DNA from: Halorubrum hochsteinianum | GTDB taxonomy: Archaea > Halobacteriota > Halobacteria > Halobacteriales > Haloferacaceae | NCBI RefSeq assembly: GCF_023702125.1 | Contig: NZ_CP098415.1 | Location: forward strand, 1,240,001 to 1,304,000 | Direction: 5' to 3' | Length of the DNA: 64,000 bases | Shown: positions 1 through 64,000 of the stretch, in pieces | How the letters are laid out: every line of letters begins with the position of its first letter | Position numbering within the stretch: position 1 is the stretch's first letter | Notes under the pieces: model-generated | What the model was told of the DNA's origin: nothing | Databases searched by the model: none | What the model saw: only the letters and a program-made list of their open reading frames with translations | Translations under genes and position numbers: made by a program

Positions 1-937
1 AGCGGGCGAGCGCGCCGACGGCGTCGCCGGCCGACGCGGCGCTCGCGGCCTCGGGGTCGACGAGGACGAGCCGCCCGACGTGCCGGAGCGCGTGCCACAG
101 CGCGAAGTACACCCCGATCGCGAACACCGGTGCCGCGAGCAGGAACCACGCCCACAGCACCGCCAGTTCGCCGACGTCGCGCCGCCACCCGGCGGGGTCG
201 CGTCTCGCCCCGCCGTCGTTACTGCCGTCGCCGCCACCCCGGACTCGGCGGTAGCCCAGTCCGACCGACGCCAGCGTCGCGGCCGCCATCCCCGCGCCGA
301 CCGCGGCGCGGACCGCGGGCGTGAAGAGGGGGTCGACCGCGGTCGCGGCCGCGCCCGCGTCGACGAGGAACAGCCCGACGGTCCACTCGGCCACCAGTCG
401 GTACTCCTCCGGATGCGCGAGCAGCGGAACGCCCATCGGGAGGCCGCCGCGGACGACGAGCGCCAGCCACCGCTCCGCCGACGTGGGCAGGTGGTCGACG
501 CTCGCGATAGCGAGCGTCGCCACGTCGCCCTGCCCCCAGTGGAGCCACGTGAGCGCGACGAAGCCGACGAACGCCGCGACCGGCGCGAGGAAGAACGCGG
601 CGACCACCGCGCCGCCGAGGACCGCGTAGACGACGGAGACGACCGCGATCGACCGTCGCAGCGACACGCCCGGGGCGGCCCGGAGCGGGACGAGGTGGTC
701 GACCGCGCCGTGAGCCATCCCGACGACGAGCGTCCCGAGCGCGAACGTCGCGACGCCGACTTCGACCGGAAACAGGGGGGTCACGGCACCGATCGGGAGG
801 AGCGCGGCCAGCGCCAGCGCCGGGCGTCGCGCGAACCACCGGTCGACCCGTTCCTCGGCCGACTCCGCGGTCGACCCGCGCCGCCCCGCGTCGGCTGGGC
901 GCGATTCGGTCGACTCCGTCGCCGCGGCCTCAGTCAT
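1..937 (-). CDS. brp: Brp/Blh family beta-carotene 15,15'-dioxygenase, 3' end cut by window
   Basis: Predicted membrane enzyme that cleaves beta-carotene into two retinals, the chromophore of bacteriorhodopsin-type proteins. The reverse-strand frame from ATG at 937 reads into position 1 without a stop (312 codons visible), so the C-terminus lies outside the window. Visible family signs are the early segment with MAHGAVDHLVP, a WLHWGQGD motif in a membrane helix, and a late YFALWHALRH segment; the conserved histidines are the expected iron ligands of this family. Several hydrophobic helices are evident. The start overlaps the end of crtY by 8 bases, so the two are probably co-translated. The functional assignment rests on motifs and on the neighbour, which makes the substrate. 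Confidence 0.88.
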   Translation of the reverse strand, partial: MTEAAATESTESRPADAGRRGSTAESAEERVDRWFARRPALALAALLPIGAVTPLFPVEVGVATFALGTLVVGMAHGAVDHLVPLRAAPGVSLRRSIAVVSVVYAVLGGAVVAAFFLAPVAAFVGFVALTWLHWGQGDVATLAIASVDHLPTSAERWLALVVRGGLPMGVPLLAHPEEYRLVAEWTVGLFLVDAGAAATAVDPLFTPAVRAAVGAGMAAATLASVGLGYRRVRGGGDGSNDGGARRDPAGWRRDVGELAVLWAWFLLAAPVFAIGVYFALWHALRHVGRLVLVDPEAASAASAGDAVGALAR

Positions 938-1760
938 CGACCACGTCGGGGTCCGGGTCGGCGGGCGGTTCCGGGCCGGGCACGTCGGGCTCGGCCGCTC
1001 CCGACGGGACCGACTCCGCGACGCTCCCGCGGCGGTCGTTCCAGTCGAGCACCCACTCGAACAGCACCAGCCCGTTGACGGTCATCACCCCGGCGGCGGC
1101 GAAGAAAAGCATCTCCTCGATCGGGAGGCCCAACACGGCGACGCCGGTCGTGTACTCGGCGGAGAGCTGCCACGTCCCCATCGCGATCGCGATCCGGTCG
1201 GCGACCCAGAAGTAGGCGGCCGGGATCAGCGTCGCGGCGAGCCACATCCGCGGCGTGCGGACGAGGTACCCCCCGCCGACCGCCCACTGGAGCGCGACCA
1301 CCGGACCGACCCACGCGATCAGGCCGCCGAGGTAGAGGTACGAGGGGTCGAGCGTCGTCAGCCAGAGCCCGCCGACGACCATCGCGACCCCGGCGATGAC
1401 GCCGGCGACCCTCGGTTTCCGGTCGAAGTCGCCCTCGCGGAACGTCGGGTCGAACCCGATCAGGTGGAGCGCGAACGCGGTGACGACGGTCTGGATGGTG
1501 AAGAACAGGTACTCGCCGAGGGGGATCGACAGCGCCCGGACGAGCACCGCTCCGTCGGCGTACCACCACGCGCCCTGCCGGATCATGTAGCTGATCCACG
1601 GCGTCGTGTAGAAGTACGCGATGGCCACGAGGATCGCGATCCCGACCGTCGCCCGCCGCTGGCGGACGGCCTCGTACCGCGGCGCGAGGTACCACAGCAG
1701 CGCCAGCACGGGGACGCTGAAAACGAGGTGGAACTGAAGGTACGTCAGCGTCGGTAGCAT
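930..1760 (-). CDS. crtY: Lycopene beta-cyclase, fused CrtYc/CrtYd type
   Basis: Cyclises lycopene to beta-carotene, the substrate of the overlapping downstream Brp enzyme. The 276-residue protein is an integral membrane protein of the archaeal/fungal heterodimer-like type, with two repeated cyclase halves of about three to four helices each. Each half ends in a P-x-E-E/Y motif region: IPLGEYLFF near residue 100 and LPIEEMLFF near residue 215, as expected for this family. The C-terminal 40 residues are an acidic, proline-rich tail typical of halophilic proteins. ATG at 1760 begins directly with a hydrophobic helix, which fits the family start. Confidence 0.93.
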   Translation of the reverse strand: MLPTLTYLQFHLVFSVPVLALLWYLAPRYEAVRQRRATVGIAILVAIAYFYTTPWISYMIRQGAWWYADGAVLVRALSIPLGEYLFFTIQTVVTAFALHLIGFDPTFREGDFDRKPRVAGVIAGVAMVVGGLWLTTLDPSYLYLGGLIAWVGPVVALQWAVGGGYLVRTPRMWLAATLIPAAYFWVADRIAIAMGTWQLSAEYTTGVAVLGLPIEEMLFFAAAGVMTVNGLVLFEWVLDWNDRRGSVAESVPSGAAEPDVPGPEPPADPDPDVVDD

Positions 1761-1855
1761 CGGATCACCCCGGCGAGGACGCTCATGCGATCACGTTCGG
1801 CTCGTCGTTGATTAAGGCTTGATCCAAACATGGTCAGGTGTCGACCGGTGTCAGT

Positions 1856-2503
1856 TCACTCCGCCGCGAGCACGCCGTGCGCCTCCAGCACCTTCCCGAG
1901 CCGGTACATTGAGGCGACGACGGCGTCGCAGACGGGCCGCACCGCGGACTTTGGGACGAAGCCGACGGCGAGGCCCGCGACCTCCAGCATCGGCAGGTCG
2001 TTCGCGCCGTCGCCGACCGCCACCGCGTCGGCCATCGAAACGCCGACCTCGGCCGCCAGGTCCGCGAGCGCGTCGTCTTTCGTCCCCTCGATGAGCGGCC
2101 CCTCGGCCGCCCCGGTGAGCGCGCCGTCGGCCCCGGTCGGCAGGCGGTTCGCGACGATCGTGTCGACCGCGACCCCCTCCCGCTCCAGCGCCGCCTCGAC
2201 GCCGCGCTCGAAGCCGCCGGTCAACACGGCGACGTGGTGCCCCTCGTCGCGCAGGCGTCGGATGAGCCGCGCCGCGCCGGGTCGGATCCGGACCGCGTCG
2301 AAGGCGTCCGCGATGTCTTCCTCCGGGAGGCCCTCCAGTAGCTCCGCGCGCCGATAGAGGCTCTCGGCGTAGCTCATCTCGTCGTTCATCGCCCGCTCGG
2401 TGATCTCGGCGACCTCGTCGGTGACGCCCGCCCGCTCGGCGAGCAGCACCGTCATCTCGGAGTCGGAGAGCGTCCCGTCGAAGTCGAACGCGATGAGACT
2501 CAT
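1856..2503 (-). CDS. serB: Phosphoserine phosphatase SerB (HAD superfamily)
   Basis: Hydrolyses phosphoserine to serine, the last step of the phosphorylated serine pathway. The 215-residue cytoplasmic protein starts with the HAD motif I DFDGTLSDSE (nucleophile Asp7 and general acid Asp9), has motif II in VLTGGF near residue 95, a lysine at about 140 (EGTKDD), and motif IV GDGANDLPML near residue 165. The length matches archaeal SerB. It is a single gene downstream of crtY on the same strand. Other HAD phosphatases are possible, but GDGANDLPM is typical of SerB. Confidence 0.87.
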   Translation of the reverse strand: MSLIAFDFDGTLSDSEMTVLLAERAGVTDEVAEITERAMNDEMSYAESLYRRAELLEGLPEEDIADAFDAVRIRPGAARLIRRLRDEGHHVAVLTGGFERGVEAALEREGVAVDTIVANRLPTGADGALTGAAEGPLIEGTKDDALADLAAEVGVSMADAVAVGDGANDLPMLEVAGLAVGFVPKSAVRPVCDAVVASMYRLGKVLEAHGVLAAE

Positions 2504-2549
2504 GGGTTCCGTTCGTCTCGGCGGGACCTTGAAGCGCGCGGTCGCGGGG

Positions 2550-2753
2550 TCACTTGCCGTCCGCGTCGGCGAGGAACTCCACGTCGCCGGCGACGACCGC
2601 GCTGGCGATGACCCCGACGCCGACGAGGGTGGCGACCCCGAGGGTGGTCAGGGTCACCGAAACCGCCGACCCGCCGACCGCGACGCCGACGAACGCCCCG
2701 ACGGCCCCGCCGACGCCGCCGGCGATCACCGCCAGCGTCTGCGCCTCTCGCAT
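2550..2753 (-). CDS. Small hypothetical membrane protein, 67 aa
   Basis: A 67-residue glycine- and valine-rich protein with two predicted membrane helices (about residues 7-30 and 33-55) and a short acidic tail. No known family is recognised. It has a convincing promoter: a TATA-like GCTTATAA about 30 bases before the ATG, the usual distance for a leaderless haloarchaeal transcript. It sits 46 bases upstream of serB on the same strand, so the two could be co-transcribed. Function unknown. Confidence 0.65.
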   Translation of the reverse strand: MREAQTLAVIAGGVGGAVGAFVGVAVGGSAVSVTLTTLGVATLVGVGVIASAVVAGDVEFLADADGK

Positions 2754-2846
2754 AGGTGTCGCTTCAGCAACACGGGTTATAAGCGTTCGTGCCGGGTTCT
2801 CTCCGGTGATAACGCGGCGGGCCGCGCGAGCGGTCCGGCGGCGGGT

Positions 2847-3764
2847 TCAGCGCGGGTACCGCCGACCGAGGTCGACGCCATCGTCGGCCGAACCGTCCGA
2901 ATTCTCTTCGTCCTCGTCGCCGCCCGGACTCACGCTCCCCGTCCGGTAGCCGGCCATGTCGAGCGTGACGTACTCGAAGCCGAGGTCGGTGAGGTGTTCG
3001 TGGACGGCGTCGGCGAACGCCGGGTCCAGCGCGCGCTCCAGTTCCTCCGGCGCGATCTCGACGCGCGCCAGCCCGTCGTGGTCGCGCACCCGGAACCCCT
3101 CGAAGCCCCACTCGCGGAGCACCCGCTCGGCCTTCTCGACGCGGCTCAGCCGCTCCTCGGTCACCTCCAGTCCGGTCGGGATCCGCGAGGAGAGACACGC
3201 CATCGAGGGCTTGTCGGCGACGGAGAGGTCGTAGGCGTCGGCGATCGCGCGCACCTCCTCCTTCGATACGCCGGCGTCCAGCAGCGGGGAGAACACGTCG
3301 AGCTCCTCGACGGCGCGGAGGCCGGGTCGGTGGCCCTCGCCGGGGTCGTCCGCGTTCGTCCCGTCGCAGACCGTGTCGATCCCGAGGTCCTTCGCCGTCT
3401 CGTACATCTTGCCGAGCCGCATCGTCCGGCAGTGGTAACAGCGGTCGCCGTCGTTGGCGACGAAGTTCGGGTCGTCCAGCTCGGAGAAGGTCACGGTCTC
3501 GTGGGGGATCCCGATCTCGTCGGCGACCCGCTCCGCGTCCGCCAGCTCCGCGGCTGGGAGCGTCTCGCTGCGGGCGGTACACGCCACGGCGTCGTCGCCG
3601 AGTACGTCCGCCGCCAGCGCCGCGACCACCGCGGAGTCGACCCCGCCCGAGAACGCGACGAGGACCCCGTCGCGCTCGCCGAGCGCGTCGCGGGCGGTCG
3701 CCGCCTTCGCCGCCGTCTCGGGCGCGAGCGACCCGTCGCCGACGGGCCGCGCGTTCTGACTCAT
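2847..3764 (-). CDS. larE: ATP-dependent sacrificial sulfur transferase LarE
   Basis: Inserts sulfur into the nickel-pincer nucleotide cofactor of lactate racemase-type enzymes. The 305-residue protein has a PP-loop ATP-pyrophosphatase motif SGGVDS at residues 39-44, then CYHC (Cys109, Cys112) and the family motif KPSMACLSSR (Cys190). A lone Cys190 equivalent is the sacrificial residue of bacterial LarE; the extra C-x2-C suggests the [4Fe-4S]-cluster version described for some archaeal and thermophilic homologues (inference). ATG at 3764 was chosen because the longer open frame upstream runs into the divergent MutS-like gene region and is low in conservation. LarB is encoded at 36329, and LarC is not in the window. 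Confidence 0.85.
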   Translation of the reverse strand: MSQNARPVGDGSLAPETAAKAATARDALGERDGVLVAFSGGVDSAVVAALAADVLGDDAVACTARSETLPAAELADAERVADEIGIPHETVTFSELDDPNFVANDGDRCYHCRTMRLGKMYETAKDLGIDTVCDGTNADDPGEGHRPGLRAVEELDVFSPLLDAGVSKEEVRAIADAYDLSVADKPSMACLSSRIPTGLEVTEERLSRVEKAERVLREWGFEGFRVRDHDGLARVEIAPEELERALDPAFADAVHEHLTDLGFEYVTLDMAGYRTGSVSPGGDEDEENSDGSADDGVDLGRRYPR

Positions 3765-3918
3765 GGCCGGCGTTGGCGGCGAGCGCGAAAAAGCCCGTCG
3801 CACGCGGATCGGCGCTCTTCGCCGCCGACGCGAACCGGTCCCGGTTCGAGGTCGCGCGCGTCCGGACCGCGGGAGCGACCCGCACGCTTTAGACCGTTGC
3901 CGCGATACCGGCGAGTAG

Positions 3919-5952
3919 ATGGAGCTGGAGGCGATCCCCGGCGTCGGGGCCAAGACGGCCGCGGCGCTGCGCGAACTGGACGACCCGGTCGCGACCGTCG
4001 AGTCCGGCGACGTGGCCGCCATCGCCCGCGCGCCGGGCGTCAACGAGGCCCGCGCGGCCCGGATCGCCCGCGGGGCGATCCGCCGCCGCCACGACGACGA
4101 GGGGCGCGTGCTGGCGACCGACCGCGCCCGCGAGCTGTACCGGGAAGCGATCGACCTGCTGCGCGAGCGCACCGTCACCGACTACGCCGCGAAGCGGCTG
4201 GAGACGTTCTACCCGAGCGCGTCCGCCTCGCGGATCGCGGAGGCGCAGTCGTTCGCGGCCGACGCCGCGGAACGCGACCCGGACCCCGCCGTCCGCGAGG
4301 CGCTCGCGGACTGCGCGCCCCTCTCCGACCCCCCGACCGTCCGCGTCCGCGACCGCTGCCTCGCGACCGCCGACGCCGAGACGCTCGCGCGCGCCGAGGC
4401 GGCCGTCCCCGAGCTCTCCGTCGAGACCGTCGAGGACGCCCGCGACGTCTCCGAACTCGGCCGGTCGTACGCCTCCGTGATCGTCTTAGACGAGTCGTTC
4501 GCCGGCCTCGACGTCGAGGGCGACGTGGTCGTCCGTCCGGACGCGCTCGAAACCCCCGCGGAGACGGTTCCCGAGCGGCTGCTGACGTTCTTCGCGGAGA
4601 ACCGCGAGCGGCTGGAGGCGGCGGCGGCGGTCCACGAGGCGGCCGGGACCGCGGCCGACGCCCCCGTCGACCTCGACCGCCTCCGCGACGCGCTCTCGCG
4701 GCTCGACGACGACGGCACGATCGCCGGCGACGCGGAGTTGGACCGCCTGACCGCCGCCGTCGACGACCTCGACGCCGCGGTGTCGACGGCTGCGTCGGTC
4801 GCCGACGACCGCCTGCGCGAGGCGATCCGCGAGCGCGACGTGACCATCGAGGGGACCGACTTCCTCTCCCTCGTCGAGCAGGGCGCGCGCGTCGACTCCC
4901 TTTTAGACCGCGAACTCGCCGACGAGTACGACGAGGCGGTCGACGCCGCCCGCGACCACCTCGCCGACGCGCTCCGCCTGAAGCCGGAGGAGGCGGAATT
5001 GGCCGAGCGCGTCTTCGGCGGCGACCCCTCGTTCCCGGTGGACCACGACGAGAGCGCCGTCTCCCGGCTCCGAGCCGAGCTCTCGGCGGCCCGCGACCGC
5101 CGCGCCGCGAGGCTGAAGGCCGACCTCGCGAGCGACCTCGGCGACCTCCGCGAGCCGGTCAAGACGCTGGTGCGCGACGCCCTGGAGCTCGACGTGGAAC
5201 TCGCGGTCTCGCGGTTCGCCCGCGACTTCGACTGCGTGCTGCCGGAGGTCGTCGACCCGGACGCCGAGGGGGACGCCGCCGCCGAGGGCGACGCCGACGC
5301 CGGCGACGGCGCGAAGGGCTTCCGCATCGAGGGCGGCCGCTCCCCGCTGCTTGACGTCGACTTCGCCGACGTGGAGCCGGTCGACTACGCCGTCTCGGGC
5401 GCGACCCTGCTCTCCGGCGTCAACTCCGGCGGGAAGACCTCCACGCTCGATCTGGTCGCCTTGGTCGTCGTGCTGGCGCAGATGGGGCTGCCGGTCCCCG
5501 CCGAGTCGGCCACGGTCGAGCGGTTCGAGGAGATCCACTACTACGCGAAGTCGCAGGGGACGCTCGACGCGGGCGCGTTCGAGGCCACGCTCCGCGACTT
5601 CGGCGACCTCGTCGACGGCGCGGACGGCCGCCTCGTCTTGGTCGACGAGCTGGAGTCGATCACCGAGCCGGGGGCCTCCGCGAAGATCATCGCGGGGATT
5701 CTGGAGGCGCTCGATGACCAGCACGCGACCGCGGTGTTCGTCTCGCACCTCGCCCGCGAGATCAGAGACGCCGCCGACTTCGAGGTCGCGGTCGACGGCA
5801 TCGAGGCGGCGGGGCTCGTCGACGGCGAACTCCGGGTGAACCGCTCGCCGAAGAAGGGCCACCTCGCGCGGTCGACGCCGGAGCTGATCGTCGAGAAGCT
5901 CGCGGACGACCGCGGCGGCGAGTTCTACGGCGACCTGTTGGAGAAGTTCTGA
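3919..5952 (+). CDS. MutS-related DNA-binding ATPase with N-terminal helix-hairpin-helix
   Basis: A 677-residue protein of the archaeal MutS2/MutS5-like group. It begins with a helix-hairpin-helix (IPGVGAKTAAAL, about residues 5-16, followed by a second HhH-like unit near 40), then a long helical lever/core region, then a C-terminal MutS ATPase: Walker A SGVNSGGKTS near residue 500, Walker B RLVLVDELES near 575, and the signature FVSHLAREI near 615. It lacks the N-terminal mismatch-recognition domain of MutS1 and the C-terminal Smr nuclease of bacterial MutS2. A role in recombination or branched-DNA processing is therefore more likely than classical mismatch repair. A divergent promoter is shared with larE. 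Confidence 0.85.
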   Translation: MELEAIPGVGAKTAAALRELDDPVATVESGDVAAIARAPGVNEARAARIARGAIRRRHDDEGRVLATDRARELYREAIDLLRERTVTDYAAKRLETFYPSASASRIAEAQSFAADAAERDPDPAVREALADCAPLSDPPTVRVRDRCLATADAETLARAEAAVPELSVETVEDARDVSELGRSYASVIVLDESFAGLDVEGDVVVRPDALETPAETVPERLLTFFAENRERLEAAAAVHEAAGTAADAPVDLDRLRDALSRLDDDGTIAGDAELDRLTAAVDDLDAAVSTAASVADDRLREAIRERDVTIEGTDFLSLVEQGARVDSLLDRELADEYDEAVDAARDHLADALRLKPEEAELAERVFGGDPSFPVDHDESAVSRLRAELSAARDRRAARLKADLASDLGDLREPVKTLVRDALELDVELAVSRFARDFDCVLPEVVDPDAEGDAAAEGDADAGDGAKGFRIEGGRSPLLDVDFADVEPVDYAVSGATLLSGVNSGGKTSTLDLVALVVVLAQMGLPVPAESATVERFEEIHYYAKSQGTLDAGAFEATLRDFGDLVDGADGRLVLVDELESITEPGASAKIIAGILEALDDQHATAVFVSHLAREIRDAADFEVAVDGIEAAGLVDGELRVNRSPKKGHLARSTPELIVEKLADDRGGEFYGDLLEKF

Positions 5953-6025
5953 GACCTCGCACGTCCGCCCTCGATAGAGGGACACCGCCGGTACGTTCAT
6001 ATTCCGTCCGCCGATATCGCGTCGC

Positions 6026-6277
6026 ATGCCCGCAGTGTCCCCGTTCGGCGTCCTCCTCTTCGCGGCTCAGGTCGGCGTCGGCGTTCAGGCGTCCCGCTCG
6101 CTCACCGCCCGCGACCGCGCTCACCGCGCCGCGGTCGGCCTCGCCGTCGCGACGCTCGGCGCACTGGTCCTGTTCCGTTTCGGCGTCGTCGCGACCGTCG
6201 CCGTCGATCTCGCCGTGCTCGTCGCGTCGGTCACCGTCGCCGACCGGGGTGGCCGACGCTCGGTCGCAGGTCGGTGA
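6026..6277 (+). CDS. Small hypothetical membrane protein, 83 aa
   Basis: An 83-residue protein with two to three hydrophobic segments (about residues 5-22, 35-52 and 54-70) and a short basic tail. It begins at ATG 6026, 73 bases after the MutS-like gene on the same strand, with an AT-rich stretch (CATATTCCG) about 25-30 bases upstream that could be a TATA element. I do not recognise a family. Composition is like the surrounding host genes. Confidence 0.55.
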   Translation: MPAVSPFGVLLFAAQVGVGVQASRSLTARDRAHRAAVGLAVATLGALVLFRFGVVATVAVDLAVLVASVTVADRGGRRSVAGR

Positions 6278-6328
6278 CCGCCGAGCGGCACCCCCCGAGT
6301 CGTCGGTCTCGCCGGATCGCTCGGGCGT

Positions 6329-6814
6329 TCACGTCTCGTCCGGTTCGCCTGGCCAGACGAGCCGCCACTCGCCGCCGTCGGTCGCGACGAGCCACCGGAG
6401 TTCCAACTCGCCGTCGTCGGCCTCCACGGTCACGGAGACGAGGGCGTTCTCCGCGGCGATCGACTCGGTACCGTCGGCGGTGAGCGACGCGGCGAGGAAC
6501 CCGGAGACGCTTCGAATCCGGTCGGGAGAGAGGTCCTCGGCGATCACCACGGATTCGACGAACCGCTGCCGCACCGTCCCGTCGAACGCCATGGGTGCGT
6601 CACCGGCGAGCTCCGACAGCGGGGAGGCGGAGTGAGCGAGGTCGCGCACGTCGTCGGCGAACGCCTCGGCGTCCTCGGCGTCGCTCGCTCGCCGGTAGTA
6701 CGCCTCGACGACCGCAACCGGACCGTCCGATTCGATACGTGCGATGGAGGGACTCCCGACCGCGAGCGCGAGGGCCGCCGCACCGCCCGCGGACAGGAAC
6801 GATCGCCGCTCCAT
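6329..6814 (-). CDS. Exported hypothetical protein with twin-arginine signal, SnoaL-like size
   Basis: A 161-residue protein with an N-terminal export signal of twin-arginine type: ERRSFLS, then an alanine/leucine-rich hydrophobic segment to about residue 25. The mature part has a mixed alpha/beta pattern starting VVEAYYRRAS and ending RWLVATDGGEWRLVW, reminiscent of SnoaL/NTF2-like or DUF4878-like folds; this is a weak resemblance only. ATG at 6814 was preferred over the in-frame GTG two codons earlier. A TATA-like TTTTTATTA lies about 25-35 bases upstream. It converges on the preceding small membrane-protein gene. Substrate unknown. Confidence 0.7.
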   Translation of the reverse strand: MERRSFLSAGGAAALALAVGSPSIARIESDGPVAVVEAYYRRASDAEDAEAFADDVRDLAHSASPLSELAGDAPMAFDGTVRQRFVESVVIAEDLSPDRIRSVSGFLAASLTADGTESIAAENALVSVTVEADDGELELRWLVATDGGEWRLVWPGEPDET

Positions 6815-6897
6815 GATCACTCGTGAAGAAAATCCATAATAAAAACGTTTTCCGAATGTGCGCCATAGACGGCCGGAGCGCGGCGATCTGGTCGCCT

Positions 6898-9849
6898 TCA
6901 GTCGTCGTCGGCCACCGCGGGCTTCCGGCGGTCGTCGCGGGGGCCTTCGAGGTCGACATCGGGGAGCATGTCCCGGAGGTAGCGCCCCGTGTGCGAGTCG
7001 TCATCGCGGGCGACCGCCTCGGGCGTGCCGCTGGCGACGAGCTCGCCGCCGCCGTCGCCGCCCTCGGGACCGAGGTCGATCACGTGGTCGGCGTTCTTCA
7101 CCAAGTCGAGTTCGTGCTCGATGACGACCACGGTGTTGCCCGCGTCGACGAGGCGGTGGAGCACGTCGATCAGCTTGCGCTCGTCGGCCTTGTGGAGGCC
7201 CGTCGTCGGCTCGTCGAGCAGGTACAGCGTGTCGCCGGTCGCGCGCTTGCCCAGCTCCTCGGCGAGCTTCACCCGCTGGGCCTCGCCGCCGGAGAGCGTG
7301 GTGGAGGGCTGGCCGAGTTCCATGTAGCCCAGCCCGACGTCCTTCAGCAGCTTCAGGCGTCGTTCGAGGCCGCGGTGGCTCTCGAAGAAGTCGTACGCCT
7401 CCGCGACGCTCATGTCGAGCACGTCGGCGATGGTCGCCCCCTTGTACTCGACGTCGAGCGTCTCGTCGTTGTAGCGCGCGCCGCCGCACTCCTCGCAGGG
7501 GACGTACACGTCCGAGAGGAAGTTCATCTCGATCTTGACGGTCCCCTGCCCGCCGCACTCCTCGCAGCGGCCGCCCTTCACGTTAAAGGAGAAGCGCCCC
7601 TTCTCGTAGCCGCGGCGCTTCGCGAGCTTCGTCTCCGCGAACAGCTCCCGGACGTGGTCGAACACGTCGGTGTACGTCGCGGGGTTCGAGCGCGGCGTCC
7701 GCCCGATCGGCGACTGGTCGATGAGCCGCACCGTCTCGATCCCGTCGAGCCCCTCGATCGCGTCGTGCTCGCCGGGGTCGACCGAGGTGTTGTCGTTCAT
7801 CTCGCGGGCGAGCCCCTTATAGAGGATGTCGTTGACGAGCGTCGACTTCCCGGAGCCGGAGACGCCGGTGACGGTCGTCAGCGTGCCGAGCGGGATCGGC
7901 ACGTCGAGGTCGTCGAGGTTGTGCTGGCGAGCGCCCTTCACCACCAGCTCGCCTTCCGCCTCGCGGCGCTCGTCGGGCACCGGAATCGACTCCCGGCCCG
8001 CGAGGTAGTCGGCCGTCACCGACTCGTCGGCCTCGACCACCTCGTCGAAGGTTCCCTGCGCGACGATCTCGCCGCCGCGCTTCCCCGGTCCCGGCCCCAT
8101 GTCGACGATCTCGTCGGCGCGGCGCATCGTCTCCTCGTCGTGCTCGACGACGAGGAGGGTGTTGCCCAGATCGCGGAGCCCTTCGAGGGTGTTCAACAGC
8201 CGGTCGTTGTCGCGCTGGTGGAGCCCGATGGAGGGCTCGTCCAAGACGTACAGCACCCCGACCAGCCCGGAACCGACCTGCGTGGCGAGCCGGATGCGCT
8301 GGCTCTCGCCGCCGGAGAGGGTCGACGCCTCGCGGTCGAGCGTGAGGTACTCCAACCCGACCTCCTCCATGAAGCCGAGCCGCGCGCGGATCTCTTTTAA
8401 AATCTCCTCGGCGATGGTGGTTTCGCGCTCGTTCAGCTCCGACTCCATGCCCTCGAAGTGCTCGCGGGCGTCGGCGATCGACAGCTCGTTCACCTCCGTG
8501 ATCGACGTGCCCGCGACGAGGACGTGCCGCGACTGCTCTTTCAGGCGGGTCCCGTCGCACTCGGGGCAGGTCGTCACGGCCATGTACTCCTCGATGTGGT
8601 CGCGGGCGCGCTCGGAGTCGGTCTCGACGTGGCGGCGCTCCAGGTTGGGGATGACGCCCTCGAAGCGCTCGGTCTTCTCGCGCGTGCCGTTCTTCGTGGT
8701 CCACTCGAAGTGGACGAGGTCGTCGGTGCCGTAGAGGAACTGCCGCTGAACCTCCTCGTCGAGTTCCTCGAAGGGCGTGTCGAGGTCGACCCCGAAGTGG
8801 TCGGCGACGTTGTCGAGCTGCCGCGAGTAGTAGGTGCGGTCGTAGCTCCACGGCTCGAACACGTGTTTGAGCGGCTTCGAGGGGTCCTCGATCACGAGGT
8901 CCTCGTCGACCTCCTTCGTCGAGCCGATCCCCTCGCACTCGGGACAGGCCCCGTACGGGCTGTTGAAGGAGAACGAGCGCGTCTCGATCGCGGAGAACTG
9001 GACGTCGGAGTTGGGGTTGCCCAGCTCCTCGGAGAACTCGACGACGAGCCGGTCGTCGCCGTCGGCGTCCGCGGCCAGCGACCCGGTCGAGCGCGCGTTC
9101 GACGCGAACGGCACGTCCTCGGGCGGGTCGGGGACGATCAGCTTGAGCGCGCCGTCGGCCTCTTCAAGGGCGGTCTCGACGGAGTCCGTGATCCGCGAGC
9201 GGGCGTCCGGCGAGACTTTGACCCGGTCGACGATCACGTCGATCGTGTGGTCGTAGTTCTCGTCTAGCTCGGGGTCGTCGAGGGTCAGGTCGACGGACTC
9301 GCCGTCGACTTCGACGCGGCTGTACCCGTCGCTCACCAGCTCCTCGAACAGCTCCTCGAACGCCCCCTTCTGGTCGCGGACGACCGGGGCGGCAACCTTC
9401 GCGCGGGTCCCCTCCGGGAGTTCGAGGATCTGGTTCACCATGTCCTGTGCGGACTGCTCGCCGACCTCCTCGCCGGTGACGGGGTCGTACTGGGTGCCGA
9501 TCCGGGCGTACAGCAGGCGGAGGTAGTCGTGGAGTTCGGTGACGGTGCCGACCGTCGACCGCGGGTTGTTCGCGGCGTTCTTCTGGTCGATCGAGATCGC
9601 CGGCGAGAGCCCCTCGACGGACTCCACCTGCGGTTTGTCCATCTGCCCGAGGAAGTTCCGGGCGTACGCGGACAGCGACTCGATGTAGCGGCGCTGCCCC
9701 TCGGCGTAGACGGTGTCGAACGCGAGCGACGACTTCCCCGACCCGGACAGCCCGGTGACGACGGTGAACTCCTCGCGCGGGATCCGGACGTCGAGGTCCT
9801 TGAGGTTGTGTTCCTCAGCGCCGCGGACCTCGATGTAGTCCTTGCTCAT
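6898..9849 (-). CDS. uvrA: Excinuclease ABC subunit A (UvrA)
   Basis: Damage-recognition ATPase of bacterial-type nucleotide excision repair; works with UvrB (encoded at 39997). The 983-residue protein contains two ABC ATPase modules. The first has Walker [11 protein letters not shown] near residue 35 and signature TLSGGESQR followed by LDEPSIGLH near 520-545. The second has GVSGSGKST near 665 and TLSGGEAQR with LDEPTTGLH near 855-880. Zinc-binding CPEC/CEEC pairs are visible in both halves, including [10 protein letters not shown] and [10 protein letters not shown] near 760-785. Length is normal for the family. It is a stand-alone minus-strand gene. Confidence 0.98.
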
Positions 9850-9934
9850 TTCTATCCCTCCGTTGCGGGCGCGCGCGGGAATACCCGTCGGTCGCGGGGG
9901 TGGCGTCGAGGGACGGCTCCCGGCGTCGGGCGGC

Positions 9935-12145
9935 TCAGCGCCCGACGAACTCCGCCGGCGGCGAGAGGTTCCGCCGTCCCCCGAAGGTGACGAGGAAGAG
10001 GGCCCCGACGCCGACGCCGTACGCGGCCATCAGCGGGACCGTCGCGAGGAACATCGTGACCACGTCGGAGGGGGTGAACACCGCCGCGATCAGCATGGTC
10101 GCGATCGTCGCCTCGCGCCAGCGCTCCCGGAACACGCGGTACGGGACGCCCGCCTTGTTCATGAGCACCATCGCGATCGGGATGTCGGCGAGGAAGCCGA
10201 TCCCGACCGTGGTGTAGATGACGAGCCAGAGGAAGTCGCTCACCTGATAGGTGATGATCATGTCGGCGAGGCGCGCGTCGGTGACGAGCCAGCCGATGAG
10301 TCCCGGCGCGATGTACGCGTAGCCGAGCGCGAAGCCGCCGACCATCCCGGCACCGAGCGCCCCGGCCCACAGGTACACCTGGTACACCCGCCCGGCGACG
10401 AAGCCGCGCTCGCGGAGCGCGGGCCACGCGTAGTAGAGGACGAGCGGGAACGCCGCGAAGATCCCGATCACCACCGAGAACTTCACCATGAAGATCAGCG
10501 CCTCGACCGGGTGGAGCGTGATGATGTTGATCCCGCCCTCGACCTCGGCGGGCACGCGCCGTTCGAGGTCGCCCCGGACCGTGCCGAGCCCCCCGAGGTA
10601 CAGCCACATGAACGCCGCCGCCATCACCGCGCCGAAGACGGCGACGATCCGGAACGACCCCGAACGCAGCGAGTCGAGGATGAACTTGAGGTCTTTGTAG
10701 TAGCCGCCGATGTCGTCCTCGGCCGCCTCCCCGTCGCCGTCGGTGAACTCGGCGAGGAACGTCGACCCCGCCCGGGACCCGCGGTTCCGCACGGAGCCCA
10801 TCAGCCCGCCGTCGTCGCCTCCGTCGCCGCCGCCGCTCGCGTCGCCGTCGGCCGAATCGCCGTCGCCGTCGTTCGCCTCGTCGAACCGGTCCAAGATCGC
10901 CTGCGCCTTCTCCGGCTCGTCGTCCTCCATCGCGGCCTGCGCGAGCGCGAGCGACCGCTCCTCCTCCATCTCCGCGAAGGCGTCGGCGGGGGCCGCCCGC
11001 ACGCCCGCCGCGTCGAGTTCGCTCACGTCGATCGCGGTCGGGTCGCCGTACTGGTAGCCCGCGCTCGTGGTGTCGAGGTCGGTGTACACGGCCCACAGCG
11101 TCGCGACCACGGCGAACGCCAGCGCCCACGCGACGGCGTAGATCCCGAGCGCCGTCGCGGGGTCGACGCCGAGTCCCGCGCCGGGTTCGAGGAACCGCCA
11201 GGTGCTGTCGACGAGGGGGTGCCGCAGGACGCCGTTGACCGCCGCGCGGCCGCCGTACTCGTAGAACCCGTACACGAGCGCGCCGCCGAGGAGGGTCACG
11301 CCGCCGACGACGTTCCAGTGGTTCCGCACGGCCCCCGGCACGTCGATCTGTTCGGAGCTTCGCTTGGCCGTGACGACCAGCTTCGCGAGGTAGAGGCTGA
11401 ACCCGTACAGCGCCGTCAGCGGGAACGCCCACAGCAGCTGCGTGAACGGGTCGGGCGGCGAGAAGAACGCGCCGAAGACGAAGATGGCGACGACCGCGTA
11501 GCGCCACTTGTCGCGGAACGTCTCGTACTGGACGATCTCGGCGTACGACAGCCCGGTGACCAGCAGGGGCATCTGCCCCGCCAGCCCGAACGAGAGCGAG
11601 AGGAAGACGATGAACTCCGTCCACATCACGATCCCGTAGGTGGGCTGGATGTCGGCCTCCAGCCCGAACTCCGCGAGGAAGCCGAACATCAGCGGGAAGA
11701 ACGCGAAGACGCCGTAGGCGACGCCGGCGGTGAACAGCACGGCACCGAGCAGCGCGATCCCCGCGAGCTTCCAGCGCGCGACGGGCGACCGCGGCCACAT
11801 GCCCCGGGCGCGGAGCTCGTCGCGGGTGACGTAGATCAGCGGTGGGATCGCGATGATCGCGCCCACGATCAGTCCGATCTTCGCTTGAAGGAGGATCACC
11901 TCGAACGGCGTCGTGGCGATGATGTCCGCCTCCGCGGCGACCGCGGGGCTCATGTTCGACTCCGTCACGTCCCTGAGCCAGTCCCAGATGTAGACGCGCA
12001 GCGCCCAGAACGACAGCAGGAATCCGAAGAGGAAGACGACGAACACCTTCTGGAGGTCCTTCTGGATCGACCGAAGGAACGCCTTCGCCGTGTCGCGGCC
12101 CTCCGCGATCGACCGCTGGGTGTCATCGTCGAGGGCGCTCGCCAT
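9935..12145 (-). CDS. tatCt: Double-length twin-arginine translocase TatC (TatCt type)
   Basis: A 736-residue membrane protein that is two fused TatC domains, the form known as TatCt in haloarchaea, which export many folded proteins by the Tat route. The N-terminal TatC half (about residues 20-300) and the C-terminal half (about 500-730) each contain the six-helix pattern and a TPPD/TPSD-like loop (FSPPDPFTQ, FTPSDVVTM). They are joined by an extra helix pair and an acidic Gly/Asp-rich linker around residues 390-480. ATG 12145 was chosen over upstream in-frame codons because it lies 20 bases downstream of the promoter element shared with the divergent tatC gene. Confidence 0.94.
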   Translation of the reverse strand: MASALDDDTQRSIAEGRDTAKAFLRSIQKDLQKVFVVFLFGFLLSFWALRVYIWDWLRDVTESNMSPAVAAEADIIATTPFEVILLQAKIGLIVGAIIAIPPLIYVTRDELRARGMWPRSPVARWKLAGIALLGAVLFTAGVAYGVFAFFPLMFGFLAEFGLEADIQPTYGIVMWTEFIVFLSLSFGLAGQMPLLVTGLSYAEIVQYETFRDKWRYAVVAIFVFGAFFSPPDPFTQLLWAFPLTALYGFSLYLAKLVVTAKRSSEQIDVPGAVRNHWNVVGGVTLLGGALVYGFYEYGGRAAVNGVLRHPLVDSTWRFLEPGAGLGVDPATALGIYAVAWALAFAVVATLWAVYTDLDTTSAGYQYGDPTAIDVSELDAAGVRAAPADAFAEMEEERSLALAQAAMEDDEPEKAQAILDRFDEANDGDGDSADGDASGGGDGGDDGGLMGSVRNRGSRAGSTFLAEFTDGDGEAAEDDIGGYYKDLKFILDSLRSGSFRIVAVFGAVMAAAFMWLYLGGLGTVRGDLERRVPAEVEGGINIITLHPVEALIFMVKFSVVIGIFAAFPLVLYYAWPALRERGFVAGRVYQVYLWAGALGAGMVGGFALGYAYIAPGLIGWLVTDARLADMIITYQVSDFLWLVIYTTVGIGFLADIPIAMVLMNKAGVPYRVFRERWREATIATMLIAAVFTPSDVVTMFLATVPLMAAYGVGVGALFLVTFGGRRNLSPPAEFVGR

Positions 12146-12373
12146 ACGGGGGCCGAAGGCCGTCGCCGTTATCAACCTTTTCGACCGCGGGCAGTTCCGC
12201 ACCCGAGCCCGCGCGATCCGAAAGCGGTCCGGTCGGGGAGGCCGTCGGTCTGGTGCGTAGATCTCGCCGGTCCGGTCAGGGGATCGGCGGTCCGGCCACG
12301 GGACCCCGATCGCCCCCTCGCGGCGTCGCTATCCGAAAAGGTTGATAACGGCCCGGTCGCGTAGGGCAACTGA
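12146..12373. promoter_or_regulatory. Divergent tat promoter region with 19-bp perfect inverted repeat
   Basis: The 228 bases between the two divergent tatC starts contain CGAAAAGGTTGATAACGGC on the plus strand at 12334-12352 and its exact complement at 12165-12183. Each copy lies 20-21 bases from the start codon it faces, so the TTGATAA part falls at the usual distance of a TATA element for leaderless haloarchaeal mRNAs. The two genes therefore appear to use identical mirrored core promoters. The 150 bases between the copies show no gene. Confidence 0.75.
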
Positions 12374-13483
12374 ATGGACGACTCGGATCGGTCGCGCGAC
12401 GACGACTCGGCGGGTGCCGGCGATCCGGCCGCCGACGAGGCCGACGCCGACGCGGGATCCGAGCCGGACGACGCCGAGACTGTCGAGTCGGAGGTGACGC
12501 CCGAGGTCTCCTCCGAGGTCGGGGCCGACGCGGGCGAGGAGAGCGCCGCCGACGCGGAGCCCGACGACGGCGTCGTGGACCCGGACGACGTCGTCGACGC
12601 CGAGGACGCCGCGCGGACCGCGGCCGTCGAGGGGGCCGCCGACGAGGGGACGACGGCCGAAGACGAGACCACCGAGAGCCTCGGCGACGGCGGCACGCCG
12701 GCGGCCTCGGCGAACGCGGCCGCGACCACCGACGACGGCGACGAGGCGTTCGGCGGCATCGAGGGGCCGGAGACGGACGAGGAGATGCCGCTGGCGGCCC
12801 ACATCGAGGAGATGATGCGCCGGCTCGCCGTCGTCTTCCTCGTCGGCGGGCTGGCGACGCTCGTCGTCGTCACCGAGTCGACGGAGCTCATCAACTACTT
12901 CTGGAGCTACCACATCCCGGCCCCGATGGAGAACCGCCCGCGGCTGTACGGGCCGCTGGAGCTCCCGCTCACCCGACTGAAGGTGGCCGGCCTCGCGGGC
13001 GTGGTGGTGGGGCTTCCGGCGTTCGTCTACGAGACGTACCGGTTCATGCGCCCCGGGCTCTACCAGCAGGAGCGGCGCTACTACCTCGCGGCGGTGCCGA
13101 CGAGTCTGGTCCTCGGCGGGGTCGGCGTCGCGTTCGCGCACTTCCTCGTGCTGCCCGCGATCTTCTCGTATTTCACCACCTACACCTCCGACGCGGCGAC
13201 CATCGCCTTCGGGCTCGCGGAGACGTTCAACCTGATCGTCGTCATGCTCGCGTTCATGGCGATCGTCTTCCAGATTCCCCTCTTCATCATGCTCGCGATC
13301 ATGATGAACCTCGTCACGCGGTGGTGGCTGGAGTCGAAGCGGCTGATCTTCTGGGGGTCGTTCCTCGGGATCGCCTTCCTGTTCAGCCCGGATCCGACGG
13401 GAATGGCCCCGATCATCGTGGCGCTCACGATGATCGCCCTCTTCGAGGGGACGCTGGCGATACTGCGCTGGACCGGGAACTAG
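12374..13483 (+). CDS. tatC: Twin-arginine translocase subunit TatC (TatCo type)
   Basis: A 369-residue protein with a single TatC domain in the second two-thirds: MPLAAHIEEMMRRL near residue 138 (the family's conserved HL-E-RR-like start), then six hydrophobic helices, with FLFSPDPTGMAPI near 335. The first 130 residues are a very acidic, low-complexity Asp/Glu/Ala extension that is not part of the family core and is typical of haloarchaeal TatCo proteins. It is divergent from the double TatC gene and uses the same promoter element. It forms the receptor for twin-arginine signal peptides such as that of the exported protein at 6329-6814 (inference). Confidence 0.94.
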   Translation: MDDSDRSRDDDSAGAGDPAADEADADAGSEPDDAETVESEVTPEVSSEVGADAGEESAADAEPDDGVVDPDDVVDAEDAARTAAVEGAADEGTTAEDETTESLGDGGTPAASANAAATTDDGDEAFGGIEGPETDEEMPLAAHIEEMMRRLAVVFLVGGLATLVVVTESTELINYFWSYHIPAPMENRPRLYGPLELPLTRLKVAGLAGVVVGLPAFVYETYRFMRPGLYQQERRYYLAAVPTSLVLGGVGVAFAHFLVLPAIFSYFTTYTSDAATIAFGLAETFNLIVVMLAFMAIVFQIPLFIMLAIMMNLVTRWWLESKRLIFWGSFLGIAFLFSPDPTGMAPIIVALTMIALFEGTLAILRWTGN

Positions 13484-13489
13484 ATCCGA

Positions 13490-13832
13490 ACCGCGGCCTG
13501 AGATTCGTTGCGTTTCTCGTTGTGGACGAGGCCGCCGAAGCCCCAGTCGCGAGGGCTCGCGCGACTCGCTGCGCTCCTCGGTCGTTCGCTTCGCTCACTC
13601 CCTGCGGTGCTTACTTCGTCGGGCTTCGCCCTCGCGACTGCCCCTTCGATTCCCGCCCGACAGCAACCGCACGGCAACCGCACCTCACACCTCCCCAGCC
13701 TCGTCGGCGGCTCCCGGTGGTCGCCGCCGACTCCCTCGCGCGTGCTGTCTCGCGGTCGCCGGGGGCGACCGCTCGCAGGCACACGCCACCGCGGTTCGGT
13801 TGCGATCGCTTCGCCTCGGCGGAGTCAGGCCT
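13490..13832. repeat. Structured intergenic sequence, probable dispersed haloarchaeal repeat
   Basis: About 340 bases after tatC with no credible gene. The stretch is built of short stem-forming pieces: GTCGGCGGC with GCCGCCGAC (around 13703-13731), GGTCGCC with GGCGACC (around 13754-13772), and CGCGAG...CTCGCG (around 13547-13560), plus repetitive TCGCTTCGCTC-type runs. From memory, very similar text (including the minus-strand reading VHNEKRNES) recurs in many haloarchaeal genomes, which points to a dispersed repeat family; I cannot confirm this without a search. Confidence 0.5.
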
Positions 13833-13862
13833 ATGCGCGTTTGGGTGCTACGCTCCGCCGAC

Positions 13863-14018
13863 ATGGTCCTCGCTCTGCTCGTTCCGGCGGCGGTCGCGTT
13901 CGTGATCGGCGCGCTCGCGGCGTACGTGGGTGCCCTCCGCGCGCTGGAGGTGTACTTCGATCCGAATCGAGACAGCGTCTTCCTCGTCGACGACCGCGAC
14001 CAGCCGGAGCGCCGCTGA
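13863..14018 (+). CDS. Small membrane protein, 51 aa
   Basis: A short protein with one strong membrane helix (MVLALLVPAAVAFVIGALAA) and an acidic C-terminal tail that includes DPNRDSVFLVDDRD. The start at ATG 13863 places the helix at the N-terminus; an in-frame ATG at 13833 would add ten residues. The frame keeps haloarchaeal third-position GC bias up to the stop at 14018. It converges on argF. No family is recognised. Confidence 0.5.
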   Translation: MVLALLVPAAVAFVIGALAAYVGALRALEVYFDPNRDSVFLVDDRDQPERR

Positions 14019-14064
14019 CGCCAGGCCGCTCGCTCTTGCCGGGCCGCTCGCTCTCGCCGGGCGG

Positions 14065-14964
14065 CTACTCGCCGCCGAGCAGTTCGACGAGCAGCGCGTT
14101 CTGCGCGTGCATCCGGTTTTCCGCCTGGTCCCAGACGAGCGCGCGGTCGGACTCCAGCACGTCGTCGGTTATCTCCTCCCCGCGGTGCGCGGGCAGGCAG
14201 TGCATCACCGTCGCGTCCGTGCCGGCGAGCAGGTCGGCGTTCACCTGGAACCCGTCGAAGGCGGCGAGCTTCTCGCCGCGTACGTCCTCCTGTCCCATCG
14301 AGATCCACACGTCGGTGTAGACCACGTCCGCGCCGTCGATCACCGCCTCGGGGTCGGTCGTGGGGGTCACGTCCGCGCCGAACGCCGCGGCCCGGTCGAA
14401 CACCGCGGGGTCCATCCCGTAGTCGGCGGGCGTGGCGACCCGCACGTCGATCCCGGCCATCGCCGCGCCGACGACGAACGACTGGCCGACGTTGTTGCCG
14501 TCGCCGACCCACGCGACGGTGGCGTCCTCGCCGACCGTCTCGCGGATCGTGAGGAGGTCCGCGAGCGTCTGACAGGGGTGCGCCTCGTCGGTGAGCCCGT
14601 TGATCACGGGGCAGTCGGCGTACTCGGCGAGGACCTCGACGTCCTCGTGATCGAACAGCCGCGCCATCACGCCGTCGACGTAGCGGCCGAGGACGCGCGC
14701 CGTGTCCTTCAGCGGCTCGCCGTGGCCCAGTTGGATGTCGTCTGGCCCGAGGAACATCGCGTGGCCGCCCAGTCGGGTCATGCCCGTCTCGAAGGAGACG
14801 CGGGTGCGCGTCGACGGCTTCTCGAAGATCATCCCGAGCGTCGCGTCGCCCAGTCGCGGGTCGGTCTCGCCCGCCTTCATCGCGGCGGCGCGGTCGAGCA
14901 GGGCGTCCAGTTCGGCGGGCGTCACGTCGTCGATGTCGAGGAAGTCGTCGGTGGCGAGTGTCAT
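14065..14964 (-). CDS. argF: Ornithine carbamoyltransferase
   Basis: Transfers carbamoyl from carbamoyl phosphate to ornithine, making citrulline. The 299-residue protein has the carbamoyl-phosphate motif STRTRVSFE near residue 55, HPCQTLAD near 132 and the ornithine-loop motif HCLPAHRGEE near 264, all diagnostic of ArgF. It is the last gene of the minus-strand arginine cluster, 33 bases after argE. Citrulline then feeds argG and argH at the head of the same cluster. Confidence 0.97.
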   Translation of the reverse strand: MTLATDDFLDIDDVTPAELDALLDRAAAMKAGETDPRLGDATLGMIFEKPSTRTRVSFETGMTRLGGHAMFLGPDDIQLGHGEPLKDTARVLGRYVDGVMARLFDHEDVEVLAEYADCPVINGLTDEAHPCQTLADLLTIRETVGEDATVAWVGDGNNVGQSFVVGAAMAGIDVRVATPADYGMDPAVFDRAAAFGADVTPTTDPEAVIDGADVVYTDVWISMGQEDVRGEKLAAFDGFQVNADLLAGTDATVMHCLPAHRGEEITDDVLESDRALVWDQAENRMHAQNALLVELLGGE

Positions 14965-14997
14965 GGTATCGAAAACGGGTCGGGTGATCGGGTGGCG

Positions 14998-16164
14998 TTA
15001 CAGTCGCTCGCGACAGACGTCGGTCAGGACGCGCACGGCGCGGTCCAGGTCCGGCAGCGGCAGCCGCTCGTCGGGCGCGTGGTCCAAGTCGGAGTTCCCC
15101 GGGCCGTAGGTGACCATCGGGCAGTCCCACGCGGCCGCGAAGAGGTTCATGTCGCTCGTGCCGGTCTTCCGCAGCAGGCGCACGTCGCCGCCCGCCGACC
15201 GGATTGCGACGCGGAACGCCCGCGCGAGGTCGGTCCGCGGGCTCTCCATCACCGGCGGCATCGGGTCGTCCCACTGGACCGAGCCGGTCGACAGCTCCGC
15301 CTCCGCCAGCTCGTGAATCTCGTCGACCGGCCGCGAGGGCGGGACCCGGAGCTGCACGTCCATCGTCGTCTCCACGGCGAGCCCGTCGTCGCTCAGCCCG
15401 CCGTCGACCGAGATGGGCTTCGTCGTCACCTGATCGAACACGGCGGTCTCGGCGTCGTCCGGCGTGAACGTCTCCTCGACGCCGTGCCACCAGTCGATCG
15501 CGTGCTGGATCGCGTTCGGCTCCGGCCGCGAGGAGTGGCCCGACTCGCTCGTGTTCACGTACGTCCCCTCCAGCAGGCCGCGGTAGCCGAGGGTGATCCC
15601 CTGCCAGCCCGACGGCTCGCCGTTGATCACCGCCTCGGGGGCGTCGCGGTCGCCGACGAGGTGTCTCGCGCCCCCGGAGTCGACCTCCTCGCGGACGACG
15701 CCGACGAAGGAGACGCCGGTCTTCACCGCCGCGACCGCCATCGCGACCAGCGGTCCCGTCGCGTCGACCGCGCCGCGACCCCACAGGACGGGGTCGCCGG
15801 GGTCGCCGACGCGCACGTCCGACGGCTCCGGTAGCTCGCCCTCCGGCGGTGCCGGCCGCACCTCGACCGGGATGTCGCCGGGCACGGTGTCGACGTGCGA
15901 GGTCAGGAGGACGGCGTCGTCCGCCGGCGCACGGACGTTCCCGACCTCGTCGATCCACGCCTCGCGGCCGTTCGCCTCGAAGAAGTCGACGAGGCGCTCG
16001 GCCGCGCGCTCCTCCTCGCCCGACGGCGAGGGGATCGACACCATGTCGTACAGCAGCCTCCGGGCCGCCGTGTCGCAGGCCGCGGGGTAGCCGCCGCCGG
16101 CGACGACGTCGGCGTCCTCGCGATCCGCTTCCGGCTCCGCCCCCCGCCCCTTCCCGGCCGCCAT
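14998..16164 (-). CDS. argE: [ArgW/LysW]-ornithine/lysine hydrolase (M20 family)
   Basis: Releases ornithine (or lysine) from the amino-group carrier protein. This 388-residue M20 metallopeptidase-family protein shows the metal-binding segments LLTSHVDTVPG near residue 83, WGRGAVDATGP near 125 and a glutamate pair in VREEVDSGG near 150. Its ATG overlaps the argD stop in ATGA, so translation is coupled. About 25 acidic residues precede the domain. The context (argW, argX and carrier-type C, B and D genes) shows it acts on the carrier rather than on free acetyl-ornithine; it may serve both arginine and lysine synthesis. Confidence 0.88.
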   Translation of the reverse strand: MAAGKGRGAEPEADREDADVVAGGGYPAACDTAARRLLYDMVSIPSPSGEEERAAERLVDFFEANGREAWIDEVGNVRAPADDAVLLTSHVDTVPGDIPVEVRPAPPEGELPEPSDVRVGDPGDPVLWGRGAVDATGPLVAMAVAAVKTGVSFVGVVREEVDSGGARHLVGDRDAPEAVINGEPSGWQGITLGYRGLLEGTYVNTSESGHSSRPEPNAIQHAIDWWHGVEETFTPDDAETAVFDQVTTKPISVDGGLSDDGLAVETTMDVQLRVPPSRPVDEIHELAEAELSTGSVQWDDPMPPVMESPRTDLARAFRVAIRSAGGDVRLLRKTGTSDMNLFAAAWDCPMVTYGPGNSDLDHAPDERLPLPDLDRAVRVLTDVCRERL

Positions 16165-17291
16165 CAGCCGATCACCTCGGCTATCGCGTCGACGACGCGG
16201 TCGGCGTGCTCGCGTTCGACCGTCAGCGGCGGGAGCAGCCGCAGGACGGTGCGGCCCGCGGGCAGCGCGAGGATCTGGTGGTCGATGGCGAGGTCGCGCA
16301 GCAGGCGGTTCGACCCCCGACGGACCTCGACGCCGACCATCAGCCCGTCCCCGCGCACGTCGCGCACGTCGTCGCCGAGGCGGTCGCGGAGTTCGCCGCG
16401 GAGGTAGTCGCCCACCTCCTCGGCGTGAGCCGGAAGCCCCTCGCGCTCGATCACGTCGAGGGTCGCGCCCGCCGCGGCCGACACCACCGGGCCGCCGGAG
16501 AACGTCGAGCCGTGGTCGCCGGCGTCGGCGGCGATCCAGTCGCGACACAGCGTCGCGCCGATCGGGAGCCCGCTGCCGAGCCCCTTCGCGGTCGTCAGCA
16601 CGTCCGGCACCACGTCGTGGCGGTCGGCCGCCCACATCGAGCCGGTGCGGCCCAGCCCGGTCTGGATCTCGTCGAGGATCATCGCCGCCCCGTTCGTCGC
16701 CGTGGCGACCCGGACGGCCTGGAGGTACTCGGTCGAGACGGGGTTGATCCCGCCCTCGCCCTGAAGCGGTTCCAGGATGACGGCGGCGGTGTCCTCGTCG
16801 ACCGCCTCGCGCATCGCCTCGGCGTCGCCGTACTCGACGAACTCCACGCCGCCGGCGAGGGGGCCGAACCCCTCCTTGTACTTGTCCTTCCAGGTGGTCG
16901 CGAGGGTCCCCATCGTCCGGCCGTGGAACCCCTGCGTGGTCGCGACTATCTTCTCGCGGCCCGTCGCGTGCCGGGCGAACTTCAGCGCGGCCTCGTTGGC
17001 CTCCGTCCCGGAGTTACAGAGCCAGACCTTGTCGACGTCGACGGGCGCGACCTCGGCGAGGCGCTCGTACAACGCCGTCCGCGCCGCGTGCGGGTACGAC
17101 GCCTGAACGTACATGAGCTCCTCCAGCTGGCTCGTCGCGGCGTCGACGACCTCGGGGTGGCAGTGCCCGACGGGCGTACAGGCGTAGCTCGCGCCGAAGT
17201 CGAGGTACTCGGTCCCGTTCGTGTCGGTGAGGTGTACGCCGTCGCCGGCGGCGATCTCGATCGGCTTCTCGGAGAAGACGAAGCCGCTCAC
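16164..17291 (-). CDS. argD: [ArgW/LysW]-aminoadipate/glutamate semialdehyde aminotransferase
   Basis: PLP-dependent class III aminotransferase (375 aa) that converts the carrier-bound semialdehyde to the amine. It shows the SGTEANEAALKFAR segment near residue 90, the PLP-binding ILDEIQTGLGRTG near 210, and the Schiff-base lysine in TTAKGLGSG near 240. It overlaps argB upstream by 4 bases and argE downstream by 3. Length is as expected for LysJ/ArgD. Dual use in lysine and arginine routes is possible. Confidence 0.93.
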   Translation of the reverse strand: MSGFVFSEKPIEIAAGDGVHLTDTNGTEYLDFGASYACTPVGHCHPEVVDAATSQLEELMYVQASYPHAARTALYERLAEVAPVDVDKVWLCNSGTEANEAALKFARHATGREKIVATTQGFHGRTMGTLATTWKDKYKEGFGPLAGGVEFVEYGDAEAMREAVDEDTAAVILEPLQGEGGINPVSTEYLQAVRVATATNGAAMILDEIQTGLGRTGSMWAADRHDVVPDVLTTAKGLGSGLPIGATLCRDWIAADAGDHGSTFSGGPVVSAAAGATLDVIEREGLPAHAEEVGDYLRGELRDRLGDDVRDVRGDGLMVGVEVRRGSNRLLRDLAIDHQILALPAGRTVLRLLPPLTVEREHADRVVDAIAEVIG

Positions 17292-18229
17292 GCGGTCTCA
17301 CCCCCTTCGGCTTCGACACCGGACTCACGTTCGCCGCCGAGCGCCGACCGCTCGACCGTCGTCCCCGCGCCGCCGAGCGCGGCGACGACCGGGTCGCGGA
17401 CGTTGGCGTCCGCGATCACGACGCGGCCGGAGCCGCCGGAGAGCGCCTCTCTCGCGGCCATCACCTTCTTGCCCATGAACCCCTCGGCGGCGTCCTCGAC
17501 GGCCGCCAGCTCGTCGGGCGTCGCGGCCGCGTCGATGCGCGTCTCGGGGTCGTCCGGGTCGGCGTACACGCCGGACACGTCGGTCAGCAGGACGAGGTCG
17601 GCACCGAGCGCGCCCGCGACGGCCGCGGCCGCGCGGTCGGCGTCGGCGTTGACTGGGGTGACCTCGCCGTCGCCCTCGTCGCCCGCCATCGGGGGCGAGA
17701 CGACCGGGGTGTAGCCGTCGGCGAGCAGGTCGCCGAGCAGGTCGCCGTTCACCGACTCGATCTTCCCCGAGTGGTCGCCGCGGCGGATCTTCTTTTTCCC
17801 GTCCTCGACGACGCGGACGGCCGACTTGCGCGGCCCCGAGAGGAGGCCGCCGTCGACGCCGGAGAGGCCGACCGCGTCGACCCCCGCCGACCGGAACTGT
17901 GCGGTCAGTTCGGTGTTGAGCTTGCCCGCCATCGCCATCGCGAACGCCTCCATCGTCTCCGCGTCGGTGAACCGCCCCGTGACGCCGGAGGCGGACTCGA
18001 CGTACTCCGGCTCGATGTCGAGCCGTTCGAGGGTCTCGTCGACGACCGTCGAGCCGCCGTGGACGACGACGACTCGCCGGCCGTTGGCGACGAGGTGGGC
18101 CACGTCGCCGACCGCGCCGGCGGGATCGACCGCCTTCGCGCCGCCGACCTTGACGACGACCGGCGGCTCGCCGGCGGCGGTTCCGTCGTCCGCGGACGCG
18201 CCGGCCGCGTCGGACTCGGTCCCGGTCAT
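17288..18229 (-). CDS. argB: [ArgW/LysW]-glutamate/aminoadipate kinase
   Basis: Amino-acid kinase (313 aa) that phosphorylates the side-chain carboxylate of the carrier-linked amino acid. Visible motifs are VVKVGGAKAVDP near residue 25, VVVHGGSTVVDETL near 55, VNADADRAAAAVAGAL near 205 and LLTDVSGVY near 228. A glycine/alanine/aspartate-rich N-terminal extension of about 20 residues precedes the domain. The start ATG 18229 overlaps the argC stop by 4 bases. The lysine in the first motif replaces the usual Ile/Lys pattern of bacterial NAGK, consistent with the LysZ branch. Confidence 0.92.
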   Translation of the reverse strand: MTGTESDAAGASADDGTAAGEPPVVVKVGGAKAVDPAGAVGDVAHLVANGRRVVVVHGGSTVVDETLERLDIEPEYVESASGVTGRFTDAETMEAFAMAMAGKLNTELTAQFRSAGVDAVGLSGVDGGLLSGPRKSAVRVVEDGKKKIRRGDHSGKIESVNGDLLGDLLADGYTPVVSPPMAGDEGDGEVTPVNADADRAAAAVAGALGADLVLLTDVSGVYADPDDPETRIDAAATPDELAAVEDAAEGFMGKKVMAAREALSGGSGRVVIADANVRDPVVAALGGAGTTVERSALGGERESGVEAEGGETA

Positions 18230-19275
18230 GGCGATCCCACCGGGTGAAGCCCGTCGAACTCGAGGCCGGCGGTCTCGTCGAGGCCGAGCGCGACGTTCGC
18301 CGCGTGGACGGCCTGGCCCGCCGACCCCTTGGTCATGTTGTCGATCGCCGAGAAGACGACGACCCGGCGGTTGCCGGGGTCGAGCTCGAAGCCGACCTCG
18401 CCGTGGTTCGTCCCGGCGACCGACTTCGGCTCGGGGTAGCGGTAGACGCCGCCCCCGCCGGAGACGATCCGCATGAACGGCTCGTCGGCGTAGGCGTCGC
18501 GGTACGCGCCCCACAGGTCCCCCTTCGAGACCGGCTCGTCGGGGAAGACGTGACAGGTCGCGCTCGCGCCCCGCACCATGTCGACCGCGTGGACGGTGAA
18601 GGAGACGGAGAGGCCGAGGTACGCCTCGATCTCCGCCTCGTGGCGGTGGCCCGTGGGCGCGTAGGGGCGCACGACGCCCGAGCGCTCCGGGTGCGAGGAG
18701 GCCGCGCCGCCGCCCGCGCCGCCCTCCGAGGAGCCGACCTTCACGTCGACGACGACCTCGCCCGTCTCCGGGCCGAGCGCGCCCGCGTCGACCAGCGGCT
18801 TGAGGCCGAGGATCGTCGCGGTCGCGTTGCAGCCGCCGCCGCCGATCAGGTCCGCGCCGACGAGGTTCTCGCGGTTCAGTTCGGGCAGCGCGTACTCCGC
18901 GCGGTCGAGGTACTCCGGCGACTCGTGGCCGTCGTACCACTCGTCGTAGGCGTCGGCCTCGGGCAGCCGGAAGTCGGCCGAGAGGTCGACGACGGTGTCG
19001 GCCGCCTCGAAGAACTCGTCGATCCGGCCCATCGAGACGCCGTGCGGCGTCGCCGCGAACAGCACGTCGACCGACTCCAGGTCGTCGGGGTCCGAGAAGC
19101 GCAGGTCCAGCCCGCGCAGGTTCGGGTGCGAGCGCCCGACGGTCATGTTGTCCGCCGACCGCGAGGTGGCCTGAACGACCTCGAAATCGGGGTGGCCGGC
19201 GAGGATCCGCAACAGCTCGCCGCCGGTGAAGCCGGTGCCGCCGACGACGCTCGCGGTGTACGTCCCGTCGGTCAT
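18226..19275 (-). CDS. argC: [ArgW/LysW]-glutamyl/aminoadipyl-phosphate reductase
   Basis: NADPH-dependent reductase (349 aa) of the ArgC/LysY family. It begins with the nucleotide-binding motif VVGGTGFTGGELLRIL. The catalytic cysteine lies in GGGGCNATATILGLKPL near residue 145, and the C-terminal half has GHRHEAEIE near 210. ATG 19275 overlaps the argX stop by 4 bases. It produces the carrier-bound semialdehyde used by ArgD. Confidence 0.94.
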   Translation of the reverse strand: MTDGTYTASVVGGTGFTGGELLRILAGHPDFEVVQATSRSADNMTVGRSHPNLRGLDLRFSDPDDLESVDVLFAATPHGVSMGRIDEFFEAADTVVDLSADFRLPEADAYDEWYDGHESPEYLDRAEYALPELNRENLVGADLIGGGGCNATATILGLKPLVDAGALGPETGEVVVDVKVGSSEGGAGGGAASSHPERSGVVRPYAPTGHRHEAEIEAYLGLSVSFTVHAVDMVRGASATCHVFPDEPVSKGDLWGAYRDAYADEPFMRIVSGGGGVYRYPEPKSVAGTNHGEVGFELDPGNRRVVVFSAIDNMTKGSAGQAVHAANVALGLDETAGLEFDGLHPVGSP

Positions 19276-20222
19276 GTGGTCGCCTCCGTGGACTCCTCCG
19301 CGCCCTCGTCGGCCGCCGCGGCCGCCTTCGTCTCCAGCCAGTCGACGACCCGCGCCGGCACGTCGACCTCGGTGGCCGAATCGAGCGCCTTGAACTCGAC
19401 GGTGTGGTTCACCTCGTGGACGGTGTAGTCGTCGGGGATGCCGTCGCCGTCCGCGTCGACTCCGGTCTCGCCGGCGTCCGCTTCCGGCTCGACTCCGACC
19501 TCCATCAGGTCGACGCCGAGCATCCCGCCGCCGACCGCGTCGGAGGCGCGCTCGACCAGTTCGGTCGCGCGCTCGTCGAGGTCGAACGCCTCCGTCTCGC
19601 CGCCCTTCGCGGCGTTTGTGAGCCAGTGGTCGGACGAGCGCGTCATCGCCGCGACCGGCTCGCCGTCGACCGCCAGCACGCGGATGTCGCGGCCGGGCTT
19701 GTCGACGAACTCTTGGACGTAGAACACCTTGTGCTCGTAGTGGCCGAGCGTCTCCTTGTGTTCGAGGATGGCCTCGGCGGCGTTCCGCGAGTCGATCTTC
19801 GCCATCAGCCGCCCCCACGAGCCGGTGACCGGCTTGAGGACGCAGGGGTAGCCGAACGACTCGATCGCTTCGAGGGCGGCCTCCTTCGTGAACGCCACCT
19901 CCGTGGCGGGCGTCGGCACGTCCGCCTCGGCGAGCGCGAGCGAGTTCTTCGCCTTGTCGGCGCAGACGTCGCCCGTCTCGGGAGAGTTCACCACGGGGAC
20001 GCCGTAGCTGTCGAGGAAGCGCGTCGCGTACAGCGACCGACTCGTCGACAGGCAGCGGTCGACGACGAGGTCGAGGTCGTCGACCGGAGCGGTCGTGGAC
20101 TCCAGCCCGAACCGCTCCTCGCGCACGTCTATCTTCTCGACCTCGTGGCCACGCTCGCGGAGCTCGCCGAGCAGGAGCTTCTCGTCTCTCCGTATCCGAG
20201 AGTAGAGGACGCCTACGCGCAC
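19272..20222 (-). CDS. argX: Glutamate/aminoadipate--carrier protein ligase (LysX/ArgX)
   Basis: ATP-grasp ligase (316 aa) that joins the alpha-amino group of glutamate (or aminoadipate) to the C-terminal glutamate of the carrier protein ArgW. It begins MRVGVLYSRIRRDEKLL; ATP-grasp segments include CVLKPVTGSWGR near residue 130, VFYVQEFVDKPGRDIRV near 165 and a late EVNHTVEFK near 280. The start is GTG. A stretch of about 15 acidic residues at about 250-265 is an insertion relative to the compact family. It lies 79 bases downstream of its partner gene argW. Confidence 0.92.
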   Translation of the reverse strand: MRVGVLYSRIRRDEKLLLGELRERGHEVEKIDVREERFGLESTTAPVDDLDLVVDRCLSTSRSLYATRFLDSYGVPVVNSPETGDVCADKAKNSLALAEADVPTPATEVAFTKEAALEAIESFGYPCVLKPVTGSWGRLMAKIDSRNAAEAILEHKETLGHYEHKVFYVQEFVDKPGRDIRVLAVDGEPVAAMTRSSDHWLTNAAKGGETEAFDLDERATELVERASDAVGGGMLGVDLMEVGVEPEADAGETGVDADGDGIPDDYTVHEVNHTVEFKALDSATEVDVPARVVDWLETKAAAAADEGAEESTEATT

Positions 20223-20301
20223 GGCGGTCCCCCTCCGTTCGCGTCGGTGCTCACGCGCATGTCGACCACTCGCGTGTCGGGTCCGCGGCGCTCGTCGCCA
20301 T

Positions 20302-20490
20302 CTACTCGCCCCAGTCCTCCTCGAGTTCTGGTGCCTCCTCCAAGACGACCGGATCGAGCGAGATCACTTCGAGCTCGGTCCCGGTGACCGGACTGTCGAT
20401 GATCTCCCCGACCTCGACGTCGGCCGGGATCTCGATCTCCTCGCCCGTGATCGGGTCCTCCGCGGTCAGCGTGTCGGTGTCGCTCGTCAT
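20302..20490 (-). CDS. argW: Amino-group carrier protein ArgW/LysW lacking zinc-binding cysteines
   Basis: A 62-residue acidic protein ending in EDWGE, the C-terminal signature to which ArgX/LysX attaches the amino acid. The body follows the LysW pattern (D-P-I-T-G-E-E-I ... V-G-E-I-I-D-S-P-V-T-G-T-E-L-E-V), but all four zinc-ligand cysteines are replaced: Asp12, Thr15, Ser33 and Thr36 stand where C-P-x-C and C-x-x-C are normal. The fold is presumably held without zinc. The start ATG 20490 was chosen over an upstream in-frame codon because it gives the usual length and follows a TATA-like CCTTTATGC about 27 bases upstream. Confidence 0.88.
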   Translation of the reverse strand: MTSDTDTLTAEDPITGEEIEIPADVEVGEIIDSPVTGTELEVISLDPVVLEEAPELEEDWGE

Positions 20491-20723
20491 CGTACCCCGT
20501 TCTCGGCGACGCGAACGCATAAAGGTTCCGAACTTACCAAATAGTTTACACTAACTAAAGCACCGGCTATCGGGGCGAGCGCGTCCGAAGCCGGTCGAAC
20601 GAGACCGACTGTCAGGATCCGAGTACGGGTTCGCCCCCTCGCGGGAGCGGGGTCGCGGCCGGCGGTCGCGGACCGACCACCGACCGCGGCGGTCGTCGCA
20701 TCCGGTCGGGCTGCGGCGGGCGA
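20491..20723. promoter_or_regulatory. Internal promoter region of the arginine cluster
   Basis: The 233 bases between argH and argW are the only long gap in the cluster. Next to argW there is a TATA-like CCTTTATGC (minus strand, about 20514-20523), and just upstream an AT-rich block at about 20531-20560, strikingly unlike the surrounding GC-rich DNA, with a TAGT-TTAC-ACTA inverted repeat. This block could be an operator. No gene is seen here. Confidence 0.5.
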
Positions 20724-22238
20724 TCACTCATGCGTCGCCACCTCCGCGGCGAGCGCGTCGGCGGCCGCCGCGAGCGACTCGCGGCGCTCGTCGAGCGCCG
20801 CCCCGTCCGCGTCGATTCCCGCGGTCGCGGCCGCCAGTTCCTCGGCGACCGCCGCGGGGGCCGGCCCGCCGGCCGAGTCGCGGCTCGCGACGCTCTCCGC
20901 CGGGTCGAGCACGCGTTCGACCTCGTCGCGGGACACGCGCTCGAAGAGGGACTCGCCCAGCACGGCCCGTGCGGCCTCGTCAACTTTTGCGGCGGCCGTC
21001 GCGGGGTCGTCGCCGTCCGCGACCTCGGTCGCCGCGCTCGCGACGATCTCGTGGGCGGTGCGGAACGGGAGCCCGTTCGCCGCGAGCAGGTCCGCGACGC
21101 CCGTCGCGATCGAGAACCCCTCGCCCGCGGCGGCCGCGAGCGCGTCCTCGTCCCAGTCGGCGGTCGCGACCGCGCCCGCCGCCACCTCGGTCGCCTCGCG
21201 CACGTCGTCGGCGATGTCGAAGACGCTCGCGTGGGCGCGCTGGAGGTCGCGGTTGTAGGCGCGCGGCAGCCCCTTCAGCAGGCTCAGCGTGCCGGTCGCC
21301 TCGCCGATCGCGTCGCCCGCGACGCCGCGGGTCAGCTCCAGCGTGTCGGGGTTCTTCTTCTGGGGCATGATCGAGGAGGTGGAGGCGTACGCGTCCGCCA
21401 GCTCGATCACCCCCTTGTTCGAGAACACGATCAGGTCCTCCGCGAGCCCCGACAGCGTCGTCGCGAGCGTCGCGAGCGCGCTCGCGGACTCCGCGAGGAA
21501 GTCGCGCGCGGAGACGGCGTCGGTCGAGTTGCGGACCGTGCCGTCGAACCCGAGCAGCTCGGCGGTCCGGTCGCGGTCCACGTCGAAGGGCGTCCCCGCG
21601 AACGCCGCGCCGCCGAGCGGCGACCGGTTCACGCGGTCGTACGCGTCGAGCAGCCGCTCCGTGTCGCGGGCGAGCGCGCCCTCGTACGACAGGAGGTAGT
21701 GGCCGACGGTCGTCGGCTGGGCCGGCTGGAGGTGGGTGTACCCCGGCATCACGGTCTCTGCGTGGTCGTCCGCGGCGTCGACGAACGCCTCCCGGGCGGC
21801 GACGGTCGCCTCGACCGCCGCGAGCAGGTCCCCGCGCAGCCGGTAGCGGATACAGGTCGCCACCTCGTCGTTCCGCGAACGCGCGGTGTGCATCCGCCCG
21901 CCGTCGGGACCAATCCGGTCGATGACAGCGGTCTCTATCGCCTCGTGGACGTCCTCGCCGTCGGGGAGCGCGCCGTGTCCGGCCTCCTCCACGTCGTCGA
22001 GCGCCGCGAGGATCTCCCCCGCGACCCCGTCGTCGACGATCCCCTGCTCGGCGAGCATCACCACGTGCGCGCGGTCGACCGCGAGGTCGGCCTCGAAGAT
22101 GGCCTCGTCGGCCGCGAGGCTCGACAGGAACTCGCGGGCTGGACCGCCGCTGAAGCGGTCGCGGCGGACGGCGGTGCCGCCGTCCGCGTCGCCGTCGCCC
22201 GCACTCGCGTCGGCCGTACCGGGATCGTCGTCGGTCAT
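20724..22238 (-). CDS. argH: Argininosuccinate lyase
   Basis: Splits argininosuccinate into arginine and fumarate. The 504-residue protein has the fumarase/lyase signature SSIMPQKKNPDTLE near residue 290, HTARSRNDEVATC near 116 and GYTHLQPAQPTTVGHY near 165. Its ATG directly abuts the argG stop, so the two are certainly one transcript. The C-terminal 35 residues are alanine-rich and variable. Confidence 0.97.
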   Translation of the reverse strand: MTDDDPGTADASAGDGDADGGTAVRRDRFSGGPAREFLSSLAADEAIFEADLAVDRAHVVMLAEQGIVDDGVAGEILAALDDVEEAGHGALPDGEDVHEAIETAVIDRIGPDGGRMHTARSRNDEVATCIRYRLRGDLLAAVEATVAAREAFVDAADDHAETVMPGYTHLQPAQPTTVGHYLLSYEGALARDTERLLDAYDRVNRSPLGGAAFAGTPFDVDRDRTAELLGFDGTVRNSTDAVSARDFLAESASALATLATTLSGLAEDLIVFSNKGVIELADAYASTSSIMPQKKNPDTLELTRGVAGDAIGEATGTLSLLKGLPRAYNRDLQRAHASVFDIADDVREATEVAAGAVATADWDEDALAAAAGEGFSIATGVADLLAANGLPFRTAHEIVASAATEVADGDDPATAAAKVDEAARAVLGESLFERVSRDEVERVLDPAESVASRDSAGGPAPAAVAEELAAATAGIDADGAALDERRESLAAAADALAAEVATHE

Positions 22239-23477
22239 TCAGTTCTCGTCGGTGTCGGCGGCGTCGGCTCCCGACCCGTCGGTCGCCAGCTCGGGCTTCG
22301 AGACGCTCGCTTTCACGTCGTTGGCGAGGCGCTCCTGAAGCCCGTGGTACTTCGCGACGCCCGTCGCGTCCGACTGGGCGATGCCGGCGACGTCCTCGGT
22401 GTTGAACGAGGCCATCTCCTCGGAGTAGACGGCGTACTCGGAGTCGCGGGCGACGACGCGGCAGTCCCCGCCGGAGACCTTCACCGTCGCCGTGCCGGTC
22501 ACCACGTCCTGCGTCTCGTCGACGAAGGCGTTCAGCGCGTCGACGACCGGGGCGAACACGAGCCCCTGATACGCCTTCTCGGACCACTCCTGTTCGATCC
22601 CCTTCTTGAACGAGCGCTCGTTCTTCGTGAGCACGAGGTCTTCGAGCGCCTGGTGCGCGGTCAGCAGGACGGTCGCGGCCGGGTGTTCGTAGTTCTCGCG
22701 CACCTTCAGCCCGAGCATGCGGTCCTCCATCACGTCGGTGCGGCCGACGCCGTAGCCGCCGGCGTACTCGTTGAGGTGCTGGATGAGCGGCACCGGGTCC
22801 ATCGCCTCGCCGTCGACGGCGACCGGGACGCCCTCCTCGAAGGTGACCTCGATGGTGGTCTCTCCTTCAGGCTCCGCGGTCCACTCGTAGATGTCCTCCG
22901 GCGGCTCGTAATCCGGATTTTCGAGCTTCCCGCCCTCGACCGCACGCGACCAGATGTTCTCGTCGATGGACCAGACGCCGCCGTCACCGGCCTCGACGGG
23001 CAGGTCCTTCTCGGCGGCGTAGTCGATCTCCCACTCGCGGGTGAGTCCGAGCTCGCGCACGGGGGCGATCACTTCCAGATCGGAGCCGCGCCAGACGGCC
23101 TCGAAGCGGAGCTGATCGTTGCCCTTGCCAGTACAGCCGTGCGCGATGGCGTCACAGCCCTCCTCCTCGGCGACCTCCAGGATGGCCTCGGCGATGACCG
23201 GGCGCGCGAGGGCGGTCCCGAGCGGGTAGCCCTGGTAGCTGGCGTTCGACTTCACCGCGTCGAAACAGAGGTCCGCGAACTCCGCCTTCGCGTCGACGAC
23301 GTGGATGTCGAGCCCCAGCGCCTCCGCGGTCTCCTCGGCCTCGTCGAACTCCTCCGTCGGCTGGCCGACGTCGACGTTGACGCCGATGACCTCGTCGTAG
23401 CCGTACTCCTCTTTCAGTAGCGGTACGCACACCGTGGTGTCGAGTCCCCCGCTGAACGCGAGTGCAACGCTCGTCAT
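22239..23477 (-). CDS. argG: Argininosuccinate synthase
   Basis: Condenses citrulline and aspartate with ATP. The 412-residue protein begins VALAFSGGLDTTVCVPLL, the adenine-nucleotide PP-loop motif, and contains AHGCTGKGNDQLRFE near residue 115 and a TGKG-type loop. ATG 23477 was chosen over an in-frame GTG at 23492, because family members start within a few residues of the PP-loop. An AT-rich TTTAAGGGTATA lies about 25-35 bases upstream and is probably the promoter of the whole arginine cluster, of which this is the first gene. Confidence 0.97.
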   Translation of the reverse strand: MTSVALAFSGGLDTTVCVPLLKEEYGYDEVIGVNVDVGQPTEEFDEAEETAEALGLDIHVVDAKAEFADLCFDAVKSNASYQGYPLGTALARPVIAEAILEVAEEEGCDAIAHGCTGKGNDQLRFEAVWRGSDLEVIAPVRELGLTREWEIDYAAEKDLPVEAGDGGVWSIDENIWSRAVEGGKLENPDYEPPEDIYEWTAEPEGETTIEVTFEEGVPVAVDGEAMDPVPLIQHLNEYAGGYGVGRTDVMEDRMLGLKVRENYEHPAATVLLTAHQALEDLVLTKNERSFKKGIEQEWSEKAYQGLVFAPVVDALNAFVDETQDVVTGTATVKVSGGDCRVVARDSEYAVYSEEMASFNTEDVAGIAQSDATGVAKYHGLQERLANDVKASVSKPELATDGSGADAADTDEN

Positions 23478-23840
23478 TACCGGAGGAGACACGGCCTATA
23501 CCCTTAAATTCAGCGTTATAAGTTTTGTAAGAAACTGGGAAAGCGGTCGCTCACGGAGACTACAGTCGAGACTCCACGGAACGAAACGGCGCGAACGCGA
23601 CGAGGGATGAAGTGTTATCGGCCCGAGGGGCCTCGTCGTCGCGCCGCGCCGGAGGCCGGTCGCGGCGGTCGGACGTCTCGTCGCGGTCGCAGGGCTCGTC
23701 GGTCTCGGAAGAGGCCGGCGTCGAGACGAGCCACTGCGGTCACTACGTGTAGATACCCGCGTTTCCGTATAAAAATATTCCGCACCGACGGTCGCCCGCA
23801 ACACTTGCCGCTCGGAGCGCTCCGGGCGGTTTCCGGCCGT
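23478..23840. other. Intergenic region upstream of argG
   Basis: About 360 bases between argG and hemL. The argG-proximal 60 bases are AT-rich (TTATAACGCTGAATTTAAGGG on the minus strand) and hold the putative argG promoter. A second AT-rich stretch, about 23757-23785 (TTTCCGTATAAAAATATTCC on the plus strand), has no gene start at a suitable distance that I can support and may mark a terminator or small RNA. I see no protein gene. Confidence 0.5.
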
Positions 23841-25178
23841 TCAGATCGCCTCGCGGTACGCCTCCAGCGTCCGCTCGATGTCCTCCTCGGTGTGGGCGTA
23901 CGACGTGAACTGGCACTCGAACTGGTTGGCGGTGAGGAACACGCCCCGGTCTTTCATCTCCTGCCAGAACACGCGCTCCCAGCGGTCGGTCGCGGCCGCG
24001 GCCACGTCCGCGCCGGTCTTCGGACACGCGTCGTAGCGGGCGCAGTCGGGGTCCTGTCGACAGCCGCCCGCACAGCAGGCGTCCGGCTCGTCGGGCGCGT
24101 CCCGGGTGAACACCGTCTTGAACATCGAGTCGGTGCCGACGACGGTGTACTCCGGGGCGCGCTCGGCGCAGATCTCCGAGATCCCCTCGCGGAGCTTCCG
24201 GCCGAGCCGGTTGACGTGCTCGTACACGTCGTTCTCGGCGGCGTACTCCAGCGTCGCCTTCCCCGCGGCCATCGTCACGGGGTGGCCGGAGAACGTGCCC
24301 GACTGGAACACCTCGCCCGCGGGCGTGAATCCCTCGATTATCTCCGCCTTCCCGCCGATCGCCCCCACCGGGAAGCCGCCGCCGATGATCTTTCCGAACG
24401 TCGTCACGTCCGGCGTCACGCCGAACTTCGACTGCGCGCAGCCCAGCCCGCCGACGCGGAACCCGGTGATCACCTCGTCGAAGATCAGAAGCGAGCCGTG
24501 GTCGTCACAGAGGTCCCGCAGCGTCTCGTGGTAGCCGTCGACCGGCGCGACGATCCCCATGTTGGCCAAGATCGGTTCGACGAGGACGGCCGCGATGTCG
24601 TCGCCGTGCTCGGCGAACACCTCCTTGGCCGCCTGCGGGTCGTTGAACGGGATCGGGAGGGTGTGCTGCGCGAACTCCTCGGGGATCCCCGCGGTCGACG
24701 GGTGCGCGTCCCCGGGCGACCCCTCCACCAGCGTCGACTCCTGTGCGCCGTGGTAGCCGCCCTGCATCACGACGATCTTGTCGCGATCGGTGTGACCGCG
24801 CGCGAGGCGCACGGCCGAGACGGTCGCCTCAGTCCCCGAGTTGACGAAGCGGATCGACTCGACGCTCGGGACGTGTCGCGCCACGAACTCGGCGTGCTCG
24901 ACCTCGATCTCCGTCGGCGCGCCGTACATCGGCCCCTCCGCGACGTGCGACTGGACCGCGGCCTCGACCGGGTCCGGGAGGTCGTGGCCGTACAGCAGCG
25001 GCCCGTATCCCATCACCCAGTCGACGTAGCGGTTGCCGTCGGCGTCGATCACGTGGCCGCCGTCGCCCCGCTCGATGAAGAACGGGTGCGGCATGTTCGC
25101 CCGGACCGAGGAGTTGACGCCGCCCGGCATCACCGACAGCGCGCGGTCGTACAGTCCGCGCGAGCGCTCGTGGTTCAT
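23841..25178 (-). CDS. hemL: Glutamate-1-semialdehyde 2,1-aminomutase with cysteine-rich insert
   Basis: PLP enzyme of tetrapyrrole synthesis converting glutamate-1-semialdehyde to 5-aminolevulinate (445 aa). It begins with [18 protein letters not shown]; has the PLP region FDEVITGFR near residue 235 and the catalytic lysine in [15 protein letters not shown] near 263. At about residues 360-390 it carries an insertion with five cysteines (CC-x2-GC, then two more spaced Cys and CPKTGADV) that is absent from bacterial enzymes and extends the protein by about 20 residues. Metal binding there is possible. The gene stands alone. Confidence 0.94.
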
Positions 25179-25278
25179 GCCGATCGGTTGGGTCGGCGGG
25201 CTGAAAGTAGTTGCCGAACCGGCCCCGACGCGGCCGGTCCGAGAGAAAACGTTGACCGTCAGTTCGCGCGCGCGCCGC

Positions 25279-26958
25279 CTACACCGCTTCCGGTCCGGTC
25301 GCGCCCGTGCGGACCTGAAGCGCGTCCTCGACCGGCAGGACGAACACCTTGCCGTCTCCGGGTTCGCCGGTCTCGGCGGCGTCGGCGATCGCCTCCGCGA
25401 CCTCGTCGGCCGGGATGTCGGCGACGACGACGTCGATCTTCACCTTCTGGTGGAGGTCGACGGTGAACTCCTCGCCGCGCCACTGGCCCTTCTTCGCGGG
25501 CTGGCTGCCGCGGCCGGAGACGTTCGTCACCGTGAGCGAGGGCGCGTTGATCTCCGCGAGCGCCTGCTTGATGTCCCCGAGTTTGTCGGGGCGGACGACC
25601 GCGGTGACCATCTTGATCTCCGCGCCGTCCTCCTCGCCGCCGTCGGCGCGCGGGGAGCCGTCGTCCGCGTCCGCGCCGACCACGCGACCCCCGTCGGTGG
25701 TGACCGAGGGCTTGCCGAACTCGGGGTACGTCTCGACGCCGTGCTCGCTGACGTCGAGGCCGTCGCGCTCGTGTTCCGGGGTGACGCGGGCCTGTCCGGC
25801 GGCCTTGAACGCGCCGAAGACGACCGCCGTCGCGATCACGGTCCACGCCCCGATGACGACCACGCCGGTCACCTGCGAGACCAGCACCTCGACGGAGAAG
25901 CCGTTGATACTGACGAACGGCAGCGCGAGCACGCCGAGGACCCCGGCGGAGCCGTGGACCGGGAACACCGCGCAGACGTCGTCGATCTTCATCGTGTCCG
26001 AGACGAACTCGAAGACCAGCGGGAGCTGGAGGCCACAGAGCAGGCCGACGGCGATCGCACCCCACCATGTGGCGAGGTTCGCGATGCCGGTCACGCCGAC
26101 CAGCCCGGCGAGCAGCCCGTTCGCGACGTACAGCGTGTCGACCTTCTTCGAGAGCGCGACCGACGCGAGCGCGGCACCGACGCCGCCCGCGGCCATGCCG
26201 AGCGTCGTGCCGAGCGAGACGCGGCCGACCGACGCGTAGCCGTCCAAGACGAGTTCGCCGCCGTCGACAGTGAACACCGTCGCGGTCGTGCCGACGTTGA
26301 ACCCGTACCAGCCGAACGCGAGGATGAGCGTGCCGAGCACCGCGAACGTCATCGAGTGACCGGGGATGACGTTCGAAGAGCCGTCCTCGGCGTAGCGGTC
26401 CATCCGCGGCCCGAGCACGTACGCCGCCGTGAGGCCCGCGATGCCGCCCATCCCGTGGACGATCATCCCGCCCGCGAAGTCGGTGAATCCGAGGCCGCCA
26501 CCGCCGAGGAAGCCGCCGCCCCAGGTGATGCCCGCGACAACGGGGTAGATGACCGCCGAGATGGCGATCGTGTACGCCACGTACGCGCGGAGCTTCGCCC
26601 GCCCGGCGACCGCGCCGGAGACGATGGTCGCGGCCGTCATCGCGAAGACGGCACCGAACAGCCAGCTGTTCACCCAGCCGCCGTCGCCGAGCGCGGACGC
26701 CGCGGAGAAGCCGCCGCCGGCGGAGAGCCCCTCGACGCCGAACCCGACGAGGAAGTAGACCAGCACGCCGACGCTCCACGTCAGCAGGTTCTTCGTGAGC
26801 TGGTTTGCGACGTTCTTCGCGCGCACCTGGCCCGCTTCGAGCATCGCGAAGCCGGCGTGCATGAAGAAGATGAGGAAACAGACCACCGCGACCCACATCA
26901 GGTTCACGCCCTCGGCGAGGACGCTCGGATCGATCGAGGCGAGCACCGCACCCGTCAC
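25279..26958 (-). CDS. amt: Ammonium transporter fused to a C-terminal PII (GlnK) domain
   Basis: A 559-residue protein. Residues about 15-405 are an Amt/Rh channel: eleven helices, [13 protein letters not shown] in helix 1, FVEGLSAGG-like loop and [13 protein letters not shown] near 165 (conserved Asp and His of the pore). After a linker rich in Asp/Gly (about 405-440) a complete PII domain follows: [21 protein letters not shown], a T-loop [17 protein letters not shown] and the closing [17 protein letters not shown] normally is a separate trimer that plugs Amt; here it is built in. The T-loop tyrosine used for uridylylation in bacteria is not present. The start is GTG, overlapping a short upstream reading frame. 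Confidence 0.93.
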
Positions 26959-27017
26959 GCCTCGGTCACCTCTACTGAACGCTCGTTCGGCTCGAACCGC
27001 ATTTCAGTCGTGTTCAT
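26955..27017 (-). CDS. Possible 20-aa leader peptide overlapping amt start
   Basis: A 20-codon frame ([20 protein letters not shown]) begins at ATG 27017 and ends with TGA inside GTGA, so its stop overlaps the amt GTG start. A TATA-like TTTATGTA at about 27053-27060 would start the transcript a few bases before this ATG, so ribosomes would meet it before amt. It may be a coupling or regulatory leader. Without comparative data it remains a candidate. Confidence 0.35.
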
Positions 27018-27467
27018 GCGTTGAATCACGTTTCGGTTGCGGGGAACGGCCATACATAAACGTTCGAGTTGAGTTTCACAACAAAAACGCTTGATAATAC
27101 GGAGGGCGTCCGATATAATGACGTGGCAATGGAATATAAGGACGTTTTCTCGGGTGTTTCGTGGCAATTGCTGCGCTCGAACTCGACGCCCGTTGTGTGA
27201 AATTTCTATCCTTTTTGGCGCGATCCGCCGTCGAGGGCGGCTTCGAGGGCGTGCGCGGCCGATTCTGGCGAGTATTGCCACTCCGTCGTCTCGCGGTTCG
27301 CCGTCATACGGCTCGGTAGCGGCGAATTCGGGCGTTTCGGGACGCCTCGTGAGAAATTGACGTTCGTCAACCCGTTTCATGGCCGACCGACCGCCTCGCC
27401 CGCTCCCCCCGACGAAGCGACAGCGACGCGGGGCTGTTTCCGTCGGCGACGGCCGCCGAACGGGCGG
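27018..27467. other. Intergenic region upstream of amt, no supported gene
   Basis: About 450 bases. The part next to amt (27030-27210) is AT-rich and includes the amt TATA element, a run of CAACAAAAACGCTTGATAATA and another TATA-like CCGATATAATGACG facing plus. The rest (27210-27467) returns to high GC and holds only short open frames without codon bias. It lies between the starts of amt and the end of radA. Confidence 0.5.
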
Positions 27468-28499
27468 TTACTCCGGCTTCAGCCCCTCGTTCTGGACGCG
27501 CATCACGGCCTCGCCGTCGGCGAGGTTCGGCGCGTCCACGAGCCGGACGATCCGCTTGTCGCCCTTCGACTTCCGGAGGTAGATCCGGAACGTGGAGGCG
27601 TGGCCCAAGATGTTGCCGCCGATCGCCTGCGTCGGGTCGCCGAAGTAGGAGTCCGGGTTCGACGCGACCTGGTTGGTGACGAGGATGGCGGTGTTGTACA
27701 GGTCGCCGAGCCGCATCAGGTCGTGGAGGTGCTTGTTGAGCTTCTGCTGTCGCTCCGCGAGCTCGCCCCGGCCGACGTACTCCGCGCGGAAGTGCGCGGT
27801 GAGCGAGTCGACGCAGACGATCCGGATCGGCCACTCCGTCTCCTCGTGTTCGCCGGCCAGCTCCTTCGCCTTCTCGGCGAGGAGGATCTGGTGGTTGGAG
27901 TTGAACGCCTTCGCGACGTGGATCTGGTCGAGGAAGGCCTCGACCAGCTCTTCGAGCGCCTCCTCGTCCGAGGGCGTGCCCTCGATCTCGCGGCGCTCCA
28001 TCTCGTCGGCGAGGATCTCGTCGTCGAGCCCGCGGACCATGTCGTCGATCCGTTCGGGGCGGAACGTGTCCTCGGAGTCGACGAAGATACAGCCGCCGTC
28101 GAGGCCGCCGTTCTCCGGCTCCAGCTGGACGTTGACGGCCATCTGGTGGGTGACCTGCGACTTGCCGGAGCCGAACTCGCCGTACACTTCCGTGATCGAC
28201 TGGGTCTCGATGCCCCCGCCGAGGAGGTCGTCGACCTCGTCGATCTGCCAGGAGAGCTTGCCGATCTCCTGTCGCCGCTCCAGTACGCTCGCGCCGGTCT
28301 CGAAGCCGCCGACGTCGGCGGCCTCGCGGGCGGCGTTGATGATGTCGCTCGCGGACGACTCGCCGATGTCGGCGGTGTTCGACATCTCGCCGGGGCTGGC
28401 GACCGCGATCGACTGGTAGCTCTCGAATCCGTTGTCAATGAGCTTGTCCGCGGTCGCCGGGCCGACGCCGGGGAGGTCCTCGAGTTCGTCTTCGGGCAT
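27468..28499 (-). CDS. radA: DNA repair and recombination protein RadA
   Basis: Archaeal RecA/Rad51 recombinase (343 aa) that forms filaments on single-stranded DNA and carries out strand exchange. The N-terminus is a helix-hairpin-helix domain ([17 protein letters not shown]). Walker [10 protein letters not shown] is near residue 108 and Walker [15 protein letters not shown] near 220, with L2-region and the conserved [22 protein letters not shown] near 280. No intein is present. A TATA-like TATACCC/GGTATAA lies just upstream of the ATG. Confidence 0.98.
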
Positions 28500-28658
28500 G
28501 TACTCGACCCTTGTTCGCCATCGGGTATAAAGACTGGTTTACACCTTTGTGAAAGTGAAACGGCGGCGTCGCTCCCGCTCGCTCGCGGCTCGGAATCTCT
28601 CGAAAGCGCTCGTCGGGGCGAGCGGATCCGCCGGGCGGTGAAACTGGTCGTCGCCCGC

Positions 28659-29159
28659 TCAGAAGCCGACGCGGCGGACGTAATCGAGGTCGCGGATCTC
28701 CACGAGCAGGTCGCCCGGCAGCTCCGCGTCGGTGATCACGTACAGCTTCGGGTCGTCGGTGAACTCGGGGTCCTCGCTCAACACCTGCCGGATCGAGACG
28801 CCGCGGTCGCCCAGGATCGAGGTGACCTCGGCGACGATCCCGGCCTCGTCGGCGGCGGCGACCTCGATGGTGAGGACCGTGAGATCCAAGACCGGCGCGA
28901 GGTCCATCAGGCTCGGGATCGACGAGATGTTGGTGAAGATGCGCTTCAGCTCCGGGTCGGCCAAGATCGCGTCGGTCGTCGAGTCCACCACGCGCCGGTC
29001 CACGTCGAGTTCGCGCGCGATGCCGGTGTAGGGGATCTCGATCCCGCCGGAGACGACGCGCCCCTCCTCGTTGACCGAGAACCCGCGCTCCAAGAACAGT
29101 CGGATGACGGCCTGTTGGCTCGGTGACCCCTCGAACTTCTCGAGGATCTCGTCGAACAT
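28659..29159 (-). CDS. ACT-domain regulator of amino-acid metabolism (COG2150 type)
   Basis: A 166-residue protein with an N-terminal helix-turn-helix-like region (GSPSQQAVIRLFLERGFSVNE ... TGIARELDVDRRVVDSTT) and a C-terminal ACT domain (LTVLTIEVAAADEAGIVAEVTSILGD, about residues 92-150), an amino-acid-binding fold. Such archaeal proteins are thought to regulate amino-acid genes, but the target is not established. It is downstream-divergent from the XPD-like helicase gene and 159 bases upstream of radA on the same strand. Confidence 0.82.
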   Translation of the reverse strand: MFDEILEKFEGSPSQQAVIRLFLERGFSVNEEGRVVSGGIEIPYTGIARELDVDRRVVDSTTDAILADPELKRIFTNISSIPSLMDLAPVLDLTVLTIEVAAADEAGIVAEVTSILGDRGVSIRQVLSEDPEFTDDPKLYVITDAELPGDLLVEIRDLDYVRRVGF

Positions 29160-29300
29160 TCGTCTCCCGATGCTCGCCGTGCGCTGTTAAATTGGCGGGT
29201 GCGCCGCGGAGCGCGGGGCGGCGAGCCGCGCATCGGCGACGCGGACCACTTCCGCCCCGCCACCCGACCGCTTTTGCCCGGTGACGCCGAACCCCACCCC

Positions 29301-31529
29301 GTGTCAGAGTCGTCGCATCTCCGGTTCTTCCCCTACGAGGAGCCGTACCCGAACCAGCGCGAGGCGATGGACAGGGTCGCCAACGCGTTAGACCGGGGGC
29401 AGGACGTGCTGTTCGAGGGCGCGCCCGGGACGGGGAAGACCCTCTCCGCGCTCGTGCCCGCGCTCGAACACGCCCGCGAGCACGACCGGACGGTCGTCAT
29501 CACGACCAACGTCCACCAGCAGATGCGGCAGTTCGTCGAGGACGCCCGCGCCATCACCCGCGAGGAACCCATCCGCGCGGTCGTCTTCAAGGGGAAGTCG
29601 TCGATGTGCCACATCGACGTCGACTACCAGGAGTGTCAGACACTCCGGGACACGACCCGGGAGATGGTCGAGACCGAGAGCGAGGTGCGCGAACTGGAGT
29701 CGCGCCAGCGCGAGCTGCTCGCCGAGAGCCGCGAGGGCGACGCGAGCGCCGCCGAGGCCCGCGAGGCGATCATGGAGGAGTTAGACGAGCTGGAGGCCGA
29801 GGTCGACGAGTACGAGGCCGCGAACGTCTGCGAGCACTACCGCAACAACCTCACCCGCGACACGGAGGAGTTCTTCGGGTGGCTCTTCGAGGACGTCCGG
29901 ACCCCCGAGGACGTGTACGCGTACGCCGACGAGCGCGAGCTGTGCGGCTACGAGCTGTTGAAGGAGGGGATGGAGGGCGTCGACCTGGTCGTCTGTAACT
30001 ACCACCACCTGCTCGACCCGAACATCCGCGAGCAGTTCTTCCGCTGGATCGACCGCGACCCCTCGGAGATCGTCACCGTGTTCGACGAGGCGCACAACAT
30101 CGAGGACGCCGCCCGCGACCACGCCACCCGGACGCTCACCGAGAACACCCTCGACGCCGCGCTCGACGAGGTGGCCGACAGCGACGACTCCCGGGCGGAG
30201 CCGGCCGGGAACGTCCTCCGCGCCTTCCGCGACGCCCTCGTCGAGACGTACGAGGACGGGCTCGGCTTCGGCGGCCCCGAGTCGGTCACCGAGAGCTGGG
30301 AGGACGTGTCGATCGCAAACGACGACCGCCGCGACGACCTCACGCTCGCGTTCCTCCGCAACTACGAGGGGAGGGGAATCGACACGGAGACCGAACTCGC
30401 CGTACAGCTCGGGCAGGCGATAGACGAGGAGTACGAGCGCCGCTACCGCGACGGGGAGGCGACGACCCGGTCGGAGTCGCAGACGCTCGCGGCCGCCCGG
30501 TTCGTCGCGACGTGGATCGAGGACGGCACCGAGTTCGGGCAGTACCCGGTGGTCTCGGTCCGCCGCGACGCCGGCACCGACGAGGTGTACGGCCGGGCGG
30601 AGCTGTACACCTGTATCCCGCGGAACGTCACCAGCGAGCTGTTCGACGAGGTGGCGGCCTCGGTCCTGATGAGCGCGACGCTGCGCCCGTTCGACGTGAC
30701 CGAGGACGTGCTCGGGTTGGAGGATGTCGCGTCGATGGCCTACGAAATGGGCTACCCCGAGGCGAACCGCCGGACGTTCGCCGCCGACGTCCCGCCGCTC
30801 TTCGCCTCCGACCGCAACGACCCGGAGACGCAGGAGGCGGTGGCGTCGCTGCTCCGCGACGCGATCCGCTTCACGCCCGGCAACACGCTCGCCTTCTTCC
30901 CGTCGTACGCGGAGGCGGAGCGCTACCACGAACGCCTGACCGGTGCGAGCGACGGGGGCGGTAGGAGCGGTGCCGGACCGCGGAACGACGCCGACGGCCC
31001 CGCCGACCTCGGCCCGATCCACCTCGACGGTCCCGGCGAGGACGAGGAGCGGCTCCGCAGCGAGTTCGTCGCCGCCGACGACGCCGCGCTGTTCACCTCG
31101 CTGTGGGGGACGCTCGGCGAGGGGGTGAGCTTCGACGGCGACGACGCCCGCACGGTCGTCGTGGTCGGCGTCCCGTACCCGCACCTCTCGGACCGCACCG
31201 AGGCGGTCCAGGACGCCTACGACCGGGCGTTCGCCGACCGCGACCGCGCCCGCGACCCGGGGTGGACGTACGCGGTCGAGATCCCGACGATACGCAAGAC
31301 CCGGCAGGCGCTCGGCCGGGTGATCCGCGGGCCCGAGGACTTCGGGGTCCGCATCCTCGCGGACCGCCGCTACACGACCGCCGACATGGGGAAGTACTCG
31401 GTCCGCTCCGCGTTCCCGCCGGAGGAGCGCGAGGAGCTGCTCGACGTCGACCCCGAGAAGCTGAAGTTCGCGATGCTCAACTTCTACCAGGACCACGACG
31501 CGTACGACGGGCCGCCGCCGTCGCCGTGA
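29301..31529 (+). CDS. XPD/Rad3-type ATP-dependent DNA helicase
   Basis: Superfamily 2 5'-3' DNA helicase (742 aa from GTG 29301). Motifs: Q-motif-like FFPYEEPYPNQREAMDRV, Walker A EGAPGTGKTLSA near residue 40, DEAH in VTVFDEAHNIED near 260, and motif VI RQALGRVIRGPEDFG near 670. Four cysteines between motifs Ia and II (MCHIDVDYQEC, NVCEHY, RELCGYE) are the expected [4Fe-4S] ligands of XPD-like enzymes. The start GTG is preferred over an ORF start 34 codons upstream, since the family begins just before RFFPYEEPYP. Role in repair is inferred from family. Confidence 0.93.
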   Translation: MSESSHLRFFPYEEPYPNQREAMDRVANALDRGQDVLFEGAPGTGKTLSALVPALEHAREHDRTVVITTNVHQQMRQFVEDARAITREEPIRAVVFKGKSSMCHIDVDYQECQTLRDTTREMVETESEVRELESRQRELLAESREGDASAAEAREAIMEELDELEAEVDEYEAANVCEHYRNNLTRDTEEFFGWLFEDVRTPEDVYAYADERELCGYELLKEGMEGVDLVVCNYHHLLDPNIREQFFRWIDRDPSEIVTVFDEAHNIEDAARDHATRTLTENTLDAALDEVADSDDSRAEPAGNVLRAFRDALVETYEDGLGFGGPESVTESWEDVSIANDDRRDDLTLAFLRNYEGRGIDTETELAVQLGQAIDEEYERRYRDGEATTRSESQTLAAARFVATWIEDGTEFGQYPVVSVRRDAGTDEVYGRAELYTCIPRNVTSELFDEVAASVLMSATLRPFDVTEDVLGLEDVASMAYEMGYPEANRRTFAADVPPLFASDRNDPETQEAVASLLRDAIRFTPGNTLAFFPSYAEAERYHERLTGASDGGGRSGAGPRNDADGPADLGPIHLDGPGEDEERLRSEFVAADDAALFTSLWGTLGEGVSFDGDDARTVVVVGVPYPHLSDRTEAVQDAYDRAFADRDRARDPGWTYAVEIPTIRKTRQALGRVIRGPEDFGVRILADRRYTTADMGKYSVRSAFPPEEREELLDVDPEKLKFAMLNFYQDHDAYDGPPPSP

Positions 31530-31560
31530 GTCCGGCGAGCGAGCGTCGACACGGGCGAGT

Positions 31561-31920
31561 TCACCCCGGCATCGACGCGAGCAGGACGGAGACCAGAATC
31601 AGGACGCCGGCGAGCAGCGTCGTGACCACGGCGTGGATGAGCGTCATCCCGGCCACGACCCGCCGCGGCTCCTCGTAGCTCCACCAGAACATCGTCCCGT
31701 CGACGAGGAGCCCCGCGAGGAGGATGAGCGCCGCGGGGAGTTCGAACGCGTTCCCGACGACGCTGATCACCGCCGGGAGCGGGCCGACGTAGAGGGCGCG
31801 GCGCGGGTCGACGTCGCCGAGGACGTTCCGGGCCGCGACGTGCGCCGTCACGGAGAGGAACAGCGCCAACAGGACGGTCGTCCCGAGCACGGACACCGGC
31901 GTCACCGTCTGTAAGAGCAT
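31561..31920 (-). CDS. Hypothetical membrane protein, 119 aa
   Basis: A protein with four predicted membrane helices (about residues 8-30, 43-58, 60-75 and 90-115) and a short loop EEPRRVVAGM. Comparable uncharacterised proteins are common in haloarchaea, probably a domain of unknown function; I cannot give a role. It converges with the helicase gene, with 31 bases between stops, and starts with ATG 31920, divergent from nothing close. Confidence 0.75.
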   Translation of the reverse strand: MLLQTVTPVSVLGTTVLLALFLSVTAHVAARNVLGDVDPRRALYVGPLPAVISVVGNAFELPAALILLAGLLVDGTMFWWSYEEPRRVVAGMTLIHAVVTTLLAGVLILVSVLLASMPG

Positions 31921-32037
31921 GGTCGGTCTACGGGACGAGGGGTAAAAGTGGCCGCGGAACGCGGCCGCGGTGCCGCCGTTTCCGGTCCGCCGCGTCCCGG
32001 CGTCTATCCCGCCGGCGTCGTCGTCTCGGGACCGCCG

Positions 32038-32598
32038 TCAGTCCAACAGTCCCAGTCCGTTCAGCTCCTCGACGATCACGTCGACGGCGGCCTCGGCGTC
32101 GGCCGGGCTGGTGCCGCCCGTGACGACCACTTTGCCGCTGCCGAACAGGAGGGCGACGACCTCCGGCTCGTCGAGCCGGTAGACGAGGCCGGGGAACTGC
32201 TCCGGCTCGTACTCGATGTGTTCCAACCCGAGGCCGATCGCGATCGCGTTCAGGTTCAGGCTCTTCCCGAGGTCGGCCGACGTGACGATGTTCTGGACGG
32301 TTATCTCCGGGTCCTCGATCGGGATCTGGAGGGCGCGCAGCTCCTCGAACACGATGTCGAGGCTCCCGTGGACCGCCTCGATCGAGTTCGCGCCGGTGCA
32401 GACGATCTTCCCCGACCGGAAGATCAGGGCCGCCGACTTCGGGTCCGCGGTGCGGTAGACGAGGCCGGGGAACTGCTCGGGGTCGTAGTCCGCGCCTTCG
32501 AGGTCCATCGCGACGCTCTGGAGATCGAGCTCCTGTCCGATCCCCGTGGAGGCAACGACGTTCTCTACGGTGATCGTCTCCTTCGGATCGGCCGTCAT
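32038..32598 (-). CDS. tbp: TATA-box-binding protein
   Basis: General transcription factor (186 aa) made of two direct repeats of about 90 residues: ITVENVVASTGIGQELDL ... FPGLVYRTADPKSAALIFRSGKIVCTGA and ITVQNIVTSADLGKSLNL ... FPGLVYRLDEPEVVALLFGSGKVVVTGG. This saddle fold binds promoters together with TFB. Haloarchaea often have several TBPs; this full-length acidic copy looks like the housekeeping type. It is divergent from the tRNA methyltransferase gene with an 84-base shared promoter region containing CTTTTTACGG toward tbp. Confidence 0.98.
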   Translation of the reverse strand: MTADPKETITVENVVASTGIGQELDLQSVAMDLEGADYDPEQFPGLVYRTADPKSAALIFRSGKIVCTGANSIEAVHGSLDIVFEELRALQIPIEDPEITVQNIVTSADLGKSLNLNAIAIGLGLEHIEYEPEQFPGLVYRLDEPEVVALLFGSGKVVVTGGTSPADAEAAVDVIVEELNGLGLLD

Positions 32599-32682
32599 TA
32601 CATCCTTTCTCGCCCGAACGCCGTAAAAAGGTGGCTGGTCGGAACCGCCACGCTATTCCCCTCGCCGCGCGGAGCCGTCGGC

Positions 32683-33771
32683 GTGTACTGGCTCGAACTC
32701 GCCGGCGAGACCGACGCCTTCGCCGCCCGCGAGGCCGCGACCGCCGCGACCGCCGTCGACCTCGTCGCGCCGGGGATCGCGCGCGCCGGCGGGATCGACC
32801 CCTCTCGGGTCCGCCGACTCGCGTACACCCGCGCCGCACACGAGACGCTCGCCCGGACCGACGCCGACCTCGACGCCGCGGTCGCCGCGCTCCGCGCGGC
32901 GTCGATCGACCGGTCGGGGAGCGTCGCGGTCCGCGCCCGGAACGTCCGGGGCACCGCCGGCGTCTCGACGGCGGCCGCGGAGCGCGCGCTCGGCGGCGTC
33001 CTCGTCGACCGCGGGTTCGACGTCGACCTCGACGACCCCGACCACGTCCTCCGCGCCCTCTTTTCCGCCGGCCCGCGCGCCGACCACGACGCGGTGACCG
33101 GGGCCGACGGCGGCGACGCCGACGTCTGCGCGCTCGGCTGGGTCGCCGCCGAGGCGACCCGCGACTTCGCGCCCGATCCCACGGACCGCCCGTTCTTCCA
33201 GCCGGGGAGCATGGCTCCGGCGGACGCCCGCGCCTACGCCAACCTCGCGGGCGCGGCCCCCGGCCGGACCCTGCTCGACCCGATGTGCGGCACCGGGGGG
33301 CTCCCCCTGGAGGCCGGCCTCGTCGGCGCGGACGCGGTCGCCTGCGACGCGCAGGCGAAGATGGTCCGCGGCGCGCGCGAGAACCTCCGGGAGTACGTGG
33401 GCGACCCCGCCGCCGGACCGCCGGACTGGCACGTCGCCCGCGGCGACGCGACCGCGCTCCCGCTCCCGGACGACGCCGTCGACGGGGTCGCGTTCGACGC
33501 CCCCTACGGCCGGCAGTCGAAGATCGCGCGCCACGAGCTGGCGGACCTCGTCGCGGGCGCGCTCGCCGAGGCCGCCCGCGTCGCGCCGCGCGCGGTGCTG
33601 GTCGCCGACCGCGACTGGCGCGGTCCCGCCCGCGAGGCGGGCTGGACCGTCGACGCCGCGTTCGAGCGCCGCGTCCACCGGTCGCTGACGCGGTACGTGT
33701 TGGTGTTACATCGAGGGGACCCGGGCGAGGTCCGGCGGAACGCGACCGAGATCGCGGCGGACCGAGAGTGA
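32683..33771 (+). CDS. tRNA (guanine-N2)-methyltransferase, THUMP/Trm11-like (position 10)
   Basis: Predicted to methylate G10 of tRNA. The 362-residue protein (GTG start 32683, VYWLELAGE) has an N-terminal THUMP-type RNA-binding region and a C-terminal Rossmann methyltransferase: motif I LLDPMCGTGGLPLEAGL near residue 205 and motif IV AFDAPYGRQSK near 273. The DAPYG form of the catalytic motif departs slightly from the usual DPPYG. The GTG start was preferred because the open frame further upstream overlaps the divergent tbp gene. Confidence 0.88.
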   Translation: MYWLELAGETDAFAAREAATAATAVDLVAPGIARAGGIDPSRVRRLAYTRAAHETLARTDADLDAAVAALRAASIDRSGSVAVRARNVRGTAGVSTAAAERALGGVLVDRGFDVDLDDPDHVLRALFSAGPRADHDAVTGADGGDADVCALGWVAAEATRDFAPDPTDRPFFQPGSMAPADARAYANLAGAAPGRTLLDPMCGTGGLPLEAGLVGADAVACDAQAKMVRGARENLREYVGDPAAGPPDWHVARGDATALPLPDDAVDGVAFDAPYGRQSKIARHELADLVAGALAEAARVAPRAVLVADRDWRGPAREAGWTVDAAFERRVHRSLTRYVLVLHRGDPGEVRRNATEIAADRE

Positions 33772-33876
33772 ACGACCGATCGCCGGAATCGACCCCATCG
33801 GGCGCTCGTGCGACAAGTTTCAGTTTCGCCTCGGCTCCGGGCAACGGTTAAGTGCGCGGCCTCTCGTGGTACTCGC

Positions 33877-35001
33877 ATGACCGGGGACGCCGGAGACATG
33901 CTCTCGTGGGACGAGTCCGTGTTCCGCGACGAGTCGGTGTTCGAGATCGACCACGTCCCCGAGACCTTCCGCCACCGCGAGAGCCAGCTGGAGAACCTCA
34001 AGTACGCGCTCCGCCCCGCGGTCCGCGGATCCCGCCCGCTCAACACGATGGTCCGCGGCCCGCCCGGGACCGGCAAGACCACGGCGGTCCAGAAGCTGTT
34101 CGGCGAGCTGGGCGCGCGCACCGAGGTGCGGACGGTCCGGGTCAACTGTCAGGTCGACTCGACGCGCTACGCGGTGTTCTCCCGGCTGTTCGAGGGGATA
34201 TTCGAGTACGAACCCCCCTCCTCGGGCATCTCCTTCAAGAAGCTGTTCGGCCAGATCACCGACCGGCTCGTCGAGGAGGACGAGGTCTTGGTCGTCGCCC
34301 TAGACGACGTGAACTACCTCTTCTACGAGAACGAGGCCTCCGACACGCTCTACTCGCTGCTGCGCGCCCACGAGGCGCACTCCGGCGCGAAGATCGGCGT
34401 GATCGTCGTCTCCTCCGACCTCGGCCTCGACGTGATCGACGACCTCGACACGCGGGTCCAGTCCGTCTTCCGCCCGGAGGAGGTGTACTTCCCCGTCTAC
34501 GACGCGACCGAGATCTACGACATCCTCGCGGAGCGCGCCAAGCGCGGCTTCCACGAGGGGGTGATCGGCGACGCCGAACTGGAGCGCGTCGCCGACCTCA
34601 CGGCCGAGAGCGGCGACCTCCGCGTCGGCATCGACCTCCTGCGGCGGGCCGGGCTCAACGCCGAGATGCGCGCCTCCAAGACGATCTCCGAGGCGGACGT
34701 CGAAGAGGCGTACGACAAGTCGAAGCACGTCCACCTCTCGCGGTCGCTACGCGGGCTCTCCGATTCCGAGCGCGACCTCGTCCGGGTGCTCGCCGAACAC
34801 GACGGCGAGCGCGCCGGGGCGGTGTACGACGCGTTCAACGACGCGACCGGGCTGGGGTACACCCGCTACTCGGAGATCATCAACAAGCTCGACCAGCTCG
34901 GCGTGATCGACGCCGAGTACGCCGACGTGGAGGGGCGCGGCCGCTCCCGCGAACTCTCCCTCGCGTACGACGCGGAGGCCGTCTTGGACCGGCTGGAGTG
35001 A
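33877..35001 (+). CDS. Orc1/Cdc6-type replication protein (AAA+)
   Basis: A 374-residue AAA+ ATPase with a C-terminal winged helix. Walker A RGPPGTGKTTA is near residue 52, Walker B VVALDDVNYLF near 138, sensor region DLDTRVQSVFRPEEVYFP near 190, and a winged-helix domain from about 285 (SDSERDLVRVLAEHDG). The start ATG 33877 follows CGGTTAAGTG about 28 bases upstream. No origin-type repeats flank the gene, so it may be one of the several non-origin-linked Orc paralogues of haloarchaea. It is followed 72 bases later by rpiA. Confidence 0.92.
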   Translation: MTGDAGDMLSWDESVFRDESVFEIDHVPETFRHRESQLENLKYALRPAVRGSRPLNTMVRGPPGTGKTTAVQKLFGELGARTEVRTVRVNCQVDSTRYAVFSRLFEGIFEYEPPSSGISFKKLFGQITDRLVEEDEVLVVALDDVNYLFYENEASDTLYSLLRAHEAHSGAKIGVIVVSSDLGLDVIDDLDTRVQSVFRPEEVYFPVYDATEIYDILAERAKRGFHEGVIGDAELERVADLTAESGDLRVGIDLLRRAGLNAEMRASKTISEADVEEAYDKSKHVHLSRSLRGLSDSERDLVRVLAEHDGERAGAVYDAFNDATGLGYTRYSEIINKLDQLGVIDAEYADVEGRGRSRELSLAYDAEAVLDRLE

Positions 35002-35073
35002 CGCGAACGGGCGCGGCGGAACCCTCCCCGGCGCGCCGACGCCTTTTCAACGGCTCCGCCCGCACCTCGTCGC

Positions 35074-35799
35074 ATGAAGACGAGCGGCGGGAGCGACGCG
35101 ATGAAGCGGCGCGCCGGCGAGTCGGCGGCCGAGGCGGTGAGCGACGGCGACGTGGTCGGGCTCGGGACCGGGTCGACCGCGGCCCACGCGATCCGTCGGA
35201 TCGGCGACCGGGTTGACGCCGGCCTCGACGCGCGCGGTGTCCCCACCTCCTTCGCGAGCCGCGAACTGGCCCGCGACGCCGGCGTCCCCTGTCTCGACCT
35301 GCCCGAGGCGGTCGGTCCCGACGGGCCGGGGATCGACGTCGCGATCGACGGTGCCGACCAAGTCGCGGTCGGTCGCGGCGACGGCCCGGCCGTCGGCCCG
35401 CTGATAAAGGGCGGTGGGGCCGCACACGCCCGGGAAAAGTTGGTCGACGCGGCGGCCGACCGCTTCCTCGTCGTCGCCGACCCCTCGAAGGAGACGCCGG
35501 TCCTCGACCGGTCCGTGCCGGTGGAGGTCCTCCCCGCCGGTCGCTCCGCGGTCGCCGAGGCGGTGCGGGCGGCCGGGGGCGAGCCGACCCTGCGCCGCGC
35601 GGAACGGAAGGACGGCCCGGTCGTCACGGACAACGGGAACCTCGTGTTCGACGCCTCCTTCGGCGCGATCGACGACCCGTCCGCGCTGGCGACGACCCTC
35701 TCGACGACGCCGGGCGTCGTCGAACACGGGCTCTTCGTCGGGCTCGCGGACGAGGTCCACGTCGGGACCGAGTCCGGCGTCCGGGTCGCGAGGCGCTGA
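35074..35799 (+). CDS. rpiA: Ribose-5-phosphate isomerase A
   Basis: Interconverts ribose-5-phosphate and ribulose-5-phosphate. The 241-residue protein has the RpiA signatures VVGLGTGSTAAHAIRRI near residue 28, DGADQVAVG near 92 and PLIKGGGAAHAREKLV near 110 (catalytic Lys). The length is normal. Alternative ATG at 35101 would remove nine residues. Same strand as the orc gene. Confidence 0.95.
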   Translation: MKTSGGSDAMKRRAGESAAEAVSDGDVVGLGTGSTAAHAIRRIGDRVDAGLDARGVPTSFASRELARDAGVPCLDLPEAVGPDGPGIDVAIDGADQVAVGRGDGPAVGPLIKGGGAAHAREKLVDAAADRFLVVADPSKETPVLDRSVPVEVLPAGRSAVAEAVRAAGGEPTLRRAERKDGPVVTDNGNLVFDASFGAIDDPSALATTLSTTPGVVEHGLFVGLADEVHVGTESGVRVARR

Positions 35800-35881
35800 C
35801 CGCCGCTTGACGCCCGCCCGACGGACGCGTCGCTCGCCGGTCGGCGGTCGCCAAAAAATGAAGAACGGAAACGCGTCCGTC

Positions 35882-36049
35882 TTAGAGGTCGCGAGGCTGG
35901 ACCGTCTTCCGGTCGTTGGCCTCGGCGCGGCGCGCGGCGTCTTCGAGCAGCTCGTCCACTTCGTCGTCCAGCGCGTCGTAGAAGTCCGAAGCGACGTTCT
36001 TGTCGTCCAGGGCTTCCTTGACGGCCGCTTTGACAATAAGGTCTGCCAT
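35882..36049 (-). CDS. Small histone-fold-like protein (DUF1931-type), 55 aa
   Basis: A 55-residue acidic protein, MADLIVKAAVKEALDD at the start and NDRKTVQPRDL at the end. The ending matches the last helix motif (RKTV-x-x-x-D) of archaeal histone folds, and the length is shorter than the 65-70 residues of a standard archaeal histone. Homologues, as I recall, are widespread in haloarchaea as DUF1931. It has its own promoter (TCTTATTAACC on the minus strand, about 27 bases before the ATG). DNA binding is inferred, not shown. Confidence 0.85.
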   Translation of the reverse strand: MADLIVKAAVKEALDDKNVASDFYDALDDEVDELLEDAARRAEANDRKTVQPRDL

Positions 36050-36141
36050 GCGGTCTGGCCTACCCGGTGATGGTTAATAAGAGTTCCTGAATTCGACCGC
36101 GAGGGACGCCGTGCCGCCGGTTCGCGGGGGGTCGCGAGTAC

Positions 36142-36166
36142 AATCTCTTATAAATCTTGTGAGATT
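36142..36166. promoter_or_regulatory. TATA-like element inside an inverted repeat
   Basis: AATCTC at 36142-36147 and GAGATT at 36161-36166 flank TTATAAATCTTGT. The TATA-like CTTATAAAT lies about 175 bases before larB and about 95 bases before the histone-like gene on the other side, at neither gene's normal promoter distance. It looks like an operator-bearing promoter for a leader or small transcript. Confidence 0.4.
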
Positions 36167-36328
36167 CGTGTCTCCGCACCGACGCGAACCCGACTCGAAC
36201 CCGGTCAGAATCGGTCCCGAACCCCGTCCGACCGACTCGCGTGTGCGGCTCGCGCCCGACAGAGGGCGACCAAGCGACGGAAACGCCGAACCGACAGGTT
36301 CGACCGGGCCCGTCCCCCACGGTCGCTC

Positions 36329-37117
36329 ATGCGAGAGACGTTAGCGGCGCTCGAAGCGGGCGAGATCGGCGTCAAGGAGGCGGAGTCGCGGCTCGCGGGC
36401 TACGCGACCACGGACGCGGGGCGGTTCGACGCCGCCCGCGAGCGACGGCGCGGGATCCCGGAGGCGATCCTCGCGGAGGGGAAGACGCCGGCGGAGGTCG
36501 CCGCGCTGGCGACGACCGCGCTCGACACCACCGGCCGGGCGCTGGTGACCCGCGCGGACGAGGCGACCGCGGCGGCCGTCGCGTCCGCGGTCGGCGGCTC
36601 GGCGGGGTCGACCGCGGACGGCGACGCGGACGCGACGGTCGACCGCGACCACCGGACCGGCACCGTCGTCGCGCACGCCGCCGGCTTCGAGCCGCCGTCG
36701 CTCGACGCGACGGTCGCGGTCGTGGCCGCCGGCACCGCCGACGCGCCCGTCGCCGGCGAGGCGGCAGTCGTCGCCCGCGAGGTCGGCGCGACGGTCGACC
36801 GGGTCGACGACGTCGGCGTCGCCAACCTCGACCGAATCCTCGATCAGGTCGACCGGATCCGCGAGGCCGACGCCGTCGTCGTCGCGGCGGGCCGCGAGGG
36901 GGCGCTCCCGACGGTCGTCGCCGGTCTCGTCGACGCCCCCGTGATCGCCCTCCCGGTCTCGACCGGCTACGGGGTCGGCGGCGAGGGGGTCGCGGCGCTG
37001 GAGGGCGCGCTCCAGTCGTGTTCCGTGCTCACGACCGTCAACGTCGACGCCGGGTTCGTCGCCGGCGCGCAGGCCGGCCTGATCGCCCGCGCCGTCGACG
37101 CGGCGCGCGCCCCGTGA
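36329..37117 (+). CDS. larB: Nickel-pincer cofactor biosynthesis protein LarB
   Basis: Carboxylates and hydrolyses nicotinic-acid adenine dinucleotide, the first step to the nickel-pincer nucleotide; LarE (2847-3764) adds the sulfur atoms. The 262-residue protein has the usual N-terminal helical region (LAALEAGEIGVKEAESRL) and a C-terminal PurE-like domain with VVAAGTADAPVAGEAA near residue 135, GREGALPTVVAGLVDAPVIALPVSTGYG near 190-217. LarC and a LarA-type enzyme are outside the window. Confidence 0.92.
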   Translation: MRETLAALEAGEIGVKEAESRLAGYATTDAGRFDAARERRRGIPEAILAEGKTPAEVAALATTALDTTGRALVTRADEATAAAVASAVGGSAGSTADGDADATVDRDHRTGTVVAHAAGFEPPSLDATVAVVAAGTADAPVAGEAAVVAREVGATVDRVDDVGVANLDRILDQVDRIREADAVVVAAGREGALPTVVAGLVDAPVIALPVSTGYGVGGEGVAALEGALQSCSVLTTVNVDAGFVAGAQAGLIARAVDAARAP

Positions 37118-37287
37118 GCGACCCCGTTCCCGGCGGCCGACGACCCCGGTGACGGCTTCGATCGCCTCCCCGGAGGCTGCCGATACCGGATCACATTAAA
37201 CGCGCGAATACCGGAATCCGACGGGGCCGAGAAAGGGTATTTGTTCGTCCAGTCCGTAACGATCTCACCGACAAACGTCGGTATCAC

Positions 37288-37440
37288 ATGCCACGCTGTG
37301 ACCACTGCGGGTCGCACGTCTCGGACCGCTTCGCTCGCGTCTTCGCGGACGAGCACGGCGACCTGAACGCGTGCCCGAAGTGCTCCGCCAACGCGGGCAT
37401 CGCAGAGGTGTCTCGCGAGCGGACTCGAACCGGGGACTGA
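37288..37440 (+). CDS. Small zinc-finger protein, 50 aa
   Basis: A 50-residue protein with two cysteine pairs: CDHCG at residues 4-8 and CPKCS at about 29-33, joined by an [10 protein letters not shown] segment. It is one of the many very small one- or two-C-x2-C zinc-finger proteins of haloarchaea. It has a TATA-like GGGTATTTG and a short hairpin (CCGAC-AAAC-GTCGG) just before the ATG. Function unknown; regulatory roles have been shown for some such proteins. Confidence 0.8.
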
Positions 37441-37591
37441 CCGGCGAAACGCCGATCGGAGACCGAGCGCACGGAGAGCGGCAGCGCCGTCTCTCCGACG
37501 GTTCGGACACGTCCGAGCGCACGGCTACAATCCGCACGCGCGGCCCGGCCGCATCCGCACGCACTTTGCCCTCGCGCTCCCACGACCGGCC

Positions 37592-37852
37592 GTGGCCGAG
37601 CACCACGTCTACGTGATCGAGTGCGCCGACGGCACCCTCTACACCGGCTACACGACCGACGTGGAGCGTCGGGTCGCCGAACACGACGCCGGGGAAGGCG
37701 CGAAGTACACCCGCGGCCGGACCCCCGTCACGCTGCGGCACGTTGAGTCGTTCGACTCGAAGTCGGCGGCGATGTCGCGGGAGTACGCGGTCAAGTCGCT
37801 GTCGCGCGCCGAGAAGGAGCGGCTGATCGAGGGCGACGGCGACGAAGGGTGA
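37592..37852 (+). CDS. GIY-YIG nuclease-domain protein
   Basis: An 86-residue protein from a GTG start. It begins with [28 protein letters not shown], the GIY-YIG motif in the YVI...YTGYT form, with the conserved Arg and a later [26 protein letters not shown]. It belongs to the single-domain UPF0213/YhbQ-like group, whose cellular role is poorly known. It converges on hisG with 15 bases between stops. Confidence 0.9.
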
Positions 37853-37867
37853 GGAAGCCGCGCGTAC

Positions 37868-38758
37868 TCACTCCACGAGCCGCTCGATCTCGGTGACGAG
37901 GATGCCCGTCGCGCCGACGGACCGCAGCTCCGAGATGGTCTCGAACACGTCGCGCTCGTCGACGACCGCGTGGACCGCGACCATCCCGTTGCCGTCCGCG
38001 TCCGCCTCGACGTTCATCACGGTCGGGCCGCCGAGCCCGGGGATCACGTCCTTCACCTCGTCGAGCCGCGCCTTCGGCGCGTTCATCATGAGGTAGCGGC
38101 GGCCGTCGGCGGCGAGGACGGACTCGAAGGCGGTCAGCACCTGCTCGACCTTCGGGTCGTCGACCACGTCCGGGCGCGCGAACAGCCGCACCGAGGAGTC
38201 GAGCACATCGTCGATCACGGCCAGTCGGTTCACCTTCAGCGTCGTCCCCGTCGAGGTGATGTCGACGATGGCGTCGGCCATGTCGACGTGCGGGGTCAGC
38301 TCCGTCGCGCCCGTCACGGTGACCACGTCGGCGTCGACGCCCACGCGGTCGAGGTACCCGCGGGTGACGTTCGGGAACTCGGTCGCGACCGTCTTGCCGA
38401 CCAGGTCCTCGACCGACGAGACCTCGCCGTCCTCCGGCGCTGCGAGGACGAGCCGACAGGAGCCGTACCCCAGATCGAGCAGGTCGACGAGGTCCCCCTC
38501 TGCGGCCGCGCCCGCCTCGTCGACGACGCCGCCCGACTCGGCGGCCTGATCGAGGCCGGTGACGCCGAGGTCGGCCGCGCCGTCGCGGACGTACTCGGGG
38601 ATGTCCGCCGCCCGCGCGAACAGCACCGTCACGTCCTCGTCGACGGTGTCGGCGTACAGCTGTCGGTCGGCGGTCTCCTCGACGTGGAGTCCGGCGCGCT
38701 CTAAAAGGGAGAGCGTCGGCTCGTGTAGGCGGCCCTTGTTGGGGACGGCGATGCGCAT
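37868..38758 (-). CDS. hisG: ATP phosphoribosyltransferase, long form
   Basis: First enzyme of histidine synthesis, condensing ATP with PRPP. The 296-residue protein starts [16 protein letters not shown], has DLGVTGLD near residue 66, the PRPP motif [13 protein letters not shown] near 168, and a C-terminal regulatory ACT-like domain from about 215 ([20 protein letters not shown]), the site of histidine feedback inhibition in the long form. ATG 38758 was chosen over a much longer open frame upstream that shadows the SHOCT gene. Confidence 0.96.
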
Positions 38759-38818
38759 ACGGAGAGCGTCGCGGGGACGGGGGGAAACGTTTTCGTCCTC
38801 GCTGCTCCGTCCGTACGC

Positions 38819-39181
38819 ATGGACAACGGAACGGGAGCAGCCCTCCTCTCGCTCGCTATCGCCGTCCCCATCGTCGGTGCCCTCCTCCTGTCCGGAACCG
38901 TCTCCGGCGCGGTCCTCACCGGACTCATCGTCGGTACCATCGCGGTGTCGTTCGTCCTCGCCGATCGGATCGACGACGAGGAAGACGAGGCCGTGACCGA
39001 CGACGAACCGGACCCGCTGGAGTCGCTTCGAGACCGCTACGCACGCGGTGAACTGACCGAAGACGAGTTCGAGCGGCGAGTCGAGCGACTCCTCGAAACG
39101 GAGGACCGATCGACCGCGCGCGACCACCTTCTGGACGAGAGCGACGGTGCGGCCGAAACGGAAGCTGTCCGCGAGCGCTGA
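38819..39181 (+). CDS. SHOCT-domain membrane protein
   Basis: A 120-residue protein with two membrane helices (about residues 7-26 and 28-47), then an acidic stretch and a SHOCT domain: [28 protein letters not shown] near residues 64-92. Such short C-terminal domains are thought to mediate oligomerisation. It is divergent from hisG with 60 bases between starts. Function unknown. Confidence 0.82.
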
Positions 39182-39199
39182 CGCGCGGAACCCGCCGGC

Positions 39200-39574
39200 T
39201 CACACGCCTCGTCTCACCGCCCAGTACGCGACGGGGAGACAGCCGGCGAACGCGACCGGCCACGTGGTCAGCTGTGAGGTCGGATCGGGCGGTGAGACGA
39301 GGCTCCCGACGGCCAGCCCGCCGAGGCCGGCGAGGACGACGACCGCGGTGGCTCGCTCCGCTCGTCCCGGCGGCCACTCGCGTGACCGCCCGCGACGCCA
39401 CCACAGCAGGTAGTAGATCAGTACGACCCCCGAAAGCGGTGCGAACACGCCCCAGATCGCGGGGTGGTGGCTGCCGCGAGCGCGCGCGTCGAAGTTCACC
39501 CACGCACCCATCGCGGCCCAGACGAACAACACGAGGGCCGCACCGAACCCAACGGCGGGCGTGAGGAGGGACAT
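39200..39574 (-). CDS. Hypothetical membrane protein, 124 aa
   Basis: A protein with four hydrophobic segments (about residues 5-25, 38-58, 73-93 and 102-118). It contains WVNFDARARGSHHPAIWGVF, a pattern seen in small haloarchaeal membrane proteins of unknown role. It converges on the SHOCT gene with 18 bases between stops, and starts at ATG 39574, divergent from the next small gene. Confidence 0.75.
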   Translation of the reverse strand: MSLLTPAVGFGAALVLFVWAAMGAWVNFDARARGSHHPAIWGVFAPLSGVVLIYYLLWWRRGRSREWPPGRAERATAVVVLAGLGGLAVGSLVSPPDPTSQLTTWPVAFAGCLPVAYWAVRRGV

Positions 39575-39697
39575 GGTCGGTCTTCCAGTCGACCGGTTGT
39601 CAGTCTTCTCCCCGCAAGGGAGTCGACACGGAGCGATCCGGCCCGCGAGGCTCCAGTCGGCCCAAAACTATACCTCCGCGTCGCGAGAGGGGCCGGT

Positions 39698-39925
39698 ATG
39701 ACGAACGCCCTCCGCTCCCGCCTCGGCGACTACTACGATCCCGACCCGCGGGCGACGGTGATCTGTCTGCTCGGGTCCGCGTTCACGCTGGCGATGATGC
39801 TGCCGATCGCGGATCTTGCGAACTCGTACCATGACTTCGGCGTCGTCGGAACGACGCTAGCGCTCCTCGGCTCCATTGCGATCCTCGTCGACCACCGGCG
39901 ACGGCGGGAGACGGAACGCGACTGA
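39698..39925 (+). CDS. Small hypothetical membrane protein, 75 aa
   Basis: A 75-residue protein with two membrane helices (about 20-40 and 48-64) and a basic C-terminus ([10 protein letters not shown]). ATG 39698 was chosen because an AAAACTATACC promoter element lies about 30 bases upstream; the longer open frame runs through the divergent gene's promoter. It precedes uvrB by 71 bases. Confidence 0.65.
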
Positions 39926-39996
39926 CCGGCGGAGTCACCGATGAACTGCGCGCGCGCCGCGCCGCTCAAGTGCCTCGCCGCCCAACGACGCGTATC

Positions 39997-42051
39997 GTGA
40001 GCGACGCCGACTCCCCCCTCTCGGAGGACCGCCCGACCGTCGACCGCCCCCTCCGCGTCGACGCCCCGTTCGAGCCCGCGGGCGACCAGCCCGAGGCGAT
40101 CAGGCAGCTCGTCGAGGGGTTCGAGTCGGGCGCGGACAAACAGACGCTGCTCGGCGTCACCGGCTCCGGGAAGACGAACACCGTCTCGTGGGTCGCGGAA
40201 GAGCTCGACCAGCCCACCCTCGTCTTGGCCCACAACAAGACGCTCGCGGCCCAGCTGTACGAGGAGTTCCGCGAGCTGTTCCCGGACAACGCGGTGGAGT
40301 ACTTCGTCTCCTACTACGACTACTACCAGCCGGAGGCGTACGTCGAGCAGACGGACACGTTCATCGACAAGGAGATGTCGATAAACGAGGAGATCGACCG
40401 CCTCCGCCACTCCGCGACGCGGTCGCTCCTCACCCGCGACGACGTGATCGTCGTGGCCTCCGTCTCGGCCATCTACGGGCTCGGCGACCCGGGGAACTAC
40501 CGCGACATGGCGCTCCGGCTCGAAGTCGGCGAGGAGGTGGGCCGCGAGGAGCTTCTCACCCGGCTCGTCGACCTGAACTACGAGCGCAACGACGTGGACT
40601 TCACGCAGGGGACCTTCCGCGTCCGCGGCGACACCGTCGAGATCTACCCGATGTACGGGCGGTACGCGGTGCGCGTGGAACTGTGGGGCGAGGAGATCGA
40701 CCGGATACTGAAGGTCGACCCGATGCACGGCGAGGTCGTCTCGGAGGAGCCCGCCGTCATGCTCCACCCGGCGGAGCACTACTCGATCCCGGACGACAAG
40801 CTCGAACAGGCGATCGCGGAGATCGAGGACCTGATGGAGAAGCGCGTGAGCTACTTCGAGCGGCAGGGCGACCTCGTGGCCGCCCAGCGCATCGAGGAGC
40901 GCACCACCTTCGACCTGGAGATGCTGCGGGAGGCGGGCTACTGCTCGGGGATCGAGAACTACTCGGTCCACATGGACGACCGCGAGTCGGGCGACGCGCC
41001 GTACACCCTCCTCGACTACTTCCCCGACGACTTCCTCACCGTCGTCGACGAGTCCCACCAGACGATCCCGCAGATCAAAGGCCAGTACGAGGGCGACAAG
41101 TCGCGGAAGGACTCGCTCGTTGAGAACGGGTTCCGGCTCCCGACCGCCTACGACAACCGCCCCCTGACGTTCGAGGAGTTCGAGGAGAAGACGGACCGCA
41201 CCCTCTACGTCTCCGCGACCCCGGGCGACTACGAGCGCGAGACCTCCGACCGGATCGTCGAGCAGATCGTCCGCCCGACGCACCTCGTCGACCCGAAGGT
41301 GGAGGTGACGGGCGCGACGGGACAGGTCGACGACCTCCTCGACCGCGTCGACGACCGCATCGAGCGCGACGAGCGCGTCCTCGTCACCACGCTCACCAAG
41401 CGGATGGCCGAGGACCTCACGGAGTACTTAGAGGAGGCCGGCGTCGACGTGGCGTACATGCACGACGAGACGGACACCCTCGAACGCCACGAGATCATCC
41501 GCGACCTCCGTCTGGGGAACATCGACGTGCTCGTCGGCATCAACCTCCTGCGCGAGGGGCTTGACATCCCGGAGGTGAGCCTCGTCGCCATCCTCGACGC
41601 CGACCAGGAGGGGTTCCTCCGCTCGACCACCACCCTCGTCCAGACGATGGGGCGGGCCGCCCGCAACGTCAACGGCGAGGTGGTCCTCTACGCCGACGAG
41701 ACCACCGACTCGATGGAGGCCGCTATCGAGGAGACCCAGCGCCGCCGCGAAATTCAGCTCGAATACAACGAGGAGCACGGGTACGAGGCGACCACCATCG
41801 ACAAGCCGGTCAGCGAGACGAACCTCCCGGGGTCGAAGACGGACACCTCGTCGGTCAGCGTCGGCGACGTGGAGAGCGAAGACGAGGCGAAAGCGCAGAT
41901 CGAGGCGCTCGAAGACCGAATGGACGAGGCCGCGAGCAACCTGGAGTTCGAACTGGCGGCCGACATCCGCGACCGGATCGCGGAGCTACGGCGCGCCTTC
42001 GAGATCGACGCTGGAGACGACGGCGTCCCGGCACCGGCGATAGACGAGTAG
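39997..42051 (+). CDS. uvrB: Excinuclease ABC subunit B (UvrB)
   Basis: Helicase-like damage-verifying subunit of nucleotide excision repair (684 aa from GTG 39997). It has Walker [11 protein letters not shown] near residue 50, the beta-hairpin motif [11 protein letters not shown] near 102, DESHQTIPQ near 350, the helicase motif [12 protein letters not shown] near 550 and a C-terminal UVR coiled-coil ([31 protein letters not shown]) near 635-665 that contacts UvrC. The upstream GTG at 39970 would add nine residues. uvrA lies 30 kb away in the window; uvrC is not present. Confidence 0.97.
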
Positions 42052-42119
42052 CGCCCCGATTCTCAGTCCGCGTCACCGTGACGGCGGGATTTTTACCTCG
42101 GTGCGTCGCAGTCGGGCAT

Positions 42120-42650
42120 ATGTACCGACGCGCGGTGGTCTCCGGCGCGCTCGCCCTCGCCACCGCCGGGTGCGTCGACCGCCTCCACGACGTCGCCGCC
42201 TCCACCCCCCGCGACCTCGGCGTGCGGAGCCGGTACGTCGACGGCAACCCGATGGTCGACAGCCAGAGCGTCCTCGCGCGACCCGAGGAACTGCTGACGC
42301 ACGCGGCCTCGTTCCGGTCCGCCGCGACCGCCGGAAGCGCGCTCAAGCCCGACGCGACCGAGTCCCGCGAGTTCGTCGACCGCACCGAGTTCGTCGACGA
42401 CGGCGGCGACGCGGTCCTCGTGATCGCCCAGCAGCTCACAGTTCCGGAAGTCAAGCTCCGGCTCGGCGGGATCAGCCGCACCGGCGACCACTCCCTCCGG
42501 ATCGCGATCGATCAGGGGGGCGTCCGCGGCGAGATCGAGACCGACGAGCCGGTCGTCAAGACGCTGCTGTTGCGGCTCACCGACGAGCGCGGTCCGCCGG
42601 AGCGGGTGATCGTCGTCATCGGCGACGGGCGCGCCGGAATCACGGTGTGA
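42120..42650 (+). CDS. Exported hypothetical protein, probable lipoprotein
   Basis: A 176-residue protein with an N-terminal signal MYRRAVVSGALALATAGCVD: twin arginines, a hydrophobic core and a lipobox-like TAGC with Cys18. It would therefore be exported by Tat and lipid-anchored. The rest is acidic and beta-rich, and ends PERVIVVIGDGRAGITV. No family is recognised with confidence. The promoter element GGGATTTTTAC is about 30 bases before the ATG. Confidence 0.8.
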   Translation: MYRRAVVSGALALATAGCVDRLHDVAASTPRDLGVRSRYVDGNPMVDSQSVLARPEELLTHAASFRSAATAGSALKPDATESREFVDRTEFVDDGGDAVLVIAQQLTVPEVKLRLGGISRTGDHSLRIAIDQGGVRGEIETDEPVVKTLLLRLTDERGPPERVIVVIGDGRAGITV

Positions 42651-42727
42651 GCGAGGTCGGTTCGCGGCCCCGGTCGCCCCGCCTCGGTCCCGCGATCGTT
42701 TTGTGGTCGGGCCGCGTCTGGCCGACC

Positions 42728-43318
42728 ATGTCACTCCGCAGTCGACTCCTCGGATCGGCCCTCCTCACCGTCGCCCTTGCCGCGTTCGCGGCGTCCGTCT
42801 CCCTCGCGCCGACCGTTCCCCTCGAACCGGCGGCCGACGCCGTGTCGATCATCGCTCCGACCCCGTACTCCTTCCTCGTCGCGCCGGCCCTCTTCGCCGT
42901 CGGAGGAGTGCTTCTGGTCGGCGGGGCCGCCGCGCTCGCGGGTGTCGACCTCTCGGCGCGCGCGACGCTCCTCGCGCCCGCCCTCGGCGGTCTCGCGGCG
43001 TTCGCGGTCGTCGTCGGCGTACTCAACGCTCCCGCGGCGACCCTCCCGGCGCTCGCCGAGTCGGACGCGCTCGCCACCGCCGTCGCCGGTGCGGCCGGTT
43101 CGATCGCGACCGGCGCGGTCGTCGGGTGCGCCGTGGCACCGGTGGTCCGCGCGACGACCACCGAGGACACCGTCGCGCTCCTTGCGGGATCGGTCCTGCT
43201 CCTCGCCGCGCTGGCGGCGGGCGCGTCCGACCCCCAGTCGCTGGTCACCGGCGGGATCGGCGGCGCGGCCGCCGTCGCCCTCCTCTGGGCGGTCGACCCC
43301 GACCGTTGGCGACCCTGA
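42728..43318 (+). CDS. Hypothetical membrane protein, 196 aa
   Basis: An alanine/valine-rich protein with about six membrane helices and almost no loops. The first helix begins at residue 7, and the last ends just before WAVDPDRWRP. No motif points to a substrate. It follows the lipoprotein gene by 77 bases with a TTTTGTGG element between them. It converges on the SPFH gene. Confidence 0.78.
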   Translation: MSLRSRLLGSALLTVALAAFAASVSLAPTVPLEPAADAVSIIAPTPYSFLVAPALFAVGGVLLVGGAAALAGVDLSARATLLAPALGGLAAFAVVVGVLNAPAATLPALAESDALATAVAGAAGSIATGAVVGCAVAPVVRATTTEDTVALLAGSVLLLAALAAGASDPQSLVTGGIGGAAAVALLWAVDPDRWRP

Positions 43319-43367
43319 ACCGGGTCACGCCGCTCTCCCGTCCGGAACCGCAGTAGCGCCGTCCCGA

Positions 43368-44597
43368 TCAGTCGCCCGGCCGCTCGCTTTCGGTCTCCAG
43401 TTCGATGTCGCGGTCGGCCTCCCGTTCCCCGTCCTCTTGGCGGGCGAGGTCGACGTCGCGGGCCGCGTCGGAGTCCCGCGTCTCGTCGGTCCGCAGGTCG
43501 CTGTCGGCCACGGTGTCGAGCTGTTCGAGCGCGCTCTCGATGTCCTCCAAGCCGAGCAGTTTCTCCGTCTCCTCGTCGAACTCCTTGCCCTCTAACCCCT
43601 CCATCTGCTGGACGTCGGAGCCGGAGAGCGCCTTGCCGTAGCGCCCGACGAGGCTGGTGAGTTCCTGCGGCAGGACGAAGGTCGTGGACTCGCCCTTGCC
43701 GATCTCTTCGAGGGTCTCCATGCCGCGCTCGATGATGGCGCGCTCGCCCATCGACTCGGCGGAGCGGGCGCGGAGGACGGTGGAGATCGCGTCCCCCTGC
43801 GCTTCGAGGATCTGGGACTGCTTTTCACCCTGCGCGCGGATGATGTTGGACTGCTTGTCACCCTCCGCCTGCTCGACCGCGGAGCGGCGTTCCCCCTGCG
43901 CTTCGAGGATCATCGCCCGACGGCGGCGCTCCGCGCCGGTCTGCTGCTCCATCGCGCGCTGGACCTCCTGGGAGGGGCTCACCTCGCGGACCTCGACGGC
44001 CTCGACGCGGATCCCCCACTCGTCGGTCGGCTCGTCCAACTCCTCGTTGATCCGGTCGTTGATCAGCTCCCGCTGCGAGAGCGTGTCGTCGAGCTCCATG
44101 TCGCCGATGACGGCCCGCAGCGTGGTCTGCGCGAGGTTCGAGACAGCGTTCTTGTAGTCGTCGACCTCCAAGAACGCCTTCTTCGCGTCCATCACCTTGA
44201 TGTAGACGACCGCGTCGGCGGTCACCGGGGAGTTGTCCCGGGTGATCGCCGACTGGCTCGGCACGTCGATCGTCTGCGTCCGCATGTCGAACGCGTACGT
44301 CCGCGAGACGAACGGCGGGATGAGGTGGACGCCGGGTTCGAGCAGCTTCCGGTACTCGCCGAAGACGGTGAGCGCCTCCTTGTCGTAGGCGTCGACGATC
44401 TCGACGGCGCTGACGACCGTGACGGCCGCCAAAAGCACCGCGAGCGCCGCGACGCCGAAGGCGAGGCTCTGCCCGAGGAGGGCGACGCCGACGAGGAGGG
44501 CGACGCCGAGCGCGAGGTACTGCCAGACCCGGTCGGGGATCTCGGCCAGCAGCTCCTCCAGTTCGGCGGACTCGCCGCGCGGACCTTGTGTTCCCAT
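43368..44597 (-). CDS. SPFH/band-7 (stomatin-like) membrane protein
   Basis: A 409-residue protein: two N-terminal membrane helices (about residues 27-45 and 47-65), an SPFH domain (VEIVDAYDKEALTVFGEYRKLLEPGVHLIPPFV ... near 67-240), a charged Ala/Glu-rich coiled-coil (QQTGAERRRRAMILEAQGERRSAVEQAEGD) and a disordered acidic tail of about 90 residues. Such proteins form large ring assemblies that organise membrane domains and often partner with NfeD proteases; no nfeD is next to it. Divergent from metY. Confidence 0.93.
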   Translation of the reverse strand: MGTQGPRGESAELEELLAEIPDRVWQYLALGVALLVGVALLGQSLAFGVAALAVLLAAVTVVSAVEIVDAYDKEALTVFGEYRKLLEPGVHLIPPFVSRTYAFDMRTQTIDVPSQSAITRDNSPVTADAVVYIKVMDAKKAFLEVDDYKNAVSNLAQTTLRAVIGDMELDDTLSQRELINDRINEELDEPTDEWGIRVEAVEVREVSPSQEVQRAMEQQTGAERRRRAMILEAQGERRSAVEQAEGDKQSNIIRAQGEKQSQILEAQGDAISTVLRARSAESMGERAIIERGMETLEEIGKGESTTFVLPQELTSLVGRYGKALSGSDVQQMEGLEGKEFDEETEKLLGLEDIESALEQLDTVADSDLRTDETRDSDAARDVDLARQEDGEREADRDIELETESERPGD

Positions 44598-44823
44598 ACG
44601 CGGGGTTACGGCCCGACGCTGTTAACCGTTGGCACGAGACCGGGCCGCGGGCGCGTCGCGTCGGGGGATAGGGTCCGGGGCGCGTCGCGTCCGCCGATCC
44701 CCCGGGGCGACGCGACCTCGGGGTCCCGTCGGCCCGCCCGAACCGGTTCGGCGATATCCGTGATACCGGAAACGCCGGTACAGGCCGGCCGGCTTTAACT
44801 GCGCAGCGACGGAAGGGGTACCC

Positions 44824-46128
44824 ATGCCAGCAGACGACGGGGACGACGGCCGAAAGTTCAGCACGCGAAGCGTTCACGCCGGCTCGGAGCCGGACCCGGC
44901 CACCGGTGCCCGCGCGACGCCGATCTACCAGACGACCGCCTACCAGTTCGACGACGCCGACCACGCGGCGGATCTCTTCGCCCTGGAGGAGGCGGGGAAC
45001 GTCTACTCGCGGCTGATGAACCCGACCAACGCCGCGCTCGAAGAGCGGATCGCCTCGCTGGAGGGCGGCGTCGGCGCGGTCGCGACCGCCTCGGGCATGG
45101 CCGCGCTCGACGTGACGACGTTCCTGCTCGCGTCCGCGGGCGACAACATCGTCTCGTCGTCGGCGCTGTACGGCGGCACCTACACCTACCTCACCCACTC
45201 GGTCGAGCGCCGCGGCGTCTCGACGCGGTTCGTCGACCCGCTCGACTACGAGGGGTACGCCGAGGCCATCGACGAGGACACCGCCTACGTCCACCTCGAA
45301 ACGATCGGGAACCCGGCCCTCGTTACGCCCGACATCCAGCGGATCGCGGAAATCGCCCACGACCACGGCGTCCCGCTGTTCGTCGACAACACGTTCGCGA
45401 CGCCGTACCTCTGCCGGCCGCTGGAGCACGGCGCGGACCTCGTCTGGGAGTCGACGACCAAGTGGCTCACCGGCAACGGCACCACCGTCGGCGGCGTCGT
45501 CGTCGACGGCGGCTCGTTCCCGTGGGCCGACCACGCCGAGAAGTACCCGGAGATCGCACAGGACAACCCCGCGTACCACGGGATCAACTTCGCCGAGCGG
45601 TTCGGCGACGCCGCGTTCACGTTCGCGGCGGTCACCCGCGGCCTGCGCGACCTGGGCGACCAGCAGTCGCCGTTCGACGCGTGGAACACGCTCCAGCAGA
45701 CGGAGTCGCTCCCGCTGCGGATGGACCGCCACTGCGAGAACGCGGCGGTCGTCGCCGAGTACCTCGAAGGCCACGACGAGGTCGCGTGGGTGAACTACCC
45801 CGGCCTGGAGAGCCACGAGACCCACGAGGAGGCGACCGAGTACCTGGAGGGCGGCTACGGCGGGATGCTCACCTTCGGTCTGGAGGCCGGCTACGAGGCC
45901 GCGCGGGCGACCGTCGAGGAGGCGGACCTCGCCTCGCTGCTCGCGAACGTCGGCGACGCGAAGACGCTCATCATCCACCCGAGCTCCACGACCCACCAGC
46001 AGTTGACGGACGAGGAGAAGGAGACCGCGGGCGTCACCGACGACATGGTGCGCCTGTCGGTCGGCATCGAGGACCCGGCCGACATCGTCGCCGACCTGGA
46101 GGCCGCCATCGAGACGGCGACGAACTGA
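44824..46128 (+). CDS. metY: O-acetylhomoserine sulfhydrylase family PLP enzyme
   Basis: A 434-residue Cys/Met-metabolism PLP enzyme. It starts FSTRSVHAGSEPDPATGARATPIYQTTAYQF, has NVYSRLMNPTNAALEERIASLEGG near residue 57, VFVDNTFATPYLCRPLEHGAD near 185 and the Schiff-base lysine in ESTTKWLTGNG near 212. The length and the NPT/QLTDEEKETAGV features favour MetY (homocysteine from O-acetylhomoserine and sulfide). Cystathionine synthase activity cannot be excluded. No homoserine acetyltransferase lies next to it. Confidence 0.9.
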   Translation: MPADDGDDGRKFSTRSVHAGSEPDPATGARATPIYQTTAYQFDDADHAADLFALEEAGNVYSRLMNPTNAALEERIASLEGGVGAVATASGMAALDVTTFLLASAGDNIVSSSALYGGTYTYLTHSVERRGVSTRFVDPLDYEGYAEAIDEDTAYVHLETIGNPALVTPDIQRIAEIAHDHGVPLFVDNTFATPYLCRPLEHGADLVWESTTKWLTGNGTTVGGVVVDGGSFPWADHAEKYPEIAQDNPAYHGINFAERFGDAAFTFAAVTRGLRDLGDQQSPFDAWNTLQQTESLPLRMDRHCENAAVVAEYLEGHDEVAWVNYPGLESHETHEEATEYLEGGYGGMLTFGLEAGYEAARATVEEADLASLLANVGDAKTLIIHPSSTTHQQLTDEEKETAGVTDDMVRLSVGIEDPADIVADLEAAIETATN

Positions 46129-46141
46129 CCGCGCCGCGCCG

Positions 46142-47299
46142 TCAGTCCCCCGCCTCGAACCCGTCTTCCCACCGGAACGTCCCGTTCCGCTGGACGACCT
46201 CGCCGTCGACCGCCATCCGGGAGCCCGCGCTCACGTCGGTGATCATGTCGACGTGGACCGCGCTCTCGTTGCCGGACTCCCCCTCGGGGAGACAGGCGTC
46301 GTAGGCGCGACCGACCGCGAGGTGGACGGTGTCGCCCATCTTCTCGTCGAAGAGGATCGAGTCCGTGAACCGGTCGATGCCGCGGTTCATCCCGATCCCG
46401 AGTTCGCCCAGCCGCCGCGCGCCGGGGTCGGTGTCGAGGACGTTCGCGAGCGCGTCCTCGCCCGCCTCCGCGGCGAAGTCGACGACCTCGCCGTCCTCGA
46501 AGGTGAGGTGAACGTTCCGCACGCGCGTCGCGTCGATGGTCATCGGCACGTCGAAGAACACCTCGCCCGCCGTGTCGTACGGCGCGGTGAACACCTCGCC
46601 GGAGGGCAGGTTGTGGGAGTCGTACGCGACGGAGGCGGCGGAGTTGACCGCGGTCCGGCCCGCGATCGACATGGTCACGTCGGTGTCCGGGGCGTCGTCG
46701 CGCTCGGTGACGATCCGGACCCCCTCGCCGTCGTCGAGAATCTCCTTCATCTCCGCCATCTCGTCGGCGAGCGACTCCCAGTCGCGGAGGACGGCGTCGT
46801 ACACGAAGTCGGCGTACTCCTCGTAGGCCATCCCCGCCTGCTGGGCGAGGCTCCGCGTCGGGTGGACCGTCGACACCCAGTCGGTGTCCATCCGCGCCTC
46901 CCGGACGCCCTGCCGCGCCTTCGCGTACGCCCGCCGCGTCGGGCGCTCGACGTCCGCGGTCGCGGTGACGTTACGCCCGCCGCCGATCCGGAGGTAGGCG
47001 TCGGCGGCCTCGAACACCGCGCGCTCGACGCCCGGGTCCGCGTCGAAGTCGTCCGCGTCGACCGCGTCGTCCCCCTCGCCCTCGACCCTCGCCTCGACGC
47101 CCTTCAGGTAGGCCCGCGAGACCTCGCTCGACCCGTACAGCGTCGTGACGTTCGCCCCCCGCTCGCCGAGCGCCGCGGCGACCGCGACGCCCAGCTCGTG
47201 GGCGTCCTCGGCGACGCTCACGACGACGTCGTCGCCGGCCTCGACCCGCGCGCTCCAGTCGACGAGCACCTCGGCGTGCTCGCGTACGCGTTCGTCCAT
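46142..47299 (-). CDS. Aminopeptidase, M29 (thermophilic) family
   Basis: A 385-residue metallo-aminopeptidase. C-terminal metal-binding features are visible: LGELGIGMNRGIDRFTDSILFDEKMGDTVHLAVGRAY near residues 300-337 (Glu, His), and AVHVDMITD near 350. The central GEVFTAPYDTAGEVFFD near 240 is typical of the family. ATG 47299 was preferred over a frame start 22 codons upstream, which is proline-rich and unconserved. It converges on metY with 13 bases between stops. Confidence 0.92.
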   Translation of the reverse strand: MDERVREHAEVLVDWSARVEAGDDVVVSVAEDAHELGVAVAAALGERGANVTTLYGSSEVSRAYLKGVEARVEGEGDDAVDADDFDADPGVERAVFEAADAYLRIGGGRNVTATADVERPTRRAYAKARQGVREARMDTDWVSTVHPTRSLAQQAGMAYEEYADFVYDAVLRDWESLADEMAEMKEILDDGEGVRIVTERDDAPDTDVTMSIAGRTAVNSAASVAYDSHNLPSGEVFTAPYDTAGEVFFDVPMTIDATRVRNVHLTFEDGEVVDFAAEAGEDALANVLDTDPGARRLGELGIGMNRGIDRFTDSILFDEKMGDTVHLAVGRAYDACLPEGESGNESAVHVDMITDVSAGSRMAVDGEVVQRNGTFRWEDGFEAGD

Positions 47300-47361
47300 G
47301 GTGAGGGGTTCGGGGGTCGGAACGAAAAGCCATCGGGGTCGGGACGCCCCCGCCGGATCCG

Positions 47362-47838
47362 TCACTCGACTTCCCCGTGGAGGGTCGCGAGGAGGCCGAC
47401 CGCGAGCAGTCCGACGCCGACGAGCCCGGTCCCGAGCCTCGCCAGCCCGAATGCCGGGGTGCGGTCCACTCGCTCCTGCGAGTACTCGCCGAGGACCCCG
47501 TACGAGCGCCCGTCGACGCGGAGGTTGTCGAGCCCGGAGAGGCGGTCAGCGCAGTTCGCGTCCCCGAGCGTCCACTCACCGGTGACCGACGCGCGCTCGA
47601 ACGCGAGGTCGACCGAGTCGGGAGCGACGCGGAACCCCCGAACTGAGACGGTGCGGCCGTCGGCGAGGGCGACGGCGGCGTCGCGGCAGGCCGCGGGCAA
47701 TTCGCGGACGTGCGTCGGCGGTCGACCGTCGAGCCCCGGCCCGGCGTGGAGCGTCGCCTGCCAGCGCAAGAGGCCCACGTCCGCGATCAGGAAGAGCAGG
47801 AGGAAGACGCCGGGAACCGCGAGCAGCCGCCGGTCCAT
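47362..47838 (-). CDS. Hypothetical membrane-anchored protein, 158 aa
   Basis: A protein with an N-terminal helix (about residues 5-22), an extracellular-looking middle part with two cysteines (Cys51 and Cys96) that could form a disulfide, and a C-terminal helix (about 132-152). No family is recognised. It precedes the aminopeptidase gene by 62 bases on the same strand. Confidence 0.7.
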   Translation of the reverse strand: MDRRLLAVPGVFLLLFLIADVGLLRWQATLHAGPGLDGRPPTHVRELPAACRDAAVALADGRTVSVRGFRVAPDSVDLAFERASVTGEWTLGDANCADRLSGLDNLRVDGRSYGVLGEYSQERVDRTPAFGLARLGTGLVGVGLLAVGLLATLHGEVE

Positions 47839-47897
47839 TGCGGCACGCGCGTTCGTCCGAGCGAAAGATAGGCTTTGCGCCGGTCACGCCGCCGTCG

Positions 47898-48131
47898 TCA
47901 GGACGACTCCTCCGGCAGCGCGAACCCGGTGCCGCCCGCGACGATCGCCGCGGCGGCGAGGATCGTCGCGCCGAGGACGACGAACCCGTCGTCCGGGTTG
48001 AGGCCGCCGATCGACGCGGCGATGTCCACGACGAAGACGGTGACGAACAGGCTCAACACCGCGAACGCCAACATCACGAAGCCTGCGATCAGCGCACTTG
48101 CCAGCGAGCCGAACGCGTCTAAGATTCCCAT
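47898..48131 (-). CDS. Small hypothetical membrane protein, 77 aa
   Basis: A 77-residue protein with two membrane helices (about residues 12-38 and 48-70), MGILDAFGSLASALIAG at the start and an acidic end. It lies 59 bases after the start side of pepF and on the same strand, so it may be in the pepF transcript. Function unknown. Confidence 0.65.
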   Translation of the reverse strand: MGILDAFGSLASALIAGFVMLAFAVLSLFVTVFVVDIAASIGGLNPDDGFVVLGATILAAAAIVAGGTGFALPEESS

Positions 48132-48190
48132 GCGTGACGGGGACGCGCCGCCGGACGGAAGTACCTGCCCCTCGGTCCCGCGGAGCTCGG

Positions 48191-49990
48191 TTACTCCAGG
48201 TCGAGCAGAGCCGCGACTTCGTCGAGGTACTCGTCGTAGACCCCAACCGCGGACTCGATCGGGTCCGGGGAGGCCATGTCGATGCCGGCGAGTTTGACGA
48301 CCGCCAGCGGGTAGTCGGAGCCGCCGGCCTTCAGCATCTCGCGGTAGTCGGCGGCCGCGGACTCGCCCTCGTCCAAGACGCGCTCGACGATGGCGGCCGC
48401 GGCGGAGATGCCGGTCGCGTACTGGTAGACGTAGAAGTCGTAGTAGAAGTGCGGGATGCGCTGCCACTCGCGCTCGATGCCGCCCGTCAGCTCGGCCGGC
48501 GCGTAGTAGTCGCCCTTCAGGTCGGCGTAGATCTCGTCGAGGGCGTCGGGCGTGAGCGCGTCGCCGGCCTCCACGCGCTCGTGGATCCGCTGTTCGAACG
48601 CCGCGAACATCGTCTGGCGGAACAGCGTCGAGCGGAAGCGTTCGAGGTACTCGTCGAGGACGTGGGTCCGAAGCTCGTCGTCCTCGACGGTGTCGAGCAG
48701 GTGGTGGGTGAGCAGCGTCTCGTTGACGGTGGAGGCGATCTCCGCGACGAAGATCTCGTAGCTCGCGTCGTGCCACGGCTGCGCGTCGCCCGCCAGCTCC
48801 GAGTGCATCGAGTGACCCAGTTCGTGGGCCAAGGTGTACATCGAGGCGATGTCGTCCTGGTAGTTCATCATGATGTACGGCTGGGTGTCGTAGGTCCCCG
48901 AAGAGAACGCGCCAGAGCGCTTCCCGCGGTTCTCGTACACGTCGACCCACCGCGAGTCGAGGCCCTCGGCCATGCGCTCCTGGTACGCGTCGCCGAGCGG
49001 CGCGACCGCCTCGATCACCCACTCGCGGGCCTGCTCGTACTCCACGTCGGGACCCTGATCGCCCGTCAGCGACATGTAGAGGTCGTGGCTCTGTAACTGA
49101 TCGACGCCGAGCGCCTCGGCCTTCAGGTCGGCGTGCCGGTGGAGCACGTCGAGGTTGTCGTCGACGGTGTCGACGAGGGTGTCGTACACCTCGACGGGGA
49201 CGTTCGAGCCGTCGAGCGCGGCGGCGCGCGCGGAGTCGTAGTCGCGGATCTCGGCGCTCGCGACGTGTTCGCGGACGGCCTTTTCGAGCGAGGTGCCGAC
49301 CGTGTTACGGACGTCGGCCCACTCGTCGTAGAACGTCTCGTGGACGCGCTCGCGGAACTCGCGGTCCGGGTTCGTCTGGAGCTTCGTGAAGTTCGCCTGC
49401 GTGATCTCGACCGCCTCGCCGTCGGGGTCCTCGACGACGCCGTAGGTCATGTCGGCGTTCGTCAGCATCGAGTAGATCTCGCTCGGCGCGTCGGTGACCT
49501 CCGACAGGTCCGCGAGCACCTCCTCGACCTCGCTCGACCGCGTGTGCGGCTTCTTTCGCAACACGTCGTCGAAGTAGTGGTCGTACTCGGCGAGGGCCGG
49601 CTCCTCGTCGACGAACGCCGCAACGTCCTCTTCCGTCAGCGACTGCAGCTCCGGTTCGAGGTAGGAGATCGCGCTCGACGCCTCGGAGCCGAGCGACGAC
49701 GCCCGCGCGGACATCGCCTGATACTCCTGATTCCGCGTATCCTCGGCGCTGCGGAGTCGGGCGTAGGTGGTCACCTGCTGGAGCTCGCGGAAGATCTCCT
49801 CGCGCAGTTCGAGCAGTTCGAGCAGGGTCGCGGCGTCCTCGGTCGCGCGCCCCTCGTAGTCGCGGAGCTCGTCGATCCGGTCGGCGACGGTCTCGCGGGC
49901 CGTCTCCCACGCCTCGTCGTCGGCGTAGATGCCCTCCAAGTCCCACTTGTACTCGGCGTCGATCTCGGACCGCTCGGGAACCGAACTCAT
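48191..49990 (-). CDS. pepF: Oligoendopeptidase F (M3 family)
   Basis: Cytoplasmic zinc endopeptidase of oligopeptides (599 aa). The catalytic HExxH is in YTLAHELGHSMHSE near residue 385, with the downstream Glu in YEIFVAEIASTVNETL near 410. The N-terminal helical domain starts YKWDLEGIYADDEAWE, typical of PepF. ATG 49990 is chosen over in-frame codons 29 residues upstream because family members start shortly before YKWDL. The IS200/IS605-type element has inserted about 80 bases upstream of this start and may have displaced its promoter. Confidence 0.96.
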   Translation of the reverse strand: MSSVPERSEIDAEYKWDLEGIYADDEAWETARETVADRIDELRDYEGRATEDAATLLELLELREEIFRELQQVTTYARLRSAEDTRNQEYQAMSARASSLGSEASSAISYLEPELQSLTEEDVAAFVDEEPALAEYDHYFDDVLRKKPHTRSSEVEEVLADLSEVTDAPSEIYSMLTNADMTYGVVEDPDGEAVEITQANFTKLQTNPDREFRERVHETFYDEWADVRNTVGTSLEKAVREHVASAEIRDYDSARAAALDGSNVPVEVYDTLVDTVDDNLDVLHRHADLKAEALGVDQLQSHDLYMSLTGDQGPDVEYEQAREWVIEAVAPLGDAYQERMAEGLDSRWVDVYENRGKRSGAFSSGTYDTQPYIMMNYQDDIASMYTLAHELGHSMHSELAGDAQPWHDASYEIFVAEIASTVNETLLTHHLLDTVEDDELRTHVLDEYLERFRSTLFRQTMFAAFEQRIHERVEAGDALTPDALDEIYADLKGDYYAPAELTGGIEREWQRIPHFYYDFYVYQYATGISAAAAIVERVLDEGESAAADYREMLKAGGSDYPLAVVKLAGIDMASPDPIESAVGVYDEYLDEVAALLDLE

Positions 49991-50067
49991 ACCAGTCGAG
50001 TCGGTCTCCCGCACACTAAGCCTTGGCAAACCCCGCGCGGCGGGCCGATAGGCGTGCGACGCGTCAC

Positions 50068-50140
50068 CGCTTGACATCCTCCAACGGCTGAAGCCGTGGG
50101 ATTCCTCCAGTGGGGATGTTGGCTATGCCGTATCCACGGA
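50068..50140 (-). ncRNA. Candidate guide (omega) RNA region at tnpB 3' end
   Basis: TnpB-type proteins use RNAs processed from the end of tnpB and the adjoining transposon end; the guide follows directly after the element. Here the corresponding region on the minus strand runs from the tnpB stop through the hairpin CACGGCTTCAGCCGT, and the flanking sequence beyond the end begins CGGTGACGCGTCGCACGCC. The boundaries and expression are inferred from the family only. Confidence 0.35.
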
Positions 50141-51439
50141 GGCAAGTTTCCCGTCGCCGGTACTCCGGTTTGTGCGCTCCTCGTTGGGACTTTCCCTCTC
50201 GAGAGAGTGTGGTATCTCCGACCAGTTGTGGTCGTCCCACTTGAGGCGCACGGGCCGTGCCATCGACCCTGCTTCGATGTTTTTGCCAGCCTGTCGTTCG
50301 AGGAACGTCCGTGAAGCGTCGAGGTCGGCGTGGCCTTCGTAGCCACACAAACACCTAAACACGTCGCCGGCTCGGCTTGTGGTCTCTCGCTCGCCACACA
50401 CCGGACACTCCGCCGTCGTGTACGCTTCCGACTCGACTTCGACCGTGATGCCGTACTCCTCGGCGGTCGTGGCAAGCCGGTGGATAAACGAGCGATACGC
50501 CCAGAACAGGTGGGTTTTCTCGTTCACCTCTGCCGACCAATGTTCCGACAGTACATCGGTGAGGTCGCCCACGTACACGGTTGCCACGCCTTCGTCGTAC
50601 AGCTGTCTCATCAGGTCGCGGGCGAGTGCGTCCTGTGCGTGGTCGCGTCGTCGTGTCCGCTTTCGATAGAGGCGTCGAATACGGCGACTGCTGTACCGAC
50701 CTTCACGGAGTTTGGACTTCAGCCGGGCGATCTCCTCGGTGGTTTCGCGGAAGCGGGCGAACAGGTCGCGCCCCTCGTAGAGATACTGCTGGCCGGTCGT
50801 GGCCGTACAGGCGACGAGGTTGTTCGCGCCTACGTCCAAGGCAGCCGATTCCTCGGCTAATGGTGAATCCTGTCGAGAATCGGGAACGGTGACAGGCTGA
50901 AAGGCCCTGAACGTGTTGTCCATCTCGTCGTAGCACAGCTCCAACCGCCCTTGTTTGCCCTCCCATTTGGGGTCGCCAGCAACTTCGAGGCGCAGGCGCT
51001 CATGGTCGCCAAGTCCGTACTCGTTTTTGAGGTCTCGGCCGACAGGGATTTCGAGTCGGCTCCGCTCGCCGGTTTCCAGCGTGTACTGGTCGTTGCGGAT
51101 GTACGTCCGCAACTCCCTGCCGTTGTCCTCGTTGCCCCAGTAGCCCGGCGTGCCGGTGTCTTCGCCGTCCTCTTGAGCGGCGAAGAACGACCGCCACGCC
51201 TCGCTGTTCTTGCGGATGACTTGCTGGGCGGTGGCGGAGCCGAGGACGCCGACGTACCGCTTGCGATAGTCGGCGGTGTCCCACACCGATTCGCCGTCGA
51301 AGAAGTTCTGACGACGTTCGTAGGTAAGTTCGTTCCACAAGCTGGCGGAGGCGTCCAGCAAGTCGCGGAGCAGTTGCTCGTCCTCTGTGGAGAGCGGGCG
51401 CACCGCGAACGTGTTGGTTCGCTTCACGACAACAGACAT
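50123..51439 (-). CDS. tnpB: TnpB-like RNA-guided nuclease-family protein
   Basis: A 438-residue TnpB of the haloarchaeal IS1341 type. RuvC-I aspartate Asp192 lies in [10 protein letters not shown]; a zinc finger has CPVC (335-338) and CLC (353-355); RuvC-III aspartate Asp362 is in [12 protein letters not shown]. At the RuvC-II site, where active TnpB has Glu before Asp-Leu, this protein has Gly281 ([10 protein letters not shown]). The nearby conserved [10 protein letters not shown] could supply the acid, or the enzyme could be weakened; this is unresolved. GC content is lower than that of neighbours. Divergent from the 47-aa gene with only 38 bases between starts. Confidence 0.92.
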
Positions 51440-51458
51440 TTGTTCTTCTGCGTCTAAA

Positions 51459-51471
51459 TGTCTTTTGGACA
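51459..51471. promoter_or_regulatory. Palindrome between tnpB and the 47-aa gene
   Basis: TGTC-TTTTG-GACA in the 38-base gap between the divergent starts. The size and symmetry suit a ribbon-helix-helix dimer, and the site would overlap both core promoters, so the small protein may repress tnpB and itself. Inference only. Confidence 0.4.
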
Positions 51472-51477
51472 CAAATA

Positions 51478-51621
51478 ATGCGACCGAACATTGACATTTC
51501 GCACACGCTGAACGGGCGGGTGAAAGACTACGCCGAACGGCAGGGCGTAAGCCTCGAAGAAGCGTATCGGGAGGTTATTAAAACGGGACTTGAGGCGGTG
51601 GCACATCCAGACGAGTCATAG
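51478..51621 (+). CDS. 47-aa ribbon-helix-helix-like protein carried by the tnpB element
   Basis: The frame [18 protein letters not shown] ... [17 protein letters not shown] fits a ribbon-helix-helix (CopG/Arc) DNA-binding fold: a short strand (NIDISHTL), helix 1 ([12 protein letters not shown]) and helix 2 ([17 protein letters not shown]). It lies inside the element, between tnpB and the left-end hairpin, and reads outward from the shared 38-base promoter gap. It probably regulates tnpB, by analogy with other small RHH proteins of mobile elements. It is too short for many gene finders. Confidence 0.7.
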
Positions 51622-51691
51622 CGCGCGGATTTCCGGGCCGTGTTGTCGCTCAGACCCACCCCTGAAGGGGTGGGCTTCCGCTCGCTACGTG

Positions 51692-52171
51692 TCACTCGGT
51701 GTCGCCTCCGGCCCACTCCGCGAGGTCGACGACGAGGACGAGCGCGTCCTCGCCGTCGGGGTAATAGCCACCGACACGCCGGATCGGGTCGAACCCCTCG
51801 TCGGCGTACAGCGACCGGGCGGGGTCGTTCCCCTCGCGCACCTCCAGCCGGGCGACCGCCACGCCGGTCGCGCGGAGCCGGGCCAGCGCCGACCGGAGGA
51901 GGGCCCGACCGGTCCCCTCGCCGCGGGCGTCGGGGTGGACGGCGAGGTCCTTGACGTGGCCGATGTCGCGGCCGTGATTCGGCGTCCGGTCGGCGACGAC
52001 GAACCCCACGACCGCGCCCGCCCGCTCCGCCACGAGGAACGCCGGCTCGCCGAGCAGCCGCTCGAAGGCGTCGTGCGGCCACGGGTCCGCGAAGCAGGCG
52101 CGCTCGATCCGGACCACCGCGAGGAGGTCCGCGCGCTCGGCCTGTCGGATCGTCACGTCGGCGACGCTCAC
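51692..52171 (-). CDS. rimI: Ribosomal-protein/N-terminal alanine acetyltransferase (RimI-like GNAT)
   Basis: A 159-residue GNAT acetyltransferase. It starts VTIRQAERADLLAVVRIERACF and has the acetyl-CoA motif VHPDARGEGTGRALLRSALARL near residues 77-98. The pattern FADPWPHDAFERLL and the N-terminal E-x-x-C-F resemble archaeal Ard1/RimI, which acetylate protein N-termini. Start is GTG 52171. The stop lies only a few bases from the left end of the tnpB element, so the last residues may have been changed by the insertion. Confidence 0.87.
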   Translation of the reverse strand: MSVADVTIRQAERADLLAVVRIERACFADPWPHDAFERLLGEPAFLVAERAGAVVGFVVADRTPNHGRDIGHVKDLAVHPDARGEGTGRALLRSALARLRATGVAVARLEVREGNDPARSLYADEGFDPIRRVGGYYPDGEDALVLVVDLAEWAGGDTE

Positions 52172-52215
52172 GGATCGGGTTGCGGGTCGCGCGGAATAAA
52201 CTCGCCGGGTTCCCG

Positions 52216-53931
52216 CTACCCGTCGATCCACGGCTCGTCCGGGTCGGCGTCGGCCGGTCCGGGAGCGCGCACCTCGAAGCACGCGCCCGCCGGCGGGCGG
52301 AGCCGCCGTCCGTCGGGGAGGCCGATGTGGCCCTCGGAGTCGCGGCGGAGCGTCACCTCCCAGCCGTGGGACTCGACGACCTCGCGGACGATGTCCAGCC
52401 CGTACCCCGTCCCGTCCGCCCGCGTGGTGAACCCCGAGTCGAACACGGACTCCCGGTCGTCGGGGTCGACGCCGGTCCCGTCGTCGGCGACGAGGAACCC
52501 CCCGTCGGTCGCGGTCACGAGGACGGTGAGCGCTTCGTCGTCGCCGTCGGCGGCGTCGGCTTCGTCGGTGTCGGCCACGGCTTCCGTCGGCTCGGTCGCG
52601 TCCGGCTTTGCTCGTTCGGTCGCGTCCGGCTTCGCGTGTTCGGTCGCGTTGCGGAACAAGTTCTCCAGGGCCTGCCGCACCCGGCCGCGGTCGCCGTACA
52701 CCCGGGCGTCGCGGGCGACGGCCAGCTCCGCGTCGTCGTCGCCCTCGGCGGCGGTCTCCCAGGCCTCGTGCGCGACGCTCGCCAGCCCGAACTCGGTCGG
52801 CTCGTCCATCCCCGTCCCCTGTCGCGCGAGGGTGAGCAGCTCGGAGACGAGCTGGTCGATCCGGTCGACCGCCCGCTCGCCGCGTTCGAGTGGGTCCGTC
52901 TCGCCGCGCAGCCGCGCCATCTCGATGGAGCCGCGGATCACGGACAGCGGGTTCCGCAGGTCGTGCGAGACGATGCTCGCGAAGCGGTCGAGTCGCTCGT
53001 TCCGGTCGGAGAGCCGCCGCTCGCGGGCCTTCCGCTCGCTCACGTCGCGGGAGTTGACGAGCAGTTCGCCGACGGGGCTGTCGGCCGGCAGCGACCGCGT
53101 CCGCGACTCCAGCCACACCCAGTTGCCGTCGGCGGTGCGGTAGCGGTACTCCAGGGTCGGTGCCGCCTCCGGCTCGTTGAGCGCGCGGTAGAAGCGCTCG
53201 GTCACCCGCTCGCGGTCGTCCGGGTGGACGTACCCGAGCGGCGACCGCCCGACGGTCGACCCCTGCTCGTAGCCGAGGACCTCCTCGACGGACGGGCTCT
53301 CGTAGACGACGACCCCGTCCCCGTCGACGACGGTGACGAGGTCGCTCCCGTACTCCAGGAAGGCGCGGTAGCGCTCCGGGAAGGTGCGGTCGACGTCGAC
53401 GCGCCGGACGGTGACGACCCGCCCGCCGAACTCCTCGGCCAGCTCCTCGTCGACGACGGACTCGACCCAGGCGTACCCGCCGCTCGCGCGCCGGATGCGA
53501 TGGGTGACGGTCCGCGTCGCGGCGACCGCCGACAGCGCCTCCGCGACCGGATCGCGGTCGCTCGGGTGGACGCGTTCGAGGAGGTCGCTCCCGACGAGCG
53601 CGTCGCGCTCAACGCCGACGACGTCCGGCACCGACGGCCCGGCGAACAGCACCTCGCCGTCCACGGCGACGGCGAGGAGGAAGCGGTCGGCCTCGCGGGG
53701 GCGCGACGGGCCGCCCGCGGACGTCGTGCCGGCGTCTCCCTCTCCCGACGCCCGGCCGGAACCGGCGGAGGCGCTCGGGGGCTCGTCGGTCCCGGCGCGT
53801 TCCGCCGGAGAGACGGACCGATCTCGGGCGTCGGCGGGCGCGTCGGCCGCGGTTCGGTCGTCCGCGTCGGGGACCTCTCCCCCGTCGCCGCCGCGGCCGG
53901 GCGTCGACGTGTCGGATGGGCGAAGCGTCAC
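52216..53931 (-). CDS. PAS-domain sensor histidine kinase
   Basis: A 571-residue soluble kinase. A variable acidic N-terminus (about 1-75) is followed by two PAS domains (about 75-190 and 195-305; FAGPSVPDVVGVERDALVG and YESPSVEEVLGYEQG), the phosphoacceptor helix with His in FASIVSHDLRNPLSVIRG near 328, and an ATPase domain (N box LENLFRNATEHA near 425; G boxes VADDGTGVDP and TGYGLDIV near 485-520). No membrane helices are seen. A tandem duplication of an eight-residue unit sits inside the ATPase domain after the N box. No receiver protein is adjacent. Start is GTG. Confidence 0.93.
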   Translation of the reverse strand: MTLRPSDTSTPGRGGDGGEVPDADDRTAADAPADARDRSVSPAERAGTDEPPSASAGSGRASGEGDAGTTSAGGPSRPREADRFLLAVAVDGEVLFAGPSVPDVVGVERDALVGSDLLERVHPSDRDPVAEALSAVAATRTVTHRIRRASGGYAWVESVVDEELAEEFGGRVVTVRRVDVDRTFPERYRAFLEYGSDLVTVVDGDGVVVYESPSVEEVLGYEQGSTVGRSPLGYVHPDDRERVTERFYRALNEPEAAPTLEYRYRTADGNWVWLESRTRSLPADSPVGELLVNSRDVSERKARERRLSDRNERLDRFASIVSHDLRNPLSVIRGSIEMARLRGETDPLERGERAVDRIDQLVSELLTLARQGTGMDEPTEFGLASVAHEAWETAAEGDDDAELAVARDARVYGDRGRVRQALENLFRNATEHAKPDATERAKPDATEPTEAVADTDEADAADGDDEALTVLVTATDGGFLVADDGTGVDPDDRESVFDSGFTTRADGTGYGLDIVREVVESHGWEVTLRRDSEGHIGLPDGRRLRPPAGACFEVRAPGPADADPDEPWIDG

Positions 53932-54024
53932 TGTCAGTTCTACCGACGGTACGGACGCGGGATGATAAAGCTGCGCGCCGCCGGAATCAGTCGTGATAAC
54001 TGCGGCGCGGAGCGCCTCGGCGCG

Positions 54025-54831
54025 TCACACGTCGTCGACGACGGTCCCGTCCGCCCACGCGGCCTCGAAGCCGTCGCGGACGCGGGCCGCGAACCCGCGG
54101 TCGCGCAGGTCGAGCATGCCGAACAGCCGGTCGGGCGCGAGCGGGTCGGCCACCTCCAGACACACCTCCTCGCCGTCGATGAGGTAGAAGTTCCCGTACG
54201 CGTCCTCCGTGATCCGGAGTTCGAACGGCCCCTGCGCGATCGTCAGCGTCGCCCGGTCCGCGTCTACCGCGGCGCGCGCGTCGTCGAACACGTCCGGCGA
54301 GAGCAGCACGGAGACGTCGACGCCGCTCCGGATCGCCCCGAGGAGCCGGTCGAGCAGCTCCGGGCCCTCGCGGTCGACGTCGAACTGCGCCGACACGTCG
54401 GTGGCGACGACCACGATCGACTCCTCGGCGGCGTCGATCCGCTCGAAGAGCAGGTCGAGGGAGTCGTCCGCCCCGACCGCGGCGGTCCAGAACTCGTCGT
54501 CCGTCGTCTCGGCGTCGGCCAGCCGGTCTATCAGCTCCGACTTCCCGGACTCGTACGTCTCGATCCGCTGTCGCAGCTCCCGCCGTTTCGTCTCGACCAG
54601 CCGGTCGACGGCGACCGCCGGCTCGACGGGCGCGTACCGCTTCGGCTCGCGGTCGGTCTGGACCCGGACCAGCCCGCGCGACTCCAGCCCGCCGAGCGCG
54701 TCGTACACCCGGCCCTTCGGGACCCCGCTCTCCTCGGCGACGGCGGCGGCGGTCCCGGTGCCGAGCGAGAGCAGCCCGCGGTACGCCCGGTCCTCGTAGC
54801 TCGACAGCCCCAGGTCGCGAAGCGACTCCAT
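54025..54831 (-). CDS. TrmB-family transcriptional regulator
   Basis: A 268-residue protein with an N-terminal winged helix (LGLSSYEDRAYRGLLSLGTGTAAAVAEESGVPKGRVYDALGGLESRGLV) typical of TrmB regulators, a coiled linker (about 80-110) and a C-terminal domain with VVVATDVSAQFDVDREGPELLDRLLGAI, the shortened PLD-like version rather than the full sugar-binding domain. ATG 54831 was chosen over a frame start 35 codons upstream because of a TATA element TTTATATG about 55 bases before it. Divergent from the NEW3-like/MMPL pair, which it may control. Confidence 0.88.
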   Translation of the reverse strand: MESLRDLGLSSYEDRAYRGLLSLGTGTAAAVAEESGVPKGRVYDALGGLESRGLVRVQTDREPKRYAPVEPAVAVDRLVETKRRELRQRIETYESGKSELIDRLADAETTDDEFWTAAVGADDSLDLLFERIDAAEESIVVVATDVSAQFDVDREGPELLDRLLGAIRSGVDVSVLLSPDVFDDARAAVDADRATLTIAQGPFELRITEDAYGNFYLIDGEEVCLEVADPLAPDRLFGMLDLRDRGFAARVRDGFEAAWADGTVVDDV

Positions 54832-55114
54832 GCGCCCCGTAGGCGCGTCCCCCACAAAGCGTCGGCGCTCCTCGCTGCGAACGCATATAAACAACGGCAG
54901 ACACAACGCAGAATCGTTTCGACGATCGCCCTCCACCGGTTCCGTCGCGTATCTGTCGAGCGCGTCTCTACCGCCGAAATAAGGCGAAAAAAAGCGGTTT
55001 CGATCTGTCTCGTTCGGTTCTTTCCGCCGAGTTCACTATCCGAAAACGAATACGTTGTTGTGTCGGGTTCCCGAAGGGTATTACGTCGCAGCCCCCTACC
55101 CGGACCCAACCAAC

Positions 55115-56917
55115 ATGAGTCGAATCCGGACGGCCGCCGTCCTCCTTCTGGTCGCGTCGCTGCTCGCGACCGGGACGGCGGTCGCGCAGCAGGCCAACGA
55201 CACGGTGCGCGGCGACCCCGATATCGAGGCGTTCGCGCCGGAGACCGCGTTCGTCCCCGGCGAGGAGTCCACGCTTCAGGTGAGCCTGAACAACCGCGGC
55301 GACATCTCCGCGCAGGGGGCCGACAACCTCGAAAGCGAGGTGGTGACCGCCCACGAGACGACGGCGCGGATCCGCACCGGCTCCGAGACGGACCGCGCGG
55401 TCCCGTTCGACGTGCGGACCGGCGAGCAGACGGTCGGCGACGTCGGCCGCGGCGTCACCGGGCCGATCGAGTTCACCGTCGTCCCCGACGAGGACGCCGA
55501 GCCGGGCGTCTACCGCGTCCCGATCGAACTGGAGTACCGGAACGTCGAGAGCGCGGAGGTCGACGACGGCTCGACGGTCCGCGACGAGGAGATCGTCACC
55601 GAGACCGTCACCGTCGCCGTCGAGATCACCGACCGCGCGCAGTTCGCCGTCGTCGACGTCGACGGGGTCGTCCAGGCGGGTGACAACGGACTCGTCGACG
55701 TGACGCTGCGGAACGTGCGCAACGAGAGCGCCCGCGAGGCCTCCGTCGCCGCGAACCCGATCGACCCGGACCTCTCCTTCGCCACCGACGCGGGCACGAC
55801 CGAGACGTACGTCGGCGCGTGGGAACCGGGCGAGAATCGCACGTTCACCTACCGGTTCGCCGCCGCGGGCGAGGCGACCGCGCGGGCGTCGACGCTGGAG
55901 TTCGAGGTCGACTACCGCGACGCCGAGCGCGCGAACGCGGCCGCCCGGACGGTCAGGACGGGCGTGACGCCGCTCTCCCAGCAAGCGTTCTCCGCGGAGG
56001 GGCTGAACAGCACGCTGCGGGTCGGCGAGGACGGCTCGTTCACCGTCGAGGTCCGCAACCGCGGCCCTCGGGACATCGAGAACGCGGTCGTCGTGTTCAG
56101 CAACGAGGCGCCCGCTCCCGACGGCGTCGGGCAGGAGACGGTCCAGTCGGACCCGAACATCGTCCCGCGCTCGACGCGGGACACGGTCGGTGACCTCGCG
56201 GTCGGCGAGACGACCACCGCCACGTTCGACGCCGGCCTCCGCACCGACGCGAACCCCGGCGAGCGGACGGTCAACGTGGCGGTCCGCTACCGCGGGCTCG
56301 GAAGCGACGAGGGCGTGAGCGCGAGTCCGGGCGAGAACGGCTCGGTCTCGCTCGTCTCGACGGGGTCGGCCGGCGACGTCGTCGTCTCCGACACGCTCGA
56401 CGTCGTCGTCGACGTCGCCCCCGAGGCGGACGTGTTCTCGGTGTCGCCGGCGGAGCCGAACGCGACCCGGCCGTCGACGGTCACGCCGGGGTCGACGGTC
56501 CGGTACGACGCGGTCGTCCGCAACACCGGCCCCGAACCGATCACGGACGTACAGGCGAAGCTGTTCGTCGACTCGCCGCTCGCCTCCTCGGACGACGAGG
56601 CGTTCGTCACCTCGCTCGACCCGGGCGAGGCGCGGACAGTCACCTTCGAGGTCGAGGTCGAGGCCGGCGCGACGCCGAAGACGTACTCGGCCGCGGTCGA
56701 CTTCCGCTACGACGACGCGGACGGCGACGAACAGCTCTCGGACACCTACCGGCTCCCGGTCGAGGTGGTCGAAGACGACGAGAGCGGGGCGCTCTCCTCG
56801 CCGCTCGGGATCGTCGCCCTGCTCGGCGTCGTCGCGGTCGGCGGTGCCCTGGTCTGGCGGCGCGGCCGGGTGAGCCGGGCGCTCTCCGACCTCCGCGGTC
56901 GGCTCCGCTCGCGATAG
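55115..56917 (+). CDS. Exported NEW3/COG1361-type protein with C-terminal membrane anchor
   Basis: A 600-residue extracellular protein: a Sec signal peptide (VLLLVASLLATGTAVAQQ), several beta-sandwich repeats related to NEW3/alpha-galactosidase-associated domains (for example VSLNNRGDI, VEVRNRGPRDIENAVV near 325, VVRNTGPEPITDVQAKL near 465), and a C-terminal helix LGIVALLGVVAVGGALVWRRGR that anchors it. Its stop TAG is directly followed by the ATG of the MMPL transporter. In archaea this pair is common, and the first protein is thought to be the extracellular partner of the transporter. Confidence 0.88.
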   Translation: MSRIRTAAVLLLVASLLATGTAVAQQANDTVRGDPDIEAFAPETAFVPGEESTLQVSLNNRGDISAQGADNLESEVVTAHETTARIRTGSETDRAVPFDVRTGEQTVGDVGRGVTGPIEFTVVPDEDAEPGVYRVPIELEYRNVESAEVDDGSTVRDEEIVTETVTVAVEITDRAQFAVVDVDGVVQAGDNGLVDVTLRNVRNESAREASVAANPIDPDLSFATDAGTTETYVGAWEPGENRTFTYRFAAAGEATARASTLEFEVDYRDAERANAAARTVRTGVTPLSQQAFSAEGLNSTLRVGEDGSFTVEVRNRGPRDIENAVVVFSNEAPAPDGVGQETVQSDPNIVPRSTRDTVGDLAVGETTTATFDAGLRTDANPGERTVNVAVRYRGLGSDEGVSASPGENGSVSLVSTGSAGDVVVSDTLDVVVDVAPEADVFSVSPAEPNATRPSTVTPGSTVRYDAVVRNTGPEPITDVQAKLFVDSPLASSDDEAFVTSLDPGEARTVTFEVEVEAGATPKTYSAAVDFRYDDADGDEQLSDTYRLPVEVVEDDESGALSSPLGIVALLGVVAVGGALVWRRGRVSRALSDLRGRLRSR

Positions 56918-59521
56918 ATGGACCCCGTCACCCGGCTCTTCGGCGCGGTCACCGACCGGGTCATCGAGCGGCCGCGCCGGGTCGTGATCGCCTGTCTCGT
57001 CGTGACCGCCCTGTTCGCGCCCGGCATGGCGCTCCTAGAGGCGGACGCCGGGAGCGAGCAGTTCACCGACGGCATCGAAGAGGCGGACGCGCTCGACCGC
57101 GTGAACGAGCGGTTCGAACCGGCGTTCGGCGGCGACGACACGACGACGCAGCTGATCCAGCGCGACGCCAACGTACTCGACCGCCGCGGGCTCCTCGACA
57201 TGCTGGCGACCGCCGAGCGGCTCTCCGACCGCGACGGCCAGCGGGTGACGGACGTCTCCGCGCCCGCGATGGACGTGGCGGCGGAGATCGACGCGGACGC
57301 CGACACCCCGGCGGAGGCCCGCGACGCGATCGAGCGGGCCAGCGACGGCGAGATCGACGACGCGGTCGCCGCCGCGGCCGAGGACCCCGGGTTCGCGACG
57401 CTGCTCTCCGACGACTTCAACCGCGAGTCCGGGACCGCCTCCGCGGCGCTCGGCGTCGTCTCCCACTCGTTCCCCGAGTCGGCCGACACGCAGGCGCTCC
57501 AGCGGGAGGCCCGGACGATCGCCGAGGAGTCCCCCGGCGACGTCACCGCGTTCGGGAGCGGCATCGTCGACAACGAGTTCGAGCGCGTCATCTTCGACTC
57601 GCTCGGCATCGTGGTACCCGCCGCGCTCGCCGTGATCCTCGGGCTGCTGGCGTACGCCTACCGCGACCCCTTCGACTTCGTGCTCGGCGGAGTCGCGCTG
57701 CTGATGACGGTCGTGTGGACCTTCGGCTTCACCGGGTACGCGGGGATCGCCTTCTCGGAGGTGCTGATCGCGGTGCCGGTCCTCCTGCTCGCGATCGGGA
57801 TCGACTTCGGGATCCACACGGTGAACCGCTACCGCGAGGACCGCGCCGCGGGCGCGCCGCCGGAGACGGCGATGCGCGGGGCCCTGGGACAGCTCGTGGT
57901 GGCGTACTCGATCATCGCCGGGACGACGATCATCGGGTTCCTCGCGAACCTCACGAGCTCGCTCCCCCCGCTCCGGGAGTTCGGCCTCGTCGCCGGACTG
58001 GGGATCTGTTTCACCCTCGTCATCTTCGTCGGCTTCCTCCCGGCGGCCAAGCTGCTCGTCGACCGCTGGCGCGCCGAGCGCGACCTCCCCGAGTTCGGCT
58101 CGCGTCCCCTCGGCTCCGAGGAGTCCGCGCTCGGCCGGCTGCTCCCGCGGCTGTCCGCGATGTCCCGCCCCGCGCCCGCCGTCTTCCTCGCGGTCGTCCT
58201 GCTCCTCACCGCCGGTGCCGCGGGCTACGGCGCGGGCGTCGACACCACCTTCGAGGACGACGACTTCCTGCCGCCGAGCGAGCAGCCGGCGTACGTCGAC
58301 TACCTCCCCGGCCCGCTTCAGCCCGGCGAGTACTCCGCGACGGAGACGATCGACTTCCTCTCCGAGAACTTTGCCACGAGCGAGGACGACACCGTCACGA
58401 TATACGTCGAGCGGCGCATGACCAGCGACAGCGCCCTCCGCAGCCTCGCGCGGGCCGAGCGCGACCCGCCCGACACGTTCGTCGCGGTCGACGGCCGCGC
58501 CAGCGTCGACAGCGTTCAGAGCGCGATCGACGCCTACGCCGCCGAGGACCCCGAGTTCGAGGCGCTGGTCGAGGCGTCCGCGCTCGACGGCGGCCGGCCG
58601 AACCGGAACCTCGACCGGATCTACGCCGAGCTCCGCGACTCGCCGTACGACGACTTCACCGGCGAGTACCTCGCGGACGACAGCCGGTCGACGCGGATCG
58701 TGTACGCCGTCGAGTCGGACGCCACCGACGCCGAGATCACGGCCGACGCCCGGCGGGTGGCCGACCGCTACCGCGGGGACGCGACCGCGACCGGCCAGAT
58801 CGTCGTGTTCCAGGCGGTCGCCGACACGATCTTCGACTCCGCGATCGTCTCGCTGGCGGCCGCGCTCGGCCTCTCCGCCGTCTTCCTCGTCGTCCTGTTC
58901 TGGCTGCTGCTCGGTAGCCCGACGCTCGGGCTCGTCACGCTCGTCCCCGTCACGGTCTCCGTCGCGACGCTCACCGCCACGATGCGGCTCGGCGGCATCC
59001 CGTTCAACGCGATCACCGCGACGATCCTCTCGATCTCGATCGGACTCGGGGTCGACTACACCGTCCACGTCGCCCACCGGTTCCACGACGAGTACGAGGG
59101 CGGCGGCGACGTGGACCGCGCGGTCGTCACCACCCTCCGCGGGACGGGCGGCGCGCTCACCGGCACGTGGGCGACGACCGCGCTCGGCACGGGGGTCCTC
59201 GTGCTGGCCATCACCCCGATCCTCGGCCAGTTCGGGCTGCTCACGGCCGCCAGCATCACCCTCGCGTACCTCGCGTCGCTCACCGTCCTCCCCCCGGCGC
59301 TCCTCGTCTGGGTCGCCGTCGTCGAGCGCCGCCCCGGACTGCTGTTCGTCGGCCGCCTGCTCGACGCCGCCGGCGCGAGCGAGGTCGACGGCGACCGCGG
59401 CTCGACCGAGCGGCCGCGGACCGACGGCGGGACGGACGCGGCGGTCGATCCCGAGGCCGACGCCTTCGAGTGGCAGACCGACCCCGAGCCGCCCGGGGAC
59501 GACCCGAGTCAGAAGCGTTAA
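56918..59521 (+). CDS. MMPL/RND-superfamily transporter
   Basis: An 867-residue membrane protein with the two-fold RND pattern: helix, large external loop (about 40-220), five helices with the conserved IGIDFGIHTVNRYRE near residue 290, then a second helix/loop unit and a final five-helix bundle with ISIGLGVDYTVHVAHRFHDE near 705. The Asp in GIDF and GVDY is the proton-relay position. It is the HpnN/MMPL-like kind without tripartite partners, probably moving lipids or hydrophobic compounds; the substrate is unknown. Translated with the preceding gene. Confidence 0.92.
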   Translation: MDPVTRLFGAVTDRVIERPRRVVIACLVVTALFAPGMALLEADAGSEQFTDGIEEADALDRVNERFEPAFGGDDTTTQLIQRDANVLDRRGLLDMLATAERLSDRDGQRVTDVSAPAMDVAAEIDADADTPAEARDAIERASDGEIDDAVAAAAEDPGFATLLSDDFNRESGTASAALGVVSHSFPESADTQALQREARTIAEESPGDVTAFGSGIVDNEFERVIFDSLGIVVPAALAVILGLLAYAYRDPFDFVLGGVALLMTVVWTFGFTGYAGIAFSEVLIAVPVLLLAIGIDFGIHTVNRYREDRAAGAPPETAMRGALGQLVVAYSIIAGTTIIGFLANLTSSLPPLREFGLVAGLGICFTLVIFVGFLPAAKLLVDRWRAERDLPEFGSRPLGSEESALGRLLPRLSAMSRPAPAVFLAVVLLLTAGAAGYGAGVDTTFEDDDFLPPSEQPAYVDYLPGPLQPGEYSATETIDFLSENFATSEDDTVTIYVERRMTSDSALRSLARAERDPPDTFVAVDGRASVDSVQSAIDAYAAEDPEFEALVEASALDGGRPNRNLDRIYAELRDSPYDDFTGEYLADDSRSTRIVYAVESDATDAEITADARRVADRYRGDATATGQIVVFQAVADTIFDSAIVSLAAALGLSAVFLVVLFWLLLGSPTLGLVTLVPVTVSVATLTATMRLGGIPFNAITATILSISIGLGVDYTVHVAHRFHDEYEGGGDVDRAVVTTLRGTGGALTGTWATTALGTGVLVLAITPILGQFGLLTAASITLAYLASLTVLPPALLVWVAVVERRPGLLFVGRLLDAAGASEVDGDRGSTERPRTDGGTDAAVDPEADAFEWQTDPEPPGDDPSQKR

Positions 59522-59548
59522 ACGCTCGCCGCGGATACGCGGTCGTGA

Positions 59549-59621
59549 GGGCGCGTAGCTCAGCGGACAGAGCACTTGGTTCCGGACCAAGATGCCGCGG
59601 GTTCAAATCCCGTCGCGCCCG
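59549..59621 (+). tRNA. tRNA-Arg (anticodon CCG)
   Basis: A complete cloverleaf of 73 bases. The acceptor stem is GGGCGCG pairing with CGCGCCC, with discriminator G. The D arm has GCTC-AGCGGACA-GAGC. The anticodon arm is CTTGG-TTCCGGA-CCAAG with anticodon CCG, reading CGG (Arg). The T arm has GCGGG-TTCAAAT-CCCGT. No intron and no encoded CCA. It marks the end of the GC-rich host backbone, and its 3' end is partly duplicated downstream. Confidence 0.95.
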
Positions 59622-59711
59622 TGTTCTCGCGTCGCTTCGCTCGCTCGAACACGGGCGCGACTGGCTCCACGCTCGCTCCCTTCGGTCGCTCGCGTGGATC
59701 CCGTCGCGCCC
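59607..59711. repeat. 14-bp direct repeat of the tRNA-Arg 3' end (att-like)
   Basis: ATCCCGTCGCGCCC occurs at 59607-59620, inside the tRNA 3' end, and again exactly at 59698-59711. Archaeal integrases commonly recombine into tRNA 3' ends and leave such a copy at the far side of the inserted DNA. Composition turns AT-rich immediately after the second copy. Between the copies are two GC-rich hairpins (GTGTTC...GAACAC and TCCACGC...GCGTGGA), and a run of six Ts follows the second copy. Confidence 0.65.
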
Positions 59712-60019
59712 TGCCGTTTTTTCACGAGTGTATTCGACTGTGCTTGTTCGACCGTCATTCTGTCCAGCAAGAGGATTTTTGTTCAACCGCGAAAATCTCG
59801 AAACTGAATGAGAGCATCGACGGCGAAAGAGGAACTGCTTGATAAGGGTTTACAGATCGACCATGAGCAGTTTGAACAGCTCTGTAAAATGGTGATCGAG
59901 CGTGCAGAGCCGACTCGTGAACTCGAATTAACGCCGTTCCGTGGCGATGGTGGAATCGATATTCACGCTGTCATCGATCGAGAACTGTTCCACGCGCGGC
60001 TCGGCGTACAAGCAAAACA

Positions 60020-60360
60020 GGCTTTGTTGAAATCCTCAGAAAGTGATATATCTGAGCTAGGTTCTGGTCCGTACAGGGAGTTTATTTAGCCTCCCAGAAT
60101 CTCGTCTGACTCACCATATGGTCTCTGAGAAAACGAAACTAATTGTTCTCGCCCTACTAGCAGGAGGTGCGTTTAGAGCCGCTGACCAGCAAGAGCCATT
60201 TTCAGTACTCTGGTTCTCTCTTCTATTCGGCAGTTTACTCAGCGGTGTGATTCTTCTCAAAGTACTCAAGAAGTACCAAGCTGAGAGATAACTTCGCACC
60301 CTTCAGCGACCAGTTGTTTCAGACGAGAATGTGTCTGAAGAAGAGGATTTCAACAGAGCC
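60020..60360 (+). mobile_element. 341-bp transposase-less element in the restriction gene
   Basis: Ends are GGCTTTGTTGAAATCCTCAG and (as complement) GGCTCTGTTGAAATCCTC, inverted with one mismatch over 18 bases. It is flanked by perfect 8-bp copies GCAAAACA (60012-60019 and 60361-60368). An 8-bp duplication and GGC-x2-TGTTG ends resemble the IS6 family. It encodes no transposase, only a 57-aa membrane-protein frame. Confidence 0.9.
60118..60291 (+). CDS. 57-aa two-helix membrane protein carried by the 341-bp element
   Basis: The frame MVSEKTKLIVLALLAGGAF ... LKKYQAER has two hydrophobic helices (about residues 7-20 and 28-49) and a basic C-terminal end. A TATA-like TTTATTTA lies 30-37 bases before the ATG, a normal haloarchaeal spacing. 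Below the size limit of most gene finders. Function unknown. Confidence 0.55.
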   Translation: MVSEKTKLIVLALLAGGAFRAADQQEPFSVLWFSLLFGSLLSGVILLKVLKKYQAER

Positions 60361-61733
60361 GCAAAACAATATGCTAGCGGTAACACCGTCGGTGCCCGCA
60401 CTCTTCGCGGATTTAAAGGCGCACTCTCAGAGCAACACTATCACATCGGAACGGAGATCACGACGTCCTCGTTCACCTCTGGAGCCGAGACAAGCGCAAA
60501 CCAAGATTTCATCCGGTTGATCGATGGTGACCGGCTCACGGACATCATGATTGAGAGCAGTATTGGTGTTGTTACAGACGACGAATCATACGAACTCGAT
60601 CCAACGTTCTGGAGTGTATTCGAGAAACCGGAGCGTACCGACACGATCCCGTCGCTAGAGGTACCACAGGCCGACAACTTTGACGTGATACGCACCGTCA
60701 TCCGAGCGGTAGATACGGGTTCGGATATCAAGCCCGATATCGCGGCATACGTTCGAAAACAGACGGATTCAGACACGTTCGATCCGCGGCAAGCGGATTA
60801 TTACGGTATTGCTGCGTGGCTCCTCCAGTTTCTCCACAAAGAACAGGAGATCGAAATCGACAACCGCACCATCCGTCGTTGGGGACTCACTCGGCTCGGC
60901 GAGGAATACGTCACACATCTCGATCGTGGCAATCGAGAATCCGCGGATGACCTTCTCACACAGCAGATCCGTGATGTCGAGATCATTTCCCGCGTATACG
61001 CTCAGCTAGAAGCAAACGGTACTCTCTCCCGACATGATATTACGGAGATTCTCGCCGCCGAAACAGATCTCTCGGATTCAACTACTCGTCGACGCGCTCG
61101 AACCGTCGGGCAGTGGCTCGTCCGCCTCCCTGAGATCACTACAAACGGTCGAGGATCCGAGCAACAATACGTCCTATCTTCGACGCCACGTTAACCGATC
61201 TTCGACGACTCATTCAGTAAAGTCAGAGAGAGTCTTTCGCCTTTGGTCATCCGGTGGAACGTTCGTGATGAGTACTTCCGAGACTTCCCCGCGACTGCTG
61301 GCATCACTATTTATCGAACGAGTGGCGTCTACGTAGCTGATCGAGAATACGTCGTGGTCTTCGTACAATACCGTGACTGGGGGTGAATTCGAGAGGACCA
61401 CGGAAACATCCATCTCCGTGAGTTCTATGACGATATCACGAAGTCGCCGTTGATCCTCTCGGTCGAATCCGCCTGCCTGATATGAATTGAAATCCGCCGT
61501 TTTCGACACCGGTTCGTACGGCGGATCTAAATATACGAGATCACCAACTGAAGCCTCATCGACGACGTAGCTAAAATCCGTATTGAATACCGCCGTGTCT
61601 TGGAGAACACGTGATGCCTTCCGAATTCGCTGCTCTTGTATCCAATCTGGATTGGAATATCGTCCGAAAGAGACGTTGAATTCGCCGTCACTGTTCTCTC
61701 GATACAATCCGTTGAAGCATGTCCGGTTCAGGT

Positions 61734-62338
61734 GGCCCTGTTGAAATCCTCAGTTATTGATAGTTCTCTGAGGTCGTGCTGAATATAGCGCGCAAGTCGG
61801 TCATGTGCCACTTGCCGTGGAGTGTGGGAATAGAGTAATAGACTTGAGGCGTGACTGTTACAGAGGTTTCTATGAGTAACATATATGATTAATCCATCAA
61901 CCGGCCTTAGGTAGCTTTATTTTCCGCCTATATCTACTGGCTATCACTTGACAAACCATGAGTTCCAACCAATCGCTCGAAATTCTTGCTGTGGCTATTT
62001 TCTATATGTGCGTGTTTGCGATGGTCATTGGACCGGCTCTTGAATCGCTCACCGGCTTGGAAACGCTCTCGATGGAAACTACAAGAGGCGTTGAACGTAT
62101 GTGGGACTTAGTCTCAAAGCCACAGGGCTGGGTTCTCTGTCTCGGCTACGTCCCAGTTCATTTCACGTATCTGATTGTCCGCGCGCGACTCGCCGGTGAA
62201 TCGGTTGACTCCTACTGGGGGTAGCGGTTCTCGATGCGTCATCTGACAAGGGCTGTGTAGCTTTCTGCGGGCGTGCTGAACTCACCCTCTGTATCTTGTA
62301 CACGACATTTGTCAGGCCCTGAGGATTTCAACAGAGCC
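61734..62338 (+). mobile_element. 605-bp transposase-less element in the methyltransferase gene
   Basis: Ends are GGCCCTGTTGAAATCCTCAG and (complement) GGCTCTGTTGAAATCCTCAG, the same family as the 341-bp element. It is flanked by perfect 8-bp copies GTTCAGGT (61726-61733 and 62339-62346). The interior shares no obvious sequence with the shorter element apart from the ends. It holds one 88-aa membrane-protein gene and no transposase. Confidence 0.9.
61958..62224 (+). CDS. 88-aa two-helix membrane protein carried by the 605-bp element
   Basis: MSSNQSLEILAVAIFYMCVF starts a first helix (about residues 7-28), a loop with TTRGVERMWDLVSKPQ follows, then a second helix WVLCLGYVPVHFTYLIV (about 57-73) and RARLAGESVDSYWG. 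A TATA-like CTATATC is about 25-30 bases before the ATG. It is unrelated in sequence to the 57-aa protein of the other element, but similar in plan. No family is recognised. Confidence 0.65.
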   Translation: MSSNQSLEILAVAIFYMCVFAMVIGPALESLTGLETLSMETTRGVERMWDLVSKPQGWVLCLGYVPVHFTYLIVRARLAGESVDSYWG

Positions 62339-62692
62339 GTTCAGGTATAACAGTAGGCTCGCCTCTCGGACTCGCTCGTCCTGTGTGAGAGTCGACTGTG
62401 TAAGGAGCGCATTGAACTCGGAGCGAGCGTTGTAGTAGTATTCTTCCGTATGCTCGTGCGTTTTGTTCTCGGTAATAAGGGCGTCCGGTTGGTCCCGAAC
62501 GATCTCATAAAACGTTGTTAGCCGCGTGTTCAGATCGTTAATCGTTCCATCGTCAGGATCCTGATCGAAAAAGACAGCACCACCACCGACGAACGGCTCA
62601 TGATACGCCTCATATGAGGTCGGAAACAACGCCGTGATTTCTGAGAGAAGCTGGCGCTTTCCACCCGCCCATTTCAATATCGGCTCCACCAT

Positions 62693-63135
62693 TCAAGATA
62701 GAGTTGCTCGGTATTAGCAAAAAGCTGTCTCGTTGGACTGCTCTCGTCTTCTGTCGTGCCTGGTAGAAGATTGTGTTTTCTGGTCTCCCAAACGCCTCCC
62801 TGATGAGTTGTACCCTTCTGAGCCGCCGCCGCCCGTATACAACGACGGCGATCTCCGCTTTCTTCGAGTCAAATGGCTGTGAAGCCGATCTAGCTTCTCT
62901 GACCCGTTCACGAAATCTCTCATAGCGCTAATTTAGAGGGTACTGAATAAAATACTCTGAATAATCATATTCTGAAATATCATATTTCGGAGTACCGGTG
63001 ATCGAGAATTCTTCTAAATCAAAATTAGAGTAGATCCGAGATTAGCCAGATACGGTGCCAATTATATTAGAAATTCTACCTTTCGTCTCAAATCGCAAAA
63101 CTGTTTTATAATCTACTTGCGTTATTTGAGACAAT
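62693..63135. other. AT-rich intergenic region with tandem repeats
   Basis: About 440 bases without a supported gene. 62943-62987 holds three imperfect tandem units beginning CTGAATAA, CTGAATAA and CTGAAATA (14-16 bases each). A plus-strand open stretch ending at 62882 reads protein-like at its end, but lacks a start codon and may be a decayed gene. The methyltransferase promoter should lie at 62700-62730. Confidence 0.5.
63085..63132. promoter_or_regulatory. Promoter with operator-like inverted repeat
   Basis: GTCTCAAAT-CGCAA (63085-63098) and TTGCG-TT-ATTTGAGAC (63117-63132) are inverted copies placed on both sides of TTTTATAAT (63104-63112). The TATA box is about 26-30 bases before the ATG of the downstream regulator, so a bound dimer would block the promoter. 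Autoregulation by the encoded winged-helix protein is the simplest reading. Confidence 0.6.
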
Positions 63136-64000
63136 ATGATGTCGGAGAGTCACTTGCGGGTAATCTCTCAGCTCATAGATGGGGGTGACCCGGAAGTAAG
63201 TATCAGTACACTCGCTGACCAACTCGAGTGGAGTACCAGTCACGCCTCACGGATCATCACCGAATTAGAAACCTACGGCTGCGTCCAAACCAAACAAAGC
63301 GGTCGAGAAAAGCTGGTTTCTCTTACTGAAATCGAACCGATAGAGCAGCTCGAAGGACTCCTCACGGAACATCGTCATATGGACCTACCGGCACTCATCG
63401 CCGGCTCCGGATTACAAATTCTCTATTATCTTGACCGGGGACGGACGGCTACCGAATTAGCCGAGCGAAGTGGCGTTAGTCGGGCAACAGTCTACCGCCG
63501 GTTAGATGATCTCCAGCTAGTCGGTGTCATCGGGAAATCGAAATCTCGGTACCGTCTCAACGAGCCATTTACCGTATTGGCTTCTATCGCACGAGGACTG
63601 TTCCATCAGAAGCATCGCCGTGAAACACGAAAGCACGTCGTTGGACTCAATTTTCTCTGGGAAACGCACAACGAGTATCTCTTCGCGTGCGACGGCGACA
63701 TCAGCGCTGAAGGGTTTCATCCGACCGGACCAGCGCTGTTCGGTGAGTTTGATGTTCCACTGCTCACCCGTGACCGTCGACACTACTTCCGAACCGATCG
63801 AGTCACTGAGGTCGACCCCGTAGCGTTAGTCTGCCATACACTCTTGATCGATGACGGCTCTCGGTACCGAACGTACTGTCTGTTACTGATACAGAAACAG
63901 GATATCGATCGAACGGAACTGCGAGAGCGCGCTGAACACTATCACTCTGAGGCGACGACCGATTTACGCACTATCGTCGACGGCCTCATTGAATACTTGG
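63136..64000 (+). CDS. Two-winged-helix transcriptional regulator, 3' end outside window
   Basis: The frame is open from ATG 63136 (or 63139) to the window end (288 codons). The first winged helix is about residues 3-65 (VSISTLADQLEWSTSHASRIITELETYGCV), the second about 90-150 (ILYYLDRGRTATELAERSGVSRATVYRRLDDLQLVGVI). A C-terminal part includes RHYFRTDRVTEVDPVALVCHTLLIDDGSRYRTYCLLLI, whose role I do not recognise. Such proteins often accompany a second gene of a toxin-like or nucleotidyltransferase type; that gene would be beyond the window. Moderate GC, as in the island. Confidence 0.8.
   Translation, partial: MMSESHLRVISQLIDGGDPEVSISTLADQLEWSTSHASRIITELETYGCVQTKQSGREKLVSLTEIEPIEQLEGLLTEHRHMDLPALIAGSGLQILYYLDRGRTATELAERSGVSRATVYRRLDDLQLVGVIGKSKSRYRLNEPFTVLASIARGLFHQKHRRETRKHVVGLNFLWETHNEYLFACDGDISAEGFHPTGPALFGEFDVPLLTRDRRHYFRTDRVTEVDPVALVCHTLLIDDGSRYRTYCLLLIQKQDIDRTELRERAEHYHSEATTDLRTIVDGLIEYL

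Follow-up and report, generated by a model that had tools for sequence, protein, structure and literature searches.

A convergent restriction-modification pair in Halorubrum hochsteinianum has in all likelihood been inactivated recently by two separate IS5-type cargo cassettes moved in trans, as part of ordinary decay. The pair adjoins a tRNA-Arg gene, and its inactivation took place in the organism's own lineage through two insertions of transposase-less cassettes. In each cassette, a small cargo gene with a promoter of its own would be enclosed by transposon ends that an ISHla2-type IS5 transposase recognises in trans. The putative helper is an intact ISHla2-type copy on the second contig of the same genome. 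The double hit would then be no switch but ordinary decay at a defence locus that the host can do without. The locus belongs to NCBI RefSeq assembly GCF_023702125.1, contig NZ_CP098415.1; the window, i.e., the whole stretch of 64,000 nucleotides analysed, covers positions 1,240,001 to 1,304,000 of the forward strand, and coordinates given without a contig or locus label count from its first letter.

The interrupted pair and its intact relatives

The tRNA-Arg (CCG) gene was located by ARAGORN at 59549..59621 on the plus strand, and the tRNA stretch upstream of the pair is also retained in several relatives. The Mrr_cat nuclease gene occupies 59808..61194 on the plus strand (coding parts 59808-60019 and 60369-61194), and the Dam-class adenine methyltransferase gene occupies 61210..62692 on the minus strand (coding parts 62347-62692 and 61210-61733), both being identified by profile matches and orthologues. 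The nuclease gene is interrupted by element e1 (341 bp, 60020..60360), flanked by two copies of the target duplication GCAAAACA at 60012..60019 and 60361..60368. The methyltransferase gene is interrupted by element e2 (605 bp, 61734..62338), flanked by two copies of GTTCAGGT at 61726..61733 and 62339..62346. The elements were delimited by inverted repeats and duplication, and no strand is assigned to them or to the target copies. When the flanks were joined by script and one target copy was removed, open frames of 345 aa for the nuclease and 289 aa for the methyltransferase were obtained, with no stop codons in either. A sequence-only reading of this DNA had described both interruptions, the perfect 8-bp target duplications and the restoration of both frames to these lengths, all of which were reproduced.

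The rejoined nuclease matches Pfam Mrr_cat (E 2.9e-21, over the curated cut-off) and has a C-terminal match to DUF7226. The rejoined methyltransferase matches Pfam MethyltransfD12 (E 5.5e-61) and NCBIfam 'dam' (E 5.7e-79), both over their curated cut-offs. The structure prediction of the nuclease, with a mean pLDDT of 37 from 11 close sequences, was left out of the argument. Downstream of the methyltransferase, a further gene begins at 63136-64000, with two HTH matches at its N-terminus and an HVO_2833 C-terminal domain, and continues beyond the window end.

Of 51 other Halorubrum genomes, 11 encode a full-length nuclease that is 91-97% identical to this one, and a twelfth has a frameshifted copy. 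The convergent methyltransferase stands beside it in all 12 relatives at 92-98% identity, with the gene ends within ~25 bp of each other. Both genes are intact in 11 of these relatives, and the pair is intact in about a fifth of the sampled Halorubrum genomes. Neither insertion occurs in any of the 12. The remaining relative, G021 (L212, G021:C1:440709-444707), has a one-base deletion near the nuclease start and an intact methyltransferase; the reverse state, a broken methyltransferase beside an intact nuclease, was not seen among the 12. The H. hochsteinianum genome contains no further copy of this nuclease gene. A distant pair with the same convergent arrangement has 32% and about 45-50% identity. 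Pairwise dN/dS is ~0.07-0.09 for most comparisons of the pair; on the organism's own branch, the dN of the nuclease equals that of its sister, and the dN of the methyltransferase is slightly lower than that of L202. Since the frames contain no stops and dN/dS is not raised on the own lineage, both insertions are judged to be recent. The comparison with intact homologous loci in related haloarchaea, which had been proposed earlier as a check, found the pair uninterrupted in relatives and neither insertion shared with any of the 12; the rejoined frames have not accumulated stops, and the protein families match.

Family matches and linkage across genomes also bear out the earlier description of an Mrr-type endonuclease with a convergent Dam-class methyltransferase. 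Both families expected of a type II-like system are present and their genes are linked, and protection by methylation of the same site is putative. The constant convergent neighbour, found in all 12 close copies and likewise in the distant pair, argues against a methyl-directed type IV nuclease next to an unrelated orphan methyltransferase, in which case the two losses would be independent. We regard that explanation as improbable, although it is the best of those that compete with the preferred one: the nuclease domain matches the PADLOC type IV model mREase_IV, as a domain-level match only, and the Mrr of Haloferax was reported to be active on GATC-methylated DNA (PMC6471742). However, a cutter of Dam-methylated DNA would attack a genus that has Dam-like enzymes in every sampled genome.

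Fixed ends, variable interiors and a candidate helper

All four ends of e1 and e2 contain GGC(T/C)(C/T)TGTTGAAATCC, and the terminal pattern was matched four times in the window versus 0.05 expected by chance. Both elements have IS-type ends and target duplications, and a transposase is absent from both. Their ends had been described as nearly identical, which is correct for a common inverted repeat of 16-20 bp; beyond the repeat, e1 is a type A cassette (end classes AL/AR) and e2 a type B cassette (BL/BR). Since the end subtypes differ, the two insertions represent distinct elements rather than copies of a single one.

In the H. hochsteinianum genome, eight complete elements have these repeats and are flanked by 8-bp duplications, of which one contains a single mismatch. 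A full element copy on contig C2 encodes a 273-aa IS5 transposase, which matches NCBIfam IS5_2 (NF033579) with 218.7 bits, where the curated cut-off is 140, and this intact copy has a matching right end and repeat. Copies 93-94% identical to this transposase are annotated as ISHla2 and ISHxa2, and the GGCTCTGTTGAAATCC-type ends with an 8-bp target duplication fit an ISHla2-like member of the IS5 family. Relatives were found in 221 plasmid records, and a search for viral contigs bearing the family right end found none. On these sequence comparisons, e1 and e2 are placed among relatives of the ISHla2-type IS5 elements that lack a transposase, and an ISHla2-type transposase would move the cassettes in trans. 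B-type ends were not found around a transposase in any of the loci examined, so the helper for e2 is a guess from the common repeat. Two other candidate helpers were rejected: IS6 elements, whose repeats differ in those with resolvable ends, and IS1595, for which no match was obtained. The 3.06-Mb genome contains 20 IS6-type transposase matches, several of them with identical scores.

From haloarchaeal loci, 63 distinct elements were collected by repeats and duplication, a sample that leans to Halorubrum and to well-preserved ends. A near-full transposase is present in 11 of them and a remnant in one; the rest have none. In the alignment, the left end is informative over ~57 bp and the right end over ~70 bp, and past the informative stretch the type A ends fall to 0.05-0.3 bits per position. 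The ends form three clearly distinct classes, i.e., type A cassettes (n=39, including e1), type B cassettes (n=9, including e2), and transposase-bearing copies (n=8), which combine the type A right end with a left end of their own. Outside the transposase, the interiors are unrelated at blastn E 1e-5, with the exception of a 61-bp stretch in L080 and L118. At the protein level, few weak to moderate interior matches were detected, e.g., between two lipoproteins that are 28% identical.

The elements L058 from Halorubrum and L374 from a Haloferax gibbonsii plasmid have ends that are 98% and 95% identical around unrelated interiors, and such near-identical ends around different contents suggest an exchange of cargo. 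A whole cassette of 591 bp is 86% identical between L117 from Haloferax larsenii and L376 from a Haloarcula pelagica plasmid, and its occurrence in two genera suggests movement as a unit. Two further signs were discarded. A relic right end inside an autonomous element, considered as a general mark of cargo capture, occurs in only one of 11 elements (L014, positions 925-964), and the cassette L303 with its 96% copy in G031 could not serve as proof of movement because the copy's ends and duplication are not cleanly resolved. One cassette is nested within another at L363:1501-2868 (G014), each with its perfect 8-bp duplication. Family members of MITE size also exist, with the same repeats, a length of 124-125 bp and no ORF (L140, L143, L180, and L192).

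Cargo genes

Each of the two elements holds its own small ORF, a feature not mentioned in the sequence-only reading, and each ORF has two predicted membrane helices. The e1 ORF (57 aa, 60118..60291, plus strand) is preceded by a TATA-like box, TTTATTTA, at 60081..60088 on the same strand, read from the sequence; this ORF and box are the basis for regarding e1 as a passenger carrier. No relatives of the ORF were found in 52 Halorubrum genomes, and it may therefore not be a gene. The e2 ORF (88 aa, 61958..62224, plus strand) has relatives outside such elements at 80%, 56%, and 49% identity, one of them elsewhere in the same genome. Comparison with the relative L223 gave a dN of 0.105 and a dS of 0.69, values that indicate evolution of the e2 cargo under purifying selection.

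Membrane helices were called by hydropathy only. Among transposase-less elements of 300-700 bp, 20 of 27 have an ORF with a predicted membrane helix, where shuffles expect 3.0, and 11 have an ORF with at least two helices, where shuffles expect 0.06. In genomic segments matched for length and GC content, the corresponding values are 19% and 6.4%, and the enrichment over these segments has binomial p values of 8e-10 for membrane ORFs and 3e-7 for two-helix ORFs. An independent sample of plasmid cassettes, picked by their ends alone, contains two-helix ORFs in five of eight. In many cassettes, TATA-like boxes were noted by eye ~25-37 nt before the ATG.

Other cargo includes a PIN-domain toxin, HalOD1 proteins, SnoaL and SCO1 proteins, and lipoproteins, and most cargo has no Pfam family. 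A cassette at L010:1501-2467 (C1:1903321-1904287 of the same genome) contains a TumE-family toxin gene and an HVO_A0114-family HTH gene, which probably form a toxin-antitoxin pair. At L253:2084-4014 (G006), a Pycsar-like cyclase and a PycTM effector are found with an IS5 transposase remnant, family ends, and a perfect 8-bp duplication. The 35 membrane cargo proteins are mutually unrelated, and a strong match to a defence family was obtained only for the Pycsar effector. A general defence role of the membrane cargo is consequently not supported, with one strong match in 35. Expression and function of the cargo genes are predicted from sequence.

MITEs normally occur as amplified, near-identical copies. 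The view that these elements are ordinary non-coding MITEs, with small ORFs arising by chance in AT-rich DNA, would explain why the e1 ORF lacks relatives, why most cargo matches no Pfam family, and why an ORF is absent from some elements of 124-125 bp. It is nevertheless a poor explanation, to which we give little credence. The interiors are unrelated from copy to copy and the e1 ORF was met once in 52 genomes, in contrast to the usual MITE pattern. Moreover, membrane ORFs far exceed both shuffles and matched segments (20 of 27 against the 3.0 expected on the first count), TATA-like boxes stand ahead of many ATGs, the e2 ORF is under purifying selection with respect to a relative outside such elements, and recognisable genes occur as cargo. 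Most members of the family are thus best described, on their sequences, as cargo-bearing cassettes and not as non-coding MITEs.

Order of the losses and known systems

Loss of the methyltransferase beside an active nuclease had been expected to be lethal. This expectation is weakened, because another Dam-type methyltransferase, about 50-57% identical, occurs in 52 of 52 Halorubrum genomes searched, including that of H. hochsteinianum (C1:1909768-1910655), and cells may well survive the loss. If this second enzyme and the broken one have the same site, the DNA of the host would remain protected. In a published survey, a conserved Dam orphan methyltransferase of Halorubrum was assigned to GATC (PMC6471742). 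In most genomes, the second enzyme is matched in two pieces (residues 1 to ~75 and from ~75 on), which suggests a conserved inserted segment. The other part of the earlier argument, that the nuclease was hit first, would still be the simpler order; G021 is an example of such an intermediate, and the reverse has no counterpart among the relatives.

Two of the eight elements of the genome lie within 1.7 kb, with a probability of 0.03 under uniform insertion. This leaves room for a non-random cause, e.g., an insertion hotspot, and is not compelling for anything more than that a dispensable region tolerates insertions. The position of both hits in neighbouring genes, together with a Pycsar-like defence pair in a cassette elsewhere, might suggest that selection favoured the double loss (e.g., for DNA uptake) or that cargo genes replaced the lost defence. 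We consider this quite unlikely, given that the Pycsar effector is the only one of 35 membrane cargo proteins with a strong match to known defence. The weakest alternative, also raised as a switchable off-state by the sequence-only reading, is that the cassettes are kept at both sites and that precise excision toggles the pair; the otherwise undamaged frames restored on removal of each element with one duplication fit this, but any young insertion with a duplication would look alike, none of the 12 relatives has either insertion and so none shows alternation, the genome has no second nuclease copy, no sign of precise excision was found, the locus yielded no recombinase or excision enzyme, and a safe turn-on would require the two elements to excise one after the other in the correct sequence, which makes a switch very hard to credit.

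For the defence locus itself, the message is modest: a pair was lost recently, while other genomes keep it intact and one stands halfway to the loss. A wider reading, held at somewhat less than even confidence, is that haloarchaea possess an integron-like pool in which fixed IS5-type ends (57 and ~70 bp) repeatedly acquire new small genes, the majority encoding small membrane proteins and some belonging to defence or addiction modules, and are moved between genomes by a helper transposase; two such cassettes would have landed in a resident restriction-modification pair. If this is true, elements usually dismissed as non-coding debris would be archaeal carriers of small genes, and a search by their fixed ends would be an easy way to collect many small membrane proteins that are as yet uncharacterised. 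It could also be tested whether IS ends capture cargo, near-identical ends with unrelated genes pointing to cargo exchange.

In the open-licence literature, no earlier description of the cassette family was found. ISHla2 and ISHxa2 have a transposase 93-94% identical to the one described here, the same terminal repeats, and 8-bp duplications; in contrast, e1 and e2 have no transposase, and the left end differs after ~20 bp. As in the survey of halobacterial restriction-modification genes, presence of the pair is patchy and a Dam/GATC orphan is conserved in Halorubrum, whereas a convergent Mrr_cat and Dam-class pair with a double insertion was not met in the sections of that survey considered here (PMC6471742). 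The HqIRS families of Haloquadratum, haloarchaeal MITEs of which four of five are described as non-coding, and the ISH2-type HqIRS32, whose ORF was reported as expressed in Halobacterium, are likewise short and transposase-free with IS-like ends, but the HqIRS are repeated families, whereas the interior of the cassettes differs from copy to copy (PMC3119063). Hlac_3088 of Halorubrum lacusprofundi, a membrane-anchored protein proposed as a virus-exclusion factor, is a membrane-protein transposon passenger in the same genus (PMC10544981). There, unlike here, a transposase partner is present, and the likeness concerns the passenger.

The nearest precedent of the cassette family is the Bacillus MIC231/IS231 group. 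The MIC form consists of transposase-less transposon ends around a passenger gene. Here, IS-type ends and target duplications are found without a transposase, and a passenger gene unrelated to transposition is found for the family as a whole, the basis in e2 being coding conservation. Like MIC231 and IS231 (IS4 family, Bacillus cereus group), the family is modular and includes full-length copies with a transposase and passengers (PMC2266710 and references therein). It differs in having an IS5 rather than an IS4 transposase, in its occurrence in haloarchaea, in its 8-bp duplications, and in its two end subtypes. In IS231, extra DNA separates the left repeat from the transposase, whereas cargo here mostly follows the transposase, and this cargo is very small, single-gene, enriched in membrane proteins, and different in almost every copy.
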